Positions 1 to 52,595 of a DNA stretch of 52,595 bases are shown here, piece after piece. Under the pieces are notes generated by a model. The model had not been told where the DNA came from. It did no database searches and worked only from the letters and a program-made list of their open reading frames with translations. The stretch is taken from the IMG/VR virus record IMGVR_UViG_3300020438_002387, positions 1-52,595 of that record; one strand, written 5' to 3'. Source of the stretch: a virus. How positions within the stretch are numbered: the first letter of the stretch is position 1; each line of letters opens with the position of its first letter. Made by a program: the position numbers and the translations under genes.

Positions 1-60
1 TATCTAAAAGATGAAATGCACAGAATTAATTCTTACTTAGTACAAAAAGGTTTAGAATGA
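1..60 (+). CDS. 3' end of an unidentified CDS (partial)
   Basis: Nineteen codons are open from the first base of the window and end in TGA at 58-60. The fragment is charged and probably helical, too short to assign. The next ATG overlaps the stop as ATGA at 57-60, the translational coupling seen throughout the window, which is why I treat this as the tail of a real gene. Confidence 0.55.
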   Translation, partial: YLKDEMHRINSYLVQKGLE

Positions 61-191
61 AAGATTGTAAAAATCTTGAAAAACTTAGGGCTGCTTTAAG
101 ACAAGCGGGTTTAGATTATGTAGTTACTCGTACAGACGGTGCAGTTGCTCATGTTAATGTTTGGATCAAAGAAGGTAAAGATGAAACGTGA
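57..191 (+). CDS. Small hypothetical protein, 44 aa
   Basis: An ATG at 57 overlaps the preceding stop by four bases and opens a 44-codon frame ending TGA at 189-191, which in turn overlaps the ATG of the next gene at 181. The product begins MKDCKNLEKL and has one basic, probably helical half followed by a short strand-like half. No motif is recognised. The tight coupling on both sides and similar base composition support a real small gene. Function unknown. Confidence 0.5.
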   Translation: MKDCKNLEKLRAALRQAGLDYVVTRTDGAVAHVNVWIKEGKDET

Positions 192-702
192 TTATGACAC
201 AGGCGTAGAAAGTGATGTACAATTCTTTGTAGGTACAGAAGTTGAAAAGACTCCTGCTTACGGAATGAAAACATTGTTTGTTACAGGCATACATTCTTAT
301 ATAACAATTAAACAGCACATTGCAAACGAACAGGTAGAGCATGTATTCTTTGGTGCTAACCACAGTTATAATCCTGAACTAGCAGAAGACTTTGAAGAAT
401 GGGAAGCAATGGTACTTCCGCTTGTCAAAGAAGGTATTCTATGTAGTTTAGACATTCCAAGTACAATTAATATGGAATGGTTCTTAGACGGTGGACTAAC
501 TGAGTATAATAACTTCATTCCACAAATACGTGTTGTAGTACCTTATGTTGGACAGTGGAACTATAACACAATGGTTAAGATTGATGATCGAGGATTTAAA
601 GAAACTAATCCAGGCGTTTGGTGTCATAGCTTACATGATCTAATGGATCGTAATAAATTTACAGATTGGTCAAAATACGGCCTTGACAAAGTTATTAATT
701 GA
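181..702 (+). CDS. Conserved hypothetical phage protein, 173 aa
   Basis: The frame is open from 139, but the ATG at 181 (MKRDYDTGVE) is the better start because it overlaps the previous stop by 11 bases, as most neighbours do, whereas 139 lies deep inside the previous gene. The protein is mixed alpha/beta, acidic and soluble, with no signal peptide or membrane segment. It has repeated hydrophobic strand-like pieces (VEHVFFGAN, IRVVVPYVG) but no catalytic motif I recognise. A sigma-70-like promoter for the next gene lies inside its last codons. Function unknown. Confidence 0.7.
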   Translation: MKRDYDTGVESDVQFFVGTEVEKTPAYGMKTLFVTGIHSYITIKQHIANEQVEHVFFGANHSYNPELAEDFEEWEAMVLPLVKEGILCSLDIPSTINMEWFLDGGLTEYNNFIPQIRVVVPYVGQWNYNTMVKIDDRGFKETNPGVWCHSLHDLMDRNKFTDWSKYGLDKVIN

Positions 703-711
703 AAGTATACT
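683..711 (+). promoter_or_regulatory. Sigma-70-type promoter before the gene at 718
   Basis: TTGACA at 683-688, a 17-base spacer, then TATACT at 706-711. The -35 is perfect and the -10 matches five of six. It lies in the end of the upstream CDS. Transcription would be expected to begin near 718, the annotated ATG, so the message would be leaderless or translation starts further in. Confidence 0.6.
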
Positions 712-717
712 AATAAT

Positions 718-1158
718 ATGCAAGAAAGATATTACGCATATATGCAACGTAGAATGAGAGAAGAAGATAAAATGGAAGAAGCACAACGAAGTATTTGGGT
801 AACCTTTGCTAAAGAAGGTGTACACATGTACCCAGGCGCAGATACTGATCCTAAATTAGCAACAGGCGATTGGGATGACGTATCATTCCTTGGTATTCCA
901 CATCGTCATATCTTTCACTTTCGTGTTCGTATTGAAGTATTTCATAACGATCGCGACATTGAATTCATTCAGTTTAAACGCTGGATGGAAAGGTTGTATG
1001 CACAAGATGTCATACAACTAGATCACAAGAGCTGTGAGATGATCGCAGATGACTTGTACTTAGAAATTTCTACAAAATATCCAGGCCGGTTTGTAGAGAT
1101 CAGCGTTGCAGAAGACAACGAAAACGGCTGTTTAATTTACTATCCTGCAAAGTCATAA
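718..1158 (+). CDS. Conserved phage protein, possibly T-fold (QueD/PTPS-like)
   Basis: A 146-aa soluble protein. The middle reads H62-x-H64 followed by alternating strand residues (FHFRVRIEV), then an IEF-x2-FKRW segment, then LDHKSCEMIADDL (101-113) and ISVAEDNENG (128-137). This order of HxH strand, helix, D/H helix and an acidic strand resembles 6-pyruvoyl-tetrahydropterin synthase/QueD, but the classic Cys-x3-HGH is absent, so this is only a hint. It would fit folE and queE nearby. The start is uncertain: the promoter at 683-711 puts +1 almost on this ATG, and in-frame ATGs at 742, 754 and 772 are alternatives, the last preceded by a purine-rich AGAAGAAG stretch. Confidence 0.65.
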   Translation: MQERYYAYMQRRMREEDKMEEAQRSIWVTFAKEGVHMYPGADTDPKLATGDWDDVSFLGIPHRHIFHFRVRIEVFHNDRDIEFIQFKRWMERLYAQDVIQLDHKSCEMIADDLYLEISTKYPGRFVEISVAEDNENGCLIYYPAKS

Positions 1159-1175
1159 TAAGAGGAATTAATCCA

Positions 1176-1373
1176 ATGACTATTCAAAACCCCGCAGTAA
1201 ACAAGGTCTTTAATGACTTGGATACTTATCGTAACTACTGTCGTTTCGAAGGAAAAGTGTTTGACGAAAAAGCACTTTATAAAAAAGATGATCCTAATTG
1301 GATCGCTTTCCAAAAGTACCAAGGTTGGTTACGAGCTAAAGCACGTAATCAGAACCGCAACCGGAGAAGCTAA
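1176..1373 (+). CDS. Small basic hypothetical protein, 65 aa
   Basis: The start has a good ribosome site (AGAGGAA at about 1161-1167). The product begins MTIQNPAVNK and has a very basic C-terminus rich in Arg, Asn and Lys, as in small nucleic-acid-binding proteins. An overlapping +1-shifted frame at 1213-1422 is a shadow. The stop overlaps the next ATG by one base (TAATG at 1371-1375), so it is translationally coupled to the glycosyltransferase. No domain recognised; it resembles small conserved proteins of marine myoviruses. Confidence 0.65.
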   Translation: MTIQNPAVNKVFNDLDTYRNYCRFEGKVFDEKALYKKDDPNWIAFQKYQGWLRAKARNQNRNRRS

Positions 1374-2461
1374 TGACTATTCATATTGTAGACATCGAAG
1401 CAGTAGACACTCGTTATACTAAACAGTGGAAGGACTATTTGCCTCGGCAACTTCAACGTGCTACAAATGAAGACGTAAAAGTTATTAGTGGTGGGGAAAC
1501 GCCTCAGGCAACTACGCCTGGGGCTTTCTTAAACTTTGGCGGCACTAACGTTTACAAAAGTAAACAACTAGAACAGATAGGCGAAATGTTCTGCAACGGA
1601 GATGTAAAAGATGGAGATTATTTCTTATATACGGATGCGTGGAACCCAACTGTTATCCAACTTAAATACATGGCTGAGCTCTTGGGTGTTGATATCCGAG
1701 TCGGCGGTCTTTGGCATGCTGGTAGTTATGATCCTCATGATTTCCTGGGCAGGCTAATAGGTGATAAACCTTGGGTAAGACATGCTGAACGTAGTATGTA
1801 TGAATGCTTTGATGATAATTTTTATGCTACAGATTTTCATATTGATATGTTTTGTGATACAATTTTAGATAAAGAAAATAATGATCACTGGACAACACAA
1901 GAAGCATTAGATTTTGATGATAAAGTACATCGTGTAGGTTGGCCTATGGAGTATCTAAAAGGTAGTTTAGATAGTTACAAAGGTATGGAAAAGCGAGACT
2001 TGATCTTGTTCCCACATCGTGTTGCTCCTGAGAAACAAGTTGATATCTTTAGAGACCTTCAAACACGTTTGCCACAATATGAATTTGTAGTATGCCAAGA
2101 ACGTGAACTTACTAAAAATGAATACCATAATTTGTTAGGTGAAGCAAAGATTGTGTTTAGTGCTAACTTGCAAGAAACACTAGGCATTAGTTGGTACGAA
2201 GGAGCATTAGTAGATGCTATTCCTATGGTACCAGATAGGCTCAGCTACAGTGAAATGGCATTGCCAGAGTTTGCATATCCTAGCAAGTGGACAGAAGACT
2301 ACCCTGCATATGTAAAACACAGAGGCGAAATTGTTGCAAAGATATGTGATTACATGGAAAACTATGATGACTATCTTGTAAGTCTAGACAAACAACGTAC
2401 AAAGTTAAACAAAGAGTTTTTTAGCGGAGCAGCATTGTATGACACAATCCAAAGACGATAA
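1373..2461 (+). CDS. GT-B fold glycosyltransferase (GT4-like)
   Basis: A 362-aa protein. The N-terminal half (about 1-200) is divergent. The C-terminal half shows the GT-B nucleotide-sugar domain: a lead-in strand at about 210-222 (ILFPHRVAPEKQ), then a helix-strand repeat, and an E-x7-E motif E268 to E276 (QETLGISWYEGAL) followed by a conserved AIPMVPDRLSY stretch. This pattern is typical of retaining GT4-type enzymes that bind the donor ribose through the second Glu. There is no membrane segment. Acceptor unknown: phage DNA bases, a virion protein or a host glycan are all possible. It lies away from the glycosyltransferase cluster of the island. Confidence 0.75.
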   Translation: MTIHIVDIEAVDTRYTKQWKDYLPRQLQRATNEDVKVISGGETPQATTPGAFLNFGGTNVYKSKQLEQIGEMFCNGDVKDGDYFLYTDAWNPTVIQLKYMAELLGVDIRVGGLWHAGSYDPHDFLGRLIGDKPWVRHAERSMYECFDDNFYATDFHIDMFCDTILDKENNDHWTTQEALDFDDKVHRVGWPMEYLKGSLDSYKGMEKRDLILFPHRVAPEKQVDIFRDLQTRLPQYEFVVCQERELTKNEYHNLLGEAKIVFSANLQETLGISWYEGALVDAIPMVPDRLSYSEMALPEFAYPSKWTEDYPAYVKHRGEIVAKICDYMENYDDYLVSLDKQRTKLNKEFFSGAALYDTIQRR

Positions 2462-2816
2462 TGACATTGTAATACTTACAGGATCTAGTGATCCGTATGA
2501 TATTACATTTGACGATATGGCAACAACTACTACTATATCTACTGATACAATATCTACTGATAGCTTTACAATTACAGATGGCGATTATGTTTTTAATTTA
2601 GATGATACTATTAACATTGATAGTATTGTATCAGGATCAACTGTTAGTACAGGCTTTGGTACTGAATGGATAGATCATTTGCCTGCAATGAGTGTAGTGC
2701 AGGACATGTGTAAACATTATCCTGCACTTGAAAAAGCATTGGAAAATTTTAGAACCGTTTACAAAATGGTTGAACAAGATTATAAAGGGAACCATCAAGA
2801 TAATGATCTTTTCTAA
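2439..2816 (+). CDS. Hypothetical protein with Thr/Ser/Asp-rich N-terminus, 125 aa
   Basis: It starts inside the end of the glycosyltransferase gene (23-base overlap). Residues 1-70 are low-complexity, rich in Thr, Ser, Asp and Ile (runs such as TTTTISTDTISTD). Residues 80-120 form a compact charged helical segment with the core PALEKALENFRTVYKMVEQD, which is the conserved-looking part. The acidic repetitive half is probably disordered. No function can be assigned. Confidence 0.6.
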   Translation: MTQSKDDNDIVILTGSSDPYDITFDDMATTTTISTDTISTDSFTITDGDYVFNLDDTINIDSIVSGSTVSTGFGTEWIDHLPAMSVVQDMCKHYPALEKALENFRTVYKMVEQDYKGNHQDNDLF

Positions 2817-3246
2817 ACTAATGGATAAACTTGGTAGGCGTAGAGTTATTACAGAACGTGATAGCGATGTGCCTTACCTAGTACGATATTATGTGTTTCT
2901 AAAGGACAGAAAGAACTTTCCTTTTAACATAACACTACACAAGGTTCTTGTAAGTGATGAACCTGTACTGCATGATCATCCTTGGTCATATGCAACATTT
3001 ATTATCAAAGGCGGCTATTGGGAAAATACTCCAGACGGGCGTTTTTGGAGAGGACCTGGACATTTCCGTTATCGTAAAGCAAATGATACACATTGGTTAG
3101 AACTTGGCAAAGATGCAGACGGTAATGAAATTCCATGTTGGAGTTTGTTCTTTATGGGCCGTAAAGCAGGCGCTTGGGGTTTTTTAAAGAATGGTATTTG
3201 GATTCACAATAAAGATTACTTAGCAAGAGGTGCTAAACATGATTAA
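2803..3246 (+). CDS. Cupin-fold metal-binding protein, 147 aa
   Basis: The frame is open from 2728, but the ATG at 2803 (MIFSKLMDKL) follows an AAGGGA element at about 2785 and gives a 14-base overlap with the previous gene; ATG 2821 is an alternative. The core reads H57-D-H59-P-W, then ATFIIKGGYWE (65-75) with Glu 74 or 75, and H97. This is the first cupin motif, with an HxH and downstream Glu expected to hold a metal. Such small cupins bind Fe or Mn and act as dioxygenases, isomerases or epimerases. I cannot say which, and no substrate is indicated. The gene overlaps the phosphoribosyltransferase start by eight bases. Confidence 0.65.
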   Translation: MIFSKLMDKLGRRRVITERDSDVPYLVRYYVFLKDRKNFPFNITLHKVLVSDEPVLHDHPWSYATFIIKGGYWENTPDGRFWRGPGHFRYRKANDTHWLELGKDADGNEIPCWSLFFMGRKAGAWGFLKNGIWIHNKDYLARGAKHD

Positions 3247-3778
3247 GAAACATTATTACAGTTGGACTGACATAGAGCGTATGTGTATAAGCATTATGAA
3301 TCAGATGTTTAGAGACAACTGGCGTCCTGATTATATTGTAGGTATTACAAGAGGCGGAAACGTTCCTGCTACTATATTAAGTAATATGACTGGAATACGG
3401 TGTGAAGCACTTAAAGTAAGTTTGCGTGACGATGACAGCGAAAGCGAATCTAACGCCTGGATGGCTGAAGATGCGTTTGGATATAATGACGGTACAATAG
3501 TAACAGCAAGTCCACTACATAAAAAAATTCTAATTGTAGATGATATCAATGATACTGGTGCTACATTTAATTGGATTAAAAAAGATTGGCAAGCGAGCTG
3601 TTTACCAAATGATCCTAGATGGAATAAATTATGGGGTGACAATGTACGATTTGCTACACTAACAGATAATCTAGCCAGCGAATTGGATGGTAAAGTTGAT
3701 TACACTTGTCATGAAATTAACAAAGCAGAAGAGGATGTGTGGCTAGTATATCCTTGGGAAAAAGTAGGAGAATATTAA
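3239..3778 (+). CDS. Phosphoribosyltransferase (type I PRTase)
   Basis: Start ATG 3239 (MIKKHYYSWT) has an AGAGG ribosome site eight bases upstream; a GTG at 3230 is also in frame. The 179-aa protein has the PRPP loop ILIVDDINDTGAT at residues 97-109, with the two acidic residues preceding D-x-x-D-T-G, and an RGG at 38-40 in the expected pyrophosphate-binding loop. It resembles hypoxanthine/xanthine PRTases. It should transfer a base onto PRPP in the cytoplasm. Nearby folE and queE make a purine or modified-purine salvage role attractive, but that is inference. The hood region gives no clear base specificity. Confidence 0.8.
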   Translation: MIKKHYYSWTDIERMCISIMNQMFRDNWRPDYIVGITRGGNVPATILSNMTGIRCEALKVSLRDDDSESESNAWMAEDAFGYNDGTIVTASPLHKKILIVDDINDTGATFNWIKKDWQASCLPNDPRWNKLWGDNVRFATLTDNLASELDGKVDYTCHEINKAEEDVWLVYPWEKVGEY

Positions 3779-3970
3779 ATGGCACACGATAGAGAAGAAC
3801 GATTAAGATATATTAAGGCACTTGAAGAAAGTGTCGAGCGCAAAATAGAAGAACTAAAAGAAATGCAAGCAGCAAAAATTAAATATCAACATATGCAGGG
3901 CACTAAAGACAGCATTTATAGACAACAGCGATTAATTGCTAAAATTAAACGTGACATAGGAGTTGAATAA
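3779..3970 (+). CDS. Small coiled-coil hypothetical protein, 63 aa
   Basis: It starts immediately after the PRTase stop with GGAG nine bases upstream. The sequence is almost entirely charged helix (RYIKALEESVERKIEELKEM) with heptad-like leucine/isoleucine spacing, so a coiled coil is likely. The stop shares a base with the next ATG (TAATG). No function recognised. Confidence 0.6.
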   Translation: MAHDREERLRYIKALEESVERKIEELKEMQAAKIKYQHMQGTKDSIYRQQRLIAKIKRDIGVE

Positions 3971-4386
3971 TGGATACACTAGCCGAAGCGCAAAAAGACG
4001 GTAGAGCACCTTGGCAAGATGTTGAACTTAAAACTCGTGAATATACTGTATTCAAAGACAAATATCCTGTTACAGAAGGACATTTGTTAGTTGTACCAAA
4101 AGAAAATAATTTAGAATCTATGTTAAAGTGTTTCCAATTTGCAATTGCAACAGGCGAAGCAAACGTTGTTTCTCAAAAGACTAACATCACTGGTTTTAAC
4201 GTAGGGATGAACGTAGGAACAAGTGCAGGTCAAACGTGCATGTATCCACATGTACACTTAATATTTAGACGTGATGAAGATATGAAAAATCCCACTGGCG
4301 GGGTTAGAAATGTTATACCCGAAAAGGGGAATTATAAATCTTCTGAAATTGACTGGGATAATCTTGCAGTAAAATCAGCAGGTTAA
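3970..4386 (+). CDS. HIT-family (histidine triad) nucleotide-binding protein
   Basis: A 138-aa protein of the usual HIT size. It has the strand TEGHLLVVPK (35-44), the FNVGMNVGTSAGQT loop (76-89), the triad region at 92-98 and the downstream GGVRNVIP (110-117) common in dinucleotide hydrolases. The triad reads Y92-P-H94-V-H96-L: the first His is replaced by Tyr while the catalytic middle and last His remain. HIT proteins hydrolyse nucleotide-phosphate or phosphoramidate bonds, for example Ap4A. The substrate here is unknown. Coupled by TAATG to the coiled-coil gene; the last gene before the folE promoter. Confidence 0.75.
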   Translation: MDTLAEAQKDGRAPWQDVELKTREYTVFKDKYPVTEGHLLVVPKENNLESMLKCFQFAIATGEANVVSQKTNITGFNVGMNVGTSAGQTCMYPHVHLIFRRDEDMKNPTGGVRNVIPEKGNYKSSEIDWDNLAVKSAG

Positions 4387-4402
4387 AAATGTTTTTTTAT
4401 AC

Positions 4403-4431
4403 TTGACAAAAACCTAAATAACATGTATAAT
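4403..4431 (+). promoter_or_regulatory. Consensus sigma-70 promoter of folE-queE
   Basis: TTGACA at 4403-4408, a 17-base spacer and TATAAT at 4426-4431: twelve of twelve consensus positions. It lies in the 100-base gap before folE. The leader of about 50 bases contains a small GGCA/TGCC hairpin (4455-4468) and a GGAG ribosome site at 4477-4480. Confidence 0.8.
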
Positions 4432-4486
4432 ATAATTATGTTATACACTATACCGGCAATCCACTGCCTAAACATCGGAGAAGTAT

Positions 4487-5176
4487 ATGAGTAAAAGTAA
4501 AGAGATAAAAGCCCGTTTGCAACAAGCAGACAAACGCTTCTGGGCTGGCGACAACATTTCAGACTTTATTAAAGACGGCGAAAAGCAAGTACTAATTGAC
4601 GAGCTTGCTGATAAGTTTGAAGACGTATTACAAGGTCTTGTAATAGATACAGAAAACGATCCTAACAGTAACGGTACAGGTAAACGTCTTGCAAAGATGT
4701 ATATCAATGAACTAATGGCAGGACGTTATGAACCAATGCCTCCAGCAACAGCATTTCCAAATGATAGCGATGATCGTTATGAAGGTATGTTAGTTGTGCG
4801 TAGTGAACTTACAAGTATGTGTTCACATCATCATCAGATTGTTAGAGGTGTAGCATACATTGGTATTATTGCATCAGACAAACTGATTGGTTTAAGTAAG
4901 TATACACGTATTGCACAATGGTGTGCTATGCGAGGTACACTACAAGAAGAACTTGCAAACGACATTGTACGTGAGATTCAAAAAGCAACTGGTGCAGAAC
5001 ATTTGGGTGTCTATGTACAAGCAACACACGGTTGTGTTGAAAACAGAGGTGTAAAGGCACACAGTAGTCTTACACAAACAACTGTTTTAAAAGGTGCGTT
5101 TAAAGATGACGCAGGTACAAAGAAAGAGTTCATGGACAATATTAAACTCCAACAAGAATTTGCATGTGGGAAGTAG
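4487..5176 (+). CDS. folE: GTP cyclohydrolase I (FolE)
   Basis: FolE converts GTP to 7,8-dihydroneopterin triphosphate, the first step of both folate and 7-deazaguanine (queuosine, preQ0) synthesis. The 229-aa product has the zinc-site segment SMCSHHHQIVRG with C112 and H114/H115, the KLIGLSKYTRI segment (132-142), a QEEL helix, and ATHGCVENRGVKAH (179-192) with H181 and the second zinc Cys C183. Length is slightly over the usual 180-220. It is the first gene behind a consensus promoter and three bases upstream of queE, so the two are one unit. A phage copy would boost deazapurine or folate flux during infection. Confidence 0.92.
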   Translation: MSKSKEIKARLQQADKRFWAGDNISDFIKDGEKQVLIDELADKFEDVLQGLVIDTENDPNSNGTGKRLAKMYINELMAGRYEPMPPATAFPNDSDDRYEGMLVVRSELTSMCSHHHQIVRGVAYIGIIASDKLIGLSKYTRIAQWCAMRGTLQEELANDIVREIQKATGAEHLGVYVQATHGCVENRGVKAHSSLTQTTVLKGAFKDDAGTKKEFMDNIKLQQEFACGK

Positions 5177-5179
5177 AGT

Positions 5180-6073
5180 ATGAAACTTAGATATTCAGAA
5201 GCGTTTTATAGCGTACAAGGCGAAGGCAAGTTTGTAGGAGTACCTAGTGTATTCCTACGCACCTTCGGTTGTAACTTCCGTTGCATGAATTTTGGTGTAG
5301 ATACTAAAAAGAATCGCACAGAGTTACATGCAGAAGGACAACGATACAATCAAGAAGTAGCAGATTTAATTGCTAAAGATGTGCATAAGACTACAGAAAA
5401 GTTTGAAGACTTACCTATCATACACACAGGATGTGATACATATGCAAGTATCTATCCTGAGTTTAAACACTTTAATAGACAAGCAACTGTAGACGAAGTT
5501 GTAGAACATTTGCTTTCACTCACTCCTAACGGTAAGTGGGTACAAGATAATGGACAAGATGTCCATTTGATTATGACAGGCGGTGAACCGTTGTTAGCGT
5601 GGCAACGACTTTACGTAGAGCTATTTGAACATCCACGTATGCAGGATTTAAAAAATGTTACATTTGAAACAAATACTACACAAGTACTCAAAGATGATTT
5701 CTACGAGTATCTCGAATCTCAAGATAGATTTACAGTCACTTGGAGTTGTTCCCCAAAACTTAGTGTTAGCGGAGAACCTTGGGAAACTGCTATTAAACCT
5801 GATATTGCTAGTCAGTATATCAGTGTTAACGGTAGTGACATGTATCTTAAGTTTGTTGTCGCTACTCAAGATGACTTTAACGAAGTTGAAAGGGCTGTTA
5901 GTGCTTATCAGAGTGCCGGGGTACAATGTCCAGTATATCTTATGCCGTTGGGTGGACGCAGTGAAGAATACGCCCTCAATGTTAAGGACGTGGCAGAAGC
6001 GTGTATGGAAAAAGGATGGCGATTTACCCCAAGGCTCCACATATCCTTATTCGGAAATGCATGGGGTACTTAA
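5180..6073 (+). CDS. queE: 7-carboxy-7-deazaguanine synthase-like radical SAM protein (QueE)
   Basis: QueE rearranges 6-carboxy-tetrahydropterin to 7-carboxy-7-deazaguanine. The 297-aa product begins with the family signature EAFYSVQGEGKFVGVPSVFLR (7-27, with the SVQGEG core), followed by GCNFRC at 30-35, a TGGEPLLAW SAM-binding segment (about 133-141) and late strands (KFVVAT, VYLMPLGG). The cluster motif is odd: C31-x3-C35 is followed by MNF, so the third Cys of C-x3-C-x2-C is missing. The only obvious substitute is C85 in HTGCDTY after a long insertion. This may be a variant cluster loop as in some phage QueE proteins. Longer than the usual 210-240 aa enzymes. Overlaps the next small gene. 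Confidence 0.82.
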   Translation: MKLRYSEAFYSVQGEGKFVGVPSVFLRTFGCNFRCMNFGVDTKKNRTELHAEGQRYNQEVADLIAKDVHKTTEKFEDLPIIHTGCDTYASIYPEFKHFNRQATVDEVVEHLLSLTPNGKWVQDNGQDVHLIMTGGEPLLAWQRLYVELFEHPRMQDLKNVTFETNTTQVLKDDFYEYLESQDRFTVTWSCSPKLSVSGEPWETAIKPDIASQYISVNGSDMYLKFVVATQDDFNEVERAVSAYQSAGVQCPVYLMPLGGRSEEYALNVKDVAEACMEKGWRFTPRLHISLFGNAWGT

Positions 6074-6167
6074 TCAAGTGGAACAAGAAAGACTTGATAA
6101 AGCAATGAAAGCTCCAATTAAGCAACCTATGAGCCCAGAAGAAATGAGACGAAAAGGATTAATATGA
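6057..6167 (+). CDS. Very small hypothetical protein, 36 aa
   Basis: The ATG at 6057 lies in the last codons of queE, and the stop TGA overlaps the next ATG as ATGA at 6164-6167. The charged peptide starts MHGVLNQVEQ and ends MSPEEMRRKGLI. The frame is open much further upstream inside queE, but that part is a shadow. Its existence rests on the double overlap and on the lack of any other use for 6074-6163. Function unknown. Confidence 0.45.
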   Translation: MHGVLNQVEQERLDKAMKAPIKQPMSPEEMRRKGLI

Positions 6168-6556
6168 AAAACTTTTTAAAAAAACTAACAGGACTAGATA
6201 AAGTAGAAGCCGAAAAGGCTGCTGTTGAATCTGAAAAGATGGAACTACTTAAACAACGTGATCCTAAAGCATATCACACACGTAAGAAAGAACCTTGGGT
6301 AAATGTTATAGATGTTAAAGTTAATGAAGAGAATGTGCGTAATGGCTTCTTTGAACTTGACTGGAACAAATACTTTATCGCACAACTTATTGAAGCAGGT
6401 TATGGCGTTGACAATGACCCAGAAGAAGAAATTGTTGATAGATGGTTCCGTGACATTGTATATAATATGCTCGAAGAAGAAGGACAGGATACTAATCGCG
6501 GAGCCGGATATATCAATGTTACTCCACTTGGGAAAGACAAAAGCGAAGTATCATGA
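6164..6556 (+). CDS. Conserved hypothetical phage protein, 130 aa
   Basis: It begins at an ATGA overlap and ends at another with the next gene. A lysine-rich helical N-terminus (MKNFLKKLTG, then a KVEAEKAAVESEKMELLK helix) is followed by a compact domain with ELDWNKYF and the acidic motif DPEEEIVDRWFRDIVYNML. I know this kind of protein from marine myoviruses near nucleotide-metabolism genes, but not its function. No membrane segment or metal site seen. Confidence 0.7.
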   Translation: MKNFLKKLTGLDKVEAEKAAVESEKMELLKQRDPKAYHTRKKEPWVNVIDVKVNEENVRNGFFELDWNKYFIAQLIEAGYGVDNDPEEEIVDRWFRDIVYNMLEEEGQDTNRGAGYINVTPLGKDKSEVS

Positions 6557-6915
6557 AAGTACGCATAGGTCCATATCGTAAGAACCGTGCCACAAGAGTT
6601 GAAATAGAACCATACGACACATGGAGCATGGATTGTACACTTGCTATGATTATTCATCCTATGCTTGTACAATTAAAAGCAACTCAACACGGTCATCCAG
6701 CAGACTTGACAGAACAAGAGTGGGATGATATACTAGACGAAATGATCTGGGCGTTTGGACACAAGTCAAAAGAAATAGATGCTGGAGACATGTGTCGTGA
6801 TAAATGTTCAAACTTTGCTGATCCAGTATGCATAGCCTGTTTGAAAGAAACACAGGAACGTCTTACAAATGCATTTACATTGTTTGGCAAGTGGTATGAA
6901 AATTTATGGGATTGA
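6553..6915 (+). CDS. Conserved hypothetical phage protein, 120 aa
   Basis: The protein opens with MKVRIGPYRKN, then a TWSMDCTLAMIIHPML helix, a WDDILDEMIWAFGH helix and a terminal LFGKWYENLWD. The pattern of an N-terminal strand, a helix with a conserved Trp-x-Met-Asp and a C-terminal aromatic tail is widespread among T4-like and other phages, without known function. Four cysteines between 81 and 96 (C-x3-C-x7-C-x2-C) are an unusual insertion that could bind metal. A possible internal promoter lies at 6706-6734. Confidence 0.72.
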   Translation: MKVRIGPYRKNRATRVEIEPYDTWSMDCTLAMIIHPMLVQLKATQHGHPADLTEQEWDDILDEMIWAFGHKSKEIDAGDMCRDKCSNFADPVCIACLKETQERLTNAFTLFGKWYENLWD

Positions 6916-6921
6916 TAATGC

Positions 6922-6950
6922 TTGACACAAGCCAGATCTGGTGCTATAAT
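6922..6950 (+). promoter_or_regulatory. Consensus sigma-70 promoter of the exonuclease gene
   Basis: TTGACA at 6922-6927, a 17-base spacer and TATAAT at 6945-6950, all consensus. It lies in the 64-base gap before the exonuclease ATG at 6980, whose ribosome site is AAAGG at about 6968-6972. Confidence 0.8.
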
Positions 6951-6979
6951 AGTACTATAAATTACACAAAGGCAAACTA

Positions 6980-7966
6980 ATGGCAACTTATATTCTAGTA
7001 GATACAGCTAACACATTCTTCCGTGCTCGACATGTCGTGCGTGGCGACTTAGATACTAAGCTAGGTATGGCTCTACATATTACACTCAATGGTGTTAAAA
7101 AAGCATGGCAAGACTTTGATGCTGATCATGTTGTATTTTGTTTGGAAGGACGTAGCTGGCGCAAAGACTACTACGAACCTTACAAGCGCAATAGACAAGT
7201 AGCTCGTGATGCTCTTACTCCTGCACAAGCAGAAGAAGATACATTGTTTTGGGAAATCTTTGACGAGTTCAAAGACTTTGTTACTAATAAGACTAATTGT
7301 ACTGTTATGCGTCATCCGCAACTAGAAGCTGATGATCTTATTGCAGGCTGGGTACAAGCACACCCTAATGATGATCATGTTATTATTAGTACAGACGGTG
7401 ACTTTGCACAACTTATTGCTCCTAACTGTAGGCAGTACAATGGTATACAGAATGTTACTATTACGCACGAAGGTTACTTTGATGAAAAAGGCAATCGTGT
7501 AATTGATAAAAAGACTAAAGAAGAAAAGCCGGCGCCTGACCCTGAATACATGTTGTTTGAGAAGTGTATGCGTGGCGACACTAGCGACAACGTGTTTAGT
7601 GCATATCCAGGTGTACGCAAAAAAGGCACTAAGAACAAAGTAGGTCTTATTGAAGCATTTGCAGACAAAGACAAAAAAGGTTACAACTGGAATAACATGA
7701 TGCTACAACGTTGGACTGATCATAATGGCGACGAACATCGTGTACTTGACGACTATACTCGTAATGTTACATTGTGTGATTTAACTGCACAACCTGCAGA
7801 CATTAGAGAGATTATTAATACAACTATTGCAGAAAACGCAACACCTAAAGAAATACAACAAGTAGGTATGCGTCTTATGAAATTTTGTGCTAAGTGGGAT
7901 ATGCAACGTATTGCAGATCAAGCACAAACATATGCAACACCTTTACAAGCGAGATACCCTATATGA
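6980..7966 (+). CDS. 5'-3' exonuclease / flap endonuclease (T4 RNase H-like)
   Basis: FEN-family nucleases remove RNA primers and 5' flaps during phage replication using two metal ions. The 328-aa protein carries the expected acidic set: D8 (YILVDTAN), E116-A-D118-D119 (LEADDLIAGW), D139-x-D141 (STDGDFAQL) and D200-x2-D203 (MRGDTSDN), followed by the helix-hairpin-helix-like SAYPGVRKKG. The basic arch segment with R58, R61, K62, K69 and R70 fits. Length is close to T4 RNase H (about 305). It is the first gene behind its own consensus promoter and overlaps the next gene by four bases, supporting an early/middle replication role. Confidence 0.88.
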   Translation: MATYILVDTANTFFRARHVVRGDLDTKLGMALHITLNGVKKAWQDFDADHVVFCLEGRSWRKDYYEPYKRNRQVARDALTPAQAEEDTLFWEIFDEFKDFVTNKTNCTVMRHPQLEADDLIAGWVQAHPNDDHVIISTDGDFAQLIAPNCRQYNGIQNVTITHEGYFDEKGNRVIDKKTKEEKPAPDPEYMLFEKCMRGDTSDNVFSAYPGVRKKGTKNKVGLIEAFADKDKKGYNWNNMMLQRWTDHNGDEHRVLDDYTRNVTLCDLTAQPADIREIINTTIAENATPKEIQQVGMRLMKFCAKWDMQRIADQAQTYATPLQARYPI

Positions 7967-8439
7967 CATTAAAAGCAAAACCTGTATTGAAAGATAAATT
8001 TTGGATTGTTGAAAGTAACGGAGAAAAGGTCGGAACACTTAGTTGGAATGACGATCGCTATTTGTTTACAAGCAATATAGAAACTTGCTTTTTTGACAAT
8101 AAACGTCAAATGAAGCAAAAGTTTGGTATGGAATTTATTTTTAGTGATAAACCTGATACAGGACAAATTGAAACAAAAGCCGAATATAAAATACACAATT
8201 GTCCTACAAGTGTAAAGCCATACAATGAAATGTATGATGTGCAACGCAAATTGCCTCTTTTTACTAAAAGCGCAAAATCAAAAAGTTTATACTGTGCAGG
8301 ATATTATATTATACACTTCGACAAAGGTTGGGTAAAGAGCTTTTGCCCTAAACTAATTACTGTTGAACGTTATGAAACAAAAGGTCCGTTTAAAACAGAA
8401 ATTGAAATGCGGCAGGAGTTAAGTCGTGCAACCAATTAA
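7963..8439 (+). CDS. Conserved hypothetical phage protein, 158 aa
   Basis: The start ATG 7963 (MTLKAKPVLK) overlaps the exonuclease stop as ATGA. The frame is open from 7894 but that part is inside the exonuclease gene. The protein begins with a strand-rich domain (FWIVESNGEKVGTL) and ends with a conserved block, KSKSLYCAGYYI then WVKSFCPKLITVERY. The same two blocks occur in a protein found beside replication genes in many cyanophages; function unknown. Soluble, basic. Confidence 0.72.
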   Translation: MTLKAKPVLKDKFWIVESNGEKVGTLSWNDDRYLFTSNIETCFFDNKRQMKQKFGMEFIFSDKPDTGQIETKAEYKIHNCPTSVKPYNEMYDVQRKLPLFTKSAKSKSLYCAGYYIIHFDKGWVKSFCPKLITVERYETKGPFKTEIEMRQELSRATN

Positions 8440-8662
8440 CACTTTGCCAATACAACAGTTTCTTACACAGGTCAAAAACGCCGATGCAAGTAAGGCAAGA
8501 GAAGTTAAAATAACTATAGAGCAAGCAAAAAATCTTGCATTTACATTAGGCATAGTTATGTCTAGACTACAAGGAGACCTAGAAAAACTTGTTGTTGAAT
8601 CTAAAAATAATAACGAAGAAATAATTAAAGTAGAACTAAACGGCGGTAATGATTGGAAATAA
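8426..8662 (+). CDS. Small conserved hypothetical protein, 78 aa (GTG start)
   Basis: The GTG at 8426 is chosen because an AGGAGTT ribosome site sits just upstream (8414-8420). It overlaps the previous gene by 14 bases. The core DASKAREVKITIEQAKNLAF followed by TLGIVMSRLQGDLEKL is one amphipathic helical domain, seen in T4-like marine phages without known role. Probably dimeric by helix packing; no catalytic residues. Confidence 0.65.
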   Translation: MQPINTLPIQQFLTQVKNADASKAREVKITIEQAKNLAFTLGIVMSRLQGDLEKLVVESKNNNEEIIKVELNGGNDWK

Positions 8663-8663
8663 A

Positions 8664-9224
8664 ATGCTAACACCCTGGGAAGGTAATGAACTTAATAATT
8701 TTATAGCAGGATGGTATATAGATGAAAATTTATGTGACGAAATTGTAGATTATTTTGAAAAAAATGCCGATCTATTTCAAAGCGATACGCATAATTTTTG
8801 TAGTGTAACACCCATACAAGCATTGCCTAATAACCTAATAGATGCTTATTCTAAACAAATGTTTACAGTAATTGAGCTGTATAAAGAAAAGTATAAGTTT
8901 AGTTATGAAGATCTTGTACCGTGGAGAATGACTCCTCCAATGTTTCACAAATATTTGCCAGGACAATCATATTCAAGACCGCATTGCGAAAATGACGGCT
9001 CAACAGACCCTGAAGTTGAGCCACGGCATCTTAGCCTAATGTCTTATTTGTGTAATATTAAAGATGAAGGTGGTACTTATTTCTACAATCAAGATATAAC
9101 TACTCCTTCTAAAAAAGGTCTAACAATACTCTTTCCTGCACATTGGACGCATAGGCACAGAGGCATGCCTGCTACAAACGATACCAAATATATTACTACA
9201 TCGTTTGCTAAATTTGTAAGATAA
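8664..9224 (+). CDS. 2OG-Fe(II) oxygenase, prolyl 4-hydroxylase-like
   Basis: Start ATG 8664 has GGAA five bases upstream; ATG 8649 is an in-frame alternative with poorer spacing. The 186-aa protein has the double-stranded beta-helix pattern of P4H-type oxygenases: H107-C-E109 as the first metal pair (HxE, not the usual HxD), a LSLMSYLC strand, GGTYFYNQ (136-143), GLTILFPAHWTHRHRG with H163 or H165 as the distal His, and a terminal strand YITTSFAKF. These enzymes hydroxylate proteins or small molecules using 2-oxoglutarate and O2. Substrate unknown; the same group is common in marine phage genomes. Confidence 0.75.
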   Translation: MLTPWEGNELNNFIAGWYIDENLCDEIVDYFEKNADLFQSDTHNFCSVTPIQALPNNLIDAYSKQMFTVIELYKEKYKFSYEDLVPWRMTPPMFHKYLPGQSYSRPHCENDGSTDPEVEPRHLSLMSYLCNIKDEGGTYFYNQDITTPSKKGLTILFPAHWTHRHRGMPATNDTKYITTSFAKFVR

Positions 9225-9251
9225 TAAAATACGTAGTTAACCTACAAAAGA

Positions 9252-9259
9252 GATAAATA
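9252..9259 (+). promoter_or_regulatory. Late-type promoter motif GATAAATA
   Basis: Matches NATAAATA, the late promoter of T4-like cyanophages (T4: TATAAATA). It lies in the 64-base gap before the ATG at 9289, 29 bases ahead of it, similar to the other copies in this window. A ribosome site AAGGA follows at about 9278. Confidence 0.5.
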
Positions 9260-9288
9260 TATGCGTAGTTAATAATAAGGATACGCAT

Positions 9289-9576
9289 ATGAGTCGCCCC
9301 AAACCAACTGTTCTATTAGAACACATCAATAACAAAACTTATAAAAGTGAACAAGTATTAGAAGCTGAAGCTATTTGGGCAGTATTTTATAAAGATAAAC
9401 CTTTTAATTTAAAAAGTGCTAATGCCATTACTAACTATCCGGGCCCTAAATATAAGAAAGTAAGTTTTTCTAATCCCGGACATGCACACAATCTTGCAAA
9501 AAAGTTAAACGAAATGTTTAAAAGCGAGGAGTTTGTTGTAGTTAAGTTAACAACAGGTGAAGAAGTTCCTGAATGA
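9289..9576 (+). CDS. Conserved hypothetical phage protein, 95 aa
   Basis: The product starts MSRPKPTVLL and carries the stretch EAEAIWAVFYKDKPFNLK and the motif NPGHAHNLAKKLNEMF near the C-terminus. It is basic and small, and I recognise the layout from hypothetical proteins of T4-like marine phages; role unknown. A late-type motif sits 29 bases upstream. The stop overlaps the next ATG by four bases. Confidence 0.7.
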   Translation: MSRPKPTVLLEHINNKTYKSEQVLEAEAIWAVFYKDKPFNLKSANAITNYPGPKYKKVSFSNPGHAHNLAKKLNEMFKSEEFVVVKLTTGEEVPE

Positions 9577-9968
9577 ACTGGAAAGAAACATTTACTAAAG
9601 TCTTTCTAAGAGAGCTGGGTAAGAGTTCAAACGACATCAACGTAAAAGAATATTTGCCGTTATGGTGGCAAAATACGAGATCAAAAGACTCCGGCGGACT
9701 ACGTCTAACTGATGCAGGATTAGATATTATTCAGCAAATAGAGCTTACTACTTACGACATACCTTATCCTAAAGAAATGACTCTAACTCCACAAATTGCT
9801 ATCTTTCTAGACCAATTTATCGACTGTCCGTACTATCTTTCAAATAGGTGTATTACTGTAACTGATCAAAAGAAAGCTGTAGAATTATCGTTATTTTCAG
9901 GCGATTTACGCAAATATGGCTTACAAAAAGCAATGACTCGTCAAAAGAAAAGCAAAGAAAATTCCTAA
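9573..9968 (+). CDS. Conserved hypothetical phage protein, 131 aa
   Basis: Coupled by ATGA to the previous gene. The protein contains WKETFTKVFLREL, a YLPLWWQNTR segment, a GGLRLTDAGLDII helix and a YYLSNRCITVTDQK segment, ending with a lysine-rich tail. The GLRLTDAG piece resembles winged-helix-like proteins of T4-type phages, but DNA binding is not demonstrated. No catalytic motif. Confidence 0.68.
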   Translation: MNWKETFTKVFLRELGKSSNDINVKEYLPLWWQNTRSKDSGGLRLTDAGLDIIQQIELTTYDIPYPKEMTLTPQIAIFLDQFIDCPYYLSNRCITVTDQKKAVELSLFSGDLRKYGLQKAMTRQKKSKENS

Positions 9969-9976
9969 GTTGTTGA

Positions 9977-10001
9977 TTCTAAACAAGTTCTTTTTTTAGA
10001 A
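9977..10001 (+). repeat. Inverted repeat, possible weak terminator
   Basis: TTCTAAA at 9977-9983 and its exact complement TTTAGAA at 9995-10001 flank an 11-base loop rich in T. It lies just after the stop at 9968 and just before the -35 of the next promoter at 10007. The T-run is in the loop rather than after the stem, so it is not a standard intrinsic terminator. Confidence 0.35.
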
Positions 10002-10006
10002 AAAGG

Positions 10007-10034
10007 TTGACATTTCTTATAAAGACTGTATAAT
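10007..10034 (+). promoter_or_regulatory. Sigma-70 promoter of the AAA+ gene
   Basis: TTGACA at 10007-10012, a 16-base spacer and TATAAT at 10029-10034. It lies in the 116-base gap between 9968 and 10085. The ribosome site is AAGGA at about 10073. Confidence 0.75.
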
Positions 10035-10084
10035 GTATATATAGTTAGAAATTAAGCACTGATAACTGAAATAAGGAATACACA

Positions 10085-11176
10085 ATGGAAACTACAGCAA
10101 CACGCACCGTATCACCCAACAGCGCCAAAGGCGCAATCAAACATGCTATTAAAAAGCAACGTCCGGTCTTTTTATGGGGGCCTCCAGGTATTGGTAAGTC
10201 TGACATTGTTCGTCAAATTACTGAAGGACTAGGCAACTCACACTTAATTGATATCCGTTTATCATTATGGGAGCCTACAGATATTAAAGGCATTCCATAC
10301 TTTGATAGCAATATTGGTAAAATGGTTTGGGGAGCACCAGAAGAACTTCCTACAGAAGAATTTGCATCACAGTTCGACTATGTCGTATTGTTCTTAGATG
10401 AAATGAATTCAGCGGCGCCTAGCGTACAAGCGGCAGCGTATCAACTTATTCTTAATCGTAAAGTAGGTAAGTATTGTTTACCTGACAACGTTCTTATTGT
10501 TGCAGCTGGCAACCGTGAAGCTGACAAAGGTGTTACATACCGTATGCCTGCTCCGTTAGCTAACCGTTTTATTCACTTAGAACTTGCTGTATCTTTTGAC
10601 GATTGGTTCCAGTGGGCTGCTGATAACAAGATACACCAAGATGTATTAGGTTATATTACATTCAGCAAAAAGGATCTTTACGACTTTGATCCTAAATCAT
10701 CTAGTCGTTCTTTTGCAACTCCACGTTCGTGGACATTTGTATCAGAATTATTAGAAGATGGTGTTGACGAGAACACCACTACAGATCTTGTAGCTGGTGC
10801 AGTAGGCGAAGGTTTGGCTGTCAAATTTATGGCTCACCGCAAGGTAGCGTCGAGCATGCCTAACCCTACTGACATACTTGCAGGCAAAGTAAAAGAGATG
10901 CATCAGAAAGAAATCAGTGCTATGTATTCCTTAACTGTATCTCTTTGCTATGAATTGAAAGAAGCATCAGACAAAGGTGATAAAAAGTTTGATGACAAAG
11001 TCAATAACTTCCTGCAATTTGCAATGGATAATTTTGAAACTGAGCTAGTAGTTATGGGCATTAAGCTCGCACTAACACAGTATCAATTACCCATTGATCC
11101 AGACGAAGTGGCTTGCTTTGACGAGTTCCACGAGAGGTTTGGAAAATACATTAAGGCTGCTCAAACAGTCCATTAA
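10085..11176 (+). CDS. MoxR-type AAA+ ATPase
   Basis: The 363-aa protein has Walker A GPPGIGKS at 32-39, Walker B VVLFLDE at 100-106 followed by MNSA, a sensor-like VAAGNRE segment and an APLANRF arginine-finger region. This is the MoxR branch, whose members act as chaperone-like ATPases with a von Willebrand A partner. The partner here is the next gene, separated by a terminator and a second promoter, so the pair is transcribed as two units. T4-like marine phages often carry such a pair; its target in infection is unknown. Cytoplasmic. Confidence 0.85.
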   Translation: METTATRTVSPNSAKGAIKHAIKKQRPVFLWGPPGIGKSDIVRQITEGLGNSHLIDIRLSLWEPTDIKGIPYFDSNIGKMVWGAPEELPTEEFASQFDYVVLFLDEMNSAAPSVQAAAYQLILNRKVGKYCLPDNVLIVAAGNREADKGVTYRMPAPLANRFIHLELAVSFDDWFQWAADNKIHQDVLGYITFSKKDLYDFDPKSSSRSFATPRSWTFVSELLEDGVDENTTTDLVAGAVGEGLAVKFMAHRKVASSMPNPTDILAGKVKEMHQKEISAMYSLTVSLCYELKEASDKGDKKFDDKVNNFLQFAMDNFETELVVMGIKLALTQYQLPIDPDEVACFDEFHERFGKYIKAAQTVH

Positions 11177-11182
11177 TGGCTA

Positions 11183-11219
11183 GGAGGACGGGTCTTTTGG
11201 GCTCGTTCTCCTTTTTTTT
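11183..11219 (+). terminator. Rho-independent terminator after the AAA+ gene
   Basis: A 12-bp stem formed by 11183-11194 and 11200-11211 (several G-U pairs, otherwise complementary) with a five-base loop is followed by eight T residues at 11212-11219. It is seven bases after the ATPase stop and three bases before the -35 of the next promoter. Confidence 0.8.
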
Positions 11220-11221
11220 GG

Positions 11222-11250
11222 TTGACAATTACTGTAAATACGTGTATAAT
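11222..11250 (+). promoter_or_regulatory. Consensus sigma-70 promoter of the VWA gene
   Basis: TTGACA at 11222-11227, a 17-base spacer and TATAAT at 11245-11250, all consensus. It sits directly after the terminator. AAAGGA at about 11270 is the ribosome site. Confidence 0.8.
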
Positions 11251-11282
11251 ATACTTATAAATTGAAATAAAGGACGTAGCAC

Positions 11283-12587
11283 ATGTTTAATCCAGACGTA
11301 CTATACAATGTAGAAGGTAAAAAGAACTGGCAACCTGACCCAGATATTACACCTAAAGCACTTGAAGAGATGCGTGTTGACGTACTTGACCGTATTATTG
11401 TTGCTAGAATTGGCTTACTACTACGTCATCCATTCTTTGGTAATATGGCTACACGTTTGCGCATCCAAGAAGGTGACGACTGGCTAGGTACAGCCGCCGT
11501 AGACGGACGTAACCTTTATTTTAATACACAATTTTTTAATGCACTATCAAACAAAGAAATTGAGTTTGTTATTGCACACGAGATACTACACTGTGTCTTT
11601 GATCACTTAGGACGTAGAGAAGGTCGTGATCCTATGATCTACAATATTGCCGCTGATTATATTGTTAACAACTTGTTAGTTAGAGATCGTATTGGTCAAA
11701 TACCCAAACTAGTTGATTGCTTCCAAGATTTTAAATACGAGAATTGGTCTTCTGAAGATGTATATGATGACATCTTCAACAAATACGACGAAGAAGAATT
11801 AAAACAATTAGGCGAGTTACTTGACGAGCATATTGATTGGGAAAAAGGTGCAGGTGAAGGACAAAGTGATAAGCCTGGTAAAGAGGGTGATGAGCCTGGA
11901 AAAGGACGTCCTAGTTACTCCAAAGATGAGCTCAAAAAGATACGTGATGAAATTAAAGAGAGCATGATAAATGCTGCGCAGAGTGCAGGTGCAGGCAATA
12001 CACCAGCAGGTGTACAGCGTATGATTAAAGAAATGACAGAGCCTAAGATGAACTGGCGTCAAATTCTTCGTCAACAAATACAATCAACTATTAAAAGTGA
12101 CTTCTCGTTTAGTCGTCCTTCACGCAAAGGTCAAATGAGCGGTGCTGTACTTCCAGGCATGAACTTTTCAAATACTATTGATATTTGTATTTCAATTGAT
12201 ATGAGTGGTTCAATTGGCAATGCACAAGCTAAAGACTTCTTAGGCGAAGTTAAAGGTATTATGGACGAGTTTCCAGACTATAATATTAAAATTTGGTGCT
12301 TTGATACTAAAGTATACAACGAACAAGACTTTACAGCAGACAATGGTGAAAACTTAGAAGACTATGAAGTTATGGGTGGTGGTGGCACCGACTTTGATGC
12401 TAACTGGAACTATATGAAAGAACATGACATTAACCCTAAAAAGTTCATCATGTTTACAGACGGCTATCCTTGGAACAGTTGGGGCGATGAAGACTATTGT
12501 GATACTATATTTGTTATCCATTCACACCATGACAAAAACTTAGAAGCACCATTTGGTCAAACGGCACATTACGAACTATCGGCATAA
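11283..12587 (+). CDS. VWA-domain metallopeptidase-like protein, partner of the AAA+ ATPase
   Basis: The 434-aa protein has two domains. Residues about 30-180 are a putative zinc-peptidase domain with HEILH at 99-103 (HExxH) and an HLGRREGRDP continuation. Residues 185-215 are a charged Gly/Lys/Glu linker. Residues about 295-434 are a von Willebrand A domain with MIDAS D306-M-S308-G-S310, T369-D370 in GGGGTDF, and FTDGYPW. This DUF2201-like layout is the usual mate of MoxR ATPases. The ATPase presumably remodels or activates it. Whether peptidase activity remains is unknown. It has its own promoter. Confidence 0.82.
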   Translation: MFNPDVLYNVEGKKNWQPDPDITPKALEEMRVDVLDRIIVARIGLLLRHPFFGNMATRLRIQEGDDWLGTAAVDGRNLYFNTQFFNALSNKEIEFVIAHEILHCVFDHLGRREGRDPMIYNIAADYIVNNLLVRDRIGQIPKLVDCFQDFKYENWSSEDVYDDIFNKYDEEELKQLGELLDEHIDWEKGAGEGQSDKPGKEGDEPGKGRPSYSKDELKKIRDEIKESMINAAQSAGAGNTPAGVQRMIKEMTEPKMNWRQILRQQIQSTIKSDFSFSRPSRKGQMSGAVLPGMNFSNTIDICISIDMSGSIGNAQAKDFLGEVKGIMDEFPDYNIKIWCFDTKVYNEQDFTADNGENLEDYEVMGGGGTDFDANWNYMKEHDINPKKFIMFTDGYPWNSWGDEDYCDTIFVIHSHHDKNLEAPFGQTAHYELSA

Positions 12588-12588
12588 G

Positions 12589-12870
12589 ATGATAAAAGAG
12601 AGAAAAATTAATCCGTTAGAAGTATTTAATGCTAGGAAGGTAAATCATCCGCCTTCCTACTTTGAATATATTAATGTAGCACTTACTTACAACTTAGAAG
12701 ACTCAATAGCTAAATGGATCAAAAGGCATTTAAAAAATAGATTCTTTGTAGGAAAGAATGTTATACTTGATAACAATAATAGATTAACACAAGTACTTAC
12801 AATAGGTTTTGAAGACGGCAAAGACATGAGTTATTTCATGTTAGCGTGTCCACATTTGAAGTACAAATAA
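12589..12870 (+). CDS. Conserved hypothetical phage protein, 93 aa
   Basis: The frame is open from 12553, but the ATG at 12589, one base after the VWA stop, is preferred (MIKERKINPL). The protein has INPLEVFNARKVNHPPSYF, then a helix with IAKWIKRHLKNRFFVGKN, and ends MLACPHLKYK. The order of motifs matches a small basic protein common to cyanophages and pelagiphages, with no known role. Probably cotranscribed with the VWA gene. Confidence 0.7.
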   Translation: MIKERKINPLEVFNARKVNHPPSYFEYINVALTYNLEDSIAKWIKRHLKNRFFVGKNVILDNNNRLTQVLTIGFEDGKDMSYFMLACPHLKYK

Positions 12871-12873
12871 ATA
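12866..12873 (+). promoter_or_regulatory. Late-type promoter motif AATAAATA
   Basis: Matches NATAAATA and overlaps the stop codon of the preceding gene. It lies 34 bases before the ATG at 12908, and an AAGGAGA ribosome site follows at about 12896. Confidence 0.45.
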
Positions 12874-12907
12874 ATATGCGCATATATACTATAACAAGGA
12901 GACAATT

Positions 12908-13147
12908 ATGAGCGAAGAACAAACTACAGCAGACGTAAATGAATCACCGGCTGCTGAAGCTACAGAGCAACAAGCACCTGACTTAACAGTTACAGACTTG
13001 CAAGCATTAAAGAGTATTATTGATGTTGCAAGTCAACGTGGCGCATTTAAGCCAAACGAAATGATGACTGTAGGACAAACTTACAACAAATTAGATGCAT
13101 TTTTGGGTGCTGTAACAGCAAACCAACCACCCGCACAAGGAGTATAA
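12908..13147 (+). CDS. Conserved small phage protein, 79 aa
   Basis: Start ATG 12908 has AAGGAG upstream. Residues 1-25 are acidic, Ala/Glu/Gln-rich and probably disordered. The conserved part is LTVTDLQALKSIIDVASQRG then AFKPNEMMTVGQTYNKLDAFL, a two-helix domain seen in many T4-like marine phages beside structural genes. Function unknown. Separated by one base from the next gene. Confidence 0.72.
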   Translation: MSEEQTTADVNESPAAEATEQQAPDLTVTDLQALKSIIDVASQRGAFKPNEMMTVGQTYNKLDAFLGAVTANQPPAQGV

Positions 13148-13148
13148 T

Positions 13149-13739
13149 ATGTTAAAGCATGTAGGACGTATGGTCCAAAATCAAAGAAGAATTGTAGTTG
13201 CATACAAAACTCTACCCAGTGAACCGGATAGCTGTGTAGTAGTAACTACTGAGAATTTAGAAGCAGCAGATCACGACACATTAATTAAGTTAGTAGAATC
13301 TCCTGCAGGTCAACAAGCTGAAGATCTTGCTACAGTGATGGCTAGAACTAAATTATCTGACGGTAGCACTATGTTAGCTAGATTTCATAAAACAGGTAAA
13401 ATGGTTAAAGTTAAAACAGCCGATGTTGAAATGGTTCCTAACTCAAACACAACCATTTTGTTGTCTGAACTAAACGAAGTTATTGCACAACAAAAAGGTG
13501 TTAGCGTATCCGACTTAGCTGTAAAAGGTCCAGAGACATTAGCATCAGTAAGTGATGTACCGTCGTCAAACGAACCTGCTATTACACAAAACGAAGTGTT
13601 AGATGATGCAGCATTGGCAGCAAAATATAGATCAGACGCTGATCGATTAAGTAAAGAAGCTGCAGCGCTACGTAGACAAGCTGAGGAATTAGTGCCAACT
13701 AAAAGAAAAGCCAAAGCGAAGTCTGCAGAAAGTGCCTAA
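13149..13739 (+). CDS. Conserved phage protein, possibly virion-associated, 196 aa
   Basis: Residues 1-115 form a strand-rich domain (MLKHVGRMVQNQRRIVVAYK, then LIKLVESPAGQQAEDLATV and MLARFHKTGKMVKVKT). Residues 150-196 are a charged Ala/Lys/Glu helix ending in a lysine-rich tail, likely coiled coil. The N-terminal domain recurs in marine myoviruses near structural genes; I do not know its role. It lies in the late-promoter unit starting at 12866 and overlaps the next gene by nine bases. Confidence 0.68.
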   Translation: MLKHVGRMVQNQRRIVVAYKTLPSEPDSCVVVTTENLEAADHDTLIKLVESPAGQQAEDLATVMARTKLSDGSTMLARFHKTGKMVKVKTADVEMVPNSNTTILLSELNEVIAQQKGVSVSDLAVKGPETLASVSDVPSSNEPAITQNEVLDDAALAAKYRSDADRLSKEAAALRRQAEELVPTKRKAKAKSAESA

Positions 13740-14055
13740 TAATAAAGGTAAACTTCCACCCGAAGTCATTAAACATTGGCCAGAAGTATTCGGTGATGTT
13801 GAAATAAAAGCGGTGCCTATACAGTATATACATAGTGTACACGTACATTTCTTAGACGGTAAAGTATGGGAAATAGGAGTTGATCCAATTGATGATACTG
13901 AAACAATGAATATTGAAGAAATTGAAAATAGTTTAGATGCATTCTTTACCGAGTACGACGAGTCTATATCACACGTTGATTTTAGACTTAATACTTCTAA
14001 AGTAGTTAAAGACGTTAAAGAACGTACTAAAACATTTATGAAAAAACGTCAATGA
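13732..14055 (+). CDS. Conserved hypothetical phage protein, 107 aa (GTG start)
   Basis: The GTG at 13732 (fMet-PNNKGKLPPEV) overlaps the previous gene by eight bases; no other start is available before the conserved core. Motifs: LPPEVIKHWPEVFGDVEIKA, HVHFLDGKVWEIGV, a central acidic helix, and VDFRLNTSKVVKDVKERT with a basic C-terminal tail. This combination is strongly conserved in T4-like cyanophages and pelagiphages next to structural genes. Function unknown; the basic tail could contact DNA. Confidence 0.72.
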   Translation: MPNNKGKLPPEVIKHWPEVFGDVEIKAVPIQYIHSVHVHFLDGKVWEIGVDPIDDTETMNIEEIENSLDAFFTEYDESISHVDFRLNTSKVVKDVKERTKTFMKKRQ

Positions 14056-14071
14056 AGAATTTGATTAATTG

Positions 14072-14079
14072 CATAAATA
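14072..14079 (+). promoter_or_regulatory. Late-type promoter motif CATAAATA
   Basis: Matches NATAAATA and lies in the 57-base gap before the tail-fibre gene, 33 bases ahead of its ATG. AGGAGT at 14102-14107 is the ribosome site. It is the likely late promoter for the fibre gene and the first island genes that follow without a gap. Confidence 0.55.
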
Positions 14080-14112
14080 CTACTAGCAATAAGATTATTC
14101 CAGGAGTATAAC

Positions 14113-15207
14113 ATGGCACTACGTCTAAGACGCGGAACTGAAAGCGAACGTCAGAACTTAGTAACACCTTTATCGGAAGGTGAACTTATATATGTAACCG
14201 ATACAGGAAAACTGTTCATCGGTAATGGCACGGCAACCGGCGGCGTTGAAGTTATCGGCAGCGGCGGAGGTGGTGGCGCTACTACACTAGATGCATTAAC
14301 CGATACTGATTTAACAGGTTTTACAGACGGTGATGTACTAACATACATCGCAGCATCAAATAAGTGGGAGCCAATTCCAGTTCCTGGTGCTAGTGCAATT
14401 GGAATAAACGATCTTACTGACGTTGATATTACACCAAGTGCTTTGGATATGTTAATATATGACGGTTATAACTTTGTTACAGTTCCAGTACAAACAATCT
14501 TTCAAGAACAACAAAACTGGAGAGTAAATATTGTTGGTGACGACTCGACTATACTAGTTGATACGGACACTAATAGTTTTAGAGGTACATTATTCGGTAC
14601 CGTAGAAGGTGATATAAAAGGTAGTATATTTGGCGACGATAGTACATTATTAGTAGATGCTGTAAGCAATAAGATTAGTGCAAATAGTGTGCTTTCGTCT
14701 ATCGTAGACACAGGTTTAATATATGGATCGCCGCCAGAGCGCGAAGACGGATTAAGAATTTTTATACCTAATGGTTCGTCACTCAATGTTGTTTCACACA
14801 ACGGAGCACCTGAGGAGCCTACAGCAACATCCCCAGGAGACTTTATTTCATCAATTTCGCTACTAGGTACAACTGATACTTCAACTTCTAAAGTAGCAGG
14901 AGCAATAATTTCACAATGGGACGCCACAGCAGATTTAAACACAGATTATCCTAGAGGGAATATCTTCTTTGCTGTAGGACAAAACAGTAATGATCCTAAT
15001 CTTGTTGCAGAACTTGATTACACTGGAAACTTTACTTCTAAATCTATATCGCCTGGAACTTATGCAGATGCTGCTGCACGTGATGCCGCAATTGCATCCC
15101 CAGTTGCGGGTATGATGGTATTCTTAACAGACGGCGATGGTGCAGGAAATCCTAAGTTTCAAGGAAATACAGACGGAACAATAACAGGATGGGTAAATCT
15201 AAATTAA
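14113..15207 (+). CDS. Tail fibre / adhesin-like structural protein
   Basis: The 364-aa protein opens with LRLRRGTESERQ then PLSEGELIYVTDTGKLFIG (18-36) and GNGTATGGVEV, the short domain that starts many phage fibres and hyaluronidase-like proteins (Mtd N-terminal type, virion anchor). A Gly-rich linker (SGGGGGATT, 51-59) follows. The rest is repetitive strand-rich sequence, including two related FGTVEGDIKGSIFGDDST-type repeats near 160-180. The C-terminal block (PGTYADAAARDAAIASPVAG) is typical of late fibre domains. It begins behind a late motif and shares a base with the next gene (TAATG), linking the fibre to the enzyme island. Confidence 0.8.
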   Translation: MALRLRRGTESERQNLVTPLSEGELIYVTDTGKLFIGNGTATGGVEVIGSGGGGGATTLDALTDTDLTGFTDGDVLTYIAASNKWEPIPVPGASAIGINDLTDVDITPSALDMLIYDGYNFVTVPVQTIFQEQQNWRVNIVGDDSTILVDTDTNSFRGTLFGTVEGDIKGSIFGDDSTLLVDAVSNKISANSVLSSIVDTGLIYGSPPEREDGLRIFIPNGSSLNVVSHNGAPEEPTATSPGDFISSISLLGTTDTSTSKVAGAIISQWDATADLNTDYPRGNIFFAVGQNSNDPNLVAELDYTGNFTSKSISPGTYADAAARDAAIASPVAGMMVFLTDGDGAGNPKFQGNTDGTITGWVNLN

Positions 15208-15953
15208 TGCTGAGAGGTATATTAGGACACCCCTATTTAGATTTATATAGTTACGTAGACTTAACATCTTTTGATAAGCTACACTCTGAAATATGCAGAG
15301 CATTTGTACTAGGTAAAAACTTTGCAGGCAACGGCAATTTACAACTAGAAAAGTACGATCAAGAAAACGTCAACCTAGATGCATACAATGGCGATATAAG
15401 TCCGGTTTGGCTAATGTATGAAAAATACTTAAAGCTATCTAACGATGATCCTATTAAGGTTGCAGGAGAAGGATTAAACGAAGAACAACTTATTCTATAC
15501 ATAAAATATGCATTTGGTGCATACAACCCGTGGCATGTTTATAATGTGTTTGATAAAATAGATGAAAAAAGAGTTCTTTCTCCGATACATCACCTTTTCC
15601 CTAACCTAATAACTTGGATAGACAATCTTGATATTTTTTCAAATGTTACAAGAGCATATTTTCTTTTAATAGAACAAGATGGTATATCTGTTGAACATTG
15701 TGATCCTTCCCCGCATCCAGATATACCTAGAGAATTTATACACATAAAATCTTGCGACAGCAGACCGTTTTATGTAAGAGAGTATAAAAATTCAGAAAAG
15801 ATTTATATGAATTCTAGAGTTACATATTTTAATGATCAAGATTGGCATGGTGGAGAAGCGTCTAAAAAAACTACCTATTCATTACGTATCGACGGAATTT
15901 TTACAGAGACATTTCGAAAGCAATTGAAAGGCAAAGCTGGTGCAATACGGTAA
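15207..15953 (+). CDS. Large 2OG-Fe(II) oxygenase-like protein, copy 1
   Basis: An ATG at 15189 is in frame, but 15207 (MLRGILGHPY) aligns with the start of the paralogue at 23841 (MIKGINGKPY) and gives TAATG coupling to the fibre gene. The 248-aa product has H164-C-D166, a FIHIKS strand, NSRVTYFNDQDWHGGE with H214, and R227 in YSLRIDG. HxD...H plus a late Arg is the metal and 2-oxoglutarate set of the cupin-type oxygenases. The N-terminal 130 residues are helical and family-specific. First gene of the island; substrate unknown, the adjacent fibre protein being one candidate. Confidence 0.65.
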   Translation: MLRGILGHPYLDLYSYVDLTSFDKLHSEICRAFVLGKNFAGNGNLQLEKYDQENVNLDAYNGDISPVWLMYEKYLKLSNDDPIKVAGEGLNEEQLILYIKYAFGAYNPWHVYNVFDKIDEKRVLSPIHHLFPNLITWIDNLDIFSNVTRAYFLLIEQDGISVEHCDPSPHPDIPREFIHIKSCDSRPFYVREYKNSEKIYMNSRVTYFNDQDWHGGEASKKTTYSLRIDGIFTETFRKQLKGKAGAIR

Positions 15954-16434
15954 AAGAATTGAAATTAATAATTTAAAAGAAATACAACAAGAATTAATTA
16001 ATTATAATTTTTTTAAGGCAGTACCAGACCTTGAAAGTTTTAATGGACCTTTAAAAAAGAATTCGACTTCTGGTATTACATTTTCTACCCTGCCTAACTT
16101 ACCAAAACTTAAAGAATTTTTAGAATCAACTGTAAACACAAATCTTATAACACATTTTCATATAATAAATATAGGACCAATGGAGCACAGTCCTATACAT
16201 CATGATGACGACGATGCTCCTTGGGGATTAAATATTCCTATTTTAAATTGCGAATATTCTAATACAATCTGGTACGATGACAACGATAACGAACTTGAGC
16301 GTATATGTTTAGATACTGTACATTTTTTGAATACTGTTGCTATGCATCAGGTACTTAATCACTGTGATGAAAATAGACTAGCTATGTCTATTAGATTTGC
16401 AGGTACACACGATCTAGATAAAATTATAAAATGA
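15940..16434 (+). CDS. Small 2OG/cupin-type oxygenase-like protein (GTG start)
   Basis: The GTG at 15940 overlaps the previous gene by 14 bases. The 164-aa protein has an acidic metal-site region SPIHHDDDDAPWG (84-96) with H88-x-D90, a strand LNIPILNCEYS, a WYDDNDNE turn, H136 in AMHQVLNH, and R146 or R152 in ENRLAMSIRF. This is the core fold of aspartyl/prolyl hydroxylase-like oxygenases, with the distal His and Arg in order. It differs from the larger neighbour in length and in lacking the N-terminal domain. Substrate unknown. Confidence 0.6.
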   Translation: MQYGKRIEINNLKEIQQELINYNFFKAVPDLESFNGPLKKNSTSGITFSTLPNLPKLKEFLESTVNTNLITHFHIINIGPMEHSPIHHDDDDAPWGLNIPILNCEYSNTIWYDDNDNELERICLDTVHFLNTVAMHQVLNHCDENRLAMSIRFAGTHDLDKIIK

Positions 16435-16991
16435 GTATCTATAAAATAATTTGTACAGGCAATCCACACAAACCCGGAATAGCAAAATCTGTATTTGAAC
16501 GTTTTCCTAATACAACTTTTTTACATTTATCTAATGGTTATGATCTAACATCATTAGATGGACAGAATAAATTTAAGTCTATTATAAAAAATTATAATGT
16601 TTTCATCAATGTTTCTCAATTAAAAGATAATTTTCAAGAACAACTTCTTAAAATAGCACACAAAGAAAGTATGACTGGACATGTGTTTAATATAGGAAGT
16701 ATTGCAGAATATAAAAGATGGGAATGGTATAATTCAGCATACACTGAAGAAAAAAGAAGTCTACGTGAAACTAGCTTAGATTTATGCACCCAATACTTTA
16801 AAACAACTCACATTGTTGCCGGAGGGTTTCAAGACTCGACTTCAACAGATTCGTCTAGAATGGACCCAATAAAAATTGTTCAAATAATAGAGTTTATTTT
16901 AAACCTTGATATAAATATTCCTATAATAGGAATTGAAAAGATAATTGATAAGGAATTAGCTGAACAATTAAAAGGAAAAACACAATGGTAA
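16431..16991 (+). CDS. Short-chain dehydrogenase/reductase-like protein
   Basis: A 186-aa protein, shorter than the usual 240-260 SDR. It has a TG-x5-G element at the N-terminus (ICTGNPHKPGIAK, 7-19), NVS at 60-62 where the NAG motif is expected, S90 in FNIGSIAE, and Y104-x3-K108 (YTEEK), the catalytic pair. The order and spacing match an SDR with loss of part of the second half of the Rossmann fold. It would oxidise or reduce a hydroxyl or keto group with NAD(P). It sits between two oxygenase genes with four- and seven-base overlaps, so it likely acts on the same molecule. Confidence 0.65.
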   Translation: MSIYKIICTGNPHKPGIAKSVFERFPNTTFLHLSNGYDLTSLDGQNKFKSIIKNYNVFINVSQLKDNFQEQLLKIAHKESMTGHVFNIGSIAEYKRWEWYNSAYTEEKRSLRETSLDLCTQYFKTTHIVAGGFQDSTSTDSSRMDPIKIVQIIEFILNLDINIPIIGIEKIIDKELAEQLKGKTQW

Positions 16992-17842
16992 AATACAAGT
17001 TACACGAAAACGGATGGACTGTGTTGCTCGAGGACTTTGACTTTTGCTTGGCTACACAAGAAGATATAAACGATATTGCAAAATTAGTTGCTACTAACAC
17101 ATGCGTGGTTTGTAAAAATCAAAATTTAAGTACTCAAGACGAAGTTAGAATTGTTAAAATGTTTAAAGATCCTCAATACTTTGACACACGTAACGAAAAT
17201 TCTACAGATAATATGTTTAGAGGAGCAGAAGTTGATGGATCAGAAAATATAATATTAAGAGTATCAGCTGAAAAAGACGAGGAAGGTTTAACTGGAATTG
17301 CCGGGCATGATAGCGAAATGCAGTGGCATGCTAATGATCAAACAACACCGGAGAGAAAATCTATAGTATGGCTATATTCTGTTAAAGGTAGCAAAGGTTC
17401 TAGAACAACTTATAACAATAATATAATGTCATACGAACATTTAGATATTGAAAAAAGAAAAATTCTCGAAAACCTAAAACTTACTATTTTACAAAACGTG
17501 TCTCTTAGAGAAGACGAGGATGACGGAGCTGCTAAAATTGAAAACTATACTCCAAATTTAGTTGTAGAAAATATTGCAGGGAAACGAGGATTTTATTTTC
17601 CTTTTTTACAAATATCTGGCTTTGAAGGACTAACAGAGGAAGAAAGTAAAGAAATAATTAATTGGTTATCTGAGTACACTACGCAAGAAAAATTTTGTTA
17701 TCATCACGATTGGGACGATGGTGATGTTGTAATTGCAGAACAATGGCTAGGTATACACAAGCGGTGGCCTTTTAATCTTGTTGAAGACAGACTGCTTCAT
17801 CGAATTGCATTTGATTTTCCTGATCAAGATTATAAATCTTAA
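16985..17842 (+). CDS. TauD/TfdA-like 2OG oxygenase with HxN metal motif, copy 1
   Basis: The 285-aa protein has the TauD-type order: HENGWTVLLEDFDF start, VVCKNQNLS, LRVSAEK, the metal site QWHAND (113-118), WLYSVKG, the distal H258 in WLGIHKRW and R269/R273 in DRLLHRIAFDFP. The first metal pair reads H115-A-N117, with Asn where Asp or Glu is expected. The paralogue at 21942 has the same HAN, so it is not a sequencing error. Asn could alter chemistry or mean an inactive fold. Its stop overlaps the stop of the opposite-strand gene at 17839-17842. Fe and 2OG binding are inferred. Confidence 0.75.
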   Translation: MVKYKLHENGWTVLLEDFDFCLATQEDINDIAKLVATNTCVVCKNQNLSTQDEVRIVKMFKDPQYFDTRNENSTDNMFRGAEVDGSENIILRVSAEKDEEGLTGIAGHDSEMQWHANDQTTPERKSIVWLYSVKGSKGSRTTYNNNIMSYEHLDIEKRKILENLKLTILQNVSLREDEDDGAAKIENYTPNLVVENIAGKRGFYFPFLQISGFEGLTEEESKEIINWLSEYTTQEKFCYHHDWDDGDVVIAEQWLGIHKRWPFNLVEDRLLHRIAFDFPDQDYKS

Positions 17843-18486
17843 GGCAAGTCGTCTATAACAATATATTTACCGCTAATTTTTTGTGCTTTGGCGGCAGAAT
17901 TCATTAGAGCTTTCCACTTATCTAATCCGTCGTGACGAGCTATAATTATATGCATTCTGTCTTCGTTACTGTTGTTTACTACGCTATGATCATAATGTAA
18001 ATTCATAGCATAGACTCCGCCTTGTTCCATTATTAATTCTTCTCCGTCTCCCCAGATCCATTTACATCCTTGCGGATTATTTAAAGCAACATTAATATTT
18101 TCAATAAGTTTCATACTAGAGTCATTATGCATTTCTATCTTACCGCCGGCTCTAAGTAGCATAAATCTAACCCTGCCGTATTTGTTACACGGAAAAACTT
18201 CTTTAAGCCATTTAGTTGTTACGGGACATTTGTCTGCTATTTCTGTCCATATATAATCATTACTAGCATCTTTGCCTTGCTTATATCCATATGCATCAAA
18301 GTTTTCATGCTTGTCTGCACCTAGTCCATGTATAGTTAAACTTTCCCATCCGTTATGTCCATATTCGCTTCCCCTATGTGGCGTAAAGTTATCTAAAAGA
18401 GTAAATGCTTCTTTAAGCATTTGTTCATACGGGATCGAAATATCTAATTTTAAATACTTGCCATCTGATTGAAAGTATTCTCTCAT
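17839..18486 (-). CDS. Aspartyl/asparaginyl hydroxylase-like 2OG oxygenase, copy 1
   Basis: I start it at 18486 (MREYFQSDGK), where ATG overlaps the upstream stop as ATGA; an ATG at 18546 would add 20 residues inside the upstream gene. The 215-aa protein has RVRFMLLRAGGKIEMH then H120-N-D122, NINVALNNPQGCKWIW, GGVYAMNLHYDHSVVNNS with H167, and R177. This matches AspH-type enzymes, here with a carboxylate (HND) where vertebrate AspH has Gly. AspH enzymes hydroxylate Asp or Asn side chains; substrate unknown. Last gene of a minus-strand block starting at 21873. Confidence 0.68.
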   Translation of the reverse strand: MREYFQSDGKYLKLDISIPYEQMLKEAFTLLDNFTPHRGSEYGHNGWESLTIHGLGADKHENFDAYGYKQGKDASNDYIWTEIADKCPVTTKWLKEVFPCNKYGRVRFMLLRAGGKIEMHNDSSMKLIENINVALNNPQGCKWIWGDGEELIMEQGGVYAMNLHYDHSVVNNSNEDRMHIIIARHDGLDKWKALMNSAAKAQKISGKYIVIDDLP

Positions 18487-19913
18487 GTTAAAATCTTTAC
18501 TTGATGTGTCATTGGGCAGTAGCTTTTCCAATCGTGTTCTTGCCATGGTGGTGCATTAAATTCGTTTATATCCCATAAATTAAAATCTTTAACTTTTCCA
18601 AAATTTATTTCATCTTTATTACAATAGAAGTCTCCTAATCTAGAAGGTATAAACAGCCAGATATTTTCATCAATATTTTTTAATGTGTCTATTAAGTTAT
18701 TTTCTCTTGCTACTCGATATTTAACATTTGCTGAATTTACATATGGTATATGATTAAAAACATCACTAACATTGACGAATGTATTTTTATTAGGTTCTAA
18801 AAAATTATATGTATTAGGAGCAAAATAATCTAATAATTTATAATCAAATTTTAATTGTCTAACTTTATTCCAAAGACTTTGAAAATCATCAAAGTTTTGT
18901 TCAAACGAATCCCACCAATCTCTTATTTTTTTCTCATGATTAATTAAATCATAATTATAGCTATCAGGAACAAACTTCATTTGATTCATATAAAATGTTG
19001 CATAATCTTTTCCATCCCATTCTTCTACTAATGACTTCATAAAACTAAGTACCGCATAACTTATATCAGTAAATGTAATTTTAGTATTGTTGTGATATCC
19101 CAATGTTAAAAGATTGTGTATCCAATTTAATCCCGTTCCCGTAGTAACATAGTGGTCAACAGGATTTTCTATATTAATGTTCTCTGGTAGAGCATCGCTA
19201 TTCCACGGAGTAACCATTGTATTACATACTAGTGTATAATTAAAAAGTTCTGGAACGTGGCGCAAGTAAACGTGATCATATTCGTAATACAAATAAAACT
19301 TATTAATTCGTATGTCGTCGCCTACATCGCAGAATACAGCATTGTTTTTTAACCCTATATCTATAAAATTCCAGCCATGTCTTTGCTGCGTATAAGTTCT
19401 AGAAGTATTTCCTTGTTCAATCCATACTGGTATTTCGGTATCGCCCCGGACACACTCTTCACTTCTAATTGGTTCTATTTTAGTATGAGTTTTATTCCAA
19501 TCAACATCGCCCATTTCAGGAGACCCTAGTCTCCTATATTCTTCCAAGTTCATAATAAAAAATTGATTATGAATTTCATAATAAGCATCGTTTCGATCTA
19601 GTACATGTCCTGCTAAAGTAAATTGTTCTTTGCATTTTTGTTCAACACTAGAAAATAATCTATCAGACAATCCTAAATGAGTTCCAGTTATAACAACAAC
19701 AGCATGTGTATAAAATTTATCGCTAGCCGCTCTTTTTAATAATTTATCTGTGGAAGTGTCTATTATTATGTCATATCCATTTTGTATTGTTTTTGATAAA
19801 AAGTAATCGCTTACATTTTTAGCAGTTTCTCTAGACGAAGCACTATACTGATTATTAATATTATCAAATATACAATAAACAATTTTATTTTGTTTCTTAA
19901 TTCTATAATCCAT
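18483..19913 (-). CDS. Two-domain protein with methyltransferase-like C-terminal half, 476 aa
   Basis: Residues about 10-140 form an alpha/beta domain (IVYCIFDN, AVVVITGTH, then an aromatic FFIMNLEEYRRLG block) of uncertain type, with some likeness to glycosyltransferases. Residues about 250-305 read VTTGTGLNWI then TKITFTDISYAVLSFMKSL, which fits a class I SAM-methyltransferase Rossmann start: a Gly-rich loop at 258-261 and an acidic residue after the second strand (FTDIS, 281-285). The C-terminal 170 residues are unassigned. It lies one base from the QueC-like gene and overlaps the AspH-like gene. Function unproven. Confidence 0.55.
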   Translation of the reverse strand: MDYRIKKQNKIVYCIFDNINNQYSASSRETAKNVSDYFLSKTIQNGYDIIIDTSTDKLLKRAASDKFYTHAVVVITGTHLGLSDRLFSSVEQKCKEQFTLAGHVLDRNDAYYEIHNQFFIMNLEEYRRLGSPEMGDVDWNKTHTKIEPIRSEECVRGDTEIPVWIEQGNTSRTYTQQRHGWNFIDIGLKNNAVFCDVGDDIRINKFYLYYEYDHVYLRHVPELFNYTLVCNTMVTPWNSDALPENINIENPVDHYVTTGTGLNWIHNLLTLGYHNNTKITFTDISYAVLSFMKSLVEEWDGKDYATFYMNQMKFVPDSYNYDLINHEKKIRDWWDSFEQNFDDFQSLWNKVRQLKFDYKLLDYFAPNTYNFLEPNKNTFVNVSDVFNHIPYVNSANVKYRVARENNLIDTLKNIDENIWLFIPSRLGDFYCNKDEINFGKVKDFNLWDINEFNAPPWQEHDWKSYCPMTHQVKILT

Positions 19914-19914
19914 T

Positions 19915-20649
19915 TTAATTTCCTAATTTATTAAATGCCCACATACGTTCCTCACACCACCAACAAGAACCACAGTGTGAACCAATGTGTTCGTCATTTT
20001 CGCAACTCCTAGTTACTGGAAATAGTGTTTCTGTTACTCCTAAAGAATCATACATCCTTGCTATGTCTTTTTTATTATGATTAAACCATGGTATATATGC
20101 ACGTTCGTCTAATTTTAATTCGTCAACAGGGTTTCCATCAATTGTCAGAGGACATTCTTCTCCAAAATGTGTTGCCTTTTCAACAGGTATTGTAAATCCA
20201 AATAAAGGATGAATTGTATCTTCAGATCTAAATTCATTATGCCAGTCTGGTTGCTGACCATTCCAAGTTTTGTAAACAGTACTCGGAGGAAATTTAGTAA
20301 GCCCCAAATATATTATATCGACTTCGTTTTTATCTAATGCACTAGTTAACATATTAATATAAAATTCTGCAGATTCGTCAGGTTCAACAATTTCTCGATG
20401 TATTACATAATTATTATTTCCAGTCAGTTCTGCACATTTTTCTACAACTGCATAAAAATATTTTTCTAATGCAGGTCTTCTTTTTTCTGCCATCATATTA
20501 TATACATGTACAGTTTCTTTAACATTAGACATCAAAACATATAGCAACAATGCACTATCTGCACCACAACTTACTCCAACGCCAACAGGGCCTTTTTTAT
20601 AAATTCCGATATCGACGTCAGCATTTTTTATATAATCTAAGTTTACCAT
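19915..20649 (-). CDS. QueC-like PP-loop ATPase, copy 1
   Basis: QueC-family enzymes adenylate a carboxylate and add ammonia to give preQ0. The 244-aa protein has the PP-loop S27-C-G-A-D31-S32 (SCGADS for SGGxDS) and a C-terminal zinc site C216, C226, C229, C232 (CGSCWWCEER), the arrangement of QueC. The middle contains EVDIIYLGL and EEC. The first Gly of the loop is replaced by Cys. With FolE and QueE in the window preQ0 synthesis is possible, but a second copy at 28581 and the island context suggest ATP-dependent amidation or a related step on another substrate. Overlaps the next gene by seven bases. Confidence 0.7.
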   Translation of the reverse strand: MVNLDYIKNADVDIGIYKKGPVGVGVSCGADSALLLYVLMSNVKETVHVYNMMAEKRRPALEKYFYAVVEKCAELTGNNNYVIHREIVEPDESAEFYINMLTSALDKNEVDIIYLGLTKFPPSTVYKTWNGQQPDWHNEFRSEDTIHPLFGFTIPVEKATHFGEECPLTIDGNPVDELKLDERAYIPWFNHNKKDIARMYDSLGVTETLFPVTRSCENDEHIGSHCGSCWWCEERMWAFNKLGN

Positions 20650-21197
20650 CTTGTATTCCTATGCAAAACTTCAAAAAATTTGTCTGGGAATATTTCCCAT
20701 ACTGTTTGATTAGTGCCTCTATAAAACACATCTTTTATACGTTTCATTTGTCCTGTTTTTTCCATGGCCGGAGCAAATACTCTATGTACTATTTGTTGTG
20801 TTCCGGCTTCGTTTTCATTAGAAGTTATAAATGCCTTAGCTCCTTTAGGAAGCCATTCTAAACAAGCAGGAATTAAAAATTGTCCTGTTGCGTGTTGGTG
20901 TGTGACAATCTGGTTACGTGTTCGTAAACTAACTAACGGTAATTTATCTGTAAACACACATGTTCTAGCAGCAACTCTAAATGTATTAGGGCCCATTACA
21001 TCGTCAAATGTATGTGCTGCTACACTGCCTACAGCTTCATTATTATAGTATAATATCCAAGTCTGCCATTTATCTTCTTTACGAAAACAATCTACTAGCA
21101 TATGCTGTGACGCATTATTCTCAAAACCCCTACTAGCAGCATCTTTATAAAATTGCTCTAAATCTAACTGTTCGGACCAAGGAATTATTTTATACAT
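20643..21197 (-). CDS. GNAT-like acyltransferase, 184 aa
   Basis: The sequence has a single alpha/beta domain: WQTWILYYNNEAVGSVAAHT (residues about 44-63) resembles the beta2-beta3 region of GNAT enzymes, followed by RVAARTCVFTDKLP, then AKAFITSNENEAGTQQIVHR, where the Gly/Asn-rich turn and helix recall the late GNAT acceptor side. A clear Q/RxxGxG/A acetyl-CoA loop is not visible, so this is a weak assignment. The family occurs in marine phages. It is coupled to both neighbours by seven- or eight-base overlaps. Confidence 0.5.
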   Translation of the reverse strand: MYKIIPWSEQLDLEQFYKDAASRGFENNASQHMLVDCFRKEDKWQTWILYYNNEAVGSVAAHTFDDVMGPNTFRVAARTCVFTDKLPLVSLRTRNQIVTHQHATGQFLIPACLEWLPKGAKAFITSNENEAGTQQIVHRVFAPAMEKTGQMKRIKDVFYRGTNQTVWEIFPDKFFEVLHRNTRW

Positions 21198-21873
21198 TAA
21201 GTGCCTTCTCTATAAAATCTGCCGGATAATTGGTTCTAAAACTATTCCAACATAATTTATCCATAACGTTCCACGGCTGTGGAACATTCCACTCGATGCC
21301 TAACTTTTCTAAATTCTTATGCATTTCGTCTTGTCTTGTGCTATATATATGACTTTCAACATCAACAATACTTACATGAGGCTCATCTTTATGGTATGTA
21401 AAGAAGTAATTCATACTTTTTAGTTTACCATCAACAACAAAGTAACTACTCGGGTGCATACTGTATTTGTGTAGTCCTAAACTCTTATGTGCTTTTATAA
21501 TTTCAAGCATTTGTTCTTGCCAATCAGGTAATACACTGTCATAATTGTGTGTTGTACAGTTTGCTCTATTCCAAAAGTCTTTACCTTCAATTTCTAGATA
21601 GACTTTACGTTCTTGTTCATCTATACTAAAGTTAGGAATATGCTCAGGATAATGCATCTTCATAAGTTTAAGGAATTTTATTTCACGATTAAACTTTTCA
21701 TCCATTAACGCAGGATCAACTACTTGATTTTGTCCTTTATGATATTCACCATCGTTATAATACCATTGTACAAAAGTAGTTAAAGTACTGTTAGCAAGAC
21801 TAGTGTAAATTAAATTATTTCGACATAGTCCTGTACCCGGAATATCATTATAATAATATTGCATTTTGTCCAA
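21190..21873 (-). CDS. Degenerate protein kinase-like protein, copy 1 (TTG start)
   Basis: TTG 21873 is chosen because AGGAGG (21881-21886) lies seven bases upstream; the ATG three codons later would be 16 bases away. The 227-aa protein has a kinase-like small-lobe pattern (RKVYLEIEGKDF) and then HKYSMHPSSYFVVDGKLK followed by SMNYFF, which aligns in layout with the H-R-D-x4-N and DFG loops of phosphotransferases, but the catalytic Asp and the DFG Asp are missing. A paralogue lies at 25655. First gene of its minus-strand block. Possibly a pseudokinase or small-molecule-binding fold. Confidence 0.5.
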   Translation of the reverse strand: MDKMQYYYNDIPGTGLCRNNLIYTSLANSTLTTFVQWYYNDGEYHKGQNQVVDPALMDEKFNREIKFLKLMKMHYPEHIPNFSIDEQERKVYLEIEGKDFWNRANCTTHNYDSVLPDWQEQMLEIIKAHKSLGLHKYSMHPSSYFVVDGKLKSMNYFFTYHKDEPHVSIVDVESHIYSTRQDEMHKNLEKLGIEWNVPQPWNVMDKLCWNSFRTNYPADFIEKALNV

Positions 21874-21941
21874 CTCAATTCCTCCTGTATACTATAATTT
21901 ATCTAATAAATATTTACATAGAGTTAGATATGGAGAATTAA
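21874..21941. promoter_or_regulatory. Divergent promoter region with NATAAATA-type motifs
   Basis: A 68-base gap between diverging genes. On the plus strand AATAAATA at 21905-21912 is a full NATAAATA match, 29 bases before the ATG at 21942 (GGAG ribosome site at about 21932). On the minus strand GATAAATT at 21896-21903 is a one-mismatch version, 22 bases before TTG 21873. The two motifs face apart and are one base from touching. Confidence 0.5.
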
Positions 21942-22796
21942 ATGGATTGCACATTACACGAGAATGGCTGGACAACCATTGTCAACGACTTTGATATTAG
22001 TACAGCTACGCAAGAAGACATAAACAAAATTTGTAAATTAGTAAGTGATACTACCTGTGTAGTATTAAAAAAACAGCCTCAATTAGATCTAGAAACAGAA
22101 CTAAGAATAATTAACATGTTTAAAGACCCATCGCCGCTATTTCATAAAAAAGACGATCACTTTAGACATACAGCAGTAGACCCAGATGGATTAATATGTC
22201 GTGTAACAGCAGAAAAGAATGAAGAAGGAAAAACAGGTATTGGTGCTAATCCTGGCGATTTTGACTGGCATGCAAATGTTACATGGCGAAGAATTAGAGA
22301 ACCTATCATTTGGCTACGTGCAGTTAAAGGAACTGAAGGTTCAACAACTAGCTATAATAACAATGTAATGACATGGAACGACTTGCCTAAGACATTCCAA
22401 GAAAAACTAAAAGATCTAAAATTAATAATTACAGGCGGTAGACGTCATGATGGTTCTCCTATCTCTGCAAGAGAAGACGAAGATCGTGGAGAAAAGTTTA
22501 ATCATCCGCTAGTATATACTAGCCCTCTTACTGGAAAAGTTGGGTTTTATTGCCCTTATTTACAAGTAAGGGGCATTGTAGATATGCCAAGAGAAGAATC
22601 AAACGAACTAATCAAATGGATCGGAGAATATATAACTCAAGAAAAATATGTATACCATCATGATTGGGAGGATGGAGATATTGTTATTGCAGATCAATGG
22701 CACGGCATACACAAACGCTGGAAATTTGTTAATCTAGAAACTAGAGTGTTGCACAGAGCAGCACTATATTACCCAGATCAGGATTATTCTAACTAA
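21942..22796 (+). CDS. TauD/TfdA-like 2OG oxygenase with HxN metal motif, copy 2
   Basis: This 284-aa paralogue of the protein at 16985 shares the LHENGWT start, RVTAEK, DWHAN (108-112), VKGTEGSTTSYNNN, YVYHHDWEDGDIVIADQWHG split around the distal site (H257 in GIHKRW) and R268 in TRVLHRAALYYP. The metal pair is again H110-A-N112. Both copies keep every other TauD hallmark, which argues for a maintained function. First gene of a plus-strand block that continues with a radical SAM gene and two more oxygenases. Substrate unknown. Confidence 0.75.
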   Translation: MDCTLHENGWTTIVNDFDISTATQEDINKICKLVSDTTCVVLKKQPQLDLETELRIINMFKDPSPLFHKKDDHFRHTAVDPDGLICRVTAEKNEEGKTGIGANPGDFDWHANVTWRRIREPIIWLRAVKGTEGSTTSYNNNVMTWNDLPKTFQEKLKDLKLIITGGRRHDGSPISAREDEDRGEKFNHPLVYTSPLTGKVGFYCPYLQVRGIVDMPREESNELIKWIGEYITQEKYVYHHDWEDGDIVIADQWHGIHKRWKFVNLETRVLHRAALYYPDQDYSN

Positions 22797-23848
22797 TGAA
22801 GAATACACTTTCAGTCTGTCATCACTGTTATAGACATGTGCCAGCAATTAAATTTGAAAAAGATAATAGCATCTGGCTGCGTAAAACGTGTCCTGAACAC
22901 GGAGAATCAACACACTTAGTTGAACCAGATGCAGAGTTTTATAATAGCTATAACTACGAGAGACATGCACTAGGAAGTTACTTTATTGAAATTACAAATA
23001 GATGTAATCTAGCTTGTCCTCATTGTTATCAAATGCCTGACAATCAGTCTGTTGATCCTGAAGTTACACGTATAATAGAGGATATTAAGTCTTGGCCCGA
23101 TGACGGATTGCCTATTGCAATTTGCGGCGCAGAGCCGACTACAAGGAAAGACTTACCAGATATTATAAAGAAAATACAAGCACTGCCTGGTAAACCCCGT
23201 AGTTTAATGATTTTAACAAACGGAGTTAACTTATCTAATTATGATTATGCAAAAAAGTTTGCAGAGTTAGAAGGTGTTAGATGGACATTTGGTCTTAATC
23301 ATACTGATTACCAAGGTCCTGTGGTTAGAAAAAAACAAATGCAAGGTATTAAAAATTGTATAGACTTAGGGCTTGTAATTAAAAATATTTCGTATACACT
23401 TTTAAATATGTCTCAGTTAGAAGATTGTATTAACGAATTAGTTGACTTAGGTCAAGGATATTGCGAAGCATACAGAATTAGATGCGGCGCAGATATTGGC
23501 AGAGCTCCAAACGCAAAACAAATTTATTTGTCAGACTTGATGAAAGCAACCGAAGAAATTTGTAAGAAAAATGAATACACTTTTGAAAAATTTAACTATG
23601 GTAATAGAGCACATTACTGTGTAGAGATTAATGGATTACCGGCAAGAATAATACAATGGCCTGATGCAACTACGTTAGATTTAAGCGAAGTACAAACTGA
23701 ATCAATTGCAGATATAATACCTGGAAAGCCTCCTAGTCCACTAGTGCATCAAGTTATACTAAGAGACGGGGCAATAAACAAAGGATTACCTTTACTAGAT
23801 ACAATACCACAAGAGTGGATAGATAACTATGGAGGAATTAATGATTAA
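22796..23848 (+). CDS. Radical SAM enzyme with N-terminal zinc ribbon (MJ0619/Tes-like)
   Basis: The 350-aa protein begins with a ribbon C8-x2-C11 ... C32-P-E-H35 (TCPEHG), then the radical SAM cluster C70-x3-C74-x2-C77 (RCNLACPHCYQ), a modified GEP segment ICGAEP (at about 108-113), and an ILTNGVNL strand. This N-terminal C..C/CPEHG plus radical core is the layout of MJ0619-type C-methylases and of tetraether lipid synthase, which act on unactivated carbons. The shorter C-terminus has no clear SPASM cysteines. It is coupled by TAATG to the HxN oxygenase, so both may act on one substrate. Confidence 0.72.
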   Translation: MKNTLSVCHHCYRHVPAIKFEKDNSIWLRKTCPEHGESTHLVEPDAEFYNSYNYERHALGSYFIEITNRCNLACPHCYQMPDNQSVDPEVTRIIEDIKSWPDDGLPIAICGAEPTTRKDLPDIIKKIQALPGKPRSLMILTNGVNLSNYDYAKKFAELEGVRWTFGLNHTDYQGPVVRKKQMQGIKNCIDLGLVIKNISYTLLNMSQLEDCINELVDLGQGYCEAYRIRCGADIGRAPNAKQIYLSDLMKATEEICKKNEYTFEKFNYGNRAHYCVEINGLPARIIQWPDATTLDLSEVQTESIADIIPGKPPSPLVHQVILRDGAINKGLPLLDTIPQEWIDNYGGIND

Positions 23849-24650
23849 AGGCATTAACGGAAAACCATACATTAACCTAGATCCTTACTTAGATATAGAC
23901 GGATTTAGAAATTTGCATGCAGAAATCTGTAAAGGATTTGCACTTTCACGAGAATATGCAAAGGAAGGCACATGGATGGAGCCAGGATTTAAGTTTGATG
24001 ATATGAGTTATGTTTTGAATTGGAAACCTATCTATCAAGCATTTGCCGAGTATCAAATGCTGCCAGAAGATCATCCTATTAAAGAACAGGGCAAAGAAAT
24101 CTTTCCTAACGATTTTAAAAATTATAAGCAACGCAATTTATTCACACGATATTTAAAAGGTGTACTTGGTGCCAACGACCCTTACAATTATTATTTTCTT
24201 TGGGAGGAAGGCAGCTGGGACGAACGTAATGCAGAACGCAAGCCAACAGAAGAACAGAAATATTTTCCAGGCGTTGTACGTTGGGTAGAAAATTTAGTCA
24301 AAGAAGATATAATTGATCGTATCGGTCGTGTTATATTCTTCCATTGTGATCACAACGGACATGCATTTGAGCACAGAGACCTAGACGGAAAAAATGGCAA
24401 CGAGCAAGGGTATAGCAATCACAAGAATGAGTTTATACATATACGCTATCGCACAAAACGTGGATTCTATATATGGGATCCTGAATCACAAAACAAGCAT
24501 TACATAAACTCTAATGCAGCATTTTGGAATGATGAAGATTGGCACGGCGGCGAACATTCAAACGAAGTTGAATACGGACTGCGTATCGACTGCACTTTTA
24601 CTCCGAAGTTTAGAAACACTCTCGGTATTAATCATTTAGAAAGTTACTAA
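23841..24650 (+). CDS. Large 2OG-Fe(II) oxygenase-like protein, copy 2
   Basis: Start 23841 (MIKGINGKPY) has GGAGG at 23831-23835; ATG 23829 is an in-frame alternative with nothing upstream. The 269-aa protein has H178-R-D180, FIHIRYR, INSNAAFWNDEDWHGGE with H235, and R248 in YGLRIDC, the same order as the paralogue at 15207. The helical N-terminal domain (1-150) is also shared. Similarity is clear by eye but far from identity, so the duplication is old. It lies between a radical SAM gene and a small oxygenase, each overlapping. Confidence 0.67.
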   Translation: MIKGINGKPYINLDPYLDIDGFRNLHAEICKGFALSREYAKEGTWMEPGFKFDDMSYVLNWKPIYQAFAEYQMLPEDHPIKEQGKEIFPNDFKNYKQRNLFTRYLKGVLGANDPYNYYFLWEEGSWDERNAERKPTEEQKYFPGVVRWVENLVKEDIIDRIGRVIFFHCDHNGHAFEHRDLDGKNGNEQGYSNHKNEFIHIRYRTKRGFYIWDPESQNKHYINSNAAFWNDEDWHGGEHSNEVEYGLRIDCTFTPKFRNTLGINHLESY

Positions 24651-25174
24651 TGGAATTTATTGGAAATTACAAAAATTGGATTATTGAAAATAGCATTATC
24701 GAAATGCTAGAAAATAAAAAAGGCGATACTACTCCTGTTTGGCAACCGGACCGTTGGAATGGAAACCAAACATTAGATCATTATAGAGAATTAGCAAGAC
24801 CTGGATACTCGTGTAATAAATTTTTCTTCCATCAGTTAAATTCTGACTCAGAAGAAATGCAGGATTACAAGTTTATATATCCCAACTTACCTAAAGAACG
24901 TAATAATAAACTTTGGTGGTTTGTAAAACTATACCCGGGCGAGTTTCAGGCAATGCATGTAGATCCTCATTTAACAGAAGTAAAAAACTTTGTACGTTAT
25001 ACTATATTTTTACAAGATTGGATGCCAGGGCATATATTTGTTTATGACGATAAGATACTAACAAATTATAAAGCAGGAGACATGTATGAGTGGAACGATC
25101 CTGAATGTATACACGGACCTGCTAACATTGGATACACTCCTAGACTAACTTTGCAAATTACACTACACGACTAA
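24650..25174 (+). CDS. Small 2OG-Fe(II) oxygenase-like protein
   Basis: The 174-aa protein has a compact cupin core: WWFVKLYPGEFQAMH with H103-V-D105, VRYTIFLQDWMPGHIFVYDD, AGDMYEWND, H155 in CIHGPANIG, and R165 in PRLTLQI. All three metal ligands and the 2-oxoglutarate Arg are present. The PGHIF and AGD blocks recur in 25171 (PNLGHIFIL) and 36647 (VGHLV), so the three form a family. Its stop TAA overlaps the opposite-strand stop in a four-base CTAA. Substrate unknown. Confidence 0.65.
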   Translation: MEFIGNYKNWIIENSIIEMLENKKGDTTPVWQPDRWNGNQTLDHYRELARPGYSCNKFFFHQLNSDSEEMQDYKFIYPNLPKERNNKLWWFVKLYPGEFQAMHVDPHLTEVKNFVRYTIFLQDWMPGHIFVYDDKILTNYKAGDMYEWNDPECIHGPANIGYTPRLTLQITLHD

Positions 25175-25662
25175 TAACCTAATAAATGAAACATATATTT
25201 GTTTGCAAGTCCTGCATTTATTCCGCTGTGCCAATCTTTATAATTGTTCCACTCTAATATCTTTCCTTGATCGTTATTAAAGTGATATTCTTTATCTAAA
25301 ATAAAAATATGTCCAAGATTTGGCTTACTAACAAATATTGAATACCTTTTAATTTTTCCATATTTTAAATATTCTTGTTCGTTATCATCTATATCATAAT
25401 GATAGCCTGTTATCCAGCCAGGTTCTAAACAGCTAATCCAGCTTCTTAGAGGAGTAACTTCTAATTGTTTTGATAGTATAGTTTCAATCTCTTTAGTATC
25501 GTAAAAGTTAATCCATTTTACCGAATTAATATTGAAATTGTTTTCTTGCCATAGATTTAATATGTTTTTGTATTCAGGGTTTGCCATATTCCATCTATCA
25601 GGATCGACAGTAACAACGCTACCGTCTTTTAAATTTTCAATTACATCATCCCAGTCAATCAT
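25171..25662 (-). CDS. Small 2OG-Fe(II) oxygenase-like protein
   Basis: ATG 25662 (MIDWDDVIEN) has GAGG six bases upstream and overlaps the upstream stop by eight bases; in-frame TTG and ATG codons further up are less likely. The 163-aa protein has SWISCLEPGWITGYH with H88-Y-D90, RYSIFVSKPNLGHIFIL, KILEWNNYKDWHSG with H145, and a final strand in which K155 replaces the Arg that binds 2-oxoglutarate in the relative at 24650. Metal ligands are intact. Co-substrate binding may differ. Confidence 0.62.
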   Translation of the reverse strand: MIDWDDVIENLKDGSVVTVDPDRWNMANPEYKNILNLWQENNFNINSVKWINFYDTKEIETILSKQLEVTPLRSWISCLEPGWITGYHYDIDDNEQEYLKYGKIKRYSIFVSKPNLGHIFILDKEYHFNNDQGKILEWNNYKDWHSGINAGLANKYMFHLLGY

Positions 25663-26341
25663 TAAAAACCTCATCAAATGCAGGAATAAATGGATTATAA
25701 GGCCAGTATGTGTTTATGTGATCATTGATTGTTAATTCGTGGAATGTTTCAAAATCTATTTTTCCGTCATTAGTAGACTTATTAAATCTCCATGCGCCGT
25801 TTTTTCCAATAACTCCTTCTATTAGTCTTCTTTCAATGTAACGTTCGTTATGTGGTATTACTGCATAATAATCAATTGTTTTAATTTGTTTATTTTTGTC
25901 TAAGAAAAAACAATGCGGGTATAGAGATAGTTTATAATGATGTGCATTATAAAACTCTACAAATACATTTTTTAATTGTTCTTTCCAATCAGGTATTTCG
26001 TCGTCCATAGATCGTTGAGGATCATTAATTATTTGCGACAACGTCTCTTTATTAAATTCTATATAAATTTTTTGTTCTTTATAGTCTATGTGATACAACT
26101 TAGGCGTTGATTTTAAATCTTGCAACTCAGTTAAAAACTTTGCCTCTCTGTGAAAGAACCAATCAACTAAATCAGATTTTAGTCTATCGGGAGTATTATA
26201 TCTATATGTCCTATCAATACAATAATGCATACACATTACAGATCCGTCTTGATTAATTGTAGGGGTATACAATAGATTTGATTCTACTTCTTCTCCTTCA
26301 AGATTTAATTTATAAAAATATTTCCAATTTTCATTGTTCAT
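25655..26341 (-). CDS. Degenerate protein kinase-like protein, copy 2
   Basis: ATG 26341 (MNNENWKYFY) follows a GGAAA element; a TTG at 26356 is also in frame. The 228-aa protein has a FHREAKFLTELQ helix, a KIYIEFNKE strand, a PDWKEQLKNVF helix and YKLSLYPHCFFLDKNKQIK then TIDYYAVI, which matches the kinase catalytic-loop and DFG layout with IDYY keeping an Asp, while the HRD Asp is lost. It is a paralogue of 21190 by shared order (Y-DW-x2-Q helix, loop, IK/LK strand). It may bind a nucleotide or sugar without kinase activity. Confidence 0.5.
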   Translation of the reverse strand: MNNENWKYFYKLNLEGEEVESNLLYTPTINQDGSVMCMHYCIDRTYRYNTPDRLKSDLVDWFFHREAKFLTELQDLKSTPKLYHIDYKEQKIYIEFNKETLSQIINDPQRSMDDEIPDWKEQLKNVFVEFYNAHHYKLSLYPHCFFLDKNKQIKTIDYYAVIPHNERYIERRLIEGVIGKNGAWRFNKSTNDGKIDFETFHELTINDHINTYWPYNPFIPAFDEVFND

Positions 26342-26346
26342 GTAAT

Positions 26347-27882
26347 TTATTTCCAATTGAGTTTTTTATCTATATAATTCTGTACAAATGTTTTAAACTT
26401 AGAATCACCTGTGTCGACATCTGATATTTTTTTATCGTATATTTCTTGGTATGAATCTGTTTCATACAAAACAAATAATCTGTCAGATAAAAACGGATTA
26501 CAACCTCTTAAGCATTTTACACCATCGTCCGAATAAAATTCTTTAACTAATGCATCGGCTTGGTACCAGTCCATAGTGTTGTGTTTCCAAATAACGACAT
26601 CATTGCGGGTGCTGCCTACGCCTCCTCCCTGTATTGATTTAAACACAACATCGCCATTTTTGTCTTTATAAACTTCATAACCAGGATGCTGTTTTGCATC
26701 TAGTTTCTCCAAACCGTTTTGTATAAGCTCTTTTGTAAATCTACTTTGATTAGTTAGGCTAATATCGTAATCAGGTACTTCTAATATCCAAGCACTAGCA
26801 CTTTGCCTTACCCATTCTGTGCTTAACCATTCCATAGAATTATACCACGATTCGGGAGTTTCTCCAGGAATTCCAGAAATCATTTGTATGTTAGCTCTAT
26901 ACCGCTTAGGGGCATGAATGTCCGTGTATGCCTCGAACTCTTTTAATCCTGCCTGTAATTTATCAGGATTCATTCCTTTACGTACAAGTTTTCCTGCTTC
27001 TTGATTAAACGTTTCTACTCCCATTGAATGTCCTAGAAATCCTAAGCGTATGTAGTCGTCCCAATAATCTCTATGTGTCACAACTAGATCGCCTCTAGCA
27101 AAGCCACATATCCAAGGATTATACCCTAGTTCGTCAACAGCTTCTGCATACTTGCGTATTTTTTCAGGACGATCGTTAAACGTTTCGTCCATCACACGCC
27201 AATTTTTAATTCCCCACTTTTCGTATCCAGTTTGTAATTGTTTTTTAAATTCTTCTTTACTTACACTTACATCTTTGCTTTGTCCTAATAACGGAAAATT
27301 ACAGTAACTACAATTGAACATGCAGCCGCGAGCAGTTTCAATCTGTGGACATTCATAATGCATCATAAAGTCGCGTTCTTCGTAGTCAATTAAATAACTA
27401 TCTAAAGGTGTCGAAGGATAATGATGCAATCCTCTAATTACGTTCTTACTTCCAAAAAATGCAGCATCAGTTTTTAAAGGTTCGCCTAATGTTCCGATAA
27501 GATGTCTACACAATGCTAGTATAGCATTTTCGCCGTAACTGTCTACCCAGTAATCAATATTTTCAGCAGGGGTAACAAGTGCATTATTTCCGCCCACCAC
27601 TCTAGGAATATTTGGATATTCTTTTTTAAGCCAAAGAATAAAATCATTAAGATATGGACTAAATGGATTCAAAAATGCTGTGCCGAAACAAAACATTACA
27701 GTGTTATTGGTTGCTCTAGAACGAACTAACTCTTGTAATTCTTCCAATGTCCAAAAAGAAGTAAAATCGATTACTTCTGCATCCCAGTCGTTCATTCGTA
27801 AAAAAGTTGCTACTCTGTGACTCCACAAAGCTCTTTCCCACCGTTTACCAGTAAGTGAAAAGAATATTACGTTGTTTTTCAT
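26347..27882 (-). CDS. Radical SAM enzyme with B12-binding-like N-terminal domain
   Basis: The 511-aa protein has a Rossmann-like N-terminal domain (1-130, with FFSLTGKRWE, VMFCFGTAF, RVVGGNNALV, SYGEN) as in B12-dependent radical SAM enzymes, but it lacks the DxHxxG cobalamin-binding motif. The radical SAM cluster C187-x3-C191-x2-C194 (ARGCMFNCSYCNF) follows. The middle has MDETFNDRPE, where an Asp-Glu pair serves as the GEP-like site, and MGVETFNQEAG, ISGIPGETPE, typical of MiaB/BchE-type barrels. A C-terminal region (about 360-511) has two cysteines (CLRGC). Reaction unknown. It is coupled by ATGA to the AspH-like gene. Confidence 0.72.
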   Translation of the reverse strand: MKNNVIFFSLTGKRWERALWSHRVATFLRMNDWDAEVIDFTSFWTLEELQELVRSRATNNTVMFCFGTAFLNPFSPYLNDFILWLKKEYPNIPRVVGGNNALVTPAENIDYWVDSYGENAILALCRHLIGTLGEPLKTDAAFFGSKNVIRGLHHYPSTPLDSYLIDYEERDFMMHYECPQIETARGCMFNCSYCNFPLLGQSKDVSVSKEEFKKQLQTGYEKWGIKNWRVMDETFNDRPEKIRKYAEAVDELGYNPWICGFARGDLVVTHRDYWDDYIRLGFLGHSMGVETFNQEAGKLVRKGMNPDKLQAGLKEFEAYTDIHAPKRYRANIQMISGIPGETPESWYNSMEWLSTEWVRQSASAWILEVPDYDISLTNQSRFTKELIQNGLEKLDAKQHPGYEVYKDKNGDVVFKSIQGGGVGSTRNDVVIWKHNTMDWYQADALVKEFYSDDGVKCLRGCNPFLSDRLFVLYETDSYQEIYDKKISDVDTGDSKFKTFVQNYIDKKLNWK

Positions 27883-28532
27883 ATATTACTCTCAAATTTA
27901 AATTCTTTAGGAATTATAGATTCTAATTCTTCTAATAACCAATGTTCTACATCAAAATAAATTGATGCTTCAGATTGTTTAAAATTACTTATAGTTTTAT
28001 TTTTAGATGCACGGTTTAACCAAACACTCATAGTATTATCAAAACTATACCTAGGATTGGATCCGCCTGCTGTTATTTTTACAGATACTGAGTCTTTTAA
28101 TGTATTGCGTGTTAATAATTTTCGAACTACCAGTTGCATCCGAGTGTGCTCGCCTACGCTAATTGCCGTATGCAATCTTCCTGCATCCATAATATACCAA
28201 ACTCCGTCTTTTACAAGTTTGTGCATTTGTTGATTACCAAGGTCAATAAGGTAGTCTTGATCTCCTGACAAATTTAAATGATACCTATCGTCAATGTCAG
28301 CATGTTGTGTGTAACAACTAGGCGATTCCATTACAATAACTCTTGCTTGCCCGGCGTCAATAGGAAGACTATTCCAAATACTTTCCCATACTGTATTTTT
28401 GTATTCTTCTAATAATATCCAAGGGTCGTAAAAAAAGTCTCCTGACGGTGCTGTTAAATCGTGCTTTCCTTTTTTGAGTAGTGGCATGTCATCAATAGAT
28501 ACAGTATATTGTGTTTTAACAAGCATATACAT
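27879..28532 (-). CDS. Aspartyl/asparaginyl hydroxylase-like 2OG oxygenase, copy 2
   Basis: The 217-aa protein has ARVIVMESPSCYTQH with H77-A-D79, YHLNLSGDQDYLID, WYIMDAGRLHTAISVG with H121, and R131 in HTRMQLVV, the AspH-type metal and 2-oxoglutarate set. Starts at ATG 28532; ATG 28526 is also in frame. A GATAAATA motif overlaps the start codon (28532-28539), which would give an almost leaderless transcript if real. A paralogue lies at 17839. First gene of its minus block, coupled to the radical SAM gene by ATGA. Confidence 0.65.
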   Translation of the reverse strand: MYMLVKTQYTVSIDDMPLLKKGKHDLTAPSGDFFYDPWILLEEYKNTVWESIWNSLPIDAGQARVIVMESPSCYTQHADIDDRYHLNLSGDQDYLIDLGNQQMHKLVKDGVWYIMDAGRLHTAISVGEHTRMQLVVRKLLTRNTLKDSVSVKITAGGSNPRYSFDNTMSVWLNRASKNKTISNFKQSEASIYFDVEHWLLEELESIIPKEFKFESNI

Positions 28533-28580
28533 ATTTATCAGGACTAAGTTAACTGCACACTTTTCTTGGTAAATATTAAG

Positions 28581-29261
28581 ATGGAACTATACTTAAAGGA
28601 ATCGTGGAGTCGAATAGGCATTAGTCTTAGTGGCGGAGCTGACAGTGCAATACTTGCTTATTTAATATGTAAAAATGTAAGTACAACTACAGATATACAT
28701 TTTACTTCGCAAATACGCTGCTGGAAGACAAGGCCATGGCAAGGTCCTGTTGCCGACGGAGTAATCGATTGGTTTAAAAATAGGTTTGATAATAACTTTA
28801 CAGTACATAAAAACTTGGTGCCGCCCGAATTAGAAGAACCAACCGATTATCTTATTAAAGATGAGTACGGTAAAATGAAATCAGGTAATAGGATTATACT
28901 ACGTTCGCATAACGAATATATTGCACACCAATACAACTTAGATGCATTATACGGTGGCGTAAATATGAATCCAGATATAGATATTCCTGGCAAGGTTGCA
29001 GAACGTGACCAAGGGCATTTACTACCTCATTTTGTACATAACGGGGTTGACATTTGTCATCCTTTCGTGTATACTAAAAAGGATTGGATTATACGGCAGT
29101 ACTACGAAAACAATATCGTAGACTTATTAAATCTTACTCGTAGTTGCGAAGGAGAGTTTGAGGGTTTGGATTATACTACATATATACCAGGACAACATGT
29201 GCCAGAATGTGGAGAATGTTTTTGGTGCAAAGAACGTCAGTGGGGAATAGATAATGTCTAA
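28581..29261 (+). CDS. QueC-like PP-loop ATPase, copy 2
   Basis: ATG 28581 (MELYLKESWS) is preferred over a TTG at 28566. The 226-aa protein has an intact PP-loop S17-G-G-A-D-S22 and a C-terminal zinc site C189, C210, C213, C216 (CGECFWCKER), as in QueC. The middle is unlike the copy at 19915, with an LEEPTDYLIKDEYG insert and LYGGVNMN. The intact loop suggests this copy is catalytically competent. QueC itself makes preQ0; this paralogue may catalyse that or another ATP-dependent ligation. It is the first of three plus-strand genes, followed by two radical SAM genes. Confidence 0.72.
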   Translation: MELYLKESWSRIGISLSGGADSAILAYLICKNVSTTTDIHFTSQIRCWKTRPWQGPVADGVIDWFKNRFDNNFTVHKNLVPPELEEPTDYLIKDEYGKMKSGNRIILRSHNEYIAHQYNLDALYGGVNMNPDIDIPGKVAERDQGHLLPHFVHNGVDICHPFVYTKKDWIIRQYYENNIVDLLNLTRSCEGEFEGLDYTTYIPGQHVPECGECFWCKERQWGIDNV

Positions 29262-30519
29262 AAGTTGTACATTCTGTATGCATCCTTTTACTGGACTTGC
29301 TACACGAGAAGATGGTGCTATTAAAGTTTGTTGCCGTAGTCAACCTGTTGGCTGGATACAAGATGAAACATTAGAAGAAGTTTGGAATGGCGATGCTATG
29401 CGTGAAGTACGCAGACAAGTGCTTAATAACGAACGTCCAGTAGTGTGCAAACCATGCTTTGACTTAGAAGATCAGGGTGTTGAGAGCTTACGACAGCGTC
29501 ATACAGCAGGAGTAATACCTGAAGCTAGGGTCAACTTATACCCTGATGCCCTTGACGCTTTAGAAGACGATTATAGCATGCCTTTTGAGTTTCCTACAAT
29601 GGAAATCAAGCTCAACAACTTATGCAATTTGAAGTGTCGTATGTGTAATCCTTTAGATAGTACAAGTTGGAAGGATTGGAACCAAGTTACAGAATTTTAT
29701 AAAAAAGAAAATAATTATCTTATACCAACTGTTGACGCTCTAGTAGACAAACCAGGACAATATATTGGTCCTTTTGATAATAGTGATAACTGGTGGACAA
29801 GTTTTGAAAAACTACTACCGTTCTTTAGACGTGTAGAATTTGCAGGTGGCGAACCTCTAATGGATCCATACCATTATAAGATACTAGATCGTCTTGCAGA
29901 GTACGGTGAGAATATAGAACTAAAGTATGCTACAAACGGTACTACGCTTGGTATAAAGGGCGGACGTACTATACACGACTATTGGCCTAAGTTTAAAAGC
30001 ATTGCTGTAAACGTAAGCATAGACGGTGTGTACGACACGTATGAATATATTAGAGGCAACGGTAAGTTTAGTACAATAGAAGAAAACATTGAAATATTTA
30101 AGAGCTTTCCTAATGTAAGTAGAGTAGTAGGTGCATTTACTGTACAAGCAAATAATATAATGCAGATAGACAAAGTTATTGATCACTTTATTAATAAAAT
30201 GGGCATTGTGTTTTATTCACACAGAGTAAACTATCCTATGAGTCTAAGTGCGCAGGTATTGCCGCCAGAACTAAAACAAAAAGTAATAGCACGTTTAGAA
30301 CAAATGAAAACAGAAGTATTAGAATATCCAATGGTTAAACAACACAAACTATTAAAAACTGTAACACTACAACAGATACAAGATAATATTAATTTCTTAG
30401 AAGCAAAGTGTATGCACGAAACGCATTGGCAAGATTGTATAGAGTTTAACAAGCGTTTAGACAAAACTCGTGGACAAGACTTTCTTGCAGCTAATCCGGA
30501 GTTTGCAGCATATGTTTAA
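29254..30519 (+). CDS. Radical SAM enzyme with N-terminal twitch/SPASM-like cysteine domain
   Basis: The 421-aa protein puts an iron-sulfur region first: C5-x2-C8, C26, C27, C65, C68 (residues 1-85, with the IQDETLEEVWNGDAMREVRR helix typical of SPASM proteins), then the radical cluster C124-x3-C128-x2-C131 (LCNLKCRMCN), FAGGEPLMDPYH and VNVSIDGVYDTYEYIRG. Such twitch-domain radical SAM proteins occur in phages; substrates are unknown, though SPASM/twitch enzymes often modify peptides. It overlaps the QueC-like gene by eight bases. The C-terminal 130 residues are helical. Confidence 0.77.
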   Translation: MSKSCTFCMHPFTGLATREDGAIKVCCRSQPVGWIQDETLEEVWNGDAMREVRRQVLNNERPVVCKPCFDLEDQGVESLRQRHTAGVIPEARVNLYPDALDALEDDYSMPFEFPTMEIKLNNLCNLKCRMCNPLDSTSWKDWNQVTEFYKKENNYLIPTVDALVDKPGQYIGPFDNSDNWWTSFEKLLPFFRRVEFAGGEPLMDPYHYKILDRLAEYGENIELKYATNGTTLGIKGGRTIHDYWPKFKSIAVNVSIDGVYDTYEYIRGNGKFSTIEENIEIFKSFPNVSRVVGAFTVQANNIMQIDKVIDHFINKMGIVFYSHRVNYPMSLSAQVLPPELKQKVIARLEQMKTEVLEYPMVKQHKLLKTVTLQQIQDNINFLEAKCMHETHWQDCIEFNKRLDKTRGQDFLAANPEFAAYV

Positions 30520-31420
30520 AGTAGAAAATCGGTGGGGGCATCACACTAGTATTCATGTAGAATGGAATATAGGTAAACGATGTAATTTAGATTGCGGATA
30601 CTGTCCTGCAGAAATACACGATAACTTTAGCCCACATACTGACTTAGATGTTATGGTTAATGCTATCTACGAATTAGAAAAAATTGGCAAACCTATACGC
30701 CTAAGTTTAACTGGCGGTGAGCCTACTGTACATCCAAAGATAGAAAAAATAATAGAATGTGCAAAAGCAAGATTACAATGGCTTAGTATTACTACCAACG
30801 CACTTCGTATGCCTGAGTGGTATGCAAAGCAGCCGGTAGACCAATGGGTGTTTAGTTTGCACTTTGATAACGAACATAGTCAGCGGGCAGCTGAAAATAT
30901 TGTTTATTATAGCCAGTTGTTAGACATGCACAGTAAAGATACTAAATTTCAAGTAAATCTAATGTGTCATCATGAACATATGGATAAAGTTCGTCAAGCT
31001 GCACAGTTGTTAGAAGGCCATAACATTCCTTATGTGTGTCGACGTATACGTTGGACTGAAGCTGAAGATCGAGATTATTTTGATGACATGCGTTATAAAG
31101 AAAAAGATTTAGAATGGATATTAAGTAAAAAATCAACAGTAAAGGCAAATTGTGTTGTAGATGACAAAGACCTAATACATGCAAATGATGTAATTAAACA
31201 TAAACTAAATGCGTTCGAAGGTTGGAGCTGTAATGCAGGACTAGAAAGTTTAATGGTCAACTGGGACGGTGATGTACATCGTGCTACGTGTAGAGTAGGC
31301 GGTAGTTTAGGTAATATTTACAAAGGAACTTTTGAATCTCCTGTTGCTCCTATTATATGTACACGCAAATGGTGTACATGTGTCGCCGACATTTCGTTAA
31401 CTAAGGTTTCCATTTCGTAA
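30512..31420 (+). CDS. Radical SAM enzyme with C-terminal cysteine cluster
   Basis: ATG 30512 (MFKVENRWGH) overlaps the upstream stop by eight bases; a GTG at 30470 in frame lies inside the previous gene. The 302-aa protein has C24-x3-C28-x2-C31 (RCNLDCGYCPA), LSLTGGEPTVHP, and a C-terminal region with WSCNAGLESLMVNWDG, a RATCRVGGSLGN segment and CTRKWCTC, an auxiliary-cluster arrangement like SPASM. It is similar in layout to 31401 and 37179. Its last 20 bases overlap the 3' end of the opposite-strand radical SAM gene. Substrate unknown. Confidence 0.75.
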   Translation: MFKVENRWGHHTSIHVEWNIGKRCNLDCGYCPAEIHDNFSPHTDLDVMVNAIYELEKIGKPIRLSLTGGEPTVHPKIEKIIECAKARLQWLSITTNALRMPEWYAKQPVDQWVFSLHFDNEHSQRAAENIVYYSQLLDMHSKDTKFQVNLMCHHEHMDKVRQAAQLLEGHNIPYVCRRIRWTEAEDRDYFDDMRYKEKDLEWILSKKSTVKANCVVDDKDLIHANDVIKHKLNAFEGWSCNAGLESLMVNWDGDVHRATCRVGGSLGNIYKGTFESPVAPIICTRKWCTCVADISLTKVSIS

Positions 31421-32423
31421 TATGTGTATCTGGCTGACAGCCACAACAGTCAAATGGACATTTAATTGTTGATAATTCAAAAGATGCTCTATTAAATTCT
31501 TGTTCAAATGTTTCTGAAAATAAGTTTATATTGTAATCTTCAAATAATTCAGCATTACAACTACCTTTTACTGTACCATCAAATGTAATAACTAAATTTT
31601 CTAAAGCAACATTACAATTCCAATCTTTGTAATAATTAGTTTTTTCATTTATGTAATCGCCAGTTCTTTTAGTTTCTACAGTATCATCGTTGTACAATGC
31701 TACACTATCATGTATTCTGAACAAATGCATATTATCCATTAAAAATTTTGTATCTGGTAGTCTTTTTATATCTTGTTTCATGTAGTTAGATTGCTCGTCA
31801 GTATAACTTAAATTATCTTTACCAGAGAATGAAACTATAGGCTTAGCTTCAATAAACCAAGGACATTTACTAGTTTGTAATTTATCAATTATACTTTTAC
31901 ATTTATCAAAATATTCAGCATCCATTAATACTAAAGCGGTGCAAGAAATATTATTAGAATACAAATAATCTAATACTTCGATAGTATGATCTATATCTGC
32001 AAATTCGTGATGTACACTCAGTGTGACTTTATCAACATACTTGCCGTTTTCCTTCCACCAGCGCATAGACCTACTACCATTAGTAGTTACTGTAAGCTCT
32101 ACATTATGATTGTTTCTAATGCTTTCGCAAAATTTAGCAAAGTGAGGCCACATTGTTGGCTCTCCTCCGCCTACTAAATTAATGTCAAATTTCTTTTTAT
32201 TGTATTTGGTTGCATACATATCAAAAAGTATAGTAAAGTTTTTTACTACAGTGTCAACATTTTTTGGATATCTATAAACAGCATCCTTACTTCCAGGAAA
32301 ACAATATGTGCAATTAAAATTGCATATGTCAGTTGGCCAAAATCTTATATCTAAAATATCTTTTGGTTGTAGACTTATTATTCTTTGTGGCTGTGTGCCT
32401 ATGATTGTTATTGGCTGTGTCAT
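31401..32423 (-). CDS. Radical SAM enzyme with C-terminal cysteine cluster
   Basis: The 340-aa protein has C34-x3-C38-x2-C41 (ICNFNCTYCFPG), NLVGGGEPTMWPHF, VTLSVHHEFADI, and a C-terminal auxiliary region: W-x-C in DWNCNVALENLVITFDG, GSCNAELF, then CPFDCCGCQ. This matches the layout of 30512 and 37179, which share HHEF/YHAEF-type and W-x-C-N motifs. Coupled by ATGA to the twitch-type radical SAM gene upstream. The end converges with 30512 with a 20-base overlap. Substrate unknown. Confidence 0.75.
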   Translation of the reverse strand: MTQPITIIGTQPQRIISLQPKDILDIRFWPTDICNFNCTYCFPGSKDAVYRYPKNVDTVVKNFTILFDMYATKYNKKKFDINLVGGGEPTMWPHFAKFCESIRNNHNVELTVTTNGSRSMRWWKENGKYVDKVTLSVHHEFADIDHTIEVLDYLYSNNISCTALVLMDAEYFDKCKSIIDKLQTSKCPWFIEAKPIVSFSGKDNLSYTDEQSNYMKQDIKRLPDTKFLMDNMHLFRIHDSVALYNDDTVETKRTGDYINEKTNYYKDWNCNVALENLVITFDGTVKGSCNAELFEDYNINLFSETFEQEFNRASFELSTIKCPFDCCGCQPDTHITKWKP

Positions 32424-33817
32424 AGCAAGTGTGCCAATTCTGGAAATACTTTTGCTGCATTTAAATTGCGTATTGCATCAAGTTTGTTTGTATATTCTTT
32501 AAAGCCCGGCAACAAGTGACTATTATCCTGTGCGTTCATATGATTAAGAACTGCTTCCCAACGTTTCCATCCGTAAGGATTGTGTTTCCAATAATCGTCG
32601 TCTTGTCTATAGTTGTTCCACAGCCAGTCCTTAAAGTCCATAAAACGTTCTTTAACTTCTTGCTTGTCGTGTTCTGGCAATATTTGAATACTAAGGAAAG
32701 TCGGAATGTACAGTAAGTGCATATTAACTAATCCGCCTCCCATTTGTACACCGCCCGGAACTGTACCGTTGTTTAGTTTTTTAAATCCGCTTTCAAGTTT
32801 CCATTTCATAAAGTCAGGCAAATGCTTTACGTTGAATATTTGTATTGCTGTTGCTAAACTTGTTTGTATATTGTCAGGAGTGTTATCAAGCATATGTAAA
32901 GTTTTTTCTACAGTTTCAAAGTCTGTAGGGAATCGTATGTATTCATCGCGTCCGTGGCTAGCATCCATACTAATAGCAAACTTTACTTTTTTAAACTTTG
33001 ACCATAACTCAATTAAATCTTCGTCTACTAGTAAACCGTTTGAATTATAACGTAACAATATCTTGTCTTGATAACCTTGTCTAATAATTTCTTCAATAAA
33101 CATTTTGTGTTCTTTGATCATTAGAGGCTCACCGCCTGCAAAATACACTTGTCTTAGGTTAGGAATTTGTGCATACATTTCTTCCCAGAATGTATCTTTC
33201 TCGTGCCACTTGTTATTGAATGTACTTTTATCAAATTGCATTTGCCTTTTAACTTCTGGGTCTTGTAATACAGGAATAAGTTTTTTATGATCTGCAACCC
33301 ACTTACTCGAATCATGGGGACTACACATCACACATTTAATATTACAAGTATGACCCAATCTTAGATCAAGATAAACTAACTCTTCTGGCACTGTACCGTC
33401 TGCTTGTGTTTGCTCAATTAAGTACGGAATATCTACTCCGTCTTCATCACGATGCCAAGTACCTGTTTCCCATATTCGTTTACTAACTATACCAACTTTT
33501 TCTTCTTGAAAACACTTTGTGCAACTTGCAGGTATTTCTCCTCGAAGCATAGTAGTACGTACACTTTTCATGTACTCATTATTCCACGCTTCCATTGGTG
33601 TTTCTCTACCAAAGTTTGCCGGCTGTCCGTCTTCCATCTTTACTAAGCCAATTTCATGGTCGCCGGTTACTGCTCCGCTGGCGTTTGCACTACAGCACAA
33701 CCGCATATCGCCGTTAGGACGAGTAGCAAAGTGTATCCAGGGCAATACGCAAAATGTAGGTGTGCCGCTTACTTTTGCTATCTCGGCTTGATATTTTTCT
33801 AAATCAGACATTGACAT
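32420..33817 (-). CDS. Twitch-domain radical SAM enzyme
   Basis: Start 33817 or 33811; GGAG at 33822-33825 could serve either, and upstream in-frame codons lie inside the previous gene. The 465-aa protein has an N-terminal cysteine region (C23, C41-C42, C99, C102, with TPMEAWNNEYMKSVRTTMLRG helix), then cluster C158-x3-C162-x2-C165 (TCNIKCVMCSPH), FAGGEPLMIKEH and FAISMDASHGRDEYIR. A long helical C-terminal segment ends at the stop. Same architecture as 29254, 43294 and 44703. It is inserted between two SPASM-type radical SAM genes. Substrate unknown. Confidence 0.77.
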   Translation of the reverse strand: MSMSDLEKYQAEIAKVSGTPTFCVLPWIHFATRPNGDMRLCCSANASGAVTGDHEIGLVKMEDGQPANFGRETPMEAWNNEYMKSVRTTMLRGEIPASCTKCFQEEKVGIVSKRIWETGTWHRDEDGVDIPYLIEQTQADGTVPEELVYLDLRLGHTCNIKCVMCSPHDSSKWVADHKKLIPVLQDPEVKRQMQFDKSTFNNKWHEKDTFWEEMYAQIPNLRQVYFAGGEPLMIKEHKMFIEEIIRQGYQDKILLRYNSNGLLVDEDLIELWSKFKKVKFAISMDASHGRDEYIRFPTDFETVEKTLHMLDNTPDNIQTSLATAIQIFNVKHLPDFMKWKLESGFKKLNNGTVPGGVQMGGGLVNMHLLYIPTFLSIQILPEHDKQEVKERFMDFKDWLWNNYRQDDDYWKHNPYGWKRWEAVLNHMNAQDNSHLLPGFKEYTNKLDAIRNLNAAKVFPELAHLL

Positions 33818-34862
33818 ATTGCTCCATTGCAGAACTAGTTGGGGTATTACATTTACCGCAAAATTTAGCACATACTATCATATTTTTATTATGCCAAGAT
33901 TGGTGCCATGCTGAAATCCATTTAGGATCTTGTATAATAGCCCGGATTGATCTGTTTAATGTATTTATTTTTGTTTGACCACCCATTAATTTAATTATAG
34001 CGTTGTGTTCTTGTTTTGCTCTTAGATGAGCATTGTATAATATGTCTTCTTTTTTAAAGTAATCATAAGGAATTGCAGCAGTATAACAACAAGGATATAA
34101 ATCTTTATGACAATCTATATAAATTTGTTTATATTTGTTTGTTTCACACTCGATGTCTACATTTGTATTATAGAACTCTTCGATAGCATTTTCTGTTAAA
34201 GAGATTACTTGAGTTTTGCTACTCGGATTCAATGTATACAGTACATTACCTAACTTGTCAACGACTTTTTGAGTATTATTTTTAAATCTATTACTATCTT
34301 TTAGAGAAAAGTTTTTGAACCCAAGTTTTTTAGATAGCTCTTTAGCAGCATCTACTTGGTGTTCGTTATGCTGAAATCTAATCATGGCCCATTCTGCTGT
34401 GCCGCCTGCATTTATGAATGCAGTTGCGTTCTGAATAATTTTATTATAGTCTGTGCCAATTCTATACATTGAATGCGTATCTTCTAAACCATCAATTGCA
34501 AATATGATGTTATGATCTTTAGGAACAACTTTTGCTAGTTCTGTCCACCAATCTGTTGTTTTGGCGCCACCATTTGTATGTATATTCAATTGTATATTAG
34601 TATGCGTTAACTCCTTACACATATCTAAAAAGTTATTATTAACAATACAATCACCAAAATTACCAATAAACGTTAAAACATCAATTTGTTGTAAAACTTC
34701 AGGAGTAATTATTTTGCGAAAATCGTCCAAAGTCCAATCATTTAATACTAAATTTGGATTAGGAAGTCCTCCGCAATAGTTTCTAGAACACATAGGACAC
34801 GATGCTTGACACCTGTTAGTAATCTCTAAATATATTGTTTTTAATTCATCAAATGCTAACAC
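33804..34862 (-). CDS. SPASM-type radical SAM enzyme, copy 1 (GTG start)
   Basis: GTG 34862 overlaps the upstream stop by seven bases and has GGA eight bases upstream. The 352-aa protein has C18-x3-C22-x2-C25 (RCQASCPMCSRNYCGG), FIGNFGDC where GGEP would be, HTNGG, FAIDGLED, and C-terminal YIDCHKDLYPCCYTAA plus CAKFCGKC as auxiliary-cluster ligands. The FGD/YGD substitution of GEP is shared with the paralogue at 38161. Such SPASM enzymes mature peptides or sugars. It lies in the middle of the long minus block, next to a methyltransferase. Confidence 0.77.
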   Translation of the reverse strand: MLAFDELKTIYLEITNRCQASCPMCSRNYCGGLPNPNLVLNDWTLDDFRKIITPEVLQQIDVLTFIGNFGDCIVNNNFLDMCKELTHTNIQLNIHTNGGAKTTDWWTELAKVVPKDHNIIFAIDGLEDTHSMYRIGTDYNKIIQNATAFINAGGTAEWAMIRFQHNEHQVDAAKELSKKLGFKNFSLKDSNRFKNNTQKVVDKLGNVLYTLNPSSKTQVISLTENAIEEFYNTNVDIECETNKYKQIYIDCHKDLYPCCYTAAIPYDYFKKEDILYNAHLRAKQEHNAIIKLMGGQTKINTLNRSIRAIIQDPKWISAWHQSWHNKNMIVCAKFCGKCNTPTSSAMEQYVNV

Positions 34863-35461
34863 TTTTTCTTTCCAATAATCATATAACGTGTGTATTTAGG
34901 TGTTTCAAACTCTCCTGCCCATAATACATTAATATCAGACACGTGCTTAAAATCTTCTAAATCTGTAGCACAATTAATATGTTCTTCTAGTTCAAAGTAG
35001 TTATTACTTTGTAATACAATTAAGGCATCGTCTGGCTGATTGTTTAACCATTGTTCGTACTGTTCTTGTGTAATGTGTTCGCAACTAGTGTTTATAACTA
35101 CATCAGCAGGTTGGGTATACTTGCACATGTCTGCTGTTACAGCATTAAACTTTTTTTCTATTTCATATCGTCTGTTTACTGTACAAGCAATATCTTTGCA
35201 CACAGGGTCTATGTCTACGCTTGTAATGCTGTTTAACGGTAGGTGACTGTTAAACAGTATACTTGCCAACACTCCGTTCCAGCCACCGTATATGACTATG
35301 TTATTCTGCTTTGTCTTAGGTATTATACTATATAATTCTTTTGCTAACCAAACTTTGCTGTTTACTTGGCCTTTCCAAAAACTTTCAAGTGTGCGGTATT
35401 GATCATCACTGTTTCGAATTGCATCCATCCAAAATAGCACGTCTTCAATATCAACTTTCAT
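34856..35461 (-). CDS. Class I SAM-dependent methyltransferase-like protein
   Basis: The 201-aa protein has a Rossmann core: IVIYGGWNGVLAS (55-67) as the SAM loop, SVDIDP (81-86) with the acidic residue after strand 2, FNAVTADMCKY, and ADVVINTSCEHI (the motif-IV region), then a VLQSNNYFELEEH segment. It would methylate an unknown small molecule or protein. It begins with an ATGA overlap and is followed by an overlapping GTG, so it is translated as part of the block. Length is usual for small class I enzymes. Confidence 0.68.
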   Translation of the reverse strand: MKVDIEDVLFWMDAIRNSDDQYRTLESFWKGQVNSKVWLAKELYSIIPKTKQNNIVIYGGWNGVLASILFNSHLPLNSITSVDIDPVCKDIACTVNRRYEIEKKFNAVTADMCKYTQPADVVINTSCEHITQEQYEQWLNNQPDDALIVLQSNNYFELEEHINCATDLEDFKHVSDINVLWAGEFETPKYTRYMIIGKKKC

Positions 35462-36654
35462 GTTATTTCCTCTAATGCATTGAAAACTTTTGAAAATTCA
35501 TTTGCGCTCGAGTTAGCCGCATCACTAATATAATGATCTCTGTTATGTAACAGTTTAGGTGTGATTAATTTGTAAATATCTTGTTTTTCATTGTATGATA
35601 ATTTTGAAAAATTATTAACATTATCAATAACTTTATTAATTCTAGTTACAGGATCTAATTCAGAATCATAACTTTCGTCAAACATTTCTTCAAAAGTATA
35701 ATAACCTCGTTCTCTTAATAAATGTAATGTATTTGGTGCACCAATAATTATAAAAGGGTGTAAGTTTAGAATAGGTTTGTACATTTTTTCTGTAATAAAT
35801 CTATTTACTAAAGTAGTTTCGCTAATTATACTAAAAAATGTACTTGTATAATGAAACAATTCTGTATTATGTATGTTATCCTGAGAAAATTTATCAGCAG
35901 GCATATCTAAAATCATTGGTTTAAATGCTTCTACAAAGTTAGTTAAGTGTTTAGATCCAAGGTTATAGCGTTCTAAAATTATTAAACAATCATTTAAAGA
36001 ATATGTACCATTAGTATGTTCGGATGCTGTTAAGCTAACTAAATTGTTTTCTAAGATTTCTAGACGATCGAGCTCAGAGACTGCATACAATCTATGAGGT
36101 CTTAGTTTACCATTGTAAAATAAAAAGTCATGTTTTTTTTCTAAATCAATTGAATCATTAGTCGTTGTTACATTTTCATAATAATTGCCTGCAAAATAAT
36201 CTATTCCTATAGGAGTGAGAAAACTATTAAGATTATGTTCTTTTAAGAAAATTTTATAATTAACTAGAATGTCAGGATCGCCGAATACAAATAATATATT
36301 AGCATTTAGTAAATTATTTTTTTGTAAATTTTTATAGATGTTTAAAAACCAGTCTTCTAACGAATGTCCTTCCCTAGGATAGTATAACATAATAGAAAGT
36401 CCTGCTTTAAACAAGTTTTTAGTATGTTGGGGTATTCTAGAAAATATATCTACATCTGCGTGTACATTGTGTAGTTCAATTACGTAGACATTAGTTTTTG
36501 TATTATCTAATTGTTCAGTTGTTTGTTTTATAGAAAAATTAATATTGCTACGCGACATCTTTTCTAAAATGGACCTATCAAGATGATAGACAGCATCTTG
36601 AATCAAACAATTGTTTCCTATTAAATTATCATACCATAAAACTATATCAGCCAT
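35458..36654 (-). CDS. Exostosin-like GT-B glycosyltransferase, copy 1
   Basis: The 398-aa protein ends with the donor-site pattern FFSIISETTLVNRFITEKMYKP split around residues 270-292, then HPFIIIGAPNTLHLLRERGY and FDESYDS. The SE-x8-TEK-x-KP and the P-F-x2-x-G-x-P elements are typical of fucosyltransferase/GT47-like GT-B proteins. The N-terminal half (1-170) has no clear motif, with a central FLFYNGKLRPHRL block. The same C-terminal pattern occurs at 41934. It overlaps both neighbours. Sugar and acceptor unknown. Confidence 0.65.
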   Translation of the reverse strand: MADIVLWYDNLIGNNCLIQDAVYHLDRSILEKMSRSNINFSIKQTTEQLDNTKTNVYVIELHNVHADVDIFSRIPQHTKNLFKAGLSIMLYYPREGHSLEDWFLNIYKNLQKNNLLNANILFVFGDPDILVNYKIFLKEHNLNSFLTPIGIDYFAGNYYENVTTTNDSIDLEKKHDFLFYNGKLRPHRLYAVSELDRLEILENNLVSLTASEHTNGTYSLNDCLIILERYNLGSKHLTNFVEAFKPMILDMPADKFSQDNIHNTELFHYTSTFFSIISETTLVNRFITEKMYKPILNLHPFIIIGAPNTLHLLRERGYYTFEEMFDESYDSELDPVTRINKVIDNVNNFSKLSYNEKQDIYKLITPKLLHNRDHYISDAANSSANEFSKVFNALEEIT

Positions 36655-37186
36655 TTAAGAATCCACTAATTTGTAGTGTATATTTGTGCGCCATTCCGGC
36701 GTTGGCACTAAGATGCAAATGCTTACTATCCCAAATTAATCCTTCTCCGGCACACCAATGTGTATTGTTGTGCCAACTTTTATCTTTATCTTGATACTGA
36801 ACTAAATGGCCAACTTTCCAATCTTCTAAATATACATTAGCACGTACTTTAAGACGATTGTCATCTGGATATCTCTTGTTTATTTGAAAAAACGTATCTC
36901 TATGTATAGGAATAACATTACCAGGTGGTTGTAGTATAGAACTAACGGTAATAACTTGCATACCAAGTTGTTTACTTAGTTCTTCAAAATCTACCTGCGA
37001 TTGATTAAACCATAATTGACTAATTTCTGTATTTTTACTAGTGTAACTATCTGGGAAGCCGCCATAATCTTTGTGAATATCTTTTAATTCATGTACTTGA
37101 TGCGTAATACAACTACCTCGATGCACACTGTAGTCGGCATTTAAAAATGTACTAAAATTATAATCTAATTTAATTTTTTTAATCAT
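36647..37186 (-). CDS. Small 2OG-Fe(II) oxygenase-like protein
   Basis: ATG 37186 (MIKKIKLDYN) overlaps the upstream stop by eight bases; the frame is open to 37228 but that part is inside the upstream gene. The 179-aa protein has QPPGNVIPIH with H95-R-D97, RANVYLEDWKVGHLVQYQ, AGEGLIWDSKHLHLS with H156 or H158, and K168 where the 2-oxoglutarate Arg would lie (AHKYTLQI). It is related to 24650 and 25171 by the DW-x-xGH, AG and TLQI blocks. Substrate unknown; it sits between a glycosyltransferase and a radical SAM gene. Confidence 0.62.
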   Translation of the reverse strand: MIKKIKLDYNFSTFLNADYSVHRGSCITHQVHELKDIHKDYGGFPDSYTSKNTEISQLWFNQSQVDFEELSKQLGMQVITVSSILQPPGNVIPIHRDTFFQINKRYPDDNRLKVRANVYLEDWKVGHLVQYQDKDKSWHNNTHWCAGEGLIWDSKHLHLSANAGMAHKYTLQISGFLNG

Positions 37187-38174
37187 TGTGTTTTCTTTTT
37201 GGTATCTTACTATCTGCACTACTAACACAACTATAGGTTATACACTCTTGTGGTGCTTTAAACAGCTCAAATCCTCCGTCTAACGTGCCTAAAGGAGCAT
37301 CATGGCAACTATAGCTACGTTTAACTTCGTTCTCTCGAATAACGCAACCTTGATATCCTGCATTACATTCCCATCCGTGAAACTTATTGAATCCAAATGC
37401 ATTGAAACGTTCTGCTTGATCTAATTCGTATTTTGTACCTTTACTATCATATAGTGCAATTTGTGCTATTTGCTCGCCGTTCCACTTTTGTGGAAATCCT
37501 TGTCGCATTTTTGCGATTTGGTCTTCTGTATATCCGTGTACCACGTAACTGGCGGTTGGATCGGACATTGGCTTGAGAGTAACATTAATACCTCTGGTGG
37601 CAAATCGTTCAAGCCGTTGGTAAAGTTCGTCAAACTGTTCCGGAACCATAACTTGATTAATTGTAACGAATGTTTCATTGTCTATTAATTGGAGACATTT
37701 ATCTCCAAACTCCTGTTCATTTGCAAATTCTGCATGGTAACTTGCTGTTATACTTCTGCGGTGCAGAGTCTTAGTACTTTCTAACCATTTGTTCCACCAT
37801 TTGCTTCCCGGGCTAAGATTGGTCGTCATGTGGATACTTTGGTAATCGGGTGCTGTATCACTACAGTAATGATCTATGATCTCCCCAAAGTACTTATACG
37901 CTGTAGGTTCGCCTCCTGAGAAGCTAAAATGAAAGTCTGTAAACTCGTTTGCACGAGCTTGTGCTTTGATACTATCTAAGGCCTTTAAGTAAATTTCTAA
38001 ATCTTGGTGATCCGGGGTACTAGATCTAGCGTATGGCCAGCAATAACTGCATGAATAATTACAAAATCTAGCCAAAATCCATGAGACCGTGAAAAGATGG
38101 CTCTTAAGCATCGTTTGCTGTCCAAAACTGGTTATATCAGTCCATGGTATTTTGTCGTAACTATTCAAATTCAT
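37179..38174 (-). CDS. Radical SAM enzyme with C-terminal cysteine cluster
   Basis: The 331-aa protein has C38-x3-C42-x2-C45 (FCNYSCSYCWPYA), FSFSGGEPTAYKYF, TASYHAEFANEQEFG, LKPMSDPTASYV and, near the end, WECNAGYQGCVIRENE, RSYSCHDA and CITYSC, auxiliary-cluster candidates. Layout matches 30512 and 31401. It starts 14 bases inside the upstream SPASM gene and overlaps the small oxygenase downstream by eight bases. Substrate unknown. Confidence 0.75.
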   Translation of the reverse strand: MNLNSYDKIPWTDITSFGQQTMLKSHLFTVSWILARFCNYSCSYCWPYARSSTPDHQDLEIYLKALDSIKAQARANEFTDFHFSFSGGEPTAYKYFGEIIDHYCSDTAPDYQSIHMTTNLSPGSKWWNKWLESTKTLHRRSITASYHAEFANEQEFGDKCLQLIDNETFVTINQVMVPEQFDELYQRLERFATRGINVTLKPMSDPTASYVVHGYTEDQIAKMRQGFPQKWNGEQIAQIALYDSKGTKYELDQAERFNAFGFNKFHGWECNAGYQGCVIRENEVKRSYSCHDAPLGTLDGGFELFKAPQECITYSCVSSADSKIPKRKHND

Positions 38175-39240
38175 ACTTTCTATTAGAGTTATATACTAGT
38201 TTACTACATTGTCTAGCACATGTCAAGCACTTATTTTCATCTTCCCAATATGTGTCTAGTCTCTTAAATAATTTTATACTGGTATCATTAAGTATTCCTG
38301 TACTGCAATTTTCAACATGTATATCTTTCATCATTGCTTTTGAAAACTCTACACTTATATTTCTAAGGTAATGTATCGGTAATTTTTCTTCGATATGCTG
38401 TTCTAAGTAGTCGCCACCTATCCAACAACAAGGAAAGATATCACCGTACGGATCTACATATATTCCTTGTTCATCTACACATTTTGGATCAATTACAGCA
38501 TTAGAAATTACACTATCTCTAAATTTTTTATCTACCAAATCATTTAATGTTTTGTTTGGAGTCTTTTTAAAACGTTCAGTTTTTGCAGGCTTAATTGTGT
38601 ATTCTACATTACCTTCATTGTCGTGTACTTCATATTCTGACATTTCATAAAATCTTGTAGTACTTACAAAGTTTATAGTCTGAGCTCCTAAACCTAATAT
38701 GTATTCTTCAAGCTCGTCTACTTCATGTTCGTTATGAGCAAATACTAAACTATCAACTCTTGCCCTGCCGCCGGCACTGATAAATGCTTTCATGTTAGCA
38801 ATTACTTTATCAAAATTTGTATTTTTACGATATAGTTCATGCTTTCCTTTGAAGCCGTCAACTGCAAATATTACTTCACTATTAGATTGTGTTCCTATTG
38901 CTTGTGCTAACTTAGACCACCATTGTGGATTACGCATGCCGCCATTAGTATGTATTGCTAATCTAGTATTAGGATTGCATTCGCGTACATATGCATATAT
39001 TTCTAAACAATCTTTTGCAAATGCAGGATCACCATAATTACCACAACTATAAAAGTTATCTATTTGTGATAAAAAGTTTGGGGAGAACCATTCTTTAAAT
39101 TGTTCAATACTAATATCACCGTTACGTATAAACGGGCGAGGGGCGCCGCCGTGATAGTTTCTAGCACACATAGGACACTGTGCTTGACATTTATCTGTAA
39201 GCTCAATATGAACTGTTTTAATGTCAGCTACATTCTGCAT
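38161..39240 (-). CDS. SPASM-type radical SAM enzyme, copy 2
   Basis: ATG 39240 has an AGGGA element upstream; a TTG just before is the alternative. The 359-aa protein has C18-x3-C22-x2-C25 (KCQAQCPMCARNYHGG), SCGNYGDPAFAKDCL in place of GGEP, IHTNGG, FAVDGFKGKHELYR, GIYVDPYGDIFPCCWIGG and CLTCARQC as SPASM cysteines. It is clearly paralogous to 33804 (same N-terminal block, YGD/FGD, NGG). It overlaps the glycosyltransferase-like gene by 17 bases. Peptide or sugar substrate is plausible from the family only. Confidence 0.78.
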   Translation of the reverse strand: MQNVADIKTVHIELTDKCQAQCPMCARNYHGGAPRPFIRNGDISIEQFKEWFSPNFLSQIDNFYSCGNYGDPAFAKDCLEIYAYVRECNPNTRLAIHTNGGMRNPQWWSKLAQAIGTQSNSEVIFAVDGFKGKHELYRKNTNFDKVIANMKAFISAGGRARVDSLVFAHNEHEVDELEEYILGLGAQTINFVSTTRFYEMSEYEVHDNEGNVEYTIKPAKTERFKKTPNKTLNDLVDKKFRDSVISNAVIDPKCVDEQGIYVDPYGDIFPCCWIGGDYLEQHIEEKLPIHYLRNISVEFSKAMMKDIHVENCSTGILNDTSIKLFKRLDTYWEDENKCLTCARQCSKLVYNSNRKYEFE

Positions 39241-39898
39241 CAAACTGTTCCCTTAGCCAATCAAAATCATTTATAAGACCAATATTGCTCCTATTAGAAA
39301 TCCCAAACTTGCGGCCACTAATAGCACCGGCCAAAGCGTATAAACCATACGGTCTAGTTTTGCCAACTGTACACCAAGTTTCAAGTCGTTTTTCTGTTTC
39401 TTCGTCATGTTGCCCTTTAATAACTTTACTACTTAGCTTTGCACATTCTCTAAATGCTGACTTATATGTATTAAACGGATCTGTGTTAAATGCTGTAATG
39501 TTTGATATGTCTGGCATTGCCATAAAGTTTTTACTAATGCTAGTTGTCATATCGGCGCTGTTAATGTCTACAGATAAAGTTAGTTTTCTAGGAAGAAGTT
39601 TTACACCACCGTAGCCATAAACTAAGTCGTTAATTGGATTTTGAGTCCTCCAAACATGTACATGATCAAGTTGATGACTAGGTACGTTATATTCAAAGTT
39701 AAAATCGTCTAAAATAATTGCATCAGCATCTACAACCCAAAACATATTAGTAAAACATTTTTTAGCTGCGTTTATATGTGCTTGATGTAATCCTTTTACA
39801 CCATGCACACGTTTAGCCATAGGAAATCGTGCTTTTAGTGCAGCATAGTTTTCATCTGCATTAGGCTCTTGATAACTTATGAATACAATGTCGTACAT
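39224..39898 (-). CDS. GT-A type glycosyltransferase-like protein, copy 1
   Basis: The 224-aa protein begins with a Rossmann-like strand and turn (DIVFISYQEPNADENYAAL), KRVHGVKG, then FWVVDADAIILD with D57-A-D59, the metal and nucleotide-sugar motif, and a YGYGGVKLLPRKL block. The first 120 residues match the larger protein at 46115 (SYDEPNAEKNYADL, KRVHGVEG, D-G-D, YGNGGIKCWP), so the pair is one family. It starts two bases after the NDP-sugar dehydrogenase stop. Sugar unknown; a uronic acid donor from the neighbour is an attractive guess. Confidence 0.68.
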   Translation of the reverse strand: MYDIVFISYQEPNADENYAALKARFPMAKRVHGVKGLHQAHINAAKKCFTNMFWVVDADAIILDDFNFEYNVPSHQLDHVHVWRTQNPINDLVYGYGGVKLLPRKLTLSVDINSADMTTSISKNFMAMPDISNITAFNTDPFNTYKSAFRECAKLSSKVIKGQHDEETEKRLETWCTVGKTRPYGLYALAGAISGRKFGISNRSNIGLINDFDWLREQFDAECS

Positions 39899-39900
39899 AA

Positions 39901-41130
39901 TTATCCATGTCTCGTGTTACCGTAGTGTATTACTTTAGATGTATCAGAACTAAAGTTCCTCCACGGATCTACTACGATACTATTAGATGGAATTTTGCAA
40001 TACAATTTATCAGTACTGTCGCCTTCTTCTTGCATATACTTGTAAGTTGTACTTGCACTGTGTGCAAGTAATATAATGCTGGGCATACCTAACTCTACAT
40101 CATCGTCTGTAAGAGGGTCAATATACGTAACACGATGTCCTTGTTGTTCAACATAATGTCCTACTAGTAAACTATAGCTACCGTCACAATATTCTACACC
40201 AGGCTTGTATGCTTTACCATGAATAAAGATTGGCATATTTGTTTCTTCTGCATATTTTACAAGTTCTAATGCAACATTTTTTGCTTGTATTTCCCTTGCA
40301 TTCATTATTGCATCAAAAATATCGTAACCTAAGTTAAGTTCTTGTGCCATATAACGTAGTGCAATGTTATCTCTTGGATGACAGCCTCCTCCGTCGCCCA
40401 TACCAGCTGTCATATACTGTGGACCCATAATACGCATAGTACTATCTGCAAGAGCTTTAGTTACAACGTCTACATTAATGTTACCTTGCCTTTGTGCAAC
40501 ATCTTGTATCATGTTAACAAGACCAATTTTTGTACTAATAAATGTGTTATAGAACACTTTAATACATTCGCATTCGTCCCATGTCCCAATAACATATCGA
40601 GGATTGTTTTCCATTATAGTTTTATAAAAGTCTACAAGCTCTTTTGCATCACCTGTTTCGGTACCATCTTCTGTACCAATCATTACCATTTCCGGATTTA
40701 CCATATCCCATGCCACTGAGCCCATTGCAATAAGATAAGGATTATATATAAAGCGGCTATTGTTTGTAAGTTCAACTAACTGACTCCTAACTGTACCAGG
40801 CAATACTGTACTAATAAGTACAAGTAACTGGTCTTTATTCATATGTTCATTAGCTTGTGTTAGAACTTTCTTTACAATATCGTAAGAAAAATCTTTTGGA
40901 CTAAGGTGGGCTGTAGGAGATCTGCCGTCATATGCAGGATCGTGTGGTGTAGGAACTGCTACAAATACAATGTCTTTATTTGCTACAACATCTTTTACTG
41001 TATCAACAACTGTAATATCGTCACTTGTAACTTTTGCAACATCATACCCTTCAACTTCGTGACCTTTTTGTGCAATTGCTTCCGCACAAGGCAAGCCAAG
41101 TTTGCCGATGCCTATAAAACCAACCTTCAT
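39901..41130 (-). CDS. UDP-glucose/GDP-mannose dehydrogenase family protein
   Basis: The enzyme oxidises an NDP-sugar C6 alcohol to the uronic acid in two NAD-dependent steps. The 409-aa protein has the NAD loop G7-I-G9-K-L-G12, FVAVPTPHD, STVLPGTVR, YNPYLIAMG, the catalytic C250 in GDGGGCHPRDN (G-x-S-C-x-P-K-D in relatives), and HGKAYKPGVEYCDGSYS for the C-terminal domain. All key residues are there. It has its own late-type motif 29 bases upstream and is followed at two bases by a glycosyltransferase. It likely supplies an NDP-uronate for the island. Confidence 0.85.
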   Translation of the reverse strand: MKVGFIGIGKLGLPCAEAIAQKGHEVEGYDVAKVTSDDITVVDTVKDVVANKDIVFVAVPTPHDPAYDGRSPTAHLSPKDFSYDIVKKVLTQANEHMNKDQLLVLISTVLPGTVRSQLVELTNNSRFIYNPYLIAMGSVAWDMVNPEMVMIGTEDGTETGDAKELVDFYKTIMENNPRYVIGTWDECECIKVFYNTFISTKIGLVNMIQDVAQRQGNINVDVVTKALADSTMRIMGPQYMTAGMGDGGGCHPRDNIALRYMAQELNLGYDIFDAIMNAREIQAKNVALELVKYAEETNMPIFIHGKAYKPGVEYCDGSYSLLVGHYVEQQGHRVTYIDPLTDDDVELGMPSIILLAHSASTTYKYMQEEGDSTDKLYCKIPSNSIVVDPWRNFSSDTSKVIHYGNTRHG

Positions 41131-41159
41131 TTAAAACTCCTATAATATACGTAGTTTAT

Positions 41160-41167
41160 TATTTATT
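41160..41167 (-). promoter_or_regulatory. Late-type promoter motif AATAAATA (minus strand)
   Basis: On the minus strand AATAAATA matches NATAAATA, with 29 bases to the ATG of the dehydrogenase at 41130, the same spacing as at 9252 and 21905. An AGGAG ribosome site lies at about 41138-41142. It touches the stop of the upstream gene. Confidence 0.55.
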
Positions 41168-41937
41168 TAATAATCTTCAAGCGAATAAATTTTTGCAATT
41201 CTGCCGCCAATTTCCTGCCAATAATTTTTTCTTGGCATATGTTGTATACATTCACCAATACGCTCTTGCATTATGTTATAATAATCTACAGTCTCTTGTT
41301 TTAGCTCACGTCCAAAAAGATTAGCACAAACTTTTGATGCATGACTAAGGTGCCCTAGAACATCAGGATGGAAGTCAATTCCGCTAGTACGACCGTCAAA
41401 ACTAGTATTTCCGCTATTGTCAAATAATTTCTTTTCGGGTAGTGCATTCCTTAACCACGAATAATTTTTTATTAATTTGTCAGTATGTAACTGATTTATA
41501 CCTGCATACTCAACAAAATTTTCGTAATCAATCATATGACTTTGGTATGCTATTTTTATTGTATTGTTTCCGGAAATAATTGCCGTTGCATTTTTTACTA
41601 TATCGTTATATGGAGAATAGTATTTTTTTAAAAAACGTTTATCATAGTAAGGATTATTATTAAATATATTTCCTCCTGACGTCCAATAGCCTTGTTGATC
41701 AACTCTATCTTCTCGATGCCACGATGACCAATTAACTATAACTAGATCGTCGTCGTTAATACTTTGTTTAATTTTTGCTTCAACCATTTTATGGTGTATG
41801 TATATGTTACCAACGCCGGAGTATCCCCAATTTTGAGAAGGCAATCCGGTATCTCTAGCAATTATGTTTGCCCAAGTTGGCCAATAGTAATCTGTATAAC
41901 TACAACCAAAAGCAAAAAATCTATTGTATTTTTTCAT
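41167..41937 (-). CDS. SGNH/GDSL-like hydrolase
   Basis: The 256-aa protein has block I FAFGCSYTDYYWP with S13 (GCS for GDS), block II NWGYSGVGN (36-44, Gly and Asn for the oxyanion hole), block III VIVNWSSWHRED and block V D188-F-H190-P. These are the nucleophile and D-x-H of SGNH esterases, which remove or add acyl groups on glycans. No signal peptide. GCSYT variants occur in phage proteins. It begins with an ATGA overlap and precedes the late motif of the dehydrogenase. It may trim acetyl groups from a phage or host glycan. Confidence 0.68.
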   Translation of the reverse strand: MKKYNRFFAFGCSYTDYYWPTWANIIARDTGLPSQNWGYSGVGNIYIHHKMVEAKIKQSINDDDLVIVNWSSWHREDRVDQQGYWTSGGNIFNNNPYYDKRFLKKYYSPYNDIVKNATAIISGNNTIKIAYQSHMIDYENFVEYAGINQLHTDKLIKNYSWLRNALPEKKLFDNSGNTSFDGRTSGIDFHPDVLGHLSHASKVCANLFGRELKQETVDYYNIMQERIGECIQHMPRKNYWQEIGGRIAKIYSLEDY

Positions 41938-43304
41938 TGAAGAAACTCTGAATAATCAATCTTTTCCATAACAGTCATATGGTTAAAATTATGTTCTAGT
42001 ACTTCTTGCATATCTTTATACATGTCTAGCCATTCAATATCTGATTTATTTGTAAGTTCTTGTGTTAGTTTACAAATAGCGTCCATCCTAGCTGTAGGAG
42101 AAACAATAGCATCATAACTTTCGTCCCACCATTTATCAAAAGTTTTGAATCCTAGTTGTTTAAGCTGTGCAAGCGAGTTTGGATGACTTACAACAACAAA
42201 GGGATGATGACATAACATTGGCTTAAATATTTTTTCTGACATAAAGAGACAGGTTTTACGCTCTTCATTAAACGCAGTTTCCGAAGTTAAACTAAACCAA
42301 GTTCTAAGATATGTATCTTTAAACATTGTCCAAACATGATTTTTATTAAAATCTTCTTGATCTAATACTCGAGGCAACGTTGAAAGAAAATCATTGGCAT
42401 TCTCTTTTGTAAAGCTGGGATGAGCCTCCCATCCTCCGGGTATTGCATGCCTATGAGTAATCGGTAAAGTAGACTGTCTAGGGTGCCCTCCTAAAAATTT
42501 TGAATGACTGAAGTCACAAATTTTAGGATCTAATAAGTTATAATAATTAAGCATAACACCAAGTGTCATCCTGTGCTGACGTGTAACTCTGTTCAAACAA
42601 CTAAAACTTTTCATATCTTCTAATTGTTGCTTGTATTGAATTTGTTCTTCAAAGGAAATAGCGTCAGCTTCGTTTTGATATGTTAATAGTCCGCAAAAAG
42701 AAATAGACGGAACAATATTAATCTTATCTTTTTTATTACCGTAATATTTGTCGTGAACTTCTTTTTCTTTTAAATTTGATGTTGTAATAATAATTTGACT
42801 TGGCGGGATTTTATGTTTTTCTAATGATGTATAAAGTACATCATAATAATCTCTACGAACACCAACACTTTTTAGTACTTTAGTTTCTAATAACGGAAAT
42901 CCTTCCCAACCTTGGTCAATATGTATAATACATCTACGCTTTGCTGCTGATCTTATTACTATGGGTCTATGTAGCGCCAATAAGTCAAACAAATTACGTC
43001 TAGAAGAATCGTAGCCGCCGAGCCAATTAGCAGGAGGACCTGATGTACCAATTTCGTATATATAACGCATTTTTTTAGCGTCTTTAACAGTTATTTCTCG
43101 GACTTCTCCTAAAGATCTACAATGATCTTTTAAGAAGTGGTTACACAAAACGTAACGTCCATGAAAAAATGGATCCATTAAATTACGTTCTGGCACTCGT
43201 TTACCTTTTTTGTTCTTAACAATTTTATCGTGTGCAAAATAATACACTATATTTGTTTTACCATCTACTTCTTCAATATAGTGTAGTTTGTTTCTAGTCG
43301 TCAT
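41934..43304 (-). CDS. Exostosin-like GT-B glycosyltransferase, copy 2
   Basis: ATG 43304 (MTTRNKLHYI) overlaps the upstream stop by 11 bases; ATG 43325 is also in frame. The 456-aa protein ends with SLTSETAFNEERKTCLFMSEKIFKP split at 330-355, HHPFVVVSHPNSLAQLKQLGF and WWDESYDA, matching copy 1 at 35458 (SE...TEK-x-KP, PFIIIGAPNTL, DESYD). A FSCLNRVTRQHRM block precedes. It should be a GT-B enzyme of the fucosyltransferase/GT47 type. The N-terminal 230 residues are not assigned. Confidence 0.65.
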   Translation of the reverse strand: MTTRNKLHYIEEVDGKTNIVYYFAHDKIVKNKKGKRVPERNLMDPFFHGRYVLCNHFLKDHCRSLGEVREITVKDAKKMRYIYEIGTSGPPANWLGGYDSSRRNLFDLLALHRPIVIRSAAKRRCIIHIDQGWEGFPLLETKVLKSVGVRRDYYDVLYTSLEKHKIPPSQIIITTSNLKEKEVHDKYYGNKKDKINIVPSISFCGLLTYQNEADAISFEEQIQYKQQLEDMKSFSCLNRVTRQHRMTLGVMLNYYNLLDPKICDFSHSKFLGGHPRQSTLPITHRHAIPGGWEAHPSFTKENANDFLSTLPRVLDQEDFNKNHVWTMFKDTYLRTWFSLTSETAFNEERKTCLFMSEKIFKPMLCHHPFVVVSHPNSLAQLKQLGFKTFDKWWDESYDAIVSPTARMDAICKLTQELTNKSDIEWLDMYKDMQEVLEHNFNHMTVMEKIDYSEFLQ

Positions 43305-44706
43305 AATGCGTGATACTCCCTTCATGCATTTCTATTAGTGGTATTGTATCATCCAATCCAATTGTATTTAACCAGTCAGTAAGTATCTTTGGAAATACAC
43401 CTATGTCCTTGCCTCTGCGCTTATCGTACTGTGCATAAAAACTTTTAAAATCGTGCTGTAATTTATCTTTGTCTTCAGTTGTGCGCCTATGTGGTTTATC
43501 TACAACTTCAATATAATCTATTAACCGCTGTATTTGTGCCTTTTCGCCTGAATTAAATAAAGGATTATTCTTATTTTTTTCAAACCAATTTTCTAATTGT
43601 TCTCTGCAATGATCCTTAATATGATCGGGCAATGCTAACGGGCTCATAAAACTCGGCCAACGTAAAATATTTAAATCGACAGCAGGTTTATGAGGTGCAT
43701 ATTTTGCTTTTAATTCTGCCATGTCATCTAAGAATTCTGTAATACTAAACAAACTTAAACTTGTAATAGTCATCATAATTGTTGCACATCTTAAACGTCC
43801 ATTACTAATAACATATTCTAGGTTATCTTTCCAAGTATTATATTCTAGTCCGTCTCTTATATAATCTGCTTGCAATCCAGTAGCTTCGCAACTAGTAAAC
43901 AAGTCAAACTCTTTATAATTATCAAGTTTAGTAAAATCAACTAAGTCTTGTATTAAATCATCTTTCACCATAAGATTTGAATTAATTGCAATTCTTAAAT
44001 TAGGAGCATGATTTTGTTTTACAACTTTTGCAAAGTTCCAAAACTGATGACTTACTAATGCTTCGCCGCCAGTTATCCTAAGTTCTTCTAGTTCACTGCT
44101 TAATTGCGGCCACCATTTAAAAAATGCTTCTACATAAGGATTGCCTTCGTTAAATTTTCCGTACGGTTCGGTCCATTCACCGTCATGATGATAGGCGCCT
44201 GCGCCATCTGATTTCATTTGTTGATATGGACCATTCTTTTTAATATCTTGTGCCCATGTAGTGCTATAACTTGAATTACAATAACTACATGCTAAGTTAC
44301 ACGTTCTATCAAAACTAATTTCTAATGTTTTTGGAATAACATCTTCATATGGATCATTTTCTGCGATTGCAATAATATCTTTTTCTTTGTATATTTGACT
44401 CTTATATACTCTATCAGAAATATTATCTCTACCAATATCTTCAATTTTCCAGCAGTACTCACATTCAGGTGGTCGTTCACCTTTAATCATACGCTCACGT
44501 TGTTTCTTTTTGTGTGCTGTATTATGCAACGCACTAGGATTAGTTTTAATTTCTTCCTTGTCAATAGGATGAGGAATAGGCAAGTGACAACTATGTGTCA
44601 TACCATGGCCTAGATGGATAGTTGCATTAAGCCATTTAGCAGCACAGAAGCTAGGACTAACTGAATCTAATACTTTCTTACGCCAGTCAAATAATTCTTT
44701 ACTCAT
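43294..44706 (-). CDS. Twitch-domain radical SAM enzyme, tandem copy A
   Basis: ATG 44706 overlaps the upstream stop as ATGA; a TTG at 44724 is also in frame. The 470-aa protein has an N-terminal cysteine region (C21, C40, C82, C85 in ECEYC), cluster C136-x3-C140-x2-C143 (TCNLACSYCNSSYSTTW), ELRITGGEALVSHQFW and TSCEATGLQADYIRDGLEYN. It is a clear tandem duplicate of 44703: shared SALHNT, KGERPxECxYCW, NPYVEAFxKWWP and DKRRGK. The GGEA/GGEP difference is a small divergence. Substrate unknown. Confidence 0.78.
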   Translation of the reverse strand: MSKELFDWRKKVLDSVSPSFCAAKWLNATIHLGHGMTHSCHLPIPHPIDKEEIKTNPSALHNTAHKKKQRERMIKGERPPECEYCWKIEDIGRDNISDRVYKSQIYKEKDIIAIAENDPYEDVIPKTLEISFDRTCNLACSYCNSSYSTTWAQDIKKNGPYQQMKSDGAGAYHHDGEWTEPYGKFNEGNPYVEAFFKWWPQLSSELEELRITGGEALVSHQFWNFAKVVKQNHAPNLRIAINSNLMVKDDLIQDLVDFTKLDNYKEFDLFTSCEATGLQADYIRDGLEYNTWKDNLEYVISNGRLRCATIMMTITSLSLFSITEFLDDMAELKAKYAPHKPAVDLNILRWPSFMSPLALPDHIKDHCREQLENWFEKNKNNPLFNSGEKAQIQRLIDYIEVVDKPHRRTTEDKDKLQHDFKSFYAQYDKRRGKDIGVFPKILTDWLNTIGLDDTIPLIEMHEGSITHYDD

Positions 44707-46115
44707 AGTGTTTTGCACTCCCAATAAAAATCTTCCATTTCAGGAAATACTTCTAAAAAATTCTTTCCTCTACGCTTGTCGTGCTCGTCAAAGAATGCAA
44801 CGAAGTTTTTTCTTCCTTCGATAAGTTCTTTTTCCTTAATATGCTTAGGACTCTGCTGCATTACCCAATATATCCTTTGTAATCTATTAATTTCATAGTC
44901 GTACATACCGATGCCGCAAAGTGGCGGCCAATGACTATGTTCTTTATTTTGGAACATCCAAGTGACTTGGTCTTCAAGCATTTTTAAATAGTTGTCATCT
45001 TGAACTATTAGTATTGATTGATGCGGTGGCCAACGTAGATAACTAACATCTAAACTCACTGCATGGCTTTTTGCAGGATCAGTGTGATGTTTTTTACGCA
45101 AGTCTAACAAGTCTTTCATTAGGTCTTGATAACTAGACAAACTTAATGAGTTGTATGTTGCCATATTTGTAATTTTGCAATCTGGTATTTCTGTTAACAC
45201 TTTATCGCAATTGTCAATCCACTGGTTATAATCCATACCATGTCTAATATACTCAGCACGTTTGCCGTGAGCTTCTGCACTAGTATAAATTTTAAAATCT
45301 TTGATTAAACCTTCGCCTTGAATGCGTTTGGCCTTTTCTATCATCTTGTCAACTAAACCGTCTGGTACACAAAGATTGCTGTTTATGTTTAATTCTAAGT
45401 TAGGATTAGGATTCTCAATAATATAATCTAAAACTTTAAAAGTATCTTTTGCCATTAATGGCTCACCGCCAGTAATTCTAAATGTATGCAAATCAGGATA
45501 CAGTTTTGGCCACCATTTCCAAAACGCTTCTACATAAGGATTATGTTCTCTATGCGGAATAGGCATTTTGCCATTTTGTTTAATCCAATCTAAATTATTA
45601 AAATTATATGTAGTGCCAGTATACCCGCCATGCTTTTGTATTTCTTGCATCCAAGTACTACTAATTTCAGGTGAACAGTATGTACACGCAAAGTTACAAG
45701 CATTTGAAAAACTAACTTCTACATAGCTAGGATTTGTATTTTCATCCGGAGAGCTCTTTGCAATAATATCTTTTTCAGGCCAAGCCCATTCTTCTGCACT
45801 TTTAGTTATTCTGTCACTAAATGTAGAACCATCCGACGAGTCTTCAGCTGTCCAGCAATAGTCACATTCTTCTGGACGTTCACCTTTAAGCATTTTAGCA
45901 CGTTGCTCTTTCTTAAACTTAGTGTTATGTAACGCACTAGGATCTACTTCAATTTCTTCTAAAGGTATTTTATGTGTTGCTGGGTGATGGCAACTGTGCG
46001 TATGACCTGTTTGCAAGTGAAGTGTAACTTGCTTCCATTTAGCAAGGCACATAGAACAACTGATGTTATTGAGCTCTTCTCTTACACTCTTATATCCTGT
46101 TAAAACGTCACCCAT
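44703..46115 (-). CDS. Twitch-domain radical SAM enzyme, tandem copy B
   Basis: The 470-aa protein has C20, C23, C42, C84, C87 in the N-terminal auxiliary domain, cluster C140-x3-C144-x2-C147 (ACNFACTYCSPEISSTW), TFRITGGEPLMAKDTF, YTSAEAHGKRAEYIRHGMDYN and a DKRRGKNFLEVFPE tail. It is parallel in order and length to copy A. ATG 46115 is coupled by TAATG to the glycosyltransferase-like gene. Two adjacent, maintained paralogues suggest successive or alternative steps. Confidence 0.78.
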   Translation of the reverse strand: MGDVLTGYKSVREELNNISCSMCLAKWKQVTLHLQTGHTHSCHHPATHKIPLEEIEVDPSALHNTKFKKEQRAKMLKGERPEECDYCWTAEDSSDGSTFSDRITKSAEEWAWPEKDIIAKSSPDENTNPSYVEVSFSNACNFACTYCSPEISSTWMQEIQKHGGYTGTTYNFNNLDWIKQNGKMPIPHREHNPYVEAFWKWWPKLYPDLHTFRITGGEPLMAKDTFKVLDYIIENPNPNLELNINSNLCVPDGLVDKMIEKAKRIQGEGLIKDFKIYTSAEAHGKRAEYIRHGMDYNQWIDNCDKVLTEIPDCKITNMATYNSLSLSSYQDLMKDLLDLRKKHHTDPAKSHAVSLDVSYLRWPPHQSILIVQDDNYLKMLEDQVTWMFQNKEHSHWPPLCGIGMYDYEINRLQRIYWVMQQSPKHIKEKELIEGRKNFVAFFDEHDKRRGKNFLEVFPEMEDFYWECKTL

Positions 46116-47047
46116 TATACGTCCTTTAGTTCTTCGATAAATCTTTGATTATCGGTTCTTGAAGGATTTTGATAAACTGATTTAAAAAATTTACTTTGCT
46201 GTGCATCTAATGGCTGGGCTGCAATAGGTATATCTAATTTAGCTAGAATTTTATCGCCTAAATCTTCAATAGAATCTTGCAATCCTTCCATTGATACCCT
46301 TGGTTCAACTTCTTTCCAAAGACTGTTTAGGTATTTAAAATCTCTAACTTGTACATAATCCCAATCTGTACACATTGTTTTATACAGACCTTCTCGTGCG
46401 CCATAGATTGCCCAAAGGCCATTGTCAACATCTGCACCTACCATAGTCCAAATGTATAACCAATGTAAACATCTCCAATGATTATCTTTAAACTCTTGGG
46501 GTGTAATTCTTACGCCTCGGTCAGTAGCAAGTTTTACACCTTCTCTAAAACCTGCTCTCCATGCTTGTCCTGGTGTTTCATTATTAAATACGTCTGAATA
46601 AACACTATTCATTTGAATATACTGCGCATCCCAGCAAAAATCTACTTGTGCATGTGCATTAGTAGGATCTGCGTTTTCGTGTGTGCGCATGTTTAATACA
46701 TATTCAGTAGGCCAGCATTTAATGCCGCCGTTGCCGTACATCAATCCATTTATTTCATTTTGGCCGCACCAACTAATAACAGCATTTTGTAAATCAACAT
46801 GTTCAGTAAAATCAATTTCTTGATTTAGAAATTCTGCACGTATTCTGTTATCACCATCGACTGTAATAAATCTATCTGTTTCACTTAATTTTGCACAAGC
46901 CTTGTGTGCAGCATCACTACCTTCTACTCCGTGAACACGTTTAGCCCATGGAACTTTTTGACATAAATCTGCATAGTTTTTTTCTGCGTTTGGCTCGTCA
47001 TAAGACAAATAAATTATGTCATAATCAATGGGCTTAAATTTACTCAT
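46115..47047 (-). CDS. GT-A type glycosyltransferase-like protein, copy 2
   Basis: The 310-aa protein has IIYLSYDEPNAEKNYADL, KRVHGVEGSDAAH, FITVDGDNRI with D64-G-D66, VISWCGQNEINGLMYGNGG and an AWRAGFREGVKLA block. The N-terminal domain matches the shorter 39224 protein. The C-terminal 110 residues are extra and helical. A DxD-type sugar-nucleotide fold is likely. It follows directly (no gap) the structural-like gene at 47048 in transcription order, so it may act on that protein. Acceptor not known. Confidence 0.66.
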   Translation of the reverse strand: MSKFKPIDYDIIYLSYDEPNAEKNYADLCQKVPWAKRVHGVEGSDAAHKACAKLSETDRFITVDGDNRIRAEFLNQEIDFTEHVDLQNAVISWCGQNEINGLMYGNGGIKCWPTEYVLNMRTHENADPTNAHAQVDFCWDAQYIQMNSVYSDVFNNETPGQAWRAGFREGVKLATDRGVRITPQEFKDNHWRCLHWLYIWTMVGADVDNGLWAIYGAREGLYKTMCTDWDYVQVRDFKYLNSLWKEVEPRVSMEGLQDSIEDLGDKILAKLDIPIAAQPLDAQQSKFFKSVYQNPSRTDNQRFIEELKDV

Positions 47048-48385
47048 TTATTGTACTACCTCATGTGCATAGTGTTCAAAATATTTTGCTGTGTATATAC
47101 TTACATTAACTCCATCTTGCTCAACGTCATATATGAAAGGGATAGTAGTTGGCTTTTCCCAAAGTAACTCTTCGGCATTTAACTCTAGCGTTCTATAAAG
47201 AATATTAGGATCATATTTTTCTGTTACACTAAAATACAACTTGTCTTTAACACTATAACCGCTAGTATTTAAAAATGCTTTAGTATACGGATTAAGTACA
47301 ATTGTCCAGCACTTATCAACAAAATTCTGTTGTATAATAACATCATAGTCCTTAGTAGTATTATAATTATAAATCTGAGTGCCTACTAGTACTAATTGTC
47401 CGTTTTTTAAAGTATCTTTATCTACTACAGTATGTTCAGTCTCATAAAACAAAGTTTTGTTATTTAATGAATCAAATTTTAAAAGTTCTTCTGAATCCCA
47501 AACAATTAAATGTCTATCAGATTCTTTCCAAAAAACTGTGTTCTGTTGTTTTTCAAACTGCTCAGAGGCATATTTAATACTAAAAATTTTATTATTACTT
47601 AATACAATCATACCCAAGTTTAGGTCGTTAGTGTCGATAACTGTTAGGTGCTTGTTTTCATCAGCGTATAAAATAACATCTTGTACGATAATTTCACAAT
47701 TTGCTTTTCTAAATTTAGTTTCTGCTTTTTGGTCTTTTTTAATTCTGTAAACTGTTCCTCGATGCCAAACATGTTGACCTTCTGTATGTGATAATTCGTC
47801 ATACCAAACATCAACATGCACACCTTCATATTCAGGTTGCATTATTAAACGATTTGAAACGTGTGTAACTGTTGACGTGTCTGTTAATAGCACATCCTTT
47901 ATAAAAAGTTCTGCATTGCCAAATACTTGACCTTTATCGTTGTCTGCTAAAAGTTTGTAAACATTATCTTCATAGAATACTATTTGATCTTTTACATATT
48001 CGCCATCAACTGCCCATATATAAACATCAACACCGTCGTATGCTGGTTCAAGTGTGCTATGGCCGTCATTATAATTTTTAATTAACGGTAACTCATAACA
48101 TAAAGTAGCTGCAATTTTATTTTCGTCTTCATATGTTTTACGTTTTAACATCCTGTCTTTAATTGAAACATCGTATGTTACGACCCATTCGTCAAGTCTA
48201 TACTCGCCTTTAAGTAAAGGTTTTGCTTCATCCTGCGTAACTACTAGCAATTCAAAATCTTCTGTATCATATTTTCTATTACTAATTTTCTTAACAGCAC
48301 CAGTTTGTTTTTCATAATAAACATATGCTTCACTTGAAACAGCTTCTACTTTTAGTTTTCTTATTAAACTTGCTAACTCAGACAT
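47048..48385 (-). CDS. Virion structural-like protein with repeated strand motifs, 445 aa
   Basis: The protein begins MSELASLIRKLKVEAVSSEA and is strand-rich with no catalytic motif. Two internal units are alike: YDGVDVYIWAVDGEYV... with a VFYEDNVYKLLAD end, and YEGVHVDVWYDELSHT... with a VWHRGTVYRIKKD end, each a W/Y-rich strand set that looks like a small binding domain. A third, weaker unit lies further on. I take it as a baseplate, neck or fibre component. It is sandwiched between glycosyltransferase genes in one operon, each overlapping or touching, so it may be their acceptor. Confidence 0.55.
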   Translation of the reverse strand: MSELASLIRKLKVEAVSSEAYVYYEKQTGAVKKISNRKYDTEDFELLVVTQDEAKPLLKGEYRLDEWVVTYDVSIKDRMLKRKTYEDENKIAATLCYELPLIKNYNDGHSTLEPAYDGVDVYIWAVDGEYVKDQIVFYEDNVYKLLADNDKGQVFGNAELFIKDVLLTDTSTVTHVSNRLIMQPEYEGVHVDVWYDELSHTEGQHVWHRGTVYRIKKDQKAETKFRKANCEIIVQDVILYADENKHLTVIDTNDLNLGMIVLSNNKIFSIKYASEQFEKQQNTVFWKESDRHLIVWDSEELLKFDSLNNKTLFYETEHTVVDKDTLKNGQLVLVGTQIYNYNTTKDYDVIIQQNFVDKCWTIVLNPYTKAFLNTSGYSVKDKLYFSVTEKYDPNILYRTLELNAEELLWEKPTTIPFIYDVEQDGVNVSIYTAKYFEHYAHEVVQ

Positions 48386-49217
48386 TTAACAAACTCCTAT
48401 ATCTTTCAACAACTGGAGTTTTTTCTAAAAAGCTATTTTCTGTATAATGCAATATACCAGTTTGTATAAAATTACCTATTTTTATATTGCAATCTTTTGA
48501 AATATAAAATCCAACTTTGTCTAACCAAGACGATTCTACTTCTTTCCAATCTTGGCAATGTGCTTTCATATGCACAAATGTAGGCAATGACGATATTCTA
48601 TTAGTAATTTCATCTTCACAATCTAAAATTTTTGCAACAATTGACGCACATACATCTATACTAACTTGTTGTGGTCTAGACTGTGGCATTAATTGTTGCT
48701 CGTAAAACGTTTCCCAGTTGTTAACCACTAACTCTAACCATGCATAAAAGTCTTGTGCAAACTCACATTTTTTGAAATAATGAAATCCGCTAAACAAATT
48801 AGGAAGATTGCTGTCAATAAATGTACGTCGATAAAACTGTGTATCTGCAGGAGTTCCCCTGTAATTTAAAACTTTATTAGTAAAGAATATATCGTAATTT
48901 GATAAAAAGTCCCACCAAACATCAATATTCTGTAGTACTAACATATCTGTGTCCATTACGATAGTTTCATTGTAAGGACTAGCATGATATAACTTCCAGC
49001 GATTTTCTACTTTCCATTCACTAGTTTCTGCATGATCGCCATATGGGATTGGAATAATTTGATCAAATAAGTTTTTATTTGGTACTTCGTCATTTGTAAC
49101 TATGCTAATTTTTGTATCAGGATTATGTGTACATAAACTCATTGCTAACAAACAGGCTTGATCTACATAATTATCAGTTTCATTATTTTGAGCTAATACT
49201 ACTATTCCTTTATCCAT
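48378..49217 (-). CDS. GT8-like glycosyltransferase, copy A
   Basis: The 279-aa protein starts with GIVVLAQNN then a YVDQACLLAMSL helix, SIVTNDEVP, and ETIVMDTDMLVLQN with D89-T-D91 as the DxD metal motif. NLFSGFHYFKKC and FVHMKAH follow in the usual GT8 order (acceptor-side His near the C-terminus). It resembles the neighbour 49210. Start ATG 49217 has GAGGAG eight bases upstream and overlaps that gene by eight bases. It should transfer a sugar from a nucleotide donor; acceptor unknown. Confidence 0.7.
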   Translation of the reverse strand: MDKGIVVLAQNNETDNYVDQACLLAMSLCTHNPDTKISIVTNDEVPNKNLFDQIIPIPYGDHAETSEWKVENRWKLYHASPYNETIVMDTDMLVLQNIDVWWDFLSNYDIFFTNKVLNYRGTPADTQFYRRTFIDSNLPNLFSGFHYFKKCEFAQDFYAWLELVVNNWETFYEQQLMPQSRPQQVSIDVCASIVAKILDCEDEITNRISSLPTFVHMKAHCQDWKEVESSWLDKVGFYISKDCNIKIGNFIQTGILHYTENSFLEKTPVVERYRSLLNV

Positions 49218-50064
49218 TTTCTAACTCCTCGTCGATCATCCGTGTTAAGCTAAACTTGTTCATAACGTGTATGGTTAAGCCTTTTGTTCTTATAGAAGTG
49301 TATTCGCCTGTATAATTTTCTTTTTCAATAAGAAACATCATTTCGTCATTTTTCATTTGCCAAAGAATGTCCTTGTCGGCGGTGTAAAACATTGTTCCGG
49401 GCAATTCCTCAGCAAAACTACCCTGTGCAAATCCATTCATTATATGAATAGCAATACTAAATGCAAAGTCATTTCTAAAAAGATGAGACTTTATTTGATA
49501 TGTTCTTCTATAATGATGCCACTCGTCTTCAATGTGCTTAACTAAATCAAAAAACTTTTTATTAGTTTCTGTTTTTTTAAAAAACACAACAGTTGCCCAA
49601 TAAAAATCAACACTAACATCGTCAATTTTTTGAAATTCGTCTTCATTTCTAGCTTGAGAAATATCACTTGATTTTTTATATATCATAAAGTCTGCATCAG
49701 ATTCAAACACAGATGCTAGTAAATTATTAGATATAATGTAATCAGTATCTAATAGTAGTGTTTCATCATACGGAGATAATTCATATGCACTTGCTCGATT
49801 AGCATTCTTAAAGCCCGCAGATTTCTTTGACAATGCACCATCATAGAAATAACGCATATTTCCTTCTTCAGTATAATCTAGTTTAATTACTTTATCAAAA
49901 TCGTCAGTGCCGTATGTTTGCTCTAAGTATACGGGGCTGTCTGTTGCAAGAGACACAGGAACTTTTAGATATTTTTTGATACGTCTTGCTAAAAAAACTG
50001 CTTGTTTTACATAATCTAATTGTCCGTTATTTTTAGCAAAAAGAAATACACCTTTACTACTCAT
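49210..50064 (-). CDS. GT8-like glycosyltransferase, copy B
   Basis: The 284-aa protein shows GVFLFAKNNGQLDYVKQAV, SLATDSPVYL, ETLLLDTDYIISNN with D106-T-D108 and, near the C-terminus, TIHVMNKFS. It shares the layout and the ETxxxDTD core with 48378, so the two are tandem paralogues with substantial divergence. It overlaps the gene at 50057 by eight bases. First enzyme of the long minus block after the conserved virion-locus protein. Confidence 0.7.
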   Translation of the reverse strand: MSSKGVFLFAKNNGQLDYVKQAVFLARRIKKYLKVPVSLATDSPVYLEQTYGTDDFDKVIKLDYTEEGNMRYFYDGALSKKSAGFKNANRASAYELSPYDETLLLDTDYIISNNLLASVFESDADFMIYKKSSDISQARNEDEFQKIDDVSVDFYWATVVFFKKTETNKKFFDLVKHIEDEWHHYRRTYQIKSHLFRNDFAFSIAIHIMNGFAQGSFAEELPGTMFYTADKDILWQMKNDEMMFLIEKENYTGEYTSIRTKGLTIHVMNKFSLTRMIDEELENG

Positions 50065-50407
50065 AATCGACTAACTTCTCTACGCTTCTATTCTTTTTTA
50101 GGCTCATATAATCTGCGTGATAAGCATTTGCCGCTTCAAAATATTGTGTAAGAATTTTTTCATAAAATTCATCGACATTTTGAATAAGTGCAGGATTACT
50201 ATTATCGTCAATTAATACAATTTCGTCTTGATCTGCTTCAGCCATAGCTTTACAAAAGTTAATTAATTCTTTAGTAATTGTAAATTGTGACCCGGAATAA
50301 AAATACAATAGTCCTTCTTCAAATCTTTCTCGAAGAACACGTTTTTGATTGTTTAGTGTCATCATATAATTTGAAAAATCTAATGCTTTTTCAAGGCGCT
50401 CATCCAT
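50057..50407 (-). CDS. Conserved phage protein of the virion locus, 116 aa
   Basis: The helical protein begins MDERLEKALDFSNYMMTLNN and ends LKKNRSVEKLVDYE, with a central QFTITKELINFCKAM and EIVLIDDNSNPALI. I recognise the order from a small protein of T4-like marine phages beside structural genes; its role is not known. It has a sigma-70-type promoter just upstream and could be the first gene of a transcript that reads leftward into the island. Confidence 0.7.
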   Translation of the reverse strand: MDERLEKALDFSNYMMTLNNQKRVLRERFEEGLLYFYSGSQFTITKELINFCKAMAEADQDEIVLIDDNSNPALIQNVDEFYEKILTQYFEAANAYHADYMSLKKNRSVEKLVDYE

Positions 50408-50435
50408 AGTAATACTCCTATATTATTATACTACT

Positions 50436-50464
50436 AGTATATAACAAATTTTTGGAGTTGTCAA
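50436..50464 (-). promoter_or_regulatory. Sigma-70-type promoter (minus strand)
   Basis: Reading the minus strand, TTGACA at 50464-50459, a 17-base spacer and TATACT at 50441-50436. The ATG at 50407 follows, with TAGGAG as ribosome site. This is the only clear sigma-70 promoter seen on the minus strand and would drive the GT/radical SAM block outside the late programme. Confidence 0.65.
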
Positions 50465-50476
50465 GCTATTATTGGA

Positions 50477-51466
50477 TTATAACGGAGAAATGAGTGCGCC
50501 CGCAGGTAGTGTTTCTTGATATGTAACTGTAGAATATATAGTGCCATTAATATTTACTTGGCCAGTTGGTACAGATAGTAATATGTCACTTTCAAAATCA
50601 CCAAAAACAGTTTCATCAATTCCATAAGATGTGTCATTTGGCTGGCCGTCTACAAATGATACTTTAAATTGTATTACTCGTTGGCTTACTTGTCTAGCCC
50701 TTATTTCGTAATCGTTTCTAGCATATAGTGCGCCGCCACTTTTAGAATAGCATAGTCTATATGCGCTAGTTAATCCATAATTACCTACAGGATACCCTGT
50801 TCCTACACTAGAATTACTATACGTTGATTCGGCAGCAAAAGATATTTGACCCATATTGGATAAAATTGTGCGCCAATCAACTGTTTTGGATTGACTTCCG
50901 GTGTAATCAACACTTCCTTGAAATCTTATTTGTCCGCCGGAATTAAAAAAGTGCCGGCGTGCTGCATTTGTTGGAAATTCAACAGTAAAAATGTGACTGA
51001 TCTGTCCATTCCACGGACCATTAGAAGCTAATCTTGTACTTGTCATTGTATTGCCGCCGGGGTCTTCAAGTCTTACAACTGCTAGTTGGGAAGAATCGAC
51101 TAAAAATTTATCGGTTTCGAGATTTGTTGCTAAATTTTCTAATCCAGTAATATACGCTTCTTCAATTTTGTCAGCGGTTGTAGGGTTAGCGTCGATATCT
51201 CCTACAACAAAATCGTCAATACTAACAGATGATCCTATTTGGTGGTATCTAGCACGTACAATATCAACATATAAGTCTTCGTAGTCTTGTGCTGAAATTT
51301 TGTCAGCGTCAACTGGGCTAGTAACTGCCTGTGTGCCAATTACTGAGTTTGTTGTAGTGCCTTGTCCGTAACCAAATTGAGGAGAAGATGTCGTAGAAGC
51401 CCCAAGAACGGTGTTTACCCGCGCTCTTAAATTATTATATCTACTGGCTTGTACAACTGTTGGCAT
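50477..51466 (-). CDS. Virion structural protein, paralogue A
   Basis: The 329-aa protein starts MPTVVQASRYNNLRARVNTV and contains FGYGQGTTTN, an ISAQDYEDLYVDIVRARYHQ helix, FLVDSSQ, ARRHFFNSGGQIRFQGSV, a TILSNMGQISF strand, and late strands with Tyr/Gly/Ser repeats. No catalytic residues. The same blocks occur in 51519, so they are paralogues. Such proteins in T4-like marine phages are virion (fibre or baseplate) parts. A TAAATA-like motif (ACTAAATA, 51487-51494) lies 20 bases upstream. Confidence 0.7.
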   Translation of the reverse strand: MPTVVQASRYNNLRARVNTVLGASTTSSPQFGYGQGTTTNSVIGTQAVTSPVDADKISAQDYEDLYVDIVRARYHQIGSSVSIDDFVVGDIDANPTTADKIEEAYITGLENLATNLETDKFLVDSSQLAVVRLEDPGGNTMTSTRLASNGPWNGQISHIFTVEFPTNAARRHFFNSGGQIRFQGSVDYTGSQSKTVDWRTILSNMGQISFAAESTYSNSSVGTGYPVGNYGLTSAYRLCYSKSGGALYARNDYEIRARQVSQRVIQFKVSFVDGQPNDTSYGIDETVFGDFESDILLSVPTGQVNINGTIYSTVTYQETLPAGALISPL

Positions 51467-51518
51467 GCATTATCTCTCATTTTAAGTATTTAGTTAGAAG
51501 TTTCAACAGAGATAATTG

Positions 51519-52442
51519 TTATGATAGTGTAACACTATTAAAATATGTAGGTGCAATTGCTGCAACATCACCGGTAGCTCTATAATGCTGTATAGTGCTA
51601 CGTAAAATTCCGTCTACATTGTTATCTATTACATTATCCACTGCTAGATCATTAAATTCAATTCTAAAAATAATTCTAGTTTCAAAATCAGATCTTACTT
51701 TAACAGTGTATGTATTAGCTGCATAAATTCCTGAACCAACACCTGAACCAACTTTGTTATAAACGTTTTGGTAATTGCTAGTTAAGTTATAATTACCTAT
51801 AGACGTTCCGCCACCAGCTGTTGATATTGTAGTATTTGCACTAAATCTAATAGTACCTGTACTTGAACACAATTGTGCCCAGTCTAGACCTTTAGGTGTA
51901 CCCGAACTACTGTTAGACGAAGTAATTCTTATTTCGCCGCCAGTATTAAAAAAATGTCTTCGCTCATCTGCACTAGAAAAAGTAGCGATAAATTCATGAT
52001 AAATTAAGCCGTTCCATGTTGAAGATCTAACTGTACTAATAGCAGGTTCTAAAGTTGCTTGACTAGAATCAACTATTGCTTTATCAGCTTCAATAGTCGA
52101 CATTAAAGATTCAAAATCCGATAATCCTTTTTTAGCTCCTTCAGGATCTGCTGAAGTTACACCACTATCATCTACAAAGAAACTTTCATCCTCGGCAATC
52201 ACGTTTAGATTTTGTACAACTTGTGCTACTGATAAGTCACCCGGGCCTACTTGGTGTACTCTAGCTTTTAGTACGTCAGCATAAATTAAATTTAAATCTT
52301 CTGCTGTAATTACATCAGCTGCATTTGATACTTGGGCACTTGATAATGATTGTCCGTAGCCGTTTTGTCCTGCACCGTTACCTAAAATAAGCTCTATACG
52401 AGATTGTAAATTGTTAATTCGTGCTGCTGTAATTTCTGCCAT
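51519..52442 (-). CDS. Virion structural protein, paralogue B
   Basis: The 307-aa protein starts MAEITAARINNLQSRIELIL and shares with 50477 the NGYGQSLSS, ITAEDLNLIYADVLKARVHQVG, VDSSQATLE, ERRHFFNTGGEIRI, TIRFSANT and GNYNLTSNYQNVY blocks. The order is identical; the termini differ. A strand-rich Ser/Thr/Gly body fits a fibre or decoration component. It lies nine bases after the partial gene at the right edge. Confidence 0.72.
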   Translation of the reverse strand: MAEITAARINNLQSRIELILGNGAGQNGYGQSLSSAQVSNAADVITAEDLNLIYADVLKARVHQVGPGDLSVAQVVQNLNVIAEDESFFVDDSGVTSADPEGAKKGLSDFESLMSTIEADKAIVDSSQATLEPAISTVRSSTWNGLIYHEFIATFSSADERRHFFNTGGEIRITSSNSSSGTPKGLDWAQLCSSTGTIRFSANTTISTAGGGTSIGNYNLTSNYQNVYNKVGSGVGSGIYAANTYTVKVRSDFETRIIFRIEFNDLAVDNVIDNNVDGILRSTIQHYRATGDVAAIAPTYFNSVTLS

Positions 52443-52451
52443 TTTGATACC

Positions 52452-52595
52452 TTATACTTTAAGTACGCATTCTACTAATTTTTCGCCTTCGTCGCTGTTG
52501 CTTTCTAATGCAACACCCACTAAAGAACCTCCGTTGATTGCAGTTCCTGCACAACCATTGTTGTTTACATATACTGCATCGCCTTTTGTTACAGA
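52452..52595 (-). CDS. 3' part of a decoration-protein-like CDS (partial)
   Basis: Forty-seven codons are open from the right edge of the window on the minus strand and end TAA at 52454-52452. The piece reads VTKGDAVYVNNNG, then NGGSLVGVALESNSDEGEKL and VECVLKV. A K/A-G-D-x-V-Y-V start with G-x2-VGVAL resembles capsid decoration (DUF2190-type) or other small beta-rich virion proteins. Too short to be sure. It belongs to the same minus-strand virion group. Confidence 0.55.
   Translation of the reverse strand, partial: SVTKGDAVYVNNNGCAGTAINGGSLVGVALESNSDEGEKLVECVLKV

Follow-up and report, generated by a model that had tools for sequence, protein, structure and literature searches.

TauD-like oxygenases with asparagine at the iron-ligand position in a large family of aquatic phage enzymes

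Two TauD-like genes and the surrounding cassette

The window, meaning the whole stretch of DNA analyzed here, is a virus record of 52,595 bases. It contains two genes for TauD-like 2OG oxygenases, called copy 1 and copy 2 below:

16985..17842, + strand: copy 1, TauD-like 2OG oxygenase of 285 aa, HxN...H (H115, N117, H258; T141, R269, R273); ORF list, Pfam TauD, AlphaFold, and Foldseek
17327..17335, + strand: codons of the copy 1 metal motif, H115-A116-N117; sequence and alignment to the HxD of PDB relatives
21942..22796, + strand: copy 2, TauD-like 2OG oxygenase of 284 aa, HxN...H (H110, N112, H257; R268, R272); ORF list, Pfam TauD, and alignment to copy 1
22269..22277, + strand: codons of the copy 2 metal motif, H110-A111-N112; sequence and alignment to the WHTD/WHAD of 6d0o and 6d3i

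Both proteins belong to the TauD/TfdA family (Pfam: PF02668) by homology and fold. They score 68.6 (copy 1) and 90.4 bits (copy 2) with the Pfam profile, for which the cut-off is 27, and are 51% identical to each other, with a gap-free alignment at the motif. The structure prediction proposed for checking the original prediction returned an intact TauD fold for copy 1. This AlphaFold model, built with 90 relatives, has a mean pLDDT of 96, and its best PDB matches found by Foldseek are AAD-2, AAD-1, RdpA, and TauD (TM about 0.75–0.79); the model contains no metal and is read at the level of the fold, not of ligand distances.

The motifs H115-A-N117 and H110-A-N112 are present as predicted, and the distal His (H258 and H257) and both Arg (R269/R273 and R268/R272) are retained in the two copies. 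In alignments with 5bke, 5j92, 6d0o, 5hsx, and 6d3i, the Asn of both copies is located on the Asp of WHSD, WHTD, or WHAD; the solved TauD/TfdA enzymes aligned to this site include AAD-2, 5j92, RdpA, and 5hsx. The copies thus share with the TauD/TfdA family (TauD, AAD-1/RdpA, AAD-2, TfdA-like) the fold, the distal His, the 2OG-binding Arg and Thr, and the order of motifs, but differ from it by Asn in the place of the Asp ligand and by an identity of about 15% to the solved members. In addition, the DN preceding the distal His is replaced by EQ or DQ. The HxD/E...H facial triad of the 2-His-1-carboxylate class is replaced by HxN...H in both copies, and the residues for 2OG binding (R269, R273, and T141) are invariant in 90 sequences. 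Judged by their sequences, both copies fall outside the canonical class despite their TauD-like homology and fold; the site is non-canonical and the rest of the proteins is intact, as had been proposed.

Both copies are located at the edge of a gene cassette that is common to dozens of virus contigs and contains from one to four TauD-like copies. The following genes of the window belong to this cassette or adjoin it; the numbers refer to the loci, among the 94 analyzed, in which the corresponding cluster was found:

14113..15207, + strand: tail-fiber-like gene at the cassette edge; by eye from the N-terminal sequence, without a database match; 32/94 loci
15189..15953, + strand: putative 2OG oxygenase of 254 aa (HCD...H), a recurrent neighbor; by motif, no Pfam match; 44/94 loci
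16431..16991, + strand: SDR-like protein immediately before copy 1, the start of which it overlaps; by eye (YxxxK), no Pfam match; 19/94 loci
17839..18546, - strand: Asp_Arg_Hydrox 2OG oxygenase (HND); Pfam PF05118, 6e-13; 52/94 loci
18483..19913, - strand: protein of 476 aa, probable fusion of a GT-A glycosyltransferase and an NNMT-like methyltransferase; AlphaFold pLDDT 90, weak Foldseek matches to LH3, LARGE1, and NNMT; 53/94 loci
19915..20649, - strand: QueC-like ATP-dependent enzyme; Pfam PF06508, 8e-8; 33/94 loci
20643..21197, - strand: GNAT-like protein of 184 aa; by eye, no Pfam match; 58/94 loci
21190..21873, - strand: kinase-fold-like protein of 227 aa; by eye, no Pfam match; 55/94 loci
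22796..23848, + strand: radical SAM protein immediately after copy 2, with an N-terminal zinc ribbon of the HMPTM/Tes type; Pfam PF23545, 2e-15, and PF04055, 1e-12; 40/94 loci

For the 476-aa protein, no match was found over the Pfam cut-off and none in PHROG or NCBIfam; its predicted structure suggests that a GT-A glycosyltransferase is probably joined here to an NNMT-like methyltransferase. A large variable island at the tail-fiber genes, likewise with many radical SAM and glycosyltransferase genes, is known as the host recognition cluster of pelagimyophages and was proposed to alter the host surface; the parts of that paper considered here contain no description of TauD-like HxN enzymes (PMC7029224). 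The cassette might plausibly hydroxylate a surface molecule of the phage or of the host, which would then be decorated further.

Downstream of copy 2, positions 22796-46115 of the window are occupied by an extended series of radical SAM genes (at least nine by eye, four of them confirmed by Pfam); some of these have SPASM domains, and glycosyltransferase-like genes are located between them. QueD-like, FolE-like, QueE-like (by eye), and two QueC-like genes were found at positions 718-1158, 4487-6073, 19915-20649, and 28566-29261. This set could represent a preQ0/deazaguanine pathway that might serve DNA modification, although the QueC-like genes lie within the modification cassette and just one of the two scores above the Pfam cut-off.

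Distribution and history of the HxN motif

In total, 97 distinct relatives of the two copies were gathered from scans of virus contigs and one scan of cellular genomes; nearly all are located on virus contigs. The HxN motif was found in 80 of these proteins, HxD in 16, and HxH in 1. One of the virus-contig scans used two patterns, neither of which contained the HxN triplet. HxN was found in none of the 90 cellular TauD-family proteins drawn from a sample of 61 genomes, in which the motif was read with a profile: 82 of these have HxD, 6 have HxE, 1 truncated protein has HxD, and 1 has YxA. The same holds for the 29 cellular proteins that come closest to the family, which were read by eye: none has HxN and nearly all have HxD, two of them (L264 and L281) being unclear. 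The scan of cellular genomes yielded only two members, L094 (HxH) and L095 (HxN), on contigs that may be phage or cellular. A cellular origin of HxN was rejected on these grounds. Base-composition drift was also ruled out: all nine of the other 2OG-oxygenase-like genes checked in the window retain HxD or HxE, which argues against a general change of Asp to Asn in this AT-rich genome.

The alignment and tree check suggested with the original prediction revealed a large HxN group. A tree of 90 family members and 12 cellular outgroups was calculated with the motif column left out. Most members in it, the basal ones included, are HxN, and HxD is nested in at least three places: one clade with six members, another with eight and an HxN row as its sister, and a single gene (L052:2771). 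A tree uniting all HxD rows is rejected by the AU test (p 2e-52), and HxD copies as a single clade were discarded accordingly. The HxN sister of the second clade (L058:3544-4386) represents either a re-reversion from D to N or a retained N.

HxN was also found in more distant proteins of cultured phages. The SAR11 phage Mosig (Pelagibacter phage) encodes a TauD-like protein with about 24% identity to copy 1 and the motif WHSN; relatives of this protein were found in 42 further virus contigs, and these, together with adjoining paralogs, have HxN wherever the motif is readable. WHSN is also present in the "taurine catabolism dioxygenase" of the Prochlorococcus phages P-HM1 and P-HM2 and in its counterpart in the Prochlorococcus phage MED4-213. 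The P-HM1/P-HM2 protein was named T4-GC447 and has been annotated since 2010; in the parts of that publication considered here, its HxN feature is not mentioned (PMC3037559). These proteins (PHROG 24590) share HxN and the virus-side tree group with the copies of the window, but their length is greater, at about 352 aa, the relationship is distant (E 7e-8 with copy 1), and the P-HM1/P-HM2 genes are located near gp59, outside a cassette of the window type. The TauD-like gene of MED4-213 (L283, HQ634174.1 111602-112671) is recorded as two ORFs, which suggests a frameshift or a sequencing error. The only HxD match in a phage record, from an Acinetobacter "phage" (L252, CAKLQH020000001.1), was set aside: its gene lies in a tauB-tauC-tauD operon and the record looks like host DNA.

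In a broader tree including the Mosig and P-HM groups, a single branch (SH-aLRT 84) sets off the virus side, to which all HxN rows belong, and HxD is nested again. Because HxN is confined to one viral branch with HxD nested inside it, the simplest account of these sequences would be one change of Asp to Asn on the branch into the virus group, followed by several reversions to Asp. The large distances, the long branches at the outgroup, and the moderate SH-aLRT of 84 still allow a second origin of HxN.

Conservation of the site and its possible chemistry

All 90 aligned members share W114, H115, T141, H258, R260, R269, and R273 without exception. Position 117 in this alignment is N in 74 rows (AAT in 55, AAC in 19), D in 15, and H in 1, and never Gly, Ala, or Ser. 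Between close members for which synonymous change can be estimated, dN/dS is approximately 0.03–0.12, which indicates strong purifying selection on the family. By these sequence comparisons, an iron site that is broken by the textbook standard is kept by selection across a large family of aquatic phage enzymes. As for the arrangement of copies, all 21 HxD-bearing loci also contain an HxN copy (DNN, DN, NDN, ND, NNDN, or DND) and HxD alone was found in none, whereas 72 of the 94 loci are HxN-only (52 N, 18 NN, and 2 NNNN); these counts are not independent events, as certain loci overlap within the same contig and L086 contributes a D row from a distant relative.

From sequence, homology, fold prediction, conservation, tree, selection, and gene neighborhood, all of which were computed, we infer iron binding via Asn, catalysis, the type of reaction, and the later decoration of its product. 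Iron would be held in a neutral 2-His-1-Asn site by both His and by Asn117 or Asn112 through its side-chain oxygen, 2OG would be bound via R273/R269 and T141, and a ferryl species would oxidize, most likely hydroxylate, a substrate within the cassette. The new hydroxyl could then be decorated by the glycosyltransferase/methyltransferase of the cassette and its acyltransferase-like partners. We give about an even chance to the reading that both copies are active Fe(II)/2OG oxygenases of this kind in a conserved phage modification cassette by the tail-fiber gene. Lipoxygenase is a non-heme iron enzyme with an Asn ligand. The restriction of position 117 to N or D, their repeated interchange, and the invariance of the other cofactor residues make an Asn that serves the metal more likely than an empty site or a dead protein. 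Since HxD arose again on three or more occasions within the group, N and D appear to fill the same structural slot. Engineered loss of the carboxylate, however, usually kills such enzymes, which counts against an active 2-His-1-Asn site: prolyl 4-hydroxylase D414A/G is inactive, and TauD D101A is inactive without formate (PMC2767507).

The same observations bear on the other explanations. The HxN proteins could be catalytically dead or non-redox, acting as structural or regulatory partners of HxD paralogs or as 2OG sinks, as the loss of a textbook ligand and the presence of HxN copies in every HxD-bearing array, reminiscent of active/inactive pairs, would suggest. The 72 HxN-only loci do not fit a decayed partner of an HxD enzyme, and a dead enzyme would not need the invariant H115, H258, R269, R273, and T141; the loss or drift of several cofactor residues that would be expected of a dead 2OG homolog is absent, only the carboxylate being changed, and dN/dS is low. 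We regard this explanation as quite unlikely. Absence of the carboxylate ligand is shared with the Fe/2OG halogenases (SyrB2, CytC3, WelO5, and BesD), of which the SyrB2 type is described in PMC2767507; here it could admit chloride or another anion for transfer to the substrate radical. Known halogenases have Ala or Gly at this position, though, and none of the 97 relatives does: all have N, D, or, once, H. This result argues against a halogenase-like open site as well as against decay, and neither it nor the several interchanges of N and D lend support to the open coordination site suggested by the original prediction; a residue still directed at the metal would fit them better. Moreover, the bulky Asn is a potential metal ligand itself, and each N-to-D reversion would abolish an anion site, so a halogenase or pseudohalogenase is very improbable. 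The proviso of the original prediction that D118 might be the true ligand fails, as Asp occupies position 118 in just 20 of 74 HxN members and Val is present there in copy 2.

The accompanying rule that assigns Asp/Glu to hydroxylases and Ala/Gly to halogenases describes the known halogenases but is incomplete: human AspH, a 2OG oxygenase of another family, is an active hydroxylase in which iron is held by two His, with a water where the carboxylate would be, and it does not halogenate (PMC13168262); the parts considered here of a further paper also give it as a precedent for hydroxylation without a carboxylate ligand (PMC10947486). By analogy, the HxN enzymes may remain hydroxylases with iron held by two His and with a water held by Asn117 and the second-sphere residue E/D252; the Asn might thus hydrogen-bond a water rather than touch the iron. 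In AspH, the second-sphere D721 stabilizes this water (PMC13168262). At position 252, which precedes the distal His by six residues, Glu is found in 51 of 74 HxN members, whereas the 15 HxD members and the 12 cellular outgroups all have Asp. The next residue (Q253 in copy 1) is Gln in all 74 HxN members and Asn in 11 of 12 outgroups; by spacing it corresponds to Asn311 of VioC, which is located five residues before the distal His and contacts a water bound to that His (PMC11301626). Because of this matching spacing, the region around 252/253 is probably situated just behind the iron site. Against this analogy, 19 HxN members including copy 2 keep Asp at position 252 and 4 have Cys, and AspH itself has no Asn at its site. 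A compensating carboxylate at position 252, clear in the counts, was rejected as a general feature, being absent in copy 2 and non-significant on the tree, where the association of E252 with HxN amounts to only 4–5 independent contrasts; it is a lead only. Altogether, an AspH-like water ligand is rather unlikely. The use of another metal or another oxidant chemistry, with a neutral ligand set tuning the metal potential, would agree with the altered charge of an Asn site and with host waters that may be iron-poor, but the 2OG-binding set is unchanged and nothing positive in its favor was found here; we consider it highly improbable.

Returning to the 2-His-1-Asn reading, the HxN proteins may constitute a natural, functional class of Fe(II)/2OG oxygenases confined to phages, in which a neutral amide took the place of the carboxylate on one occasion and paralogs acting alongside one another regained it on several, possibly with a reaction outcome other than that of the HxD copies. 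This wider proposal falls somewhat short of an even chance, and a non-standard reaction of the HxN enzymes is possible. No description of an HxN or 2-His-1-Asn 2OG enzyme was found in the open-access literature, to which the search extended. With Asn at this site, a large selected phage group would be a third type of exception, and the natural N-to-D reversions in sister genes provide a ready-made comparison of the role of the carboxylate. Since members are carried by cultured phages, the HxN group is experimentally approachable. Besides N and D, a single variant was observed at the site: the sole HxH member (WHTH; L094:3353-4189), on a contig labeled Betaproteobacteria TMED41, could have a 3-His site.
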